DNA of 34,073 nucleotides from assembly GCA_009841055.1 (NCBI GenBank), contig VXMN01000332.1, positions 1 through 34,073 of the forward strand, in the 5' to 3' direction. A model generated the notes under the pieces. It saw only the letters and a list, made by a program, of their open reading frames with translations, had not been told where the DNA came from and did not search any database. How positions within the stretch are numbered: position 1 is the first letter of the stretch; each line of letters opens with the position of its first letter. The translations under genes were made by a program, and so were the position numbers. The DNA comes from Acidobacteriota bacterium. Its GTDB lineage: Bacteria; Acidobacteriota; Terriglobia; Versatilivoradales; Versatilivoraceae. Positions 1 through 34,073 of the stretch are shown here, piece after piece.

Positions 1-2410
1 GCGCGGCCTGTTCGGACTCGGTCGGGAAACGGCACAGGGCCGCCAGGTACAGCTCTTCAATGATAGCCTCATCGGAGGCTTGACGCTGCAGCAGGAGGTC
101 CACCCGTCCTCCCTGCCGGGAGAGCTTGGCGGTGAATGTCGGACCCGCCAACTGGTGCAGGGCCTGCAGCAGGCTGGGCTTCATGTCCCGTTCGGGAATA
201 AAGCTCAGGTCGGGCTTCCCGTAGACGTTGAAGAAGTTTCCTTCGTCTCCCTTCACGCCGCTCACGTGTGAGATGGCTCTCAAGAGCACCTCGGATTCCA
301 GGGGGCGTGGAAGCGCCCTGGAATAGTTGACCCGATCATAGCGGTTGGTGGGGTTGGGTTCACCCGATAGCTGGTAGGTCCGGGACTCCACCATGAGGCG
401 GATCAGGGAGCGCAGGTCGTAGCCGCTCCTGACAAAGTAGCGGGCCAGGGCCTCCAGCAGTCGGGGATGGGTAGCCAGGTTGTTGGAGCGAAAGTCGTCC
501 ACCGGATCCACGATCCCCCTTCCGAAGAAATAGCCCCACATGCGGTTGGCCATGGCCGGGGCAAAGTAGGGGTTGTCGGGCGAGGTCATCCACTCGGCCA
601 GCGCCAGCCGCCAGTCGTCCCGCCGGTCCTCGGGCACGGGACTCCCGTCCAGGAACCTGGGCTGAACCTCCTGCTTGGTGCGGGGGTGAATGACCCTGGC
701 CCCCTTGCCGAAGGTCCCGTAGCCTTCCGGGTCGTCCATAATCACGAAATCCACCTGGGGAAATCCGGGATGGAGATTGCTGAGGCGCCCGAAAAAGGCG
801 GTCAGACCCCAGAACTGGTCCTGGCTCCAGGTCTCGTAGGGGTGGTCGTGGCACTGGGCGCAGTCCATCCGCCGGCCCAGAAAAACCCGGACCTGCTCCC
901 CCATGGCATTCTGCGGCAGAGGCACGGCCGTGCCTCCCATGTCCTCGTAGTGGCGGGAGGGGCCGTCGAAACCCTGGGCAGCCACCCGCTCCCGGGCGAA
1001 CTGATCGTAGGGCTTGTTCTCGGCAATAGCCCGGCGAACCCAGTCCTTGTAGACCGGGCTGATCACCCGCAGGAAGTCGTAAAAGCGCCAGGACCAGTGA
1101 TCCACGAACTCGGGCGATCGGAGCAGCAGGCCGATGAGCCGGGTGCGCTTTTGGGGGTCCGGATCGGCCAGGAACCGGCGCACGCGATGGACGGGAGGCA
1201 GCCTGCCGGTCAGGTCCAGGCAGAGTCGCCGCAGAAACTCGGCGTCGGAGGAGAGCGGCGAAGGGACCAGGTGAAATTTGCGGGCCTTGGCGAAGACATG
1301 GTCGTCAATGAGGTTGTGACGGGGAACCTCGGGATAGGCCGCCACCGGCTCCTCGATAACACCCACGGTGGCGCTGGCGCTCTGCCCGCCGGCCAGCACC
1401 TGGATGGCGGTCTCGCCTACCTGACGCCCGGTCAACCGGCCATCGGGTCCCACCGAAACCACTTCGGGATTGTTGGAAAGGTAGCGCACCTGGCTGGTGA
1501 GATCCTCCCGGGCGCCGTCGGCCCAATGGGCGGTTACTAGCAGTTGCCGCTCCCCGCCCTTCAGCATTACCACCTGCCCCGGCGTGACCGCCACTCTTTC
1601 CGGGGGCTCGGATCGAGCACCATTCTCAGAGCCATAGACGGCGCCCCCGGCAATCCAGTCCACCATGCGCCGATAGTCCCGGGAGTCCTTCTCGAGCCGT
1701 TCGCCGCCCCCGTGGGGTACCGCCAGGCTGGCCTTCAGCAGCAACAGGCTCCTGGCGGGATCCTCCAGGTTGACCCGGGGCGTCTTCTCGCCGGTCTCGG
1801 CCGTGAGGACGTGGAAATCGCCGCCCTCCACGATCCAGCCGTAGTCCTCCCGGGGAGCGGTGGCGTTCTTGGAGAGCTTGAACCCGCCCTGCCCGGTGAC
1901 GCTGCCGTGACACTCGGTGCTGTTGCAGCCCCGCTTGGTGAGTAGCCTGGAGATGTCGCGATCAAAACGGAGGGGAGGGCTTACGGCCGAATCCCGCACC
2001 TGTACGTCCGCCTCCAGAACCTGGCCCGAGGACTGGACGGTCAACAGCGTGCGGCCGTCGGTTCGCGCCCTCACCCTGCCCCGGGCATCGATCTCGGCCA
2101 ATGCGGGATGGGCAAGGGAGAATCGGCTTGCCTCGGTCAGGTCCCGTTCCAGCCCGTCGGCAAAGGTTCCTATGACCAGGAGCTGCTGAGAGGAGCCCTT
2201 GCCCCGCAGTTGCACCTCTTCGGGCAGGAGCCTGACTGAAAGAAGGCGGGGGCCGGAGGGAGGCTCCCCGGACGTCTTCAGGCCGGCGGACCCAAGAGGC
2301 GCCGGCCAGCCCAGCACGCCGATCATCAAGCCGATTGTGCAGAGATCGGACCGGGCGAGCGTTCTCCCGATTCGCCCCGGACTCCTGTTCCCTGTCCTCA
2401 TCCTGTCCAT
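1..2410 (-). CDS. DUF1549/DUF1553 cytochrome-c-like secreted protein (C-terminus beyond window)
   Basis: The frame is open from an ATG at 2410 to the left edge, about 803 codons, so the C-terminus is missing. Near residue 162 there is a haem-type motif CNSTECH in a PSCyt1-like segment, then an Ig-like (Big_2-type) stretch, then the DUF1549 signature MDCAQCHDHPYE near residue 515, and then DUF1553 sequence including ANRMWGYFFGRG. The N-terminus has a hydrophobic stretch consistent with export. This family is common in Planctomycetes and some Acidobacteriota; its biochemical role is not established, and haem binding is inferred from the CxxxxCH and CxxCH motifs. It lies 8 bp after the PPC-domain gene, and AAGGA overlapping that gene's stop serves as its ribosome binding site, so the two are almost certainly cotranscribed. 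Confidence 0.9.
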   Translation of the reverse strand, partial: MDRMRTGNRSPGRIGRTLARSDLCTIGLMIGVLGWPAPLGSAGLKTSGEPPSGPRLLSVRLLPEEVQLRGKGSSQQLLVIGTFADGLERDLTEASRFSLAHPALAEIDARGRVRARTDGRTLLTVQSSGQVLEADVQVRDSAVSPPLRFDRDISRLLTKRGCNSTECHGSVTGQGGFKLSKNATAPREDYGWIVEGGDFHVLTAETGEKTPRVNLEDPARSLLLLKASLAVPHGGGERLEKDSRDYRRMVDWIAGGAVYGSENGARSEPPERVAVTPGQVVMLKGGERQLLVTAHWADGAREDLTSQVRYLSNNPEVVSVGPDGRLTGRQVGETAIQVLAGGQSASATVGVIEEPVAAYPEVPRHNLIDDHVFAKARKFHLVPSPLSSDAEFLRRLCLDLTGRLPPVHRVRRFLADPDPQKRTRLIGLLLRSPEFVDHWSWRFYDFLRVISPVYKDWVRRAIAENKPYDQFARERVAAQGFDGPSRHYEDMGGTAVPLPQNAMGEQVRVFLGRRMDCAQCHDHPYETWSQDQFWGLTAFFGRLSNLHPGFPQVDFVIMDDPEGYGTFGKGARVIHPRTKQEVQPRFLDGSPVPEDRRDDWRLALAEWMTSPDNPYFAPAMANRMWGYFFGRGIVDPVDDFRSNNLATHPRLLEALARYFVRSGYDLRSLIRLMVESRTYQLSGEPNPTNRYDRVNYSRALPRPLESEVLLRAISHVSGVKGDEGNFFNVYGKPDLSFIPERDMKPSLLQALHQLAGPTFTAKLSRQGGRVDLLLQRQASDEAIIEELYLAALCRFPTESEQAA

Positions 2411-2418
2411 ATGTTCCT

Positions 2419-4419
2419 TCAGTTGCCTGGAGAAAGCACCTGGCTGACGGCCGGTCCGCCTCCCGGGGGGTGCAGCACCATCATCGGGATTCGGGCCACG
2501 GGTATCGATGCTCCCATCTGTCCCTCCCAGATGGGCCGAAAGGGATCCTCGCCGGTCATCTTGCGATAGCGGTTCAGGCGTCCGGGTTGAACCGGCCGCA
2601 GATGAAACCGGAGCCACCGGGGCGCGACCGTCGGAGGCGCGTCCGGACGCACCGCCAGCAGCAGGGTGACCACCTGGTCTTCCGCGGCAAAGACCTCCTT
2701 GCGGCCCTGGTCCTGGGGTAGTCCCAGCTCCGGCCCCATATCGGCTCCGGGTAGCACCTCGACCCCATCGGGGAGGTTGTCCACCGAAACCGCCAGGTCG
2801 CCGGCAAACCCCTCCTCCCGGCTGACGATGACGCTCACCTTCTTGGCCTCGCCGGGATAGAGATTGACCCGGTCCAGCTCGATCATCCAGTCGAGCATTT
2901 CCCGGCCCAGGATGTTCAGGACCTCCGCCACCTCGACCTCGCCCACATGGGGCACCTGGGGACGCACCAGGAGCCGGTAGCGGAATCCGGCCCCGCCCTT
3001 GCGGCGGGTCACATCCCGAACCCGGATCAGGTAGGATCCGCTCTCCGGGAAGCTGAAGACCATCTTGGATTCGGCCGTCTTCCAGAACCACATGTTCTGG
3101 GAGGCCTGCCGCTTGTAGATGTTGTTGACCAGCTCCCTGCCCGCCTGGTCGAAGACCTCGATGCGCGGATTGAAGTAGGGGTAGTGCCGCTCGGGGGTCT
3201 CGATCTCGAAAGCCAGGTCCCCCGCCTCCTTCAATTCGAAACGGAAGTGGTCCAGGTCGGCGGGAAAGTCAATGGTTCCCTCGATGATGGAGGGAACGGC
3301 AACCGGGAGGGCCTGCCCGGTTATGTCGTTGGGCTCCTGTTCCGGGACAATGGCGGCCGGGGCGGCGGCAGAAGTTCCGGACGACCTCTCCTCGCCGCTC
3401 AGGCCCATCAGGTCCCTCAACTGCTTTTCCAACACGGCCAGTGTCGCCTGGCGGTCCGATCCTCCCGATCGAGCCTGCAACCGGGACAGGCGGTCGGGCT
3501 CCAGCCTGCGGGTGAAGCCTCGCTCCTGCCATCGGTTCGCGGCCAGCTTGTCAAGGCCCCGGGCCCGGACCAGCGGAGGAAAGTCGGCGGGCGCGCCGAT
3601 CTGCAACTGGTAGGAGGCGCCCGGCTCCCCCTTGACTTCCAGGGTGTAGGAGCCGCCTTTTGCGAAACGGTGAATCAGCCTGGGCTTGTAGGCCGAAATG
3701 AACTTGTGGAAGACGGCGGTATTGGTGGCGCCCAGCTTCACCCGGCGCTCGGAATCGAACCAGCTCTCGCCGGGACCCGAGAGTTCCAGGGTAAACCCCG
3801 GAGCCCTTCTGAGGTCCCCCCACAGGCGCTGCACGCCTTCCACCACCTCGAAGGCCAGCTCCTGGTCCGGTCGGGCCTCGAACCGGTAGAAGTCGGCCTG
3901 GCCCTCTTCGGCAATCCGCCCGCTGAGGGCCGAGGGAACGGCTATGGCCTGGGCTTCCTTCGCGGTCCCATGCACCTCGACCGTCTCCCGTAGGGTGGGC
4001 ATAGGAACCACCCAGAAGATCATCTCGTTCGAGACTCCTTTGGCCGAAACCAGCCTCAAGGCGTGGGGGCCCCGTTCGGCTCCCGGGTCGATCTTCAACG
4101 CCGCCACTACCCTTTGGCCCGGGATGTCCTTGACCTTCCGCCCTTCCTTCATCCTGGCCGAGCCCGGCTCCACCCGGACTACCCGACCCCGGATGGCGTC
4201 GGTGCCGGCCCAGAGGGCGCGGGCTCCTTCCAGGTTCCTTCCCAGGATCTCGATCTCCACGCTGCTCCCAGGCTGCCCGCCCAGGGGAAACATGTGGATG
4301 ACTTCGGGATCGGTGGGCTGAGGTGCGTCGGCGCCGGATTCGGCGTGCAGAACTCCCGGCAGGAGAAGCGCAACAACCACACAACCCCAATATCCTGCAG
4401 CCCTTCGCCGGAAAGCCAT
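2419..4419 (-). CDS. secreted PPC-domain protein, partner of the DUF1553 protein
   Basis: The protein is 666 residues if started at the ATG at 4419, which gives a clean signal peptide (MAFRRRAAGYWGCVVVALL..., cleaved near LHA). A longer frame upstream reads through a repeat-containing spacer and is not credible. After the signal comes an IPT/TIG-like segment (HMFPLGGQPGSSVEIEILG), a central PPC-like domain, and a second PPC domain starting at EQEPND and running through LDHFRFEL and YLIRVRDVT. PPC-like domains are beta-sandwiches found in secreted proteins. Proteins of this architecture often precede DUF1549/DUF1553 genes, as here. The substrate is unknown; a cell-envelope or polymer-binding role is inference. 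Confidence 0.88.
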   Translation of the reverse strand: MAFRRRAAGYWGCVVVALLLPGVLHAESGADAPQPTDPEVIHMFPLGGQPGSSVEIEILGRNLEGARALWAGTDAIRGRVVRVEPGSARMKEGRKVKDIPGQRVVAALKIDPGAERGPHALRLVSAKGVSNEMIFWVVPMPTLRETVEVHGTAKEAQAIAVPSALSGRIAEEGQADFYRFEARPDQELAFEVVEGVQRLWGDLRRAPGFTLELSGPGESWFDSERRVKLGATNTAVFHKFISAYKPRLIHRFAKGGSYTLEVKGEPGASYQLQIGAPADFPPLVRARGLDKLAANRWQERGFTRRLEPDRLSRLQARSGGSDRQATLAVLEKQLRDLMGLSGEERSSGTSAAAPAAIVPEQEPNDITGQALPVAVPSIIEGTIDFPADLDHFRFELKEAGDLAFEIETPERHYPYFNPRIEVFDQAGRELVNNIYKRQASQNMWFWKTAESKMVFSFPESGSYLIRVRDVTRRKGGAGFRYRLLVRPQVPHVGEVEVAEVLNILGREMLDWMIELDRVNLYPGEAKKVSVIVSREEGFAGDLAVSVDNLPDGVEVLPGADMGPELGLPQDQGRKEVFAAEDQVVTLLLAVRPDAPPTVAPRWLRFHLRPVQPGRLNRYRKMTGEDPFRPIWEGQMGASIPVARIPMMVLHPPGGGPAVSQVLSPGN

Positions 4420-4514
4420 GCCCTGGCCTCGATGGAACGCGGATCTGGCGGAAGTATACCGGAGAGAGCCCCTTGTCTCAATCTTCACGGGGCATCCGGG
4501 ACGTGCCGCGAACG

Positions 4515-4570
4515 GGGAAAAGAGGAATCCACGAAAGGACACGAAGGACGGCGAAGACACACGAAGAAGG
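4515..4570. repeat. CACGAAG-type dispersed repeat in the 4420-4606 spacer
   Basis: The spacer between the two minus-strand genes contains closely spaced ACGAAG words (ATCCACGAAAGGACACGAAG and following). The same word order, inverted, is found at 30586-30645, and a decayed copy at 26133-26170. No coding frame is supported in this spacer. Confidence 0.6.
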
Positions 4571-4606
4571 AATATTACCGGCTGGTCGAACCGCTTCGCC
4601 GAGCCT

Positions 4607-6451
4607 TTAAGGCAGTCCCTGGTGGAACAGCATGTAAATCGGCATGAGAATCGCAAAGATCCCCAAGATCAGGAAGAAGGCACAGGAAATCATGTTGGTT
4701 TCCACGGTGGCGGCGCGGAAGTGTTCCTTCATTGCCTGGATGATCTTTTTGAGCAAGGGACCGTGGCGACCCGGCCTGACCTTGATCTGGCCGCTTCCCA
4801 TCCATGACTGAATGGCCACCTGCAGCTCGGCTTCAACCGAGGTCAGCCGTATCGAGGAAAGGCTCTCTTCGTAGGGCAACTGCAGTTTTTCGAGTGCCGC
4901 CAGCAGCCCGTCCCGAAAGGATTTCCCGGTTACGGCAAATGCCAGGTAGCCCCTCATTTGAAGCCAAAAAACAACTGCGATGACGGGGAACAACAGAAGA
5001 GGCAGCCAATCCACTATCTCGAAGGGCCGCGAAGCCGGGAACGGACGTGGGAAGAATGTACCCAACGGGCCGAGAAAAATGAGCAACATACCTAACAGAA
5101 ACCATCTGGCTGAGAACAGCAAGGGGCGTTTGGTCACAAGCCCGCGCAGTCCTATGGCCAGAATAAAGACTCCCATCACGCCAAATATAACCGCTGAAAA
5201 AACCAGGTTGAATGAAGCTCTCCTGGCTCTTGCACTCCGGCCCAGAGTATGGGGGTCGCGTTGAGAGGAGCGCAGGTCCAAAGACTCCAAATCAAGCTGA
5301 CGGGTGCTTCCGAATTCCCCCAGATGGTCCACTGCCTTCTCGATCAGGGAAATGAACGGAGGGGCCAGACTGCCGGTTCGGGTCAATATCTTGCCGTTCT
5401 CGTCGGCCAGAACATAGGTTGGATAGCCTCTGATACGCAGAAGGCGCTCGAGGTCGCTCCCCTCACCCACGTGCCAGTTCGTCCATGGCATGGGTTCATC
5501 CTCGACAAACCGGGTCGCGGTCTCAAGCTCTTCGTCCCCGCTGATCCCGACGAGGGCGAACCGGTCCGCCGGTAGTCCGGAAACCAACTCCCGAAGCTTC
5601 GGCAAGGCCGCGACACACGGACCGCACCAGGTCGCCCAGAAATCGAGCAGCACGATGCGTCCCCGGTAGTCCGACAGACGTTCCTCGACGCCGTCGAGCC
5701 GGGTGCCAGCCACGTCCGGCAGCCTGCCCCGCCGTAGGGTGCGAAACTCCGCCGCTGCCAGCGGTTGAGACCTTTTGGTTTCGGAAGCGTAGACCTCGAG
5801 GGACTTCTCCTCCTTCCATGTGGTGTCATCGATCTTGTAATCTGCCGGAATTTTGAAGACCGATGGTTCCGGCTCGGCGAACCGGATGTCGTAGAGTTCT
5901 CTAACTTGCCTTCCCCGACCGAAGTTCACCTCCGTTTTGACCCTCAGGTTAGCCTCTCTCGCCACCCAAACTTTGCCGATAGATTCGTCTGGACTGCCGG
6001 GGGACAAGACAGGCATTGCCAGGCAATCGAGCCCTGCAATGACTCCTTCGTCAATTGCCAGATCGGGTCTTAACACAATTGGGCGGAATGGTTCTGTCCT
6101 GACTTGTTTGAGGATTGCTCCTTTGAGACGGTGGTTCAACACGTAGGTTTTTCGAGTCGAAGAATCCATGAGAGTCGAACTGCGTCTTCCCTGATTCTTC
6201 CCTTTAACTCGCGCCATGGTATCCAGCACAGAACCGGAGGAAGAACGGAAGTAGGTGCCCTCTTCCCGCTTGACTTCCATTTCGGTTCCATCGGACTGAA
6301 CAAGATAGTGAACACTTCTCTGCTTGGCGATAACGGGCACGAATTGCGCCCGCAGCTCGGTCGTCGAACTAAACACGAAGATCAGACAAGTCGGCAACAC
6401 ACCAAGTCTTATTCCGGCAGCCTCCCTTTTTCGGGTCTCGTTCTGGTCCAC
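4607..6451 (-). CDS. exported thioredoxin-domain (TlpA-like) membrane protein
   Basis: The protein is 614 residues from a GTG at 6451, supported by GGAGG eight bases upstream. An N-terminal signal segment (residues 15-35) is followed by a domain of about 200 residues of unknown family, possibly LolA/outer-membrane-lipoprotein-like. A TlpA/AhpC-type thioredoxin domain covers about residues 245-385, with catalytic WCGPC at 275-279. The C-terminal third has three hydrophobic segments between about 410 and 500 and a last one near the end. The redox centre is expected on the outer face of the membrane. The thioredoxin module is nearly the same as those in the genes at 8815-10095 and 10336-10764. 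It follows the small membrane gene by 30 bp. Its redox partner is unknown. Confidence 0.85.
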   Translation of the reverse strand: MDQNETRKREAAGIRLGVLPTCLIFVFSSTTELRAQFVPVIAKQRSVHYLVQSDGTEMEVKREEGTYFRSSSGSVLDTMARVKGKNQGRRSSTLMDSSTRKTYVLNHRLKGAILKQVRTEPFRPIVLRPDLAIDEGVIAGLDCLAMPVLSPGSPDESIGKVWVAREANLRVKTEVNFGRGRQVRELYDIRFAEPEPSVFKIPADYKIDDTTWKEEKSLEVYASETKRSQPLAAAEFRTLRRGRLPDVAGTRLDGVEERLSDYRGRIVLLDFWATWCGPCVAALPKLRELVSGLPADRFALVGISGDEELETATRFVEDEPMPWTNWHVGEGSDLERLLRIRGYPTYVLADENGKILTRTGSLAPPFISLIEKAVDHLGEFGSTRQLDLESLDLRSSQRDPHTLGRSARARRASFNLVFSAVIFGVMGVFILAIGLRGLVTKRPLLFSARWFLLGMLLIFLGPLGTFFPRPFPASRPFEIVDWLPLLLFPVIAVVFWLQMRGYLAFAVTGKSFRDGLLAALEKLQLPYEESLSSIRLTSVEAELQVAIQSWMGSGQIKVRPGRHGPLLKKIIQAMKEHFRAATVETNMISCAFFLILGIFAILMPIYMLFHQGLP

Positions 6452-6481
6452 AGTTCTGGCCTCCGTGCCGGCTGTTTGGAA

Positions 6482-6670
6482 TCAGTCCCGAAGGTATCGT
6501 CGGATACGAGCTATTGCAGGGAGACCCGTGACCGCCGCAAGTCCTACGGCGATTACGGCCACTATGATTTTTTCCATGCCATAGTAGCGGTGGTCCAGCG
6601 CGTCATAGGCCAACACGGCACTCACCACTGCGACGGCCACAAGCCCTCCTGTCTTTGCCAATTCCAGCAT
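6482..6670 (-). CDS. small two-helix membrane protein
   Basis: This 62-residue ORF starts at an ATG and encodes two hydrophobic segments (about residues 5-22 and 34-52) separated by a short polar loop with DHRYYG, ending in a basic tail (RIRRYLRD). No family is recognised. It sits in a tight series of minus-strand genes, about 30 bp after the regulatory-domain gene and 30 bp before the thioredoxin membrane protein, which supports it being real and cotranscribed. Its ribosome binding site is weak (GAGAG-like). Confidence 0.6.
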   Translation of the reverse strand: MLELAKTGGLVAVAVVSAVLAYDALDHRYYGMEKIIVAVIAVGLAAVTGLPAIARIRRYLRD

Positions 6671-6700
6671 CGTTAACTCTCAGTAGCTCTGCGCTTGACG

Positions 6701-8407
6701 TCAATTCGTCCCGGGCGCCGGCAACGCCACCAGGGATTCCTCTATTGTCTGGCCGGACGCTAGATCGATCCGCTCCGAATCCCGTTCCAGGCTGGCCAGG
6801 TAGTCGAGGTCACTTTCAAGCCCGGACTCGTGATCGGTTACAGCGCACAGCAGATACTCTCCAGGCACCAGGCCCTTCAGAGAAAACCGCCCGCTCTGGT
6901 CGGTTTGAGTCGTCCTGGTGAATCGTGAGTTGGGTCCCCTCAAGTCGGAGTCGGCGGCAAAGACCAGAACGGTCGCTCCTTTCGCTACTTCCCGAACCTC
7001 CTCCTTTTCAACGACACCGCCGACTTGCCCTCCCTCTGACGACACATGAATCTCTACCCCATCCAGCCGGTCGGCGCTTCTCACCTCTATCGGCCGGTCG
7101 ACGAGTTCTTCTGTCTGGAGGCGGATGGACTCGACATAGTGATTCCCCGGCGGGAGCCTGACAACCAGGCGATAGGAGGCCTCAGGCAGGTTCTTGATCT
7201 TGAAGGTGAAGTTCTCTTCAACCCGGCCGCTTTCCCCGCCGAAAAAAGTCCTGCTGGACTCGCCAATCGGATCCATTTCCAACCAGATCCGGCGCCAATC
7301 CAAGTCGGAGTCCTGGCGATCCGTCACAATCCTACCGGAAACCTCCGCGCCCGCACCCAGGACCAGCGTTAGGCCTTCGATATCCTGGTCGGCTACTTCT
7401 ACAACGGTGCTGGCCATCCGAGGCTTGTCGTCTTCCCCCGCACGGGCATGCAAACGATGCCTTCCCGGAAGAAGGCCCGCCACCTTGAATTCTCCTTGCA
7501 GATCCGTGTTCGCGCTCGATTCCATCCCGGCAATAAAGGCTTCGCCGGATTCCCTTCTGGAAATGATCCACACCGCGTGGGCCGGCTTGCCCTCTGCCGT
7601 AAGCACCCGGCCGCTGGCACTGTAGCTGCGAGTCTCGAACAGGGTGAAGTAGAAACCACCCACCTCTTCCCCGGCCGCTACCTGCACTTTGGCCGCATCC
7701 AGCGGACTCAAAACTCCGGGGTAGTAGACGGGAGGGAATGAGCGTTCTTCTCCTCCCATACGCCCATAAAAAAAAGGAGGGGCCGCGCTCAAGTAGTAGC
7801 TTCCCGGGGGAATGTCGAAGAGACGGAAACGTCCCCGGTCATCGGTCTCGGCACGGCCCACCGGAAACAGTTTGCGCTCGCCTCCGGAACTCTCATAGCT
7901 GCTCAACCTCACCGAGACTCGCGAGCGGGGTTCGTTGTGCTGGTCCACCACGGTTCCTTCCACCACGCCGCCTCGAATCATTTTGAAACCAATGCTATTG
8001 AGGGTCTCGCCCGACGCAAGCGAGAGAGGCGTTCCTCTTTGCCGTCTTCCCGACCCCGAGGATGTCTTCTGGCCGTAAATCTGAGGAAGGTAGCCGTTGC
8101 GGGTCGCCCGCAGAAGGTACCTCCCTGACTCCAGATCCCTGAACTGGTATTCGCCTCGGTTATCGGTGCGAACGGTCCGGGGGCGCTCATTGCCTCGACC
8201 ATCTGATGAAAAGAGCGTCACGGTTACCCTGGCCAGGGGACTTTCTCCCTCGGCGGTGAAGACCCGCCCCCGGATCACTCCGGAATACCGGTCCGCGGTA
8301 TCCTGATCGGACTTGGCGGGAATTTGAATGGAAGATGGATGGCCGAATGCAGCAAAGCCAACCAGAGAACCAACGACGATACTCAGCAAGGAGCATCTTG
8401 TTTGCAT
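6701..8407 (-). CDS. secreted carboxypeptidase-regulatory-like domain protein
   Basis: The start is placed at the ATG at 8407 because GGAGG lies five bases upstream and a signal peptide follows directly (MQTRCSLLSIVVGSLVGFAA). The 568-residue product consists of successive CarboxypepD_reg/Cna-B-like beta-sandwich repeats, recognised by GxVxxxxGxPLxxVxVxL openings and DxxGxYxFxxLxxGxYxLxAxxxGY closings, for example VRTDNRGEYQFRDLESGRYL and RFSLKGLVPGEYLL. Such proteins are abundant in Acidobacteriota and are presumed to act extracellularly or in the periplasm as structural or binding modules. No catalytic domain is visible. Just upstream is the sigma-factor remnant. The spacer to it (8408-8532) is relatively AT-rich and could hold a promoter (TTGTAA/TTTAAT, weak). 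Confidence 0.85.
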   Translation of the reverse strand: MQTRCSLLSIVVGSLVGFAAFGHPSSIQIPAKSDQDTADRYSGVIRGRVFTAEGESPLARVTVTLFSSDGRGNERPRTVRTDNRGEYQFRDLESGRYLLRATRNGYLPQIYGQKTSSGSGRRQRGTPLSLASGETLNSIGFKMIRGGVVEGTVVDQHNEPRSRVSVRLSSYESSGGERKLFPVGRAETDDRGRFRLFDIPPGSYYLSAAPPFFYGRMGGEERSFPPVYYPGVLSPLDAAKVQVAAGEEVGGFYFTLFETRSYSASGRVLTAEGKPAHAVWIISRRESGEAFIAGMESSANTDLQGEFKVAGLLPGRHRLHARAGEDDKPRMASTVVEVADQDIEGLTLVLGAGAEVSGRIVTDRQDSDLDWRRIWLEMDPIGESSRTFFGGESGRVEENFTFKIKNLPEASYRLVVRLPPGNHYVESIRLQTEELVDRPIEVRSADRLDGVEIHVSSEGGQVGGVVEKEEVREVAKGATVLVFAADSDLRGPNSRFTRTTQTDQSGRFSLKGLVPGEYLLCAVTDHESGLESDLDYLASLERDSERIDLASGQTIEESLVALPAPGTN

Positions 8408-8532
8408 TCGACCCTCCTTGACCCTGGAGGGGAATCTCAGCATCCAGGGTATGGAGAAGCATCAAATTGTTGCCTATACTCTATTAAACCGTCGAAACAG
8501 CGATTGATTACAAGTTTTTTGTGGAGGGGCTC

Positions 8533-8799
8533 TCAGGATCGTCTGGAGCCCCTGTGCGATAACGATTGAGTGCGTGCATCGATGCGGCGCTTGAGCAGGG
8601 AGATGGCCCGGTTCATGCGGACGGCGACATTGCCGCGAGAGACGTGAAGGAGTCGAGAGATCGTCTTGTTGGACAATCCCTGGTACAGCCGCAGCTTGAT
8701 GACCTGCCGGCAGGTTCCCGGCAGCAGATCGATCATCTCCCTGAGCAAAAAAAGCCGTTCTCTTTCCCGGGCAAGAGCTTCGGGGTCCCGGGTCAGGGT
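8533..8799 (-). pseudogene. remnant of an ECF-type sigma factor, region 4 only
   Basis: The frame from 8799 to 8533 encodes a clear sigma70 region 4 helix-turn-helix: LLREMIDLLPGTCRQVIKLR, then QGLSNKTISRLLHVSRGNVA, then MNRAISLLKRRI. It has no region 2, no credible start codon (only TTG at 8748 or an internal ATG), and an in-frame TGA at 8800-8802, 13 bp from the stop of the thioredoxin gene upstream. It therefore looks like an ECF sigma gene that lost its 5' half when the thioredoxin gene arrived next to it. A hairpin (GGGGCTC...GAGCCCC, 8526-8552) overlaps its stop codon but has no U-tract. Expression as a stand-alone region 4 protein of about 70 residues is possible but less likely. Confidence 0.75.
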
Positions 8800-8814
8800 T
8801 CACTCGTCACGGTC

Positions 8815-10095
8815 CTAACCTGGCCTCATCGAGCGATGGTCTTCCAATGTAATCCCGACATCGAGCCCCTTGGTGTTTCCGAATTCCTCTAGGTGGTGCA
8901 CGGCCTTCTCGATCAGGGAGGCAAACGGAGGGATCAGGGAGGGCACGTGGGTTAGAATCTTGCCGCCCTCGCCGACCAGCACGTAGCTCGGATAGCCCTC
9001 GATACGCAGGAGACGCTCGAAGTCACTCCCTTCGCCTGCGTGCCAGTTCGTCCAGGGCATCGGTTCATCCTGGACAAACCGGGTCACGGTCCCAATCTCC
9101 TCGTCCCCGCTGATCGAGATGACGGCGAAGCGGTCGGCCGGCAGCCTGGCAACCAGTCCCCGGAGCTTCGGCAGATCCGCGACGCACGGCCCGCACCAGG
9201 TTGCCCAGAAATCGAGCAGCACGATGCGGCCGCGATAGTCCGACAGGCGTTCCTCGACGCCGTCGAGCCGTTTGCCCGTCACGTCCGGCAGCACGCCGCC
9301 CACGGTCCCTTGGCGCAGGCTGCGAAGCAGCTCCACTTCTGCCTCGGCCAGCGTTTGATGAGTTGCTGTGCCGTCACGGTCCAATCCCAGGAACCGCTCC
9401 TCCTCCACGCCGACACTCAATCCGGTGGCCACCTCGATGGCCCGCCGACGCAGGACCTCGCGCTCCTCTGTCGGCAGCGCGAACTGGTGATTGGCGGCAC
9501 GCATCATTCCGGCTGCCACGTAATACCTGCCGTTGGCACACAATACGGGGTCTTCGGCCTCGGACGACATTTCCTCGAAGAACTTCGCAACTTGCGCTCC
9601 GTATGGCGTCTGATAGGAGTAGATCTCGTTCAGTACCCGAGGCCACTCCTGGTAGTTGGGTGCGTGGGCGAGGAGAGCCTTTGCGCCGATGTAAAAGTAC
9701 CGGCCCGATTCTTGGTGGGCATTCATCGGCCTTACGAGGAACTCGGCCGCTTCGATCGTCTTTTCATGGGCGCCGCCCAAGTCCAGGATGGCAGTCGCTG
9801 CAGCAAGAGCGGGTTCGAAGTCAGGGGGCTTTGGAAGACCATCTCTCATTTCACGAGGCGACCTGCCCTGTTGAGCGCCCATCCTGAAATGCTCCCGACT
9901 GTTCTTCCGCCAGGCGCGCTCCCGGTCGAGGAACTCTTGCACCACGGCCCAGTCCGCCCCGATCTCAGGTGGCTCAGCATCCGGGGCGACCGCGCGCTGG
10001 CACGACCCCATCGGAGTCACTACCGCCGCCGCAACAAGGATCCAACCGAGCGAACGCCATCGAAACGCGGGTGGGGCGCTGATCTCGTTTTCCAT
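8815..10095 (-). CDS. putative lipoprotein with C-terminal thioredoxin domain
   Basis: The protein is 426 residues from an ATG at 10095, with AAGG upstream. The N-terminus is a hydrophobic signal ending in MGSC (C32), a weak lipobox. Residues about 45-260 form a helical, TPR-like region of unknown family. The thioredoxin domain (about 268-410) carries WCGPC at 300-304, the WTNWHAGEGSDFERLLRI segment, and YPSYVL containing the cis-proline region. The domain is highly similar at the nucleotide level to the modules at 5310-5727 and 10364-10773. A disulfide reductase or TlpA-like role outside the cytoplasm is likely. The 240-bp gap on its upstream side (10096-10335) shows no supported gene. Confidence 0.82.
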   Translation of the reverse strand: MENEISAPPAFRWRSLGWILVAAAVVTPMGSCQRAVAPDAEPPEIGADWAVVQEFLDRERAWRKNSREHFRMGAQQGRSPREMRDGLPKPPDFEPALAAATAILDLGGAHEKTIEAAEFLVRPMNAHQESGRYFYIGAKALLAHAPNYQEWPRVLNEIYSYQTPYGAQVAKFFEEMSSEAEDPVLCANGRYYVAAGMMRAANHQFALPTEEREVLRRRAIEVATGLSVGVEEERFLGLDRDGTATHQTLAEAEVELLRSLRQGTVGGVLPDVTGKRLDGVEERLSDYRGRIVLLDFWATWCGPCVADLPKLRGLVARLPADRFAVISISGDEEIGTVTRFVQDEPMPWTNWHAGEGSDFERLLRIEGYPSYVLVGEGGKILTHVPSLIPPFASLIEKAVHHLEEFGNTKGLDVGITLEDHRSMRPG

Positions 10096-10335
10096 CGCGT
10101 GGCCTTTCTGGTGAATGCGCTTTTGCCGCTGTCTGGACCTAAAGCGAATACTCCATGCCCCACCGTGCCCAAGGTGTAATCTCCTTCGCTGCCGGCTGCC
10201 GGCACTGATTGAGAGGGTGCTTCAATGTGGCACTTGAAGGGTCCATTGCCAACCTCGGCAGAGTTGATTGCTTCAGGGCGAAGGGCATGTGAACAGCTCG
10301 GCGGCGTCAGTCCGGATTGGTGGAGCGAAGGTCTT

Positions 10336-10764
10336 TCAATTCAGACTCGACATGAAGCCCCGGGTGCTTCCGGATTTACGCAGCCGATCCACCACCTTCT
10401 CAGTCAGGGAAATGAACGGGGAGTCCAGAGCGCCGGTCCGGGTCAAAATTGTGCCGTTCTCGTCAGCCAGCACGTAGGTAGGATAGGTTCTGGTACCCAG
10501 TAAACGCCCGAGGTCACTCTCCTTGCCCGCGTGCCAGTTCGTCCAAGGCATGGGTTCATCCTGAATAAATCCGGTCACCGTCCCAAGCTCCTCGTCCGCG
10601 CTGATCGCGACGAGAGCGAACCGGTCCGCCGGCAGCTCGGCAACCAGTTCCCGAAGCTTCGGCAGATGTGCGATGCACGGCCCGCACCAGGTTGCCCAGA
10701 AATTGAGCAGCACGATGCGGCCCCGATAGTCCGACAGTGCTTCCTCGATTCCGTCGAGACGCAT
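10336..10764 (-). pseudogene. 5'-truncated copy of the thioredoxin module
   Basis: This 142-residue frame starts (ATG 10764) in the middle of the conserved module, at RLDGIEEALSDYRGR, and includes WCGPC at 26-30. It lacks any signal peptide or N-terminal domain. Similarity to the other two copies continues upstream of the ATG (DLTG, matching DVTG and DVAG) into an in-frame TGA at 10777-10779, so the natural N-terminus has been lost. The redox motif and fold core are intact, so a cytoplasmic 142-residue thioredoxin-like product is possible. It lies 96 bp downstream of the M56-TonB gene on the same strand. Confidence 0.7.
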
Positions 10765-10860
10765 GCCTGTCAGGTCTCAACGTTGTTTCCTGGGCACGCC
10801 GGGAAAACGATGGGAACTGCAATCTCTACAACGTGATTGACCGGGACAATTGGCCCGTAG

Positions 10861-12987
10861 TCAACCTGTCCTTGGAGGCGTATCAAAAACGAACTTGATG
10901 GTGATGGTGGTGACCACCTCGACCGGTTTTCCCTGATGGATGGTGGGTGCGTATTTCCACTCTTTCACCGCGTCTATGACTGAAGCAACGGCATGCCGGT
11001 AAAGTGACGGTTCTCCGTCGACGGCTCTCAGGGCTTGGACCGAACCGTCCTTTCCAATGGTGGCTTCCAGCACCAACGCCCCTTCGATTCCGGTGGAAAA
11101 CGCCCCCGATGGACAGGGCGGGGCCAACTGGTAAACGATCTTCTTCCGCTGCTCCTCCTCATTCAACCGAATCCGCTCCGACGATGGTTGTGTGTCGAAA
11201 TCGTTGGGTGATCCAAAATTCAGGGCTTGCGATGGAAATCGATTGGGAGGCGCCGGGGTCGGGAACCTTGCCGGCACCGTTCCCCATCTGTCGCCGTCGG
11301 CGAATTGAACACCCACTACGCCAACCGCAAAATCCTCGGGAATCTCTTCTAACGGAAAGTAGATCACGTACGGATGGAACACACGATTGGCCGGGTCCGG
11401 GAATAGCCCATTTCGAGGAGGGAGGGGTCTCTGAAAAGAGTCAAGGAATCTTTGAGCGCTTGTTCCGGGCATGCGGTCGGTGGAAAAGGAGCCATGGGGT
11501 TCCAGGTCAAGCTGATACATTTCCGCGCTCACCGTCCGCCGGAGCCGGGCATGGCGGAATTTCAGCCGCACCGCAGTGATCTTCCTGGCCGTCCGATTGG
11601 CAAAACTGACACGCGGCAGGAGCAGGTAGACACCCCCTTCCTCGACCTTCATCGCCCTCAAAAGGGCATCGGTGATGAGCAGGGGACTGCCTCTTGGATT
11701 CCCAAACGATATCGGTATTTCCGGACTCCGATCGATTTGCTGCAAGGTGATGGTGGGAGGAGGATATCCCATCCGCTTGAAACGCATGGACTCCTCGACT
11801 ATCGGTCCGCATTCGCTGCCGGACATGCGTACCACCGCGCTCACGTCTTCCGGAATCTCTTCCTGACTGGTTTGGATTCGTAGCGAGTACCTGTTGGTCG
11901 AGCTGCTCCAGGCCGCGTAGGCATCACGGTTCACAAGACCCGCACCCAGGGAAAAGACCGTCAGCGCCGCCACCAATCCGATGATCAAGGCGCGTTCCGG
12001 GGTGCCGAGCCTTCTCGGCGGGTCGGCGGACAGGAGATGTTTCATGCGTCTCTTGAGGCTTGCGCCGCCAATGGAAGAGGTTCCAACCAGCCGCTGCTCC
12101 ACGCAGGCCCTGGCGACCTTCAGAATTCCCGAAACGTAGGTCTCAGGAGACTTTTTAAGCCTCACAACTTCTTCATCGCAAGCCCGCTCCCGCTCTTCGA
12201 ACAACTTCCTGTCGATGAGCCATGCCAGAGGATAGAACCACAGCAAAGCCATGACCGCCTTCTGGAGGATGACGGCGAGGTTGTCCCTGCGCTCCACGTG
12301 AAGCAGCTCGTGCAGCATGACCGCTTCCAGCTCCTCGTCGTTCAAGCGGCTTGCGGCCTCTTCGGGCAACAACACCATGGGCCTCCATATGCCCCAAAGT
12401 CCTGCTTCGGTGACTCTGGCCGAAATGAGAATGTCAACGTCCTGTTTCAACAGAAGCCAGGAGCGGACGCGCTTCAGGATCTCCGTTTCTCTGGAAGAGA
12501 CCAGCCCATGGCTGATCTTGACGGCCCAGGCCAGATGAAAAGAGCCTCTTGCCCAGCGAACAACGAAGAATACGAACCCCACCAGCCAGGTCAGCGTGAG
12601 CGCGCAATACAGTTCGTTGTGGGATTCGGCGGACACGGGCTGACCCACAACGGGCCGGCTCAGGAGCAAGGGACTCAGGACTTCATAGAGGGGTCTTCCC
12701 GGATCGGAAGCAGGAGCCCCATTGGTTGCCTGTTCCAGGGGTGGAGGGAGAAGGGACGGCGTCGCGGACGGAATATCCGATATCAGCCATGCCAACAGGA
12801 CTGAAGGAACCAGTAGCTTGACCGCGGCCAGAAGCCAGAACCAGTATCGAGTACTAGCCGGCGCCCGCTTGAGCAACCGGACACCCAATGCCACAAATCC
12901 GACAAAGAGAGTTGCCTCCCAGAGGTGGACCGCAACGTTGGGCCACAGCCAGGAAGACCACTCCGCCAACCATGAGTGCATGTTCAT
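10861..12987 (-). CDS. BlaR1-like M56 metalloprotease with C-terminal TonB domain
   Basis: The protein has 708 residues. The N-terminal half has membrane helices (about 25-40, 48-70, 127-145, and one after the protease motif) typical of the M56 sensor-protease family. The zinc motif HELLH is at 226-230, followed by ERRDN, and a downstream RACDEEVV segment supplies the usual third ligand. After a transmembrane segment near residue 340 comes a periplasmic region, and the last 70 residues form a TonB C-terminal domain (LEATIGKDGSVQALR, KEWKYAPTIHQGKPVEV). In characterised BlaR1/MecR1 systems the protease inactivates the partner repressor on sensing a signal. Here the beta-lactam sensor domain is replaced by other sequence ending in TonB, so the signal is unknown. 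It starts 44 bp after the BlaI gene. Confidence 0.88.
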   Translation of the reverse strand: MNMHSWLAEWSSWLWPNVAVHLWEATLFVGFVALGVRLLKRAPASTRYWFWLLAAVKLLVPSVLLAWLISDIPSATPSLLPPPLEQATNGAPASDPGRPLYEVLSPLLLSRPVVGQPVSAESHNELYCALTLTWLVGFVFFVVRWARGSFHLAWAVKISHGLVSSRETEILKRVRSWLLLKQDVDILISARVTEAGLWGIWRPMVLLPEEAASRLNDEELEAVMLHELLHVERRDNLAVILQKAVMALLWFYPLAWLIDRKLFEERERACDEEVVRLKKSPETYVSGILKVARACVEQRLVGTSSIGGASLKRRMKHLLSADPPRRLGTPERALIIGLVAALTVFSLGAGLVNRDAYAAWSSSTNRYSLRIQTSQEEIPEDVSAVVRMSGSECGPIVEESMRFKRMGYPPPTITLQQIDRSPEIPISFGNPRGSPLLITDALLRAMKVEEGGVYLLLPRVSFANRTARKITAVRLKFRHARLRRTVSAEMYQLDLEPHGSFSTDRMPGTSAQRFLDSFQRPLPPRNGLFPDPANRVFHPYVIYFPLEEIPEDFAVGVVGVQFADGDRWGTVPARFPTPAPPNRFPSQALNFGSPNDFDTQPSSERIRLNEEEQRKKIVYQLAPPCPSGAFSTGIEGALVLEATIGKDGSVQALRAVDGEPSLYRHAVASVIDAVKEWKYAPTIHQGKPVEVVTTITIKFVFDTPPRTG

Positions 12988-13031
12988 GAGAGACAGCGCT
13001 CCTCACCTGCTCGCAGGCTCCTGTCCGGAAC

Positions 13032-13451
13032 TCACTCGGGTTTGTCATCCAATGCAGCCGTCCCCGATTGGCGGGATTCTCGTTCCTTGAGCATCCTTTC
13101 CAGGTCCCGCAGTTCTTCCAGTGTCAGTTTGCCTGAGTCCACCAGGTGGGACATCACAGGCCGGTGTGAACCGCCGAACAACTCCAGAAAATCGTTCACC
13201 AGGCGGCGGTAGGCCTGCTTTTGGGTAATTACCGGGACAAAAACATAAGCATTCCCGATCTTTCGCTGTTTCCGCAAGGCTCCCTTTGTTTCCAGGCGAA
13301 AGACCAGGGTCTGGACCGTCGTATAGGCGAGGGGCTTCCTCACAGGGATCTGCTCCAGAATTTCCCTGATGGACGCCCTGCCGAGTTTCCAGAGAGCTTC
13401 CATCGCCTTGAGCTCAAGCGGCGACAGTTTGATATGGTTCCTCTGTGTCAA
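13032..13451 (-). CDS. BlaI/MecI-family transcriptional repressor
   Basis: The start is placed at the TTG at 13451 because AAAGGAGGT lies about six bases upstream. Longer frames would have to translate through this ribosome binding site. The 139-residue product begins MTQRNHIKLSPLELKAMEAL and has the winged helix typical of the family (SIREILEQIP, YTTVQTLVFRLETKGALRK), followed by a C-terminal dimerisation part (LTLEELRDLERMLKERE). BlaI proteins bind short dyads related to TACTACAnnTGTAGTA as dimers and are cleaved when the M56 partner is activated. The gene is directly upstream of its M56 partner. The likely target includes the promoter dyad at 13817-13840. Confidence 0.9.
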   Translation of the reverse strand: MTQRNHIKLSPLELKAMEALWKLGRASIREILEQIPVRKPLAYTTVQTLVFRLETKGALRKQRKIGNAYVFVPVITQKQAYRRLVNDFLELFGGSHRPVMSHLVDSGKLTLEELRDLERMLKERESRQSGTAALDDKPE

Positions 13452-13558
13452 GAGAACACCTCCTTTACCTTGCATTGCCGAGGACAGGACCCGTATTGGA
13501 AATTGTGTAGTCTTGCGGAATCGCAAAGACCGACGCACTCGGTTCCCCCTGCCGGAGC

Positions 13559-13705
13559 TCAAAGCATTCCCTGATCCGGCGGGTTCCACTCCTTGTATTG
13601 AGCTGTCAAGGGAAGCCACTGTCCTTGCAGCAGCAGCGGAAGGGTCGACCCGAGTACAGGTGTGACGCAAACCGACAGAACCCTGCTAGTTGTCTTTCTT
13701 TTCAT
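13559..13705 (-). CDS. 48-residue hypothetical peptide leading the BlaI operon
   Basis: The ORF starts at an ATG at 13705 preceded by GGAGGTGAAACG, one of the best ribosome binding sites in the window. The peptide has a basic N-terminus (MKRKTTSR), a hydrophobic core (about residues 9-27) and a polar C-terminus (QYKEWNPPDQGML). This resembles a signal peptide or a single-span membrane peptide. It lies between the candidate promoter at 13817-13849 and blaI, so it would be the first translated gene of the operon. No family is recognised. It may instead be a truncated secreted protein, since no open frame continues after its stop. Confidence 0.55.
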   Translation of the reverse strand: MKRKTTSRVLSVCVTPVLGSTLPLLLQGQWLPLTAQYKEWNPPDQGML

Positions 13706-13816
13706 CGTTTCACCTCCAAAGGCATTCGGGTCCCTGGCAGAGCGTGCTCCAAGGTCCCAGCATCGGCTGAAGGAAAGCCTGTTTTTCAGAGCAGGAATCT
13801 TTTTATATGATTTACG

Positions 13817-13849
13817 AGTACTAATACCCTCATTTGTAGTTATCGTCAA
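13817..13849 (-). promoter_or_regulatory. sigma70-like promoter with overlapping dyad, candidate BlaI operator
   Basis: Read on the minus strand there is TTGACG (13849-13844), a 17-bp spacer and TATTAG (13826-13821). A 24-bp imperfect dyad (13817-13840) begins ACTACAAAT and ends ATTAGTACT, with 7 of 12 positions symmetric. It covers the spacer and the -10 element, and ACTACA matches a BlaI half-site. This fits autorepression of the peptide-blaI-M56 operon. The rest of the 13706-14017 gap shows no gene. Confidence 0.5.
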
Positions 13850-14017
13850 GCACAAACCTCTCCGGATGTCGATCTCCCAGGGAAAATCGCCGGTACCGGT
13901 CAGGTTGGAATGGTTCCGCTGGGTGTGATCAGGATCCTCTATCCCGGGAATCGACGGCAGAGAGGGGCCTTGGCGGCGCCACGCTCCAGGACAGCCCGGC
14001 CCCGTGCCAGCGGGCGC

Positions 14018-15097
14018 CTACCGGGCGCCGGCTATCTGCAATGGATGGTGGAGGCGGTAGTGCCAGGCCAGCACGTCCCGGCCGAAGTCGCCGTCGAAGT
14101 CTCTCCAGACGGAGTGGCTGTGGTTGTTGTTGTTCTGGGTATTGTCGTATTCGATCAGGAATGACGGGGCCTGTACCCGGTAGTAGTCGCCGGCTCCCGG
14201 CTGCACCGAACCGGCCCAGGCAAAGAAGAGCTGGTCGCGCGGGGTCTTCCTGGCCTTTTGCATCCTCCGCTCGGCCACCTCGTCCGGAAGGATGTTGGCG
14301 TACTCGCCGATCAGGGCCATCAACCGGTCGACCTGCGGGGCAGTCATGTCGGAGGCCGCCAACCCTGACGGCTGGCCTTCCAGTTTGGCCCGCGAATCGG
14401 CCTTGGTGAGGACATCGGGATAGGCCGTCTCGGCCACCTTCGCCTTGCGGAGCTGCCTGGCGTCCAGGGATTGGACCAGGGCTCGCGCCATATCCTCCTC
14501 CTTGGCCAGGGCCCTCATGCCTTGGTAGCGGCCCGCCAGCACCCGGTGGGGGTTGGCTCCCAGGAAGGTGGGGCTGGCCGAAACCAGGCGCCCTTCCTTG
14601 AAGGTGAAATTCAGGGAAATATGGTGCCCCTCCACCCGGAAGCCCCAGGTTCCCTCCAGCGACGGCTTGCCGAAAACGCTGAAGTAGTACTTGTCGATGT
14701 CCCGGTTGCCGGTGGTGTCCTTCTCCAGCACTCGAAGGATCTCCTCCAGGGTCTGGACCGCCATCACCTTGGCGAAACCGGCCTGGCTCAGGCCGGCGGC
14801 CAGCAGAGCATCGGCCAGGCGGCGCTGTTCGGGAGCCATGCCCTTGTAGTTCACCCCTTTTCGGGCGTAGCCGTACTCCCTGGCGAAAGCGCTGTCGGGG
14901 AAGAAGTGCCACACCGTCCGGGTCTGGTGGCCGAAGTCGTAGACCACCTTGGCCCGCTGCTCCTCCGTGAGCGAGTTCACAAACCGGGTGGCGGTTTCAT
15001 ACAGGACCGTCTCGGTCCTGGTCCGGTGATTGGCCGCCACAAGGGCCAGGGCGCAAACGGCCAGGGCGCAGAGTCGGAAAGTCACGGGCTTGGTCAT
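14018..15097 (-). CDS. DUF3500 family protein
   Basis: The protein is 359 residues from an ATG at 15097 with GGAGG upstream. A signal peptide covers about residues 1-22 (ALAVCALALVAA). The family hallmarks are present: FVNSLTEEQR near the N-terminus, the central GTWGFRVEGHHISLNFT segment, and the C-terminal signature EYDNTQNNNNHSHSVWRDFD followed by GDFG. DUF3500 has no firmly assigned biochemical function; the conserved Asp, Asn and His residues suggest a metal or ligand site. It lies 72 bp after the aldolase gene on the same strand and may be the last gene of the cyclitol-type operon. GGCGCC words flanking its stop codon could form a weak hairpin. Confidence 0.88.
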   Translation of the reverse strand: MTKPVTFRLCALAVCALALVAANHRTRTETVLYETATRFVNSLTEEQRAKVVYDFGHQTRTVWHFFPDSAFAREYGYARKGVNYKGMAPEQRRLADALLAAGLSQAGFAKVMAVQTLEEILRVLEKDTTGNRDIDKYYFSVFGKPSLEGTWGFRVEGHHISLNFTFKEGRLVSASPTFLGANPHRVLAGRYQGMRALAKEEDMARALVQSLDARQLRKAKVAETAYPDVLTKADSRAKLEGQPSGLAASDMTAPQVDRLMALIGEYANILPDEVAERRMQKARKTPRDQLFFAWAGSVQPGAGDYYRVQAPSFLIEYDNTQNNNNHSHSVWRDFDGDFGRDVLAWHYRLHHPLQIAGAR

Positions 15098-15169
15098 GCC
15101 ACCCTCCTGGTGTTGTCGGTTGAGTTGCCTGAATCATACTCCAAGCGGGACACCGATCCTAGCCCGCCC

Positions 15170-15931
15170 TCACTCCCTGGCCTGCTGCAGGTAGCCCTTG
15201 ACCGCCGGGCCCAGCACCGACTCCAGGGAGATGGCGATGAAGCGAGCCCCCTTTTGCCGCCACTGCCGGGCGGTCTCCAGGTTGCGCACCATGAGTCCCA
15301 GGGCCACATCGGTGGGCGCCACTGCGTCGGCGATGCGCTGCATGGCTGCCTGGACCTCGGGGTGCTGGGCCTGACCCGGCAGGCCCAGGGACTGGGAGAG
15401 ATCGGAAGGCCCGATGAAGACCACGTCGATCCCGCCCACCTTCAGGATTTCGGGCAGGTGATCCACCGCCCGGGCGGTCTCGATTTGCAAAACCACCAGG
15501 GTCTCGGCGTTGGCTGCTTCCGTGTACTCCCCCAGGGACTGGGTCTGCCCGTAGTCGGCGGCCCGCACTCCCGCCAGGCCACGGATGCCCAGGGGTTGGT
15601 ATTTCACCGAGCGAACGGCGGCCTCCGCCTCGGCTGCCGTCTGCACCCAGGGAACCAGCAGTCCCTGGGCTCCGGTGTCCAGAAACCTCAGGATAACGGG
15701 CTGCTGATTGGTGGTGACCCGAACGATGGGAGTCACCCCCCGCAACTCCGCCGCCCGCGTCATGTTCTCGCAGTCCCGAGGCTCCACCGTCCCGTGTTCG
15801 GCGTCGAAGACCAGAAAGTCCCATCCCTGATATCCCAGGAATTCAATCAGTCCCGGATCGGGATAGCGGACGAAAGCCCCGAAGACGGTTTCTCCGGCCT
15901 TCAACCTGGCCTTGGTCGTATTCTTCTGCAA
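15170..15931 (-). CDS. HpcH/HpaI-type class II pyruvate aldolase
   Basis: The start is a TTG at 15931 with GGGGGTG about six bases upstream. The 253-residue product matches the family length. It has the expected motifs: DAEHG (metal site region), RVTTNQQPVILRFLDTGAQG (substrate arginine and barrel strand), QIETARAVDHLPEIL (metal-ligand glutamate) and GGIDVVFIGPSDLSQSLG (metal-ligand aspartate). Such enzymes reversibly cleave 2-keto-3-deoxy acids to pyruvate and an aldehyde in the cytoplasm, using a divalent metal. It follows the iolG-like gene by 62 bp. In this cluster it could cleave the ring-opened or deoxy product, taking the place of the IolC/IolJ route; that is inference. Confidence 0.9.
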   Translation of the reverse strand: MQKNTTKARLKAGETVFGAFVRYPDPGLIEFLGYQGWDFLVFDAEHGTVEPRDCENMTRAAELRGVTPIVRVTTNQQPVILRFLDTGAQGLLVPWVQTAAEAEAAVRSVKYQPLGIRGLAGVRAADYGQTQSLGEYTEAANAETLVVLQIETARAVDHLPEILKVGGIDVVFIGPSDLSQSLGLPGQAQHPEVQAAMQRIADAVAPTDVALGLMVRNLETARQWRQKGARFIAISLESVLGPAVKGYLQQARE

Positions 15932-15993
15932 AAGAGCACCCCCTCTGATCTATTTGATTCGATCGGCCCGGACGACGCCGGTCGCCTCGCGTT

Positions 15994-17010
15994 TCATCCC
16001 GGCTTGCCGACCACCACCGGCCGGTTCTTACGATAGGACCTCCAGGCCGCCAACCCCAGTTCCACCGCGCGCCGCCCGTCCCGGCCCGTGACCGGCGGCG
16101 CGGAGTTTTCCAGCACCGATACGACAAACGCCTTCATCTCGGCAAGATAGGACTCCTGGTAGCGTTCCAGGAAAAAATAGAGGGGGAGCGGCCCGTGAAC
16201 CCCCTGGCCGTTGCTGTAAACGGCTTGATGGGAGGTGCGGTTGCCCACCACCACTTGCCCTTCCGAACCGAAGACCTCCACCCGCTGGTCATAACCGTAA
16301 ACGGCCCGGCGGCTGTTGTCGATGGCGCCCAGGGCGCCGCCGGCGAAGCGCAGCATCACCATGGCCGTATCCAGATCACCGGCCTGGCCGATGGCCGGGT
16401 CTATCAAGGTGCTTCCAGTGGCATAGAGCTCCTCGATCTCGTCTCCGGCCAGGTAACCGGCGATATCGAAGTCGTGGATGGTCATGTCCAGGAAGATTCC
16501 ACCGGAGGCCTTGACGTACTCGGCGGGAGGAGGTTCCGGGTCCCGGCTGGTGACGCGCACCAGGTGGGGTGTCCCGATCCTGCCCGCGGCCACGGCCTCC
16601 CGCGCCTGGTGAAAGCTGGGGTCGAAGCGCCGGTTGAATCCCACTTGCAGCTTCACTTCGTAGTCCTGAACGGCCTTCAGGGCGTCATCGATCTCCTGCA
16701 GATCCAGGGCCAGCGGCTTCTCGCAGAAGATGTGCTTTCCGGCAAACGCCGCCTGACGGATCAACTCGGGATGGGTGGGTGTGCTGGAGCAGATGACCAC
16801 CGCGTCGACGGAGGGATCCTCCATGATGCGGGCCTCCTCCTCGGCGAAAGAGGGAATCCCGAAATCGGCGGCACAGCGCTTGGCGGCCTCCCGGGAAATG
16901 TCCACCACGGCCGACAGGCGGGCTTCCGGAATGCGGCGGGTCAGGTTTTGTGCGTGGATGCGACCGATGCGGCCTGCACCGAACAGGCCCAGGTTGAGTT
17001 GAGCGACCAA
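15994..17010 (-). CDS. iolG: Gfo/Idh/MocA dehydrogenase, inositol 2-dehydrogenase-like
   Basis: The protein is 338 residues from a TTG at 17010 with GAGG nine bases upstream. The N-terminal Rossmann fold shows GAGRIGRIHAQNL. EKPLALD carries the catalytic lysine, and DMTIHDFD contains the Asp and His positions typical of inositol dehydrogenases. The C-terminal half is the usual Gfo/Idh alpha/beta domain. The expected reaction is NAD-dependent oxidation of myo-inositol or a related cyclitol to the inosose. It starts 30 bp after the IolE-like gene. The symbol is by family and context; related enzymes act on other sugars, so substrate specificity is not proven. Confidence 0.82.
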   Translation of the reverse strand: MVAQLNLGLFGAGRIGRIHAQNLTRRIPEARLSAVVDISREAAKRCAADFGIPSFAEEEARIMEDPSVDAVVICSSTPTHPELIRQAAFAGKHIFCEKPLALDLQEIDDALKAVQDYEVKLQVGFNRRFDPSFHQAREAVAAGRIGTPHLVRVTSRDPEPPPAEYVKASGGIFLDMTIHDFDIAGYLAGDEIEELYATGSTLIDPAIGQAGDLDTAMVMLRFAGGALGAIDNSRRAVYGYDQRVEVFGSEGQVVVGNRTSHQAVYSNGQGVHGPLPLYFFLERYQESYLAEMKAFVVSVLENSAPPVTGRDGRRAVELGLAAWRSYRKNRPVVVGKPG

Positions 17011-17040
17011 GAATAGAACCTCACAGTCAACGCCCCCCGG

Positions 17041-17928
17041 TCATCCGATTCCAATGGACCTCAGATATTCCCGGGTTCGCCTGGCGATGGGCAGGGGCTT
17101 GTCGAAGGGGGCGGGATACATGTCCTGCTCGACGATGGCGTAGCCGTTGTAGTCGATCTCCTGCAGCACCCGGCACAGAGCCGGGAAATCCACCACTCCC
17201 CGGGAGGGCTCGCAGAACAGGTCCATGCCCACCGCGTGGGCAAACGGAATGTTCTCCTCGGCGACCTTTTTCTGCAGATCGGGCCGGACGCTCTTGAGGT
17301 GCAGATAGGGGATCCGCCGGTGGTGGCGCCGAAGAAAGCTGATTGGATCGCCTCCCCGGTAGGCGTGATGGCCGGTGTCCAGGCAGAGCACGACTCGCTC
17401 GGGATCGGTCTGGCTCAGCAGCCTTTCGATCTGGTCCTCGTATTCCACGTGGGTTTCGGCGTGAGGATGAAAGACCACCTGCAGGCCGAACCGTTCCCTG
17501 ACCAGGTCCACCACGTAGTGAATCCGGTCGACCAGCCGTTTCCAGGCCTCGTCGTCCAGTTTGCCGGGAGCCGTAGCCTCGCCCGTCCAGAGATTGGTAT
17601 AGGTGTCGTCGATCAGGATCAGGTATTCGGCTCCCAGATAGGCCAGGGACTCCCCCGCCCCCAGCACCTGCTTCTCCAGGCCCGGCCAGGCCTCGTCGTC
17701 TTCCAGGTGCCCCATGGCGAAGGTGCCCGAAGCCCGCAGGCCGCGCTTTGACAGCTCGTCTTGAAGCGTGGCCCGATCGGTGGGCAGATAGCCGTAGGGC
17801 CCCAGTTCCGTCCATTGGTAGCCCGCTTCGGCGATTTCGTCCAGGCAGCGTTGCCAGGGGATTTGCTTGTCGTCGCTGGGAAACCAGACACCCCAGCTAT
17901 CGGGGGCACTGCCGATCTTGACGTCCAT
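17041..17928 (-). CDS. iolE: TIM-barrel inosose dehydratase/epimerase-like protein
   Basis: The ATG at 17928 gives 295 residues starting MDVKIGSAPDSWGVWFPSDD, the conserved N-terminus of IolE-like AP-endonuclease-2-fold proteins. A TTG at 17958, overlapping the stop of the upstream gene by 4 bp, is an alternative. Candidate metal ligands lie in FHPHAETH, LCLDTGHHAYRGGDP, LHLKSV and the C-terminal IVEQDMYP. IolE dehydrates 2-keto-myo-inositol to the trihydroxycyclohexane dione. The close relatives IolI (isomerase) and hexulose epimerases share the fold, so the exact step is uncertain. Placement between the iolD-like and iolG-like genes favours the dehydratase. Confidence 0.75.
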   Translation of the reverse strand: MDVKIGSAPDSWGVWFPSDDKQIPWQRCLDEIAEAGYQWTELGPYGYLPTDRATLQDELSKRGLRASGTFAMGHLEDDEAWPGLEKQVLGAGESLAYLGAEYLILIDDTYTNLWTGEATAPGKLDDEAWKRLVDRIHYVVDLVRERFGLQVVFHPHAETHVEYEDQIERLLSQTDPERVVLCLDTGHHAYRGGDPISFLRRHHRRIPYLHLKSVRPDLQKKVAEENIPFAHAVGMDLFCEPSRGVVDFPALCRVLQEIDYNGYAIVEQDMYPAPFDKPLPIARRTREYLRSIGIG

Positions 17929-17954
17929 GGCGGTTCCGGCCCTCCCTGACCGGT

Positions 17955-19853
17955 TCAATAGTAGAAGCGCTGCAGCCGCGCTCTTTCGTTCTCGTATTCC
18001 TCCCGGCGCTTGCGGGTCTCGGGATCATCGCTCACTTCGGCCGCGGCCACGTCCCACCAGATGCCGGCGCCCGGAGGCGTCCGGTACTTTTCAGTATCCA
18101 CAACGATGACGCAGGGCCCTGACTTCTTTCTCGCCTCCTGCAAGGCCTCCCGAAACTCGTCGGTGGTGTAGACGTGCATGGCGTGAGCCCCCAGGCTCTG
18201 GGCGTTGTGAGCGAAGTCGATGGGCACGAAATCGGCGTCCAGACGATTGGTCTCCTCGTTTCGGGCCCGGAACTCGTTCCCGAAGCTGTGTCCCGCCCGA
18301 GCCAACTGCAGGCCGCGAATGCACTGGTAGCCGTGGTTCTCGGAGATGACCAGGGTGATCTTCAGCTTCTCCTGAACGGCGGTCATCAGCTCCATGGGAT
18401 TCATCAGATAGGTGCCGTCGCCCACAAAGACGTAGACTTCCCCTTCCGGCTGGGCCATGCGCACGCCCAGTCCGGCCGGAATCTCGTACCCCATGCAGGA
18501 ATAGCCGAATTCCACGTGGCAGTTCTTCCCGCCGGTGGCATCCCACAGCTTCAGCAGATCGCCGGGAGGATTGCCGGCGGCGGCCACGATGGTATCCCCC
18601 GAACGGGCCTCCTGGTTGAGAACGCCCACCAGTTGGGCCTGGCTCATGGCTTCTCCCTCGACCGGTTGATAGACTTCGTTTTCCAGTTGACTCCGCCACG
18701 CCCGCTTCCACCCGGCCACCTCCCGGACGTAGGCGGCTCGCGGCCCTACCCCGGCGGCCAGGGCTGCCTCGGTCAGGGCTTCCAGCCCGGCCCGCGCGTC
18801 GGCCAACAGGGGCACGGCCCCCTGCTTGTAGGCATCGTGCGGCCCCACGTTCAGGCTGATGAATTTCACCTCCGGGTTCTGAAAGGCGGATTGGGATCCG
18901 GTGGCGAAATCGGTAAGCCGAGTGCCCACGCAAATGAGCAGATCGGCCTGGCCGGCCACCTTGCCGGCGCAGGGATTTCCGGTCACTCCGTAACCGCCCA
19001 GGCCCACCTCCGATTCCTCCCGCAGCGCGCCCTTGCCCGCAAAGGTCTCTCCCACGGGAATGCCCAGCTCTCCTGAAAAACGCTGCAGCGCCTCGCAAGC
19101 CTCCGAGTAGTGGACTCCCCCGCCGGCGATCACCATGGGACGTTCGGATTGCTTCAACAGAGCAACCGCCTCCCTGATCCGTTCGGGATCGGGCAGGCGC
19201 CGCTCAACCAGCCAGGTCCTCTCTTCGAAAAAGGCTTCCGGGTAGTCGTAGGCGTGAGCCTGCACGTCCTGCGGCAGCGAGAGAGTGACCGTTCCTGTCT
19301 CGACCGGATCGGTCAGCACCCGCATGGCCTCCGGCAGGGCCGTCAGGAGTTGCTCGGGCCTCGAGATCCGGTCGAAGAAACGACTGACGGGGCGGAAACA
19401 GTCGTTCACGCTCACATCGGCCGATACCGGATGCTCGAGCTCCTGCAGCACAGGGCCCTGGTGCCGGGTCACGTAGTAGTCCGAGGGCAGCAGCAGGACC
19501 GGCAGTCGATTGATGGTGGCCGTGGCCGCCCCCGTCAGCATGTTGGTAGCCCCCGGCCCGATGGAGGAGGTGCAGGCCATGGTGGCCAGGCGGCAGTTGG
19601 CCTTGGCATACCCGGCAGCCGTGTGCACCATGGACTGCTCGTTGCAGGGCTGATAGTAGGGGAGGTCGGCCCCGTACTCGTAGAGCGCCTGCCCCAGACC
19701 GGCCACGTTGCCATGACCGAAGATGCCGAACATGGCAGGGATCAGGCGGCGGGACCGCCCGTCGCGCCTGCTGAACTGCACCTGAAGAAACTTCACCAGG
19801 GCTTGCGCGACCGTCAGTCGAACCGTTCGCCTCGGACTCTGTTGCAACATCAT
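17955..19853 (-). CDS. iolD: ThDP-dependent trihydroxycyclohexane-1,2-dione hydrolase-like
   Basis: The ATG at 19853 is chosen because GGGGAGGTGAGA lies directly upstream; it gives 632 residues, close to the usual IolD length. The N-terminal ThDP pyrimidine domain has the activating glutamate in PYYQPCNEQSMVHTAAGYAK. The C-terminal pyrophosphate domain has GDGTYLMNPMELM followed by ISENHGYQCI, the GDG...N metal-diphosphate motif. IolD opens the C-C ring of the dione to give 5-deoxyglucuronate. It is the first gene of a minus-strand run with the IolE-like, IolG-like, aldolase and perhaps DUF3500 genes. No iolA, iolB or iolC is present in the window. Confidence 0.85.
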   Translation of the reverse strand: MMLQQSPRRTVRLTVAQALVKFLQVQFSRRDGRSRRLIPAMFGIFGHGNVAGLGQALYEYGADLPYYQPCNEQSMVHTAAGYAKANCRLATMACTSSIGPGATNMLTGAATATINRLPVLLLPSDYYVTRHQGPVLQELEHPVSADVSVNDCFRPVSRFFDRISRPEQLLTALPEAMRVLTDPVETGTVTLSLPQDVQAHAYDYPEAFFEERTWLVERRLPDPERIREAVALLKQSERPMVIAGGGVHYSEACEALQRFSGELGIPVGETFAGKGALREESEVGLGGYGVTGNPCAGKVAGQADLLICVGTRLTDFATGSQSAFQNPEVKFISLNVGPHDAYKQGAVPLLADARAGLEALTEAALAAGVGPRAAYVREVAGWKRAWRSQLENEVYQPVEGEAMSQAQLVGVLNQEARSGDTIVAAAGNPPGDLLKLWDATGGKNCHVEFGYSCMGYEIPAGLGVRMAQPEGEVYVFVGDGTYLMNPMELMTAVQEKLKITLVISENHGYQCIRGLQLARAGHSFGNEFRARNEETNRLDADFVPIDFAHNAQSLGAHAMHVYTTDEFREALQEARKKSGPCVIVVDTEKYRTPPGAGIWWDVAAAEVSDDPETRKRREEYENERARLQRFYY

Positions 19854-19928
19854 TCTCACCTCCCCTTCCCTTTGACCCCTATTGGCTGGAAACCGGTTCA
19901 AAGTCGAGCATGGGCACATTTTTGATTC

Positions 19929-20098
19929 ACATCGATGCACAGGATGGACAGGATTTACAGGATTGTTTTCAGGAAACGGCTAGCTTTCATGCCGGGAATC
20001 TACACTACCGCACCGGATCATAGACTGAGCTGGCTTCTCGTGCAGAAAGCTCTCGTCGGGTTAATCCTGTTAATCCTGTTAATCCTGTGCATCGATGT
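19929..20098. repeat. inverted pair of ACAGGATTA-type tandem arrays
   Basis: The left arm (19929-19966) reads ACATCGATGCACAGGAT and continues as further ACAGGAT units. The right arm (20061-20098) is its inverse, with three TTAATCCTG units ending GCATCGATGT. The first 17 bases of the arms match perfectly and the rest nearly so, around a 94-bp middle. It sits in the 371-bp gap (19854-20224) upstream of iolD; the rest of that gap shows no gene. Confidence 0.8.
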
Positions 20099-20224
20099 TA
20101 AATAATCTTGTTCCCGACAGGCCATGAACTTCTCTTGTTTCACTCTCGTATGATCCGCACCGTCGTGGGGGGCGGGGGCGCGGCTAACCCCTCGCCGGAC
20201 GGGCCGCCGGCGCCCTGCAAGAGC

Positions 20225-21511
20225 CTACTGCCAGCGGAACCACCGCAAGGCCAGCAGGAAACTGACGATTCCCCAGGCCGCCATCACCAGCACATCCGGC
20301 AGGCTGGCGGCGAGGGGAAGTCCTTCATTGATGTTGGCCCGCAAGGCGTCGTTGAGCGCCGTCAGCGGCAGCACCTGAATGACCGGTTGCCAGAACTCGG
20401 GGAAGCGGGTGGCGGCGAAAAAGGTCCCCGAGAGCAGCCACATGGGCAGCATCACCAGGTTCATCAATCCCGAGACGCCTTCGATGGTCCGGGTGCGGGC
20501 AGCCACCAGCAGTCCGAGTCCCGCAAAGGACATGGACCCCACCAGCGAAATGACCCCCAGTTCCAGGATCGAACCATGAACGGAAACGCCGAAGGCCACC
20601 CAACCGAAGCTGATCACGGCCACCACCTCCAGCGCCAGGAAAATCAGGCGCGACAGCATGAAGGACAGCAGGAAGTGGGTCCTGCGCATGGGCGTGGCCG
20701 CCAGCAGCTTCAGCAGCTTGCGGGTGCGTGCCTGCACCACGGCGAAACCCAGGCCCCACATACCGCTACCCATGAGGTTCAATCCCACCAACCCGGGGAT
20801 CAGAAAATCGATGTAGCGGGCTCCGGGCTGGGCCACGGCTTCGTCCCTCATTTGGGCGACGTCTTCCCGTCCCATCCCCCGCTGCAGGGCGTCGTCCACA
20901 ACCAGGCGGGCAACCCGGCTGTCGGGTCGAGTCGGGTCGTAACGGTAAACCAGGCCTTCCGAATCCAAATCCGGAAGGGGCGAGGGGGCGGAGACCGTCT
21001 CTCCGGCCGCGGGATTCCCGCTCGCCGCAGCCTCCGATCGAGCAGGCCGCAGCACCAGCGCCACTCTGCCCGTGCGCAGTGCCCGCGCCGCTTCCTCCGG
21101 CGACAACAGGACAGCCTCGATATCGGAACGCCCTTCCAGCCAATCCATCAGCCGGCCGGAACCCGAGCCCGGCCCCTGGCGCCCGTCGGCTTCCACGGCT
21201 ACCTGGACAGTCGCCGGACCCGTTTCGCGAAAGGCAATTCCCAGGGCGACGGCGAGAAGAACGGGAAAAACGAAGACCCAGAAGACAGCCTCGGGTTCCC
21301 TCACGAACTCCCGAATCCTGGCCAGCGTGAGCTCCAGCAGCGGATTGACCGGGCGGTAGCGGCTGGCCTCGGGGAGCGGCGGCGTTGCGCCCGGAACGGA
21401 CGCCTCCGGATCCCGGGCGGCGCCGGTCAACGGTCCGGTCTCCACCGCATCGGCGGGCGGCAGGGTCTGCTCCAGCGAGGGGCGGGGCTTGGCGCCGATG
21501 ACATCAGGCAT
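20225..21511 (-). CDS. ABC-2 type transporter permease
   Basis: The protein is 428 residues. A long, low-complexity cytoplasmic N-terminus is followed by one transmembrane helix (about residues 75-92, FWVFVFPVLLAVALGIAF). A large extracytoplasmic loop follows, then five membrane helices from about 235 onwards, including FLIPGLVGLNLMGSGMWGLG and SGTFFAATRFPEFWQPVIQ, the usual ABC-2 permease signature region. It overlaps the ATPase gene by 8 nt, so the two are translationally coupled and form one exporter. This class is usually an exporter of drugs, lipids or polysaccharide; the cargo here is not evident. The N-terminal 55 residues are unlike other permeases and may be partly a start-site artefact. 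Confidence 0.85.
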   Translation of the reverse strand: MPDVIGAKPRPSLEQTLPPADAVETGPLTGAARDPEASVPGATPPLPEASRYRPVNPLLELTLARIREFVREPEAVFWVFVFPVLLAVALGIAFRETGPATVQVAVEADGRQGPGSGSGRLMDWLEGRSDIEAVLLSPEEAARALRTGRVALVLRPARSEAAASGNPAAGETVSAPSPLPDLDSEGLVYRYDPTRPDSRVARLVVDDALQRGMGREDVAQMRDEAVAQPGARYIDFLIPGLVGLNLMGSGMWGLGFAVVQARTRKLLKLLAATPMRRTHFLLSFMLSRLIFLALEVVAVISFGWVAFGVSVHGSILELGVISLVGSMSFAGLGLLVAARTRTIEGVSGLMNLVMLPMWLLSGTFFAATRFPEFWQPVIQVLPLTALNDALRANINEGLPLAASLPDVLVMAAWGIVSFLLALRWFRWQ

Positions 21512-22466
21512 CTCGGAGCTTTCTCCCGGTGAGGGTCACAAAGACGTCTTCCAGAGTGGCCGTGTGTGTGGTCAAACCCACCAGCCTGGCCTGGTGAATC
21601 TCCACTTCAGCCAGCAGGGCCGGCAGGGCTTCAGCCACGCTGGAGACGGTAAGCAGGTAATTCCCGTCGCGGCTCCGCACCCCGCGTACGCCGGGCAGCC
21701 GGGAGAGCCGGTCGTTGGCGACGAAACCCTCCAGGCTGAATTCCACAATCTCATCGGCTCCCAACGACTCCACCAGAGCGCTGGGAGTGTCCAGCGCAAT
21801 CACCTTCCCATGATCCATGATGGCCACCCGGTCGCACAGACGGGACGCCTCCTCCATGTAGTGGGTGGTCAGCAGTATGGTACCACCCCGGGAACGAAAC
21901 TTTTCGATCAGATCCCAGAGCTGAAGCTTGGCTTGAGGATCCAGTCCGGTAGTGGGTTCGTCCAGGAAGAGCACCTGCGGAGCCGCCACCAGCGCGCAGG
22001 CGATGGCCAGCCGCTGCTTCTGACCTCCCGAGAGCTTTCCCACCCGGGCGTCCCGTTTCTCCTCCAGTTCCACCAGCCGGATGACTTCGTCGGGCTCCCA
22101 TCCCCGCTTGTAAAGGCTGCGGAACATCGCAATGGTTTCCACCACCGTCAAGCGATCGGCAAACTGGGTTTCCTGGAGCTGAACGGCCAGACGTTCCCGC
22201 AGAACGCGGTCATTGCCTTCCCCCCAGCCCTGGCCCAGCACCTCCACCCTGCCGCCGTCGGGAGTGGTGAGACCCTCGAAGATCTCGACGGTGGTGGTCT
22301 TGCCGGCCCCGTTGGGCCCCAGCAGGCCGAAACACTCTCCCATCCGGACTTCCAGGTGAATGCCGTCAACCGCCACCACGTCGCCGTAGCGTTTCACAAG
22401 GGCCGCGCAACTGAGGGCAACCTCTCCCACGGAGATCGCAGGTGGCATGGAGGGGGGTACAGTCAT
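21504..22466 (-). CDS. ABC transporter ATP-binding protein
   Basis: The start at the ATG at 22466 gives 320 residues; a longer frame would overlap the preceding dehydrogenase gene. It has Walker A GPNGAGKTTT, Q-loop LQETQF, signature LSGGQKQRLAIA, Walker B VLFLDEPTTGLDP and H-loop LLTTHYMEEA. The C-terminal 80 residues are the DUF4162-like extension common in drug-export ATPases. It powers the permease encoded immediately downstream. The ribosome binding site is weak. Confidence 0.92.
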   Translation of the reverse strand: MTVPPSMPPAISVGEVALSCAALVKRYGDVVAVDGIHLEVRMGECFGLLGPNGAGKTTTVEIFEGLTTPDGGRVEVLGQGWGEGNDRVLRERLAVQLQETQFADRLTVVETIAMFRSLYKRGWEPDEVIRLVELEEKRDARVGKLSGGQKQRLAIACALVAAPQVLFLDEPTTGLDPQAKLQLWDLIEKFRSRGGTILLTTHYMEEASRLCDRVAIMDHGKVIALDTPSALVESLGADEIVEFSLEGFVANDRLSRLPGVRGVRSRDGNYLLTVSSVAEALPALLAEVEIHQARLVGLTTHTATLEDVFVTLTGRKLRDA

Positions 22467-22536
22467 GAGAAGATTCCGGCCGTTTCGGTCCACCCACCCG
22501 AGCGGCAACCGCTTCTGCACCGCAGGCCAAGACCGG

Positions 22537-23532
22537 TTACCGCCGCAGACTCCACTTGGGCGTGACGCCGGGATTGGCGCAGGCATCGGGCCAGCGCCCC
22601 TCCGCCACTCGAATCAGCGTCTCCACCGACAGGCGCCAGAAGGAATCCTTGCTGATGTCGGAACAGCCGGCCACGTGAGGGGTCAGGACCACGTTTTCCA
22701 TTTCCAGCAGAGGACTGGTGGGAGCCAGGGGTTCCGGCTCGAAGACGTCCAGGCCGGCCGCCGCGATCCAACCTTCCTGCAACGCCCGGATCAGGGCCTG
22801 TTCGTCGACGACCGGTCCCCGGCAGGTGTTGATGAGCACGGACTCCGGCTTCATCGACCGCAACTGCGTTGCACCGATCAGGTGCCGGGTTCCCGAACTC
22901 AGGGGTGTGTGCAGGGAAACGAAATCGGATTGGGAGAGCAGGCTCTCCATTTCGACCGGACGGACGCCTTCGGCCCTGATCACTTCCGGTTCCAGCAAGG
23001 GATCGCAGGCCAGGATCCGCAGCTTGAAACCCTGCATCTTGCTGGCGACGCTGCGGGCGATGCGCCCGAAGCCGATCAAGCCCAGGGTGTTGCCCCGCAG
23101 ATGCCAGCGATGAATGTGCTCGCGGCGTTCCCAGCGTCCCTCTCTCAGGGCGCGATCATGGGGCACGATCTGCCGAATCACGGCAAACAGCAGACCGATG
23201 GTATGGTCGGCCACTTCGTCGAAGACGGCGGTGGGGGTGTGGGCCACGACGACGCCCTGCCGGGTGGCCGCCTCCACCGGTACGTTGTCGAAGCCGCTGC
23301 CGGTGCGCAGGATGACCCCGCAGCGCGTCAGCTTTTCCAGGCGCTCGGCGGTGATGACCGGATTCCCGTAGAGCCAGACCACATCGGCATCGGCCGCCGC
23401 CCCCAACAGCTCCTCTCCTGAAGTACAGGGGTGAATCCGCAAGTCCACCCCCGCCTGCTGCAGGTCCTCTCTGACCCAGGAGGGCACCGGAACTCCGTCC
23501 GCCTCCACGTAGACAACGGTTAAGGGTTTCAC
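22537..23532 (-). CDS. D-isomer-specific 2-hydroxyacid dehydrogenase
   Basis: The start is the GTG at 23532, positioned by GGAGGAGAT upstream, giving 331 residues (MKPLTVVYVEADG...). The NAD-binding motif is LGLIGFGRIARSVA. The catalytic arginine is in NTCRGPVVDEQAL, the glutamate in the DVFEPEPL region, and the histidine in LTPHVAGCSD. It resembles D-3-phosphoglycerate dehydrogenase without the ACT domain; the family also includes glyoxylate/hydroxypyruvate and D-lactate dehydrogenases, so the substrate is open. It lies 70 bp upstream of the ABC ATPase on the same strand, with no obvious functional link. Confidence 0.88.
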   Translation of the reverse strand: MKPLTVVYVEADGVPVPSWVREDLQQAGVDLRIHPCTSGEELLGAAADADVVWLYGNPVITAERLEKLTRCGVILRTGSGFDNVPVEAATRQGVVVAHTPTAVFDEVADHTIGLLFAVIRQIVPHDRALREGRWERREHIHRWHLRGNTLGLIGFGRIARSVASKMQGFKLRILACDPLLEPEVIRAEGVRPVEMESLLSQSDFVSLHTPLSSGTRHLIGATQLRSMKPESVLINTCRGPVVDEQALIRALQEGWIAAAGLDVFEPEPLAPTSPLLEMENVVLTPHVAGCSDISKDSFWRLSVETLIRVAEGRWPDACANPGVTPKWSLRR

Positions 23533-23773
23533 GAGGCTATCTCCTCCGGATACAGCCAAACCGGACCGGGCGGACCAGGCGACCCATTGGGAACGCCTTG
23601 TCCCGGTCGGGCATCGGATTCAAGTGCAATGGGAAGCGGGGATGGCGATCTGCACCGACCGGACCGGTAAGCCTGAAACCGCCCTGCCGGCTTGTCCTTG
23701 GAAAGTCAGGGCTGCGGCACCACCTGCCTGTTGCGGCACGACTTATAGCATGTTCACCGGGGAGGCTCAAGGT

Positions 23774-23812
23774 CTATCGGAGCTATCGGAGCTATTGTCG
23801 GAGCTATCGGAG
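23774..23812. repeat. short tandem repeat, CTATCGGAG units
   Basis: Four units of 9 bp (CTATCGGAG), the third carrying a 3-bp insertion (CTATTGTCGGAG). It lies in the 538-bp gap (23533-24070) between the dehydrogenase and the AbiE locus. The rest of that gap shows no supported gene and becomes AT-rich towards 24070. Confidence 0.75.
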
Positions 23813-23999
23813 CGGGCGGACCCAGGAAGGAGCGGGGGCGAATCAAAAACCCTCCCGTGAATCCATTTCAGCATCAGCGGAGTGCAGGTCCGCGTTTGCG
23901 GCGTTGGAGATGCCCCCCAGCACATGGTCAGGCAATACATCAGTGATTCAATAATTCTCAGAACAGTGGAAATTCTGCGGGATGGAGACACTAGCCCTA

Positions 24000-24039
24000 T
24001 TGCAAAAATTCACATATACTGCAATTATTCTCGAATAAT
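24000..24039 (+). promoter_or_regulatory. candidate AbiE promoter with overlapping palindrome
   Basis: TTGCAA (24000-24005), a 17-bp spacer and AATTAT (24023-24028) form a plausible promoter. A palindrome ATTATTC-TC-GAATAAT (24024-24039) covers the -10 element. Characterised AbiEi antitoxins repress their own operon through inverted repeats at the promoter, so this is the natural operator candidate. Confidence 0.4.
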
Positions 24040-24070
24040 GGGAATATATGCAGTTGGGATGTACTAAATC

Positions 24071-24877
24071 ATGAGCAAAGAGATCACCATACCCGCGGGG
24101 CGTCGCAGGCTGGCCACGGTGGTTCGGGAAGCTGGCGAAACCATCCGGATCGCAGACGCTGAACGAGCTCTGGACATCAGCCGCACCGCCGCTGCCAAGC
24201 TGCTGTCCCGGTGGAGCGCACAGGGCTGGTTACGGCGTGTCGGTCCTGGTACCTATGCACCCGTCAGCCTGGACTCTCTCTTCAGTGAGCGGGTCCTGGA
24301 CGACCACTGGGTGCTGGTGCCGGCACTGTTCGATCCCGCCTACATCGGCGGCCGCACTGCAGCGGAACACTGGGATCTGACGGAGCAGATCTTCCGAGAC
24401 ATTGTCGTGTTGACGGAGCGGCCAGTGCGTGCCCGACGCCGGGAGCACCATGGCGCAAGCTTCACGCTACGGCATGTCCGGCCGGGCGTGATCTTCGGCA
24501 CCAAAAGTGTCTGGCGCGGCAGAACCAGGATTGCGATTTCGGATGTTCATCGTACCATCGTCGACATGTTGGACGACCCTGAGTTGGGGGCCGGTATTCA
24601 GCATGTCTACGACTGCCTCGCATCCTATTTGGGCCGCAGGGACAGAGACGATGACAGGCTGGTTGCCTATGCCGACCGACTCGGCAACGGCGCCGTGTTC
24701 AAGCGCCTCGGCTTCCTGGCAGAACGCGGATCTGGCGGCACCGCTCTTGTCGACGCTTGCCGGAAGCGTGTGACCCAGGGAAATGCAAAGCTCGACCCCT
24801 CGCTTCCCTGCCGGCGACTGGTAACGCGTTGGCGTCTTTTCGTTCCGGAGAACTGGATTCCCTCGGTACGTCCATGA
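24071..24877 (+). CDS. abiEi: AbiEi-family antitoxin/repressor
   Basis: The 268-residue protein has an N-terminal winged helix-turn-helix (about residues 14-60; IADAERALDISRTAAAKLLS, then WLRRVGPGTYAPV). The central and C-terminal part is typical of AbiEi antitoxins (TAAEHWDLTEQIFRDIVV, FGTKSVWRGRTRIAISDVHR). In the type IV AbiE toxin-antitoxin system AbiEi neutralises the toxin's effect and represses the operon. Its stop overlaps the start of the toxin gene (ATGA), so the two are translationally coupled. The ribosome binding site is weak and the upstream region AT-rich relative to neighbours, which fits acquisition by transfer. Confidence 0.85.
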   Translation: MSKEITIPAGRRRLATVVREAGETIRIADAERALDISRTAAAKLLSRWSAQGWLRRVGPGTYAPVSLDSLFSERVLDDHWVLVPALFDPAYIGGRTAAEHWDLTEQIFRDIVVLTERPVRARRREHHGASFTLRHVRPGVIFGTKSVWRGRTRIAISDVHRTIVDMLDDPELGAGIQHVYDCLASYLGRRDRDDDRLVAYADRLGNGAVFKRLGFLAERGSGGTALVDACRKRVTQGNAKLDPSLPCRRLVTRWRLFVPENWIPSVRP

Positions 24878-26091
24878 TCGACCGCCGCGAAATCCTCGAC
24901 ATTGCGGGGACCCTTGGGCTGCTGCCCCAGGTCGTCGAAAAAGACTATGTGCTGGGTTGGATCCTCGCTGGGATCTACCAGCAGACGGCCCTCGCAGAGA
25001 GTTGGATATTCAAGGGTGGGACCTGCCTCAAGAAATGCTATTTCGAGACCTACCGTTTCTCCGAAGACCTCGACTTTACGCTCACCGATCCTTCTCACAT
25101 CGACCGAGACTTCCTGGCCAGCGTGTTCCGTGGCATAGGAGAATGGATCTACGAGAAGACCGGCATCGAGCTTCCCGAAGCGATGCAGGATTTCGACTTT
25201 TTTGAAAATCCGCGCGGCTCAGTTTCCGGTCAGGGCAAGCTGAGCTACAGAGGTCCGATCGCTCCGCGCTCTGGCGGGCTCCCGCGAATCAAGCTCGATC
25301 TGACGCCCGACGAGCTTCTCGTTCTGCCATCGGCTAAGCGCACCATCTTTCACGACTACAGCGATGCACCGACAGAGGAGATCACCGTCCTCTGCTACAC
25401 CTACGAGGAAGCGTTTGCTGAAAAGGTCCGCGCACTCGGCGACCGGGCGCGACCTCGCGATCTCTACGATGTGATCAATCTCTACCGCAATGCGGAAGCG
25501 CGACCCAGGTCCACCGTCCTGCTCGATGTCCTGGAGCAGAAATGCGCCCATCGCGGGCGTTCCGTTCCGACGCTCGGAGGACTGGAGATACACAGAGGCA
25601 ATCTCGAGGGTTCCTGCCGACCGATGCTGGACCACCAGCTTCAGGCGTTGCCGCCAATCGAATCCTTCTGGGGCGCACTTCCCGAATTCTTTGACTGGCT
25701 GCAAACCGGCGTGACACCTGCTGCGCCAGCCAGGTACCGGATGGCCGCAGGCGAAACCGTACTCCGGGAGCGCACGTTGCGTCTGCCGGTCTCCGGCAGA
25801 AACCGGTCCTATCTGGAAATCATCCGCTTTGCGGCTGCAAACCACTTGTGCGTAGACCTCCAATATCAGGGATCTGCCCGGCGCATCGAGCCCTACTCAC
25901 TGCGACGCACCCGTGACGACAATATCGTTCTGCACGCCACCAGAACCACCGATGGCGAGCATCGGAGCTACCGAATCGATCGCATCCAAGGTGCTCGAGC
26001 GACTGGTCAGAGCTTCATTCCTCGGTTCGCCGTGGAACTAAGCCCCCAGGGCCCGCCTGTCATTCCGCCAACTACAAACCAGGAAAAATAG
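24874..26091 (+). CDS. abiEii: AbiEii-family nucleotidyltransferase toxin with C-terminal WYL-like domain
   Basis: The ATG at 24874 overlaps the antitoxin stop and gives 405 residues; longer frames run inside the antitoxin gene. The nucleotidyltransferase part (about 1-260) shows EKDYVLGWIL (22-31), KGGT (47-50), RFSEDLDFTL (61-70, the DxD metal site), IKLDL (139-143) and EKVRALGDRARPRDLYD (183-199), matching the AbiEii motifs. Residues about 313-387 are extra and resemble a WYL domain: VDLQYQG, RIEPYSLRRTRDDNIVLHA, RSYRIDRIQGA, FIPRF. AbiEii toxins transfer nucleotides to RNA targets such as tRNA acceptor ends in studied members. The WYL part could sense a nucleotide ligand or nucleic acid; this is inference. 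Confidence 0.85.
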   Translation: MIDRREILDIAGTLGLLPQVVEKDYVLGWILAGIYQQTALAESWIFKGGTCLKKCYFETYRFSEDLDFTLTDPSHIDRDFLASVFRGIGEWIYEKTGIELPEAMQDFDFFENPRGSVSGQGKLSYRGPIAPRSGGLPRIKLDLTPDELLVLPSAKRTIFHDYSDAPTEEITVLCYTYEEAFAEKVRALGDRARPRDLYDVINLYRNAEARPRSTVLLDVLEQKCAHRGRSVPTLGGLEIHRGNLEGSCRPMLDHQLQALPPIESFWGALPEFFDWLQTGVTPAAPARYRMAAGETVLRERTLRLPVSGRNRSYLEIIRFAAANHLCVDLQYQGSARRIEPYSLRRTRDDNIVLHATRTTDGEHRSYRIDRIQGARATGQSFIPRFAVELSPQGPPVIPPTTNQEK

Positions 26092-26132
26092 GCCCCATTC
26101 GTTGATGTTCTCCTTGTAAGCCCTCCGTTTGA

Positions 26133-26170
26133 CTTCGTGGTCCGTAGTGGATTTCTTTTTCCTTCGTAGG
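26133..26170. repeat. decayed CACGAAG-type repeat copy
   Basis: The plus strand reads TTCGTGGTCC...GTGGAT, a T-rich run, then CCTTCGTAGG, which parallels TTCGTGGCCTTCGTGGAT plus T-run at 30586-30645. It marks the right boundary of the AbiE locus, 42 bp after its stop codon. Confidence 0.4.
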
Positions 26171-26195
26171 TGGTCTCTTAACTCCCTGGCCCTCT

Positions 26196-26223
26196 TTGGA
26201 AATCCAACGGGACAGCGTACAAT
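26196..26223 (+). promoter_or_regulatory. candidate promoter of the FG-GAP gene
   Basis: TTGGAA (26196-26201), a 16-bp spacer and TACAAT (26218-26223), about 160 bp upstream of the start codon. A CGGGCC-GT-GGCCCG palindrome (26226-26239) lies just downstream of the -10. Confidence 0.4.
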
Positions 26224-26386
26224 GACGGGCCGTGGCCCGCGGGGATCGAGGAGCACGCCAAATTCTCCGGGGTTGGAACAGCGCCCCCAGCAAGCACCTG
26301 TTCGCCTGGGGCCGGTCAGTTTCGTTTCGGCCGAGCCTGTGGACATCCAGACGCCCGGGTCAAGCCATTGGAAGTTGGAGGAAGCG

Positions 26387-29269
26387 ATGAAATCACCAAA
26401 GCCTTTCCGTTTACGCAGCCGACTCGGCTCTGCCTGGTGGATGCTGGCTGGGGTTCTGATTGCAGTTCCCTGGTCGCTTTACTCTTCGGAGCCGCCTTCG
26501 GCGCTGGTGTGGCGGGAACACACCTTTGAGGATTTCGCCGACGGCCGACTGGGCGACGGCGGGGCCAACACCTACGTCTCGGCTCAAGGCCGGGTCCAAC
26601 TGGTGAACAGCTGGGATCTGAACCAGGACGGCTACCTGGACCTGGTGTTTTCCAATACCCATCCCCACCGGGAGGCGCTGGATGCGGCCATCTACTGGGG
26701 TAACGGCAAGGACTTCGACGGTTCGCGCCGCTCCTTCGTCCCCAACGACGGCGCCCAAAATGCCGCTGCCGCCGACCTGGACGGGGACGGTCAGATGGAC
26801 CTGGTCCTGGCCAACTACACCAACGGGACCTGGGACGGCATGGATTCGTACGTCTATTACGGCGGCATCCAGGAGCTCAAGGCGCGCAAGGACGCGTCTC
26901 AATGGGGTTTTCATCCCTTTGCCCGCAAGGTGACGCTGCCCAGCCGGGCCGCCCAGCACGCGGCTGTCGAGGATCTCAACAAGGACGGCTTCCCCGACAT
27001 CGTTTTCGCTTTTTCGGCCGGTTTCTGGGAGTATCGGGCCGCCACCGGAGGGTATGAATCGCCCTCCAGAATCTACTGGGGCTCGGCCAACGGCTACAGC
27101 GGCGACCACCAGACCGACATCCCGGCCCTGGGCGCCTCCTCGGTCGTTATCGGGGACCTGAATCAGGACAGTTGGCCCGACATCGTGCTGGCCAACCAGG
27201 GCCGAGACGGCAATCCCGACGTGGACTCCTACATTTACTGGGGCGGGGCCGAGGGGTTCGACGCCGCTCGCCGGACCAGCCTGCCCACCCACCAGGCCAA
27301 CTGGGTGACTCTGGGGGACGTGAACAACGACGGGCGTACGGACATCGTCTTTGCCAATGGCAAGGGCACGGCTTCCTATGCCTACCTCAATAGCTCCAAG
27401 GGCTTCGAGCCCGACCGGCGGCTGGATCTGGCCACCAGCAATGCCAAGGCCTGCGCCGTGGCCGATCTGAACCGGGACGGCCGCAACGACGTCTTCTTTA
27501 CCAACCACCACACCAGCAACAATCGTCTGACCCATTCCTACCTCTATTGGGGAGGGGATAAGGGTTTCAACGACGAGGACCGGCAGGAATTCGAGACGGT
27601 GGGAGCCTGGGGCGTTTCCGTGGCCGACCTGAACCACGACCAATTTCCCGAGATCATCGTCTCCAACTACAAGGAGCACTTTTCCTTCGACGTGCCCTCG
27701 GTCATTCTCTGGAACTCGGAGGGCACCTTCTCCGATGTTCGCCGCACCTCCCTCTTCACTCAGGGCGCGGTCGGCAACCTGGTCTCGGACTTCAACAAGG
27801 ACGGCCATCCCGACCTGCTGTTCATGAACACCGTGTCCCGCTCCCGCGGCGGAGTGGTCCCCACCTACATCTACTGGGGCAACCGAGAGGGCCGGTATAC
27901 GCCCGAAGACCGCCTTTCCCTCCCCTCGGTCGACCCCTACGAGTGGGCCGCCGCCGACCTGAACGACGACGGCTGGGTCGACTTCCTAGTCTCCAACTTC
28001 GGGGAAACCGTGCGCTGGCGCCAGGAAAGCTATATCTACTGGGGAAGCTCCGAGGGCTTTTCGGTCGACAGCCGCTCGGCCCTCATGGGCGTGGGCAGCG
28101 CCGGGGCCTCCATCGCGGATCTGGACCAGGACGGTCACCTGGACGTCATCCTCAGCAACTCCCCCCGGCCGGAAGACGGAATCAAGGGAGCTTTCATCTA
28201 TTGGGGCAATCCGGAGGGGTTCGTGGTGACCCAGCGAAGCGAAGTTCCCGGCGGAGGCACCTCCACCGTCGCCGATCTCAACCGGGACGGAAAGCCCGAC
28301 CTGGTCTTCGGGGGCAGCGAGGGGGTGGGAGTCTTCTGGAACGACGGCAGTCGTGAGTTCTCCGAGGACCGCAAGACCCTGATCCCCGACAGCAAGGGAA
28401 TGCACGGATCCGAGGTGGCGGACGTCAACCGGGACTCCTATCTGGACGTGATCCTGACTCGGGGCGGTTCGCTGGGGAAACGCCAGACCACCGGCTTCGT
28501 CTATTGGGGGAATCCCAGCGGGGAATACAAGAGCGAGGGAAGGCTCGAGTTCGCCACCGAGGGACTCATCACCCTGACGGTAGGCGACGTGAACCAGGAC
28601 GGCTGGCTGGATTTCATCTGCCCCAGCTACAACACCGGCTCCAGCCGGGCCACCATGACCAGGATCTACCTGGGGGGACCGGACGGCATCAGCTCCGACC
28701 GGATGTTCGAGCTACCAAGCAATGCCGGAACCGGCAGCATGGTGGCCGACTTCAACCGCGACGGCTACGCCGATATCCTGATCATCTGCCACCGGTCCGA
28801 GGGCGATCCGAACCGGATCGGATCCTTCGGCGACCACGTCACCGACTCCTATCTCTACTGGGGCAGTCCGGAGGGATTCCGAGCCGATCATCGCCTGGAG
28901 ATCCCCGTGCGCGGCCCCCACTTCGATTCGGTGGTGGATCTCGGCAACATCTATGATCGACGCCACGAGTTCACCTATGTCTCTTCGGCCTTCAACTATG
29001 GCGACCGGCAGCCTGCCGACCTTGCCTGGCGGGGACAGACGCCCCATGGAAGCAGCCTCCGCTTTCAGATTCGCACCGCGGAGGACGAGCAAGGCCTGGA
29101 AAAGGCCCGCTGGGAAGGCCCTGCCGGCCCCGGGTCCCACTTCGAGCACTCCAGCTCCCTGGCGGATCGTCCCGCCGGCCATGGCTGGATTCAGTACCGA
29201 GCCTTCCTGAATACTCCGCACGGCGCGGTCTCGCCCATCCTGGAGGAGGTTGCCCTCACCTTCCGCTAG
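26387..29269 (+). CDS. secreted FG-GAP/VCBS beta-propeller protein, 14 repeats
   Basis: The start at the ATG at 26387 is supported by TTGGAGGAAGCG directly upstream and gives 960 residues. A signal or anchor segment lies at about residues 15-35 (WWMLAGVLIAVPWSLY). There are 14 clear repeats built around a calcium-binding-type loop, such as DLNQDGYLDLVFSN, DLDGDGQMDLVLAN and DFNKDGHPDLLFMN, most followed by a YIYWG strand; a degenerate fifteenth blade follows. The last 85 residues form a separate beta-sandwich (WRGQTPHGSSLRFQIR ... WIQYRAFLNT). FG-GAP repeats form seven-bladed propellers, so two propellers in tandem are likely. A surface or extracellular binding role is inferred; no enzyme domain is seen. 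Confidence 0.9.
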   Translation: MKSPKPFRLRSRLGSAWWMLAGVLIAVPWSLYSSEPPSALVWREHTFEDFADGRLGDGGANTYVSAQGRVQLVNSWDLNQDGYLDLVFSNTHPHREALDAAIYWGNGKDFDGSRRSFVPNDGAQNAAAADLDGDGQMDLVLANYTNGTWDGMDSYVYYGGIQELKARKDASQWGFHPFARKVTLPSRAAQHAAVEDLNKDGFPDIVFAFSAGFWEYRAATGGYESPSRIYWGSANGYSGDHQTDIPALGASSVVIGDLNQDSWPDIVLANQGRDGNPDVDSYIYWGGAEGFDAARRTSLPTHQANWVTLGDVNNDGRTDIVFANGKGTASYAYLNSSKGFEPDRRLDLATSNAKACAVADLNRDGRNDVFFTNHHTSNNRLTHSYLYWGGDKGFNDEDRQEFETVGAWGVSVADLNHDQFPEIIVSNYKEHFSFDVPSVILWNSEGTFSDVRRTSLFTQGAVGNLVSDFNKDGHPDLLFMNTVSRSRGGVVPTYIYWGNREGRYTPEDRLSLPSVDPYEWAAADLNDDGWVDFLVSNFGETVRWRQESYIYWGSSEGFSVDSRSALMGVGSAGASIADLDQDGHLDVILSNSPRPEDGIKGAFIYWGNPEGFVVTQRSEVPGGGTSTVADLNRDGKPDLVFGGSEGVGVFWNDGSREFSEDRKTLIPDSKGMHGSEVADVNRDSYLDVILTRGGSLGKRQTTGFVYWGNPSGEYKSEGRLEFATEGLITLTVGDVNQDGWLDFICPSYNTGSSRATMTRIYLGGPDGISSDRMFELPSNAGTGSMVADFNRDGYADILIICHRSEGDPNRIGSFGDHVTDSYLYWGSPEGFRADHRLEIPVRGPHFDSVVDLGNIYDRRHEFTYVSSAFNYGDRQPADLAWRGQTPHGSSLRFQIRTAEDEQGLEKARWEGPAGPGSHFEHSSSLADRPAGHGWIQYRAFLNTPHGAVSPILEEVALTFR

Positions 29270-29272
29270 GAC

Positions 29273-29292
29273 GATCGCCGCCGGCAGCGATC
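29273..29292. terminator. possible bidirectional terminator hairpin
   Basis: GATCGC and GCGATC pair around an 8-nt loop in the 30-bp space between two convergent genes. There is no T-run on either side, so function is uncertain. Confidence 0.3.
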
Positions 29293-29299
29293 CTGCCCC

Positions 29300-30091
29300 T
29301 CACTCGTCCCAGGTCCCCCGGGCGTTGATGCCGCCGTCGACGCACACGTATTCGCCGGTCATGAAGGACGCCCGATCGCTCACCAGGAAGACCAGCACGT
29401 TGGCGATCTCCTCCGGACCGGCCGTGCGGCCCAGCGGATGGGCCTGGCCCAGCTTGGCTCTCAGCTCAGCCACGTCTCCGCCCGAGGCTTCGAAGGCCTC
29501 CTGCTGCAGGGGCGTGTCCACCCCGCCGGGACAGATGGCCAGCACCCGGATGTTGTCGGCGGCGAAATCCAGGGCCAGGTTGCGGGTCAAGGAGAGAATG
29601 CCTCCCTTGCTGGCCGCGTAGGCCGGAACCTTCTTCATGGACTGCAGGCCCTGGACGCTGGCCATGTTGACGATCACGCCTCCGCCCCGAAGCCTCATTT
29701 GCGGAATGGCGAACTTGGACATCAGGAAGAAGCTCTTGAGATTGACGTCGATGATCCGATCCCACAGTACCTCCGGCGTGTCCACGGCATTCACGTAAGA
29801 GCTCGGCGGCTGGATTCCGACGTTGTTGACCAGAATGTCGACCCCACCAAAGGCCTGTGCGGCATGGTCAACCACCTGGGCCGCCTCGCCGGAGTCGGCC
29901 ACGTCTGCCGCCGCCGCCTGGACCGCCAGCCCCTCTTCCTCGGCCATGGCCAGCAGCTCCCGGTTGGCCGCTCGATCGATATCGGCAAATACCACCGAGG
30001 CTCCCTCCCGACCCAGAGCCAGCGTGCAGGCGCGTCCAATGCCCTTGGCTCCGCCGGTCACGATGGCCACCTTGCCTTTCAACCCGTCCAT
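29300..30091 (-). CDS. short-chain dehydrogenase/reductase (SDR)
   Basis: The protein is 263 residues from an ATG at 30091 preceded by GAGGAGG. It is a classical SDR: cofactor motif TGGAKGIG, ADID after the second strand (an Asp that favours NAD over NADP), NNVG, active-site Ser in NMASVQG, YAASK, and the C-terminal CPGGVDTP and GEYVCVDGG segments. Classical SDRs oxidise or reduce alcohols, sugars or ketones in the cytoplasm. The substrate cannot be read from sequence. Its 3' end faces the FG-GAP gene. Confidence 0.9.
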   Translation of the reverse strand: MDGLKGKVAIVTGGAKGIGRACTLALGREGASVVFADIDRAANRELLAMAEEEGLAVQAAAADVADSGEAAQVVDHAAQAFGGVDILVNNVGIQPPSSYVNAVDTPEVLWDRIIDVNLKSFFLMSKFAIPQMRLRGGGVIVNMASVQGLQSMKKVPAYAASKGGILSLTRNLALDFAADNIRVLAICPGGVDTPLQQEAFEASGGDVAELRAKLGQAHPLGRTAGPEEIANVLVFLVSDRASFMTGEYVCVDGGINARGTWDE

Positions 30092-30220
30092 GGAACTCCT
30101 CCTCTCATCTCATTGTGAAATCTCGCCCGGCCGCAGGCCGGAGCTCTTCCAGGTTGGTCCCGCCCCGGCCCTGCCGTGCGGATCATTCGAGGAAGAGACT
30201 GCCGATCACCTTTGAAGACG

Positions 30221-30250
30221 AACCACGAATGAACACGAATAGACACGAAT
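30221..30250. repeat. three 10-bp ACACGAAT-type units
   Basis: AACCACGAAT, GAACACGAAT and AGACACGAAT follow one another without spacer. They lie in the 566-bp non-coding gap 30092-30657, in which I see repeats but no supported gene. Confidence 0.6.
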
Positions 30251-30293
30251 ACCAATGGGCCTCCTTTGGTGCGAAGACGTAATGGGACGCAGC

Positions 30294-30501
30294 CCACCCG
30301 GGAGCGCGGGCGTCCCGCCCGCACAACACTGGCAAGGCCTCACCCAACTCCTCCACGCGGCTCGACCGGCAATGGCGCCAGGACTCTGCTCCGGCCAAGC
30401 CCATGCCGTTCCCGCCTGGGTGGCCGGGTGCCGCATCCCAGGGAAACTGAGCGGCACGCAACGGGAGTGCATGCGGGCGGGACGCCCGCGCTCCCGGGTG
30501 G
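30294..30501. repeat. 30-bp perfect inverted repeat flanking 148 bp
   Basis: The arms 30294-30323 and 30472-30501 are exact reverse complements (the core starts ACCCGGGAGCGCGGGCGTCC). The arms are themselves GC-rich and contain internal short palindromes. The 148-bp interior has no supported ORF. It resembles a miniature inverted-repeat element or a large hairpin. Confidence 0.75.
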
Positions 30502-30585
30502 CGCCTCCTCCCATCACACTCGCCCCTCGAGGGAGCTCGCCAGCTTGTCGGGCCGCAGCCCTGCCGATGCGGCAGAGCCATCCCG

Positions 30586-30645
30586 CTTCGTGTCCCTTCG
30601 TCGTTCTTCGTGGCCTTCGTGGATAACTCTTTTTCTTTTGTTCCA
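30586..30645. repeat. CACGAAG-type dispersed repeat copy
   Basis: In reverse complement it reads AGTTATCCACGAAGGCCACG and continues through AAGAACGACGAAGGGACACG, with an A-rich run upstream. It shares order and spacing with 4515-4570, which lies in the opposite orientation. Confidence 0.6.
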
Positions 30646-30657
30646 GACAAGTCCGCC

Positions 30658-31059
30658 TCACGGCCCTTGGGGGCGTTTGCTTTCCAGGTAGGAGGCAAAG
30701 CGGGGAACCGACACGCGCGCGCGTTCGTGCCAGCCTTCCGCGATCTTCTCGACTTCGTCGAAGGCTTCCAGTTGAAAGCGGATTCTCCGCCCCGCGACCT
30801 CGACGATCCGGGTCTTCAGGGTGACTCTCATGCCAAGTGGCGTGGGGGCCAGGTGTTTCAAGTCCATGGCGGTTCCCACCGTTTCTTCATCCTGTTGCAG
30901 CAACGGGGCAGCGGCCTGACGGGAGGCCATCTCCAGCCACAGGATCAGGGAGGGAGTCGAGAGCACCGGTTGGACCCCGGGGCCCATGAAGCCGATGCAC
31001 ACCGGCTCGGTGACCACCTGAGTCTGCTCCAACCGAATATTCTGTTCAGGATTTGCCAT
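30658..31059 (-). CDS. FlK-like hot-dog thioesterase
   Basis: The protein is 133 residues from an ATG at 31059. The single hot-dog domain matches the fluoroacetyl-CoA thioesterase (FlK)-like family. Thr35 (STPSLI), Glu43 (WLEMASR) and His69 (DLKHLAP) have the same spacing (8 and 26) as the FlK triad Thr42/Glu50/His76. The C-terminal RRIRFQLEAFDEVEKIAEGWHER strand region is also typical. It is expected to hydrolyse an acyl-CoA in the cytoplasm; most relatives are uncharacterised and probably act on other small acyl-CoAs. It lies 74 bp after the SMP-30-like gene on the same strand. Confidence 0.82.
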   Translation of the reverse strand: MANPEQNIRLEQTQVVTEPVCIGFMGPGVQPVLSTPSLILWLEMASRQAAAPLLQQDEETVGTAMDLKHLAPTPLGMRVTLKTRIVEVAGRRIRFQLEAFDEVEKIAEGWHERARVSVPRFASYLESKRPQGP

Positions 31060-31133
31060 GAGTCCTGGCCCGGGGCAGATCGAAACAAGCGGTTCAAGGG
31101 CTGACCGGCATTCCTACGAAAGCCCGTACGGCT

Positions 31134-32162
31134 CTATTGGGAGGGCAAATGGTATCCCGCTTTTTTGGTCCTGACCCGCTGGAGCTTGTCGCCCGAAGTG
31201 ATATAGAGGGTCTTGCTCTCCTTTCCGCGGCCGAAACCCACGTTGGTCGGCAAATCGGGCGTACGAAGATAATCGAGTTCCTTGCCCTCGGGAGAGTAGA
31301 CGTAGATGCCGGGACGAGTCTGATCCCGAACCGCCACATAGAGGTTCCCCTCCGCGTCCACCACCAATCCGTCGGGTCCGTCCTGCGGATAGTAGTCCAC
31401 CAGCGTCTTCCTGAAAGTTGCCGTTCCCTCGGGACTCAGGTCGTAGGCCAACAGGGCCATTCTTCCCTTGTGGAAAGGAAGGTCCTGCGAAAACTGGAAG
31501 ATGTCGAAGTTGCCGTTGTCGTTGGACACCACGTAGAGCGTCTTCTGGTCGGGCGAGACGCAAACTCCGTTGGGTTTACCCGCATCGGTGATGATCTGGT
31601 GGATCGATCCGTCCGGGTCGATCCGGTAGACCGCCATCACCCCCTGCTCCATGGGCTCGTGGCCGACGTAGCGGGGATCGGAGAAGTAGATCCGACCCTT
31701 GAGATCGATGCTGATGTCATTGGGGGCATTGAACTGCCGCCCGTTATAGAAATTCCCGATGATCACGCTCTTGCCGGTCTTCATGTCCGTTCGAGTGACG
31801 CGCCGCCCCCCGAAGTCCGCCCCTTCGGCCACGATCATGTTCCCTCGGGCATCGAATTTGATGCCGTTGGACATGCCGCTGGGGGATCGATAGACGCTGA
31901 CTTCACCGGTCTTGGGGTCGTATTTCATGATGTGACCCGCCTGCATACCCGCGGTTCGGGTAAAGGTGATGTCGCTGAAATAGATGGTGCCGTCGGGCGC
32001 GGCTGCCGCTCCCTCGGTGAGGACCCCGCCGGTGAACAGGGTCTCCAGGCTGTCGTCCTCAAAATAAGCGGACTCGCCGGCGGCAACAACCCACCCGGCA
32101 TGATGGATCATCGCCACCGACAAGACCACCGACAAGATCAGAAACTGAACGGTTCGAAGCAT
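31134..32162 (-). CDS. secreted SMP-30/gluconolactonase-like beta-propeller
   Basis: The start at the ATG at 32162 is supported by GGAGGAAGG upstream and gives 342 residues with a signal peptide (about residues 1-28; FLILSVVLSVAMIHHAGWVV). The remainder is a six-bladed SMP-30-type propeller with APDGTIYFSD, SNGIKFDARGN, FNAPNDISIDLKGRIYFSD, KPNGVCVSPDQKTLYVVSND and GPDGLVVDAEGNLYVA. The Asn and Asp residues in PND and NG motifs are the usual metal ligands. Family members hydrolyse sugar lactones; secreted relatives often have unknown substrates. It is divergent from the TPR gene. Confidence 0.88.
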   Translation of the reverse strand: MLRTVQFLILSVVLSVAMIHHAGWVVAAGESAYFEDDSLETLFTGGVLTEGAAAAPDGTIYFSDITFTRTAGMQAGHIMKYDPKTGEVSVYRSPSGMSNGIKFDARGNMIVAEGADFGGRRVTRTDMKTGKSVIIGNFYNGRQFNAPNDISIDLKGRIYFSDPRYVGHEPMEQGVMAVYRIDPDGSIHQIITDAGKPNGVCVSPDQKTLYVVSNDNGNFDIFQFSQDLPFHKGRMALLAYDLSPEGTATFRKTLVDYYPQDGPDGLVVDAEGNLYVAVRDQTRPGIYVYSPEGKELDYLRTPDLPTNVGFGRGKESKTLYITSGDKLQRVRTKKAGYHLPSQ

Positions 32163-32283
32163 CGGCTTACCTTCCTCCAGGCTCAAAAGACCTCATTACG
32201 GATATCGATACGGTGCCGGGTATTCTATCAACCTCTGTCAAACGGCTCGGCCAATCGCCCCCGCTCCTCATACCCCTCTTTTT

Positions 32284-32314
32284 TTGAAGGAAAGCTTCCC
32301 GGACGCGATAAAAT
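32284..32314 (+). promoter_or_regulatory. weak candidate promoter of the TPR gene
   Basis: TTGAAG (32284-32289) and TAAAAT (32309-32314) with a 19-bp spacer lie in the 224-bp divergent spacer. The spacing is longer than ideal. Confidence 0.25.
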
Positions 32315-32386
32315 AACAACCTGTATCCACCGGCAGCAGTGTTCACATTCGCCCGGCTGGTCAATTCAGAGAGGATCGAGGTGAGC

Positions 32387-33394
32387 TTGACCACTCGTCC
32401 CCCAAGATCAGCGGCTCTCGGAGTCATTCTGGGCTTCTGCCTCGGGGGCTTGGCCATCCCGGCTGTCTGCAGCGCGGAGGCCCTCCGGAAGCCTCACAAG
32501 TCCGGCAAGCCCCAACTCCTTCGGCGGTCTCGCCTGGAGATCCTGCAAACGCTCATCAAGTCGAGGCGTTGGGACCAGGCCGAGAGGGTGGCCACCCGGC
32601 TCCTGGCCGGCTCCCCCGACAACCCGAAGGCCCTGTTCCTGGCGGGGATGGTCCAGTTTCGACAGGCCCGCTATGACCGCGCCATCCCCCTGCTGAAAAG
32701 AGCTCAGGACCTTCGGCCCGAAACTCCCGTCCTGGCCAAGACTCTGGCCATCTGCTACTTCTCGTCCAGGCAGCACCGGCTGTTCGAGTCCCAAATGGAG
32801 CACGCCTTCCTCCAGACCCCAACCGATCCCGAGCTGTCCTTTTTCTGGGGACTCCACCAGACATCGGTGAACGACAACCCCCAGGCCGCGGTCAAGGCCT
32901 TCGACAATGCCCTCCAGCACAGACCCAGCTACGTGCAGGCGCTCTACCATCGAGGGCGCGCCTTCCAGAAAATGGGTCGCAAGGACAAGGCTCGCAAAGA
33001 CTTCGAGGCAAGCATCGCACTCATCGAGCAGACCTTCTTCAGAGGCTACAGCTATCCCTATCAGAGCATGGCCCGCCTGTTGCTGGAAGACTCGCCCAAA
33101 GGGGCCCTTCGCTTTGCCCTGAAATCGGTGGAAGTTCAGCCCAAGCTGAAGAACACCCACATCCTGCTGGGAGAAATTCACTGGCGGCTGGGTCAGTTCA
33201 GAAAGGCAGCCGAGGCCTTCGAGGACGCTACCTACCTGGATCCGGAGGATTCCCGGCTGCACTACTGGCTGCACCTTCTCTACCAGCGGCTGGGCAAAAA
33301 GAAAGCCTCGAAAATGGCCCTGGTAGAATTTCGACGGTTGAATCCGTCCGAGAGCGGAGCCTCGCAACCTGCCACGCCGGTGGCCACTCCCTGA
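32387..33394 (+). CDS. exported TPR-repeat protein
   Basis: The TTG at 32387 is preferred because ATCGAGGTGAGC precedes it and a signal peptide follows at once (MTTRPPRSAALGVILGFCLG, cleaved near CSA), giving 335 residues. GTG at 32339 or 32381 are alternatives. The mature protein has about seven TPR units, for example WDQAERVATRLLAGSPDNPK, YDRAIPLLKRAQDLRPETP, QAAVKAFDNALQHRPSYVQA and FRKAAEAFEDATYLDPED. TPR proteins mediate protein-protein contacts; this one is expected in the periplasm or cell envelope. No enzymatic domain is seen and the partner is unknown. Confidence 0.82.
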   Translation: MTTRPPRSAALGVILGFCLGGLAIPAVCSAEALRKPHKSGKPQLLRRSRLEILQTLIKSRRWDQAERVATRLLAGSPDNPKALFLAGMVQFRQARYDRAIPLLKRAQDLRPETPVLAKTLAICYFSSRQHRLFESQMEHAFLQTPTDPELSFFWGLHQTSVNDNPQAAVKAFDNALQHRPSYVQALYHRGRAFQKMGRKDKARKDFEASIALIEQTFFRGYSYPYQSMARLLLEDSPKGALRFALKSVEVQPKLKNTHILLGEIHWRLGQFRKAAEAFEDATYLDPEDSRLHYWLHLLYQRLGKKKASKMALVEFRRLNPSESGASQPATPVATP

Positions 33395-33402
33395 ATCCTC
33401 CC

Positions 33403-34073
33403 AATGGGCTTACGCCCCGGCGCCGATTTGGAAACGCTGTGCCCTCCCCAACGGGTGCTTCTTATTCGCCGCATTCGCGGCTGGGTTAATGCAGAATCGA
33501 TACGACCCCGGGTTGCCACCCGGGGCTACCCTAAGCCGCAGCTTCGCAGCTCTATAAGGATGGCCTGTAAGAGACGTTTCCTCGGTTCGCCACGCCAACC
33601 GCAGCTTCGCAGCTCTCCCTTAAGTTACGACACTGCATCGACGTTACGAATTTGTAAAAGAATTCCCGAGCTTGTGCTCGGGAACTCGTTACTCCCTCAC
33701 ATTGTCGAGCCGCAAACGCGGCATCAGCAGAATTCCATGGGCCCCAGCCCGCGGAACTCAATGGAGGAGATCAGTCGTGGGCAGCTACACCAAACTGACC
33801 TACCATGGGGTGTTTGGCACCAAACGCCACCAAATCGAGTTCGACGCTTGCTGCCTCTTCGAAACTGAACACCAGGGATGATCGTGTCTCCCAACATCAC
33901 GTCTGGGCATAACTCAAAAATCCTGTCCCAATTCAATGTCGTGACTTAAGGGAGAGCTGCGAAGCTGCGGTTGAAGTCAGCAACCCCATGAGACGCCCCT
34001 TACAAGCCATCCTTGTAAAGCTGCGTAGCTGCGGCTCAGGGTAGCCCCGGGTGTCAACCCGGGGTCGTCTGAT
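33403..34073. mobile_element. REP-like hairpin cluster with inverted repeats around a transposase remnant
   Basis: An imperfect inverted repeat of about 140 bp (33498-33638 and 33931-34073) flanks a transposase fragment. Each arm holds two CCGCAGCTNCGCAGCT motifs and a CCCGGGT..ACCCGGG hairpin. Short stems with 4-nt loops recur: GGGC-TTAC-GCCC (33406), GCCGC-ATTC-GCGGC (33468), CCCCGGGT-TGCC-ACCCGGGG (33506), TTCCCGAGC-TTGT-GCTCGGGAA (33663) and GCCGC-AAAC-GCGGC (33709). No other gene is supported from 33395 to the end. Confidence 0.75.
33777..33881 (+). pseudogene. N-terminal fragment of an IS200-like/REP-associated transposase
   Basis: From a GTG at 33777, preceded by GGAG, the first 22 codons read MGSYTKLTYHGVFGTKRHQI, the usual opening of Y1 (IS200/RAYT) transposases (compare the family pattern SYTxLxYHxVFxTKxR). 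The frame stops after 34 residues. The HUH metal site and catalytic tyrosine are absent, so it cannot be active. The position between inverted REP-like arms is that of a transposase gene in a REP-associated unit that lost its body by deletion. Confidence 0.75.

Follow-up and report, generated by a model that had tools for sequence, protein, structure and literature searches.

Three related thioredoxin genes in a variable BlaI-M56 island are probably old paralogues, one of them truncated

Introduction

When a thioredoxin module occurs three times within 6 kb, behind N-terminal parts that do not resemble each other, has the module been copied recently or are the copies old? This question is raised by a stretch of 34,073 nucleotides from an Acidobacteriota bacterium (hereafter called the window), which is contig C41 of a 4.3-Mb draft genome designated own. 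A sequence-only reading of the window had proposed that the module, and not whole genes, was recently duplicated or gene-converted onto three different N-termini. Here, the locus was compared with those of six congeners (G001-G006). The three genes are best explained as old paralogous thioredoxin genes of a variable chromosome region, one of them truncated, whose history would have comprised duplication, the fusion of domains and decay. We assign a probability of roughly 0.78 to this reading. A literature search that covered few subscription papers found no paper titles on this gene set.

Results

Organization of the locus

The genes of the set lie on the minus strand and are described here in the order of transcription. 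A BlaI-type repressor gene (13032..13463; Penicillinase_R 2e-26) is followed by the gene of an M56 (BlaR1-like) peptidase with a TonB_C end (10861..12987, by Pfam) and by gene C (10336..10764), an orphan module with its ATG inside the module and without signal or N-terminal domain. Gene B (8815..10095) consists of a helical, lipoprotein-like part (BN, 9292-10095) and a module (8857-9291). Then come a fragment of sigma-70 region 4 (8533..8781; Sigma70_r4_2 2e-11), a CarboxypepD_reg repeat protein (6701..8443, profile match) and finally gene A (4607-6451). The latter joins an N-terminal domain without Pfam family (AN, 5724..6376), the module (5288..5722, from the codon alignment) and a C-terminal part (AC, 4607..5281) in which hydrophobic segments were read by eye. 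A hydrophobic N-terminus, also read by eye, is present in A and B and absent in C. An Rfam scan of positions 4500-14100 returned no family at gathering score.

The module is a TlpA/ResA-like thioredoxin with the motif WCGPC in A, B and C. The Pfam profile AhpC-TSA (7e-13 for gene A) scored 49 bits for A, 49.5 for B and 54 for C, at a cut-off of 26 bits. The two cysteines of the motif, C33 and C36, are invariant in the 11 rows of the module alignment A1, from which the partial module copy G003x was left out, as it was from the module tree tests and the rooted protein tree. The NCBIfam TlpA/ResA cut-offs were missed by A (53.3 bits against 230 and 48.8 against 170), and B and C also scored below them.

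Similarity and edges of the module

The three segments on which the sequence-only reading was based had been located correctly. They lie on the minus strand and are indeed very similar in DNA (76-82% identity). Local DNA alignment gave 82% identity over 423 columns for A-B (E 9e-118), 80% over 456 columns for A-C (E 2e-115) and 78% over 457 columns for B-C (E 4e-103); in the codon alignment of the modules the values were 80.0, 79.3 and 76.2%, respectively. When the own genome was searched with the DNA of positions 5200-5800, only a 56-bp match (contig C327) and a 38-bp match (contig C133) turned up beyond these three copies, and protein searches additionally picked up ordinary thioredoxins at about 30% identity. 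As a separate observation, a fourth module is represented on contig C13 of G003 (L046:9286-9837) by its 3' part, which is joined in frame to the C-terminal part of an integrase fragment of the tyrosine type. This integrase part is 59% identical over 73 aa to an integrase in L038, and the fused frame is without Pfam hit. A related locus in own (C327:1724-1801) is only a 26-codon relic.

What the three genes have in common is a module of domain size and not the whole gene, as had been claimed. AN and BN, the parts ahead of it, are not related to each other, and in own no homologous sequence stands before C. The 5' edge of the module does not lie exactly at LPDV, and similarity reaches about 25 codons further upstream via a degraded linker that is common to A/C-type and B-type genes (5732..5769 in A, by a shuffle test; 9313..9376 in B, by alignment and shuffle test). 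The linker of the G005 C gene scored 36 against own B and 40 against G003 B, where the maxima of 1000 single-base shuffles were 28 and 27. The linker is evident in G003 and G005 and degraded in own A, for which the match was weaker (p 0.013 against own B, 0.001 against B of G001 and of G003). The p value was above 0.05 in four of the eight pairs of G001 A or G006 A with B-type genes; one of nine controls further upstream reached p 0.014. On the 3' side, all three copies match to about CGCTC, and similarity runs beyond the stop codon of C to about 10322. The 3' end of C is shifted, and its stop is common to G003 and G005.

Truncation of gene C

The three N-termini that had been counted proved to be two. 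AN and BN do differ. The idea that C simply received a copied module, without any N-terminus, is not supported, as its counterparts at the same site in G003 and G005 carry an A-type N-terminus (AN 78 and 75% identical in amino acids to that of own A). In these two genomes the region upstream of the C module contains the AN domain, the sigma fragment and then M56. Own module C (10345-10776, by DNA alignment) together with its downstream region is 92-93% identical to G003 and G005 over 577 of 701 bp, and this homology ends at 10776, where the module starts. The junction between the stop codon of M56 and module C (10777..10860) measures 84 bp. Relative to G003 and G005, own C is truncated. Since their modules continue upstream into AN, the most fitting reading of C is that of an AN-module gene without its head, from which the N-terminal part and the sigma fragment are missing. 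One draft assembly shows the junction, and the contig of G002 stops short of it. Decay of C is likely but unproved: the gene still forms an open frame, and 7 silent and 8 replacement changes fall on its branch (p 0.06 against neutrality).

Age of the copies

Neighbouring copies that are highly similar in DNA and whose silent sites, as was verified, are not saturated (pS 0.34-0.39 among the own copies) would fit a module that was duplicated recently, or that is still undergoing gene conversion, within 6 kb. Comparison with the congeners contradicts this. Among the own modules, silent-site divergence (dS) was 0.46 for B-C, 0.53 for A-C and 0.55 for A-B. Between own and congeners it was 0.26-0.28 for the orthologous B modules and 0.10-0.11 for those of C, which are thus closer than the own copies are to one another; for two flanking genes it was 0.20-0.38. 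By these distances the B/C duplication predates the split of own, G001, G003 and G005. The own A module differs from A of G001, G004 and G006 by a dS of 0.51-0.53, no less than between paralogues, and at silent sites it is nearer to the C genes of G003 and G005 (0.42-0.45) than to the A genes. The A orthologues are nearer than the own copies at the DNA (83-85% identity) and protein level, but not at silent sites. Judged by the latter, A is at least as far from B and C as those are from each other.

Tree tests pointed in the same direction. AU tests rejected clades of the own copies A+B+C (6e-54), B+C (9e-79), A+C (3e-5) and A+B (about 1e-4), all with p at most 1.3e-4. No conversion tracts were detected in own, the longest shared runs being unremarkable (p 0.50, 0.24 and 0.37), in a test of 45 pairs from which G003x and G005 B were left out. 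A shared run of G001 A and G001 B gave p 0.0025, and the pair G001 B-G004 A the same value; neither survives correction over the 45 pairs. Neither a recent duplication nor a recent conversion can be upheld, and a recent or ongoing process of either kind is a very improbable explanation of the locus. Whole-module conversion in own is refuted, while short ancient tracts may have occurred.

In the trees, the B and C modules cluster by type across species in starred clades (97/95 and 100/100). The A modules cluster weakly by type in the DNA tree (57/31); in the rooted protein tree, into which 24 of the 25 best among the 80 named-genome loci were taken, they do not. The DNA trees group A with C (76/86 and 79/86, not starred), whereas in the rooted protein tree own A falls beside B (87/84) and the A group is divided. 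With the rooted protein data a single clade of AN-module genes is not rejected (p 0.20). The DNA and rooted protein trees disagree on the order of A, B and C. A divergent BN-module gene of G005 forms the deepest branch of the rooted tree (91/74, not starred), which hints that the BN-module gene is the older form.

N-terminal and C-terminal types

Elsewhere in the genus AN is mostly a standalone gene. Among 16 near-full-length profile matches in the seven genomes of the genus, 11 are standalone as judged by their open frames (205-297 codons) and 5 are fused to the module; the fused gene of G004 has lost most of AN. Weaker matches occur in 7 of 24 genomes outside the genus. Upstream of BlaI, own holds a relic of a standalone AN gene (13495..13593; E 5e-7, 46-codon frame), and G003 and G005 have long AN copies there. 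BN was found in 4 of 61 genomes, every time with the module, and the orthologues of gene B are 84% (G003) and 80% (G001) identical in amino acids. The AC tail is carried by the A genes of own, G001, G004 and G006, and a G002 contig also has it at its end; it was not found in G003 and G005.

Among PDB sequences no convincing relatives of AN or BN were found (best E 0.42 and 0.09, unrelated molecules). Pfam proposed four families for members of AN, each for one member, and even the best (DUF4412, E 0.024) was too weak. A single-sequence structure prediction of the N-terminus and module of A (pLDDT 30) was not used; that of B (pLDDT 50) was confident only in helices near the N-terminus.

Origin of gene A

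The N-terminus of own A is 85-86% identical in nucleotides to the C-type genes of G003 and G005, against 74-76% to the A-type genes of G001 and G006, whereas its module is 84-85% identical to the A-type and 81-82% to the C-type. Discordant sites in own A divide 26:40 in the N-terminus and 40:18 in the module (p 0.0012), and C is without exactly this N-terminus. A domain swap could have produced this pattern, own A having received its N-terminus from a C-type gene, which was left headless, and having kept an A-type module and tail. At silent sites, however, both parts of own A are closer to the C-type: the N-terminus with 0.35-0.36 against 0.62-0.63, and the module with 0.42-0.44 against 0.53-0.55. 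The discordance test on third positions gave p 0.36. Trees of N-terminus and module (with 13 AN rows, of which alignment A2 omits two) were searched for topological conflict and none was found, so that one history for both parts is not rejected. Besides, a faster protein change on the C branch accounts equally for the pattern. A swap is therefore considered unlikely. We regard as likewise doubtful the broader proposal that the module serves as a homologous exchange point in the island, onto which AN, BN and the membrane tail have repeatedly been recombined, with own A as a recombinant and headless C as a by-product. If it were true, each species would obtain its own set of tethered oxidoreductases.

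The BlaI-M56 island

The genes lie in a variable island (4552-14015). Its flanks are conserved in each of the six congeners, those of G002 lying on two contigs. The distance between the flanks is 9.5 kb in own, 7.0 kb in G003, 5.4 kb in G005, 5.2 kb in G001 and 0.5 kb in G004. G006 has 6.2 kb of other content between them, including a reprolysin/NHL protein and a weak match to sigma region 2. The island of G001 contains BlaI, a frameshifted M56 gene that has lost its end, and B. This M56 gene (L039:6332-8336) has 9 in-frame stops past the shift, lacks its 3' end and stands directly before B. Divergence between own and G003 is uneven, with 0.10 for C, 0.20 for BN, 0.20-0.22 for the flanks, 0.36 for AN and 0.42 for M56, which argues that the history of the island was not purely vertical. 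BlaI differs from that of own by 0.45 in G003 and by 0.27 in G001. Some parts of the island have probably been exchanged between species. At its left edge (4515-4569) lies a dispersed repeat of about 50 bp, with copies of 87-91% identity in several congeners and in the own genome; the stretch 30469-30621 is related to it.

Discussion

Ordinary duplication, fusion and decay are preferred as explanation, because the copies predate the split of several species and C has lost its front half. A, B and C would be paralogues of old standing whose common domain is a TlpA/ResA-like thiol-disulfide oxidoreductase, and duplication and domain fusion would have led to two gene types in the genus: the AN-module gene, with or without AC, and the lipoprotein-like BN-module gene. 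In own, a break at the start of the module beside M56 would have removed the sigma fragment and the N-terminal part of C that G003 and G005 still have. Gene A would be another gene of the AN-module type; it lies between B and the left flank and is accompanied by a sigma fragment and a CarboxypepD gene of its own. The whole set lies within a plastic BlaI-M56 island.

By analogy with the family, A, by its membrane tail, and B, which is lipoprotein-like with a cysteine read by eye, are putative exchangers of disulfides via WCGPC outside the cytoplasm. The exchange would be periplasmic, with a membrane-anchored A and a lipid-anchored B, which AN and BN would tether or target. From their neighbourhood, BlaI and M56 may regulate A and B. 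The locus offers a multi-species case in which a thioredoxin domain is borne by two N-termini that are unrelated, and in which one syntenic site is occupied by an intact or a truncated form. Moreover, it teaches that orthologues should be compared before similar neighbouring copies are called recent.

With the BlaI-BlaR1/MecR1 pairs the locus shares a BlaI-type repressor beside an M56 peptidase. Unlike in those pairs, the M56 protein has a TonB_C end and no penicillin sensor was found in it: Peptidase_M56 and TonB_C were the only Pfam families above cut-off, and the blaR1 model (80.8 bits against 400) missed its own. A thioredoxin protein of Porticoccus sp. W117 has a module that is 45% identical, with the motif PMPWVNWH. 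Among distant thioredoxin proteins from other phyla (78 loci analysed of the best 80), the same kind of module follows an in-frame N-terminus of at least 200 aa in 40 of the 78. In 62 of the loci the N-terminus is at least 60 aa long, and for these no homology to AN or BN was seen in single-sequence hhalign comparisons, which are of low sensitivity. The best 80 loci were generic thioredoxins, with no evident congener among them. The TlpA/ResA/DsbE-type oxidoreductases (AhpC-TSA, Redoxin; solved structures 3gl3, 2lja and 1jfu) are alike in their thioredoxin-fold profile and WCGPC motif, whereas the genes described here fall below the curated cut-offs and carry extra N- and C-terminal parts.

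Follow-up and report, generated by a model that had tools for sequence, protein, structure and literature searches.

The PF08843 family, formerly named DUF1814, includes the toxins MenT3/TglT and MenT4 of Mycobacterium tuberculosis. MenT toxins modify tRNA 3′ ends by adding nucleotides (PMC10435456, PMC11541572), and MenT3 is silenced by MenA3 through auto-phosphorylation at its catalytic Ser78 (PMC11375011). The AbiE system has been described as the fourth most abundant prokaryotic phage defence system (PMC11375011). Enzyme-coupled WYL domains bind single strands, ssDNA in the case of PIF1 and ssRNA in that of WYL1 of Cas13d (summarised in PMC9122601). Makarova et al. (2014) reported the combination of WYL with DUF1814, an "AbiGII-like nucleotidyltransferase," and suggested that WYL regulates such abortive-infection systems via bound nucleotides or nucleic-acid fragments (PMC4012209).

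We analysed a 34,073-nucleotide stretch of an Acidobacteriota genome (contig VXMN01000332.1; hereafter the window) that contains the same two domains in one toxin, for which a sequence-only reading had raised the same ligand-sensing idea. The fusion had thus been published before, as had the gating idea, and the architecture is not new, although the passage of Makarova et al. that deals with the fusion is a single line mentioning neither AbiEi pairing nor a zinc finger nor conservation. Further, both window proteins match AbiE models of PADLOC-DB (PDLC02317 and PDLC02271) nearly end to end; since PDLC02317 covers residues 1 to 397 of the toxin, the full architecture is already present in a defence-gene library. 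What we add here is a zinc finger and a charge split between an acidic catalytic part and a basic arm. The features of the gene pair are as follows.

24071 to 24877, forward strand: abiEi antitoxin gene, 268 aa, with a winged-helix N terminus (AbiEi_4) and an AbiEi C-terminal domain
24874 to 26091, forward strand: abiEii-WYL toxin gene, 405 aa, PADLOC AbiEii PDLC02317
24961 to 25671, forward strand: AbiEii/MenT-type nucleotidyltransferase domain, aa 30 to 266, with GGT...RFSEDLDF, LDLT, and EK.RAL..R.RPRDLYD
25672 to 25794, forward strand: poorly conserved linker, aa 267 to 307, with low top-residue frequency
25795 to 26013, forward strand: WYL domain, aa 308 to 380 in the structural model; the Pfam match spans aa 313 to 375 (25810 to 25998)
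26050 to 26088, forward strand: short disordered end, aa 393 to 405, the site where most relatives go on to a linker and a zinc finger

The toxin reading frame is intact, and its start shares an ATGA overlap with the abiEi stop, placing the antitoxin gene immediately upstream in one operon, as in AbiE. The upstream product scores 35.3 bits against AbiEi_4 (Pfam cut-off, 25) and 415 bits over the full length of PDLC02271. The toxin scores 627 bits against PDLC02317 (aa 1 to 397 of 405), a model of 396 positions that ends ahead of the zinc finger; it has no family in an NCBIfam search. The genes examined beside the pair, one for a 2-hydroxyacid dehydrogenase and the other for a protein with FG-GAP repeats, are not defence genes. 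The downstream gene (26252 to 29269) has a product of about 1,000 aa with 12 FG-GAP repeat matches. The same genome holds a second AbiEii-family gene (G000:C203:2761-3627), which both the WYL and the PDLC02317 searches missed.

The nucleotidyltransferase motifs, which the sequence-only reading had called complete, are indeed intact. PF08843 matches residues 30 to 266 with 126.5 bits (cut-off, 22.5; E = 2e-36), and motifs I to III are invariant in 71 relatives. Alignment to MenT4 brings GGT and RFSxDLDF into register, with RDLYD lining up weakly, and in Foldseek the N-terminal part hits MenT3/TglT structures (among them 6j7q and 6y5u; E = 2e-8 to 6e-7). The catalytic-loop serine Ser63, within RFSEDLDF, is invariant among the relatives fetched and would be, judged by motif, the counterpart of the MenT3 serine inactivated under its antitoxin. 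MenT3/TglT and MenT4 resemble the window toxin in nucleotidyltransferase fold, motifs, and AbiEi-type antitoxins but, unlike the window family, have neither a WYL domain nor a zinc finger.

Residues 313 to 375 match the WYL profile PF13280 with 24.9 bits (gathering cut-off, 21.8; E = 2e-5), and a WYL model search of the whole metagenome-assembled genome (MAG) returns the window match as the sole one at E ≤ 0.001 (28.7 bits). Relatives score higher in Pfam, for example 34.9 and 35.9 bits. Alignment of the family WYL part to 30 ordinary WYL proteins with hhalign gives a probability of 97% and a score of 55.4, against at most 14.7 for 50 column-shuffled versions. AlphaFold2 models the protein with a mean pLDDT of 87 and a pTM of 0.86, and folds residues 308 to 380 into a helix and a small five-strand barrel (pLDDT about 92 to 95). 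Foldseek matches the C-terminal part to BrxR (2.0 Å over about 75 columns), DriD, CapW, and PafBC, so that a profile match above the curated cut-off coincides with an Sm-like barrel; querying the PDB by sequence with just the WYL part returned weak unrelated matches and no WYL structures. The eponymous tryptophan and tyrosine are absent from the window domain, and R...P..L and RxxR.DRI are kept.

Because the Pfam, hhalign, model, and Foldseek results agree, we consider the fusion and the WYL name correct. This confirms the central claim of the sequence-only reading, which had asked for a PF13280 search of the C-terminal part and a structure prediction of the full protein; the former exceeds the gathering cut-off, and the latter shows a WYL barrel with no sign of the ordinary helical AbiEii C terminus. 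BrxR, CapW, DriD, and PafBC share the barrel fold and basic positions with the window toxin but are HTH-WYL transcription factors, whereas the window WYL domain is joined to an enzyme and has no HTH or WCX domain. An HTH-WYL(-WCX) regulator was considered and rejected, as the toxin lacks an N-terminal winged HTH: Pfam finds none in it, and its N-terminal part is AbiEii.

The same architecture, whose presence in other genomes had been left to be looked for, occurs in at least 80 relatives across many phyla. In a species-level scan (one genome each), the best 80 of 236 relatives are 50 to 90% identical to the window protein, and their hosts include Acidobacteriota, Pseudomonadota, Nitrospirota, Planctomycetota, Bacteroidota, and others; an AbiEi match lies directly upstream in all 80. 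Close full-length relatives lie on four plasmid records, and phage records yielded no full-length relative. Within the window's phylum, near-whole PDLC02317 matches occur in 6 of 297 genomes and AbiEii in general in 51 of 119. The neighbours of the relatives are mixed and include a few type I methyltransferases and integrases, from which we claim no enrichment. Two of the toxins (L025 and L070) are identical over their first 392 aa and come from MAGs labelled Thermoanaerobaculia and Alphaproteobacteria, which reflects either recent transfer or MAG contamination.

The WYL domain is conserved as strongly as the catalytic domain. In the family alignment, 46% of WYL positions, 39% of nucleotidyltransferase positions, and 9% of linker positions reach at least 90% identity, and the mean top-residue frequency falls to 0.43 across residues 267 to 312, versus 0.70 to 0.73 in the flanking domains. 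The WYL part retains six conserved arginines (Arg318, Arg336, Arg344, Arg364, Arg367, and Arg370); in the hhalign alignment, Arg336, Arg364, Arg367, and Arg370 coincide with basic positions of ordinary WYL domains. The first 280 residues carry a median net charge of -12 in 79 family members versus 0 in 17 WYL-less AbiEii proteins of the same phylum, a comparison to be read with the crudeness of net charge, the small WYL-less sample, and its rule-chosen starts in mind. The arm is basic: +4 in the WYL part (+7 in the window), +5 in the linker, and +7 in the finger.

This finger belongs to a tail of about 70 residues past the WYL domain, present in 64 of 79 family members, that combines a linker, basic and disordered, with a C-x2-C-x15-H-x7-C finger (for example, L009:7306-7431 and L005:7300-7458). 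In the model of L009, the finger has a pLDDT of about 95 and the linker falls below 50. Pfam zinc-finger matches are weak, with one above its cut-off (zf-BED in L077), and we found no description of a zinc finger in AbiEii-WYL toxins in the literature examined. The window protein lacks this tail, as does its sister L003, and a six-frame search downstream of the window gene returned no finger at the right place among the matches listed. Finger remnants lie behind a stop codon or frameshift in L002, L036, L046, and L047; some of these cases may reflect errors in assembly. On a tree that leaves out the tail, 14 changes, most of them single-tip absences, are needed to explain where the finger occurs.

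A distant branch (L122, L124, and L126), 25 to 30% identical to the window protein, shares the WYL-like region, and two of its three members have the finger; the WYL-plus-finger part is 32 to 37% identical between the branches. These observations suggest that the three-part form of nucleotidyltransferase, WYL, and zinc finger is probably old. The distant members do not keep the arginines of RxxR.DRI and have no upstream AbiEi gene, nor room for one. They are rare, since two samples of about 290 genomes each contributed a single relative apiece, either partial or broken. One member (L122:2529-5239) sits on a Streptomyces plasmid, where a SMODS (CD-NTase) gene lies 348 bases upstream of it; SMODS was not seen among the annotated neighbours of the other two members.

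In AbiE systems, AbiEi binds inverted repeats of its own promoter, and two candidate operators lie upstream of the window's abiEi.

24013 to 24050, no strand assigned: imperfect inverted repeat, candidate AbiEi operator, with core TTCTCGAATAATGGGAA (24028 to 24044)
23954 to 23978, no strand assigned: possible weaker second operator copy, ATTCTCAGAACAGTGGAAATTCTGC, with 16 of 25 bases equal to 24027 to 24051, by eye

The arms of the first are 18 nt long and 83% complementary. A core of the type TTCyC-N7-GGGAA, with the same 7-base spacing, recurs upstream of abiEi at 10 of 76 loci (mean of shuffles, 0.18), a test that is not fully independent since the window and a handful of relatives supplied the pattern. 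A sigma-70 scan of the region upstream of abiEi returned nothing.

The pair is an AbiE toxin-antitoxin system; taken with what homologues do, its toxin would be a nucleotidyltransferase of the tRNA type to which a nucleic-acid-binding arm has been added. The toxin would add nucleotides to tRNA 3′ ends, and AbiEi would repress the operon and silence the toxin, probably via Ser63. We propose that the catalytic domain, which is acidic, depends on the basic WYL domain, together with the linker and finger if present, to hold nucleic acid, with the tRNA substrate as the likeliest candidate, and that WYL may set target choice or affinity; we put the probability of such an arm at roughly 0.47. The charge split and the binding of ssDNA and ssRNA by enzyme-coupled WYL domains lead us to favour it over a sensor of infection ligands or an AbiEi-docking module. 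The window copy would then function with WYL alone, its zinc finger having been lost. Counting against a single version of this arm, the RxxR.DRI arginines are not kept in the distant branch, so that the members cannot all share a binding mode; the conserved groove is also compatible with a bound small ligand.

Such a ligand leads to the next reading, possible but rather doubtful, in which WYL senses a nucleotide or nucleic-acid fragment that phage infection generates and, as a layer added to control by AbiEi, frees or switches on the nucleotidyltransferase. DriD and CapW have been solved bound to ssDNA (per structure entry titles), gating is what the passage in PMC4012209 proposes for this fusion, and the basic groove positions are conserved. 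The SMODS gene beside the Streptomyces relative would fit as well, but it is a single case with a 348-base gap, and its two branch mates show no such gene among their annotated neighbours; the window's examined neighbours are not defence genes, and those of the relatives are mixed. The stronger form of this idea in the sequence-only reading, a sensor acting instead of AbiEi alone, is weakened: AbiEi lies upstream in every one of the 80 relatives, Ser63 is invariant, and the operator-like palindrome recurs. Because the AbiEi gene and the catalytic serine are found in every relative fetched, AbiEi control is probably kept in the window pair rather than replaced.

The constancy of this partner could also mean that WYL serves mainly to dock AbiEi or to build toxin oligomers, with no need of a ligand. 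One AbiEi subfamily accompanies the toxin throughout the relatives fetched (the best 80 of 236), and the WYL passage of PMC4012209 suggests toroidal assemblies for these domains. The distant branch, however, has the WYL-like region with no upstream room for an AbiEi gene, and the conserved arginines would be more typical of anion binding, which makes docking or assembly an improbable main role. That the C terminus is an ordinary AbiEii end resembling WYL by chance, as the mere 3 bits over the Pfam cut-off and the missing tryptophan and tyrosine might suggest, is ruled out for practical purposes by the shuffled-column controls, the fold matches, and the stronger Pfam scores of relatives.

Returning to the nucleic-acid-holding arm, a more ambitious version would place the toxin under two locks. 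AbiEi would silence the catalytic site, and the WYL-plus-zinc-finger arm would recognise a nucleic acid, whether one particular tRNA, a tRNA that is damaged, or nucleic acid from a phage, and decide when and on what the nucleotidyltransferase acts. The domain order nucleotidyltransferase, WYL, zinc finger would then mark an unrecognised ancient branch of AbiE. We regard this combination as unlikely in full.

The accessory domain of the AbiEii-WYL branch is built in, deeply conserved, and open to deletion or mutation at defined groove residues, and the conserved zinc finger provides a second experimental handle. Cultured hosts of the branch include Mesorhizobium albiziae (L009) and Rhizobium sullae (L123). 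The branch thereby bears on how AbiE toxins pick their targets or get switched on.
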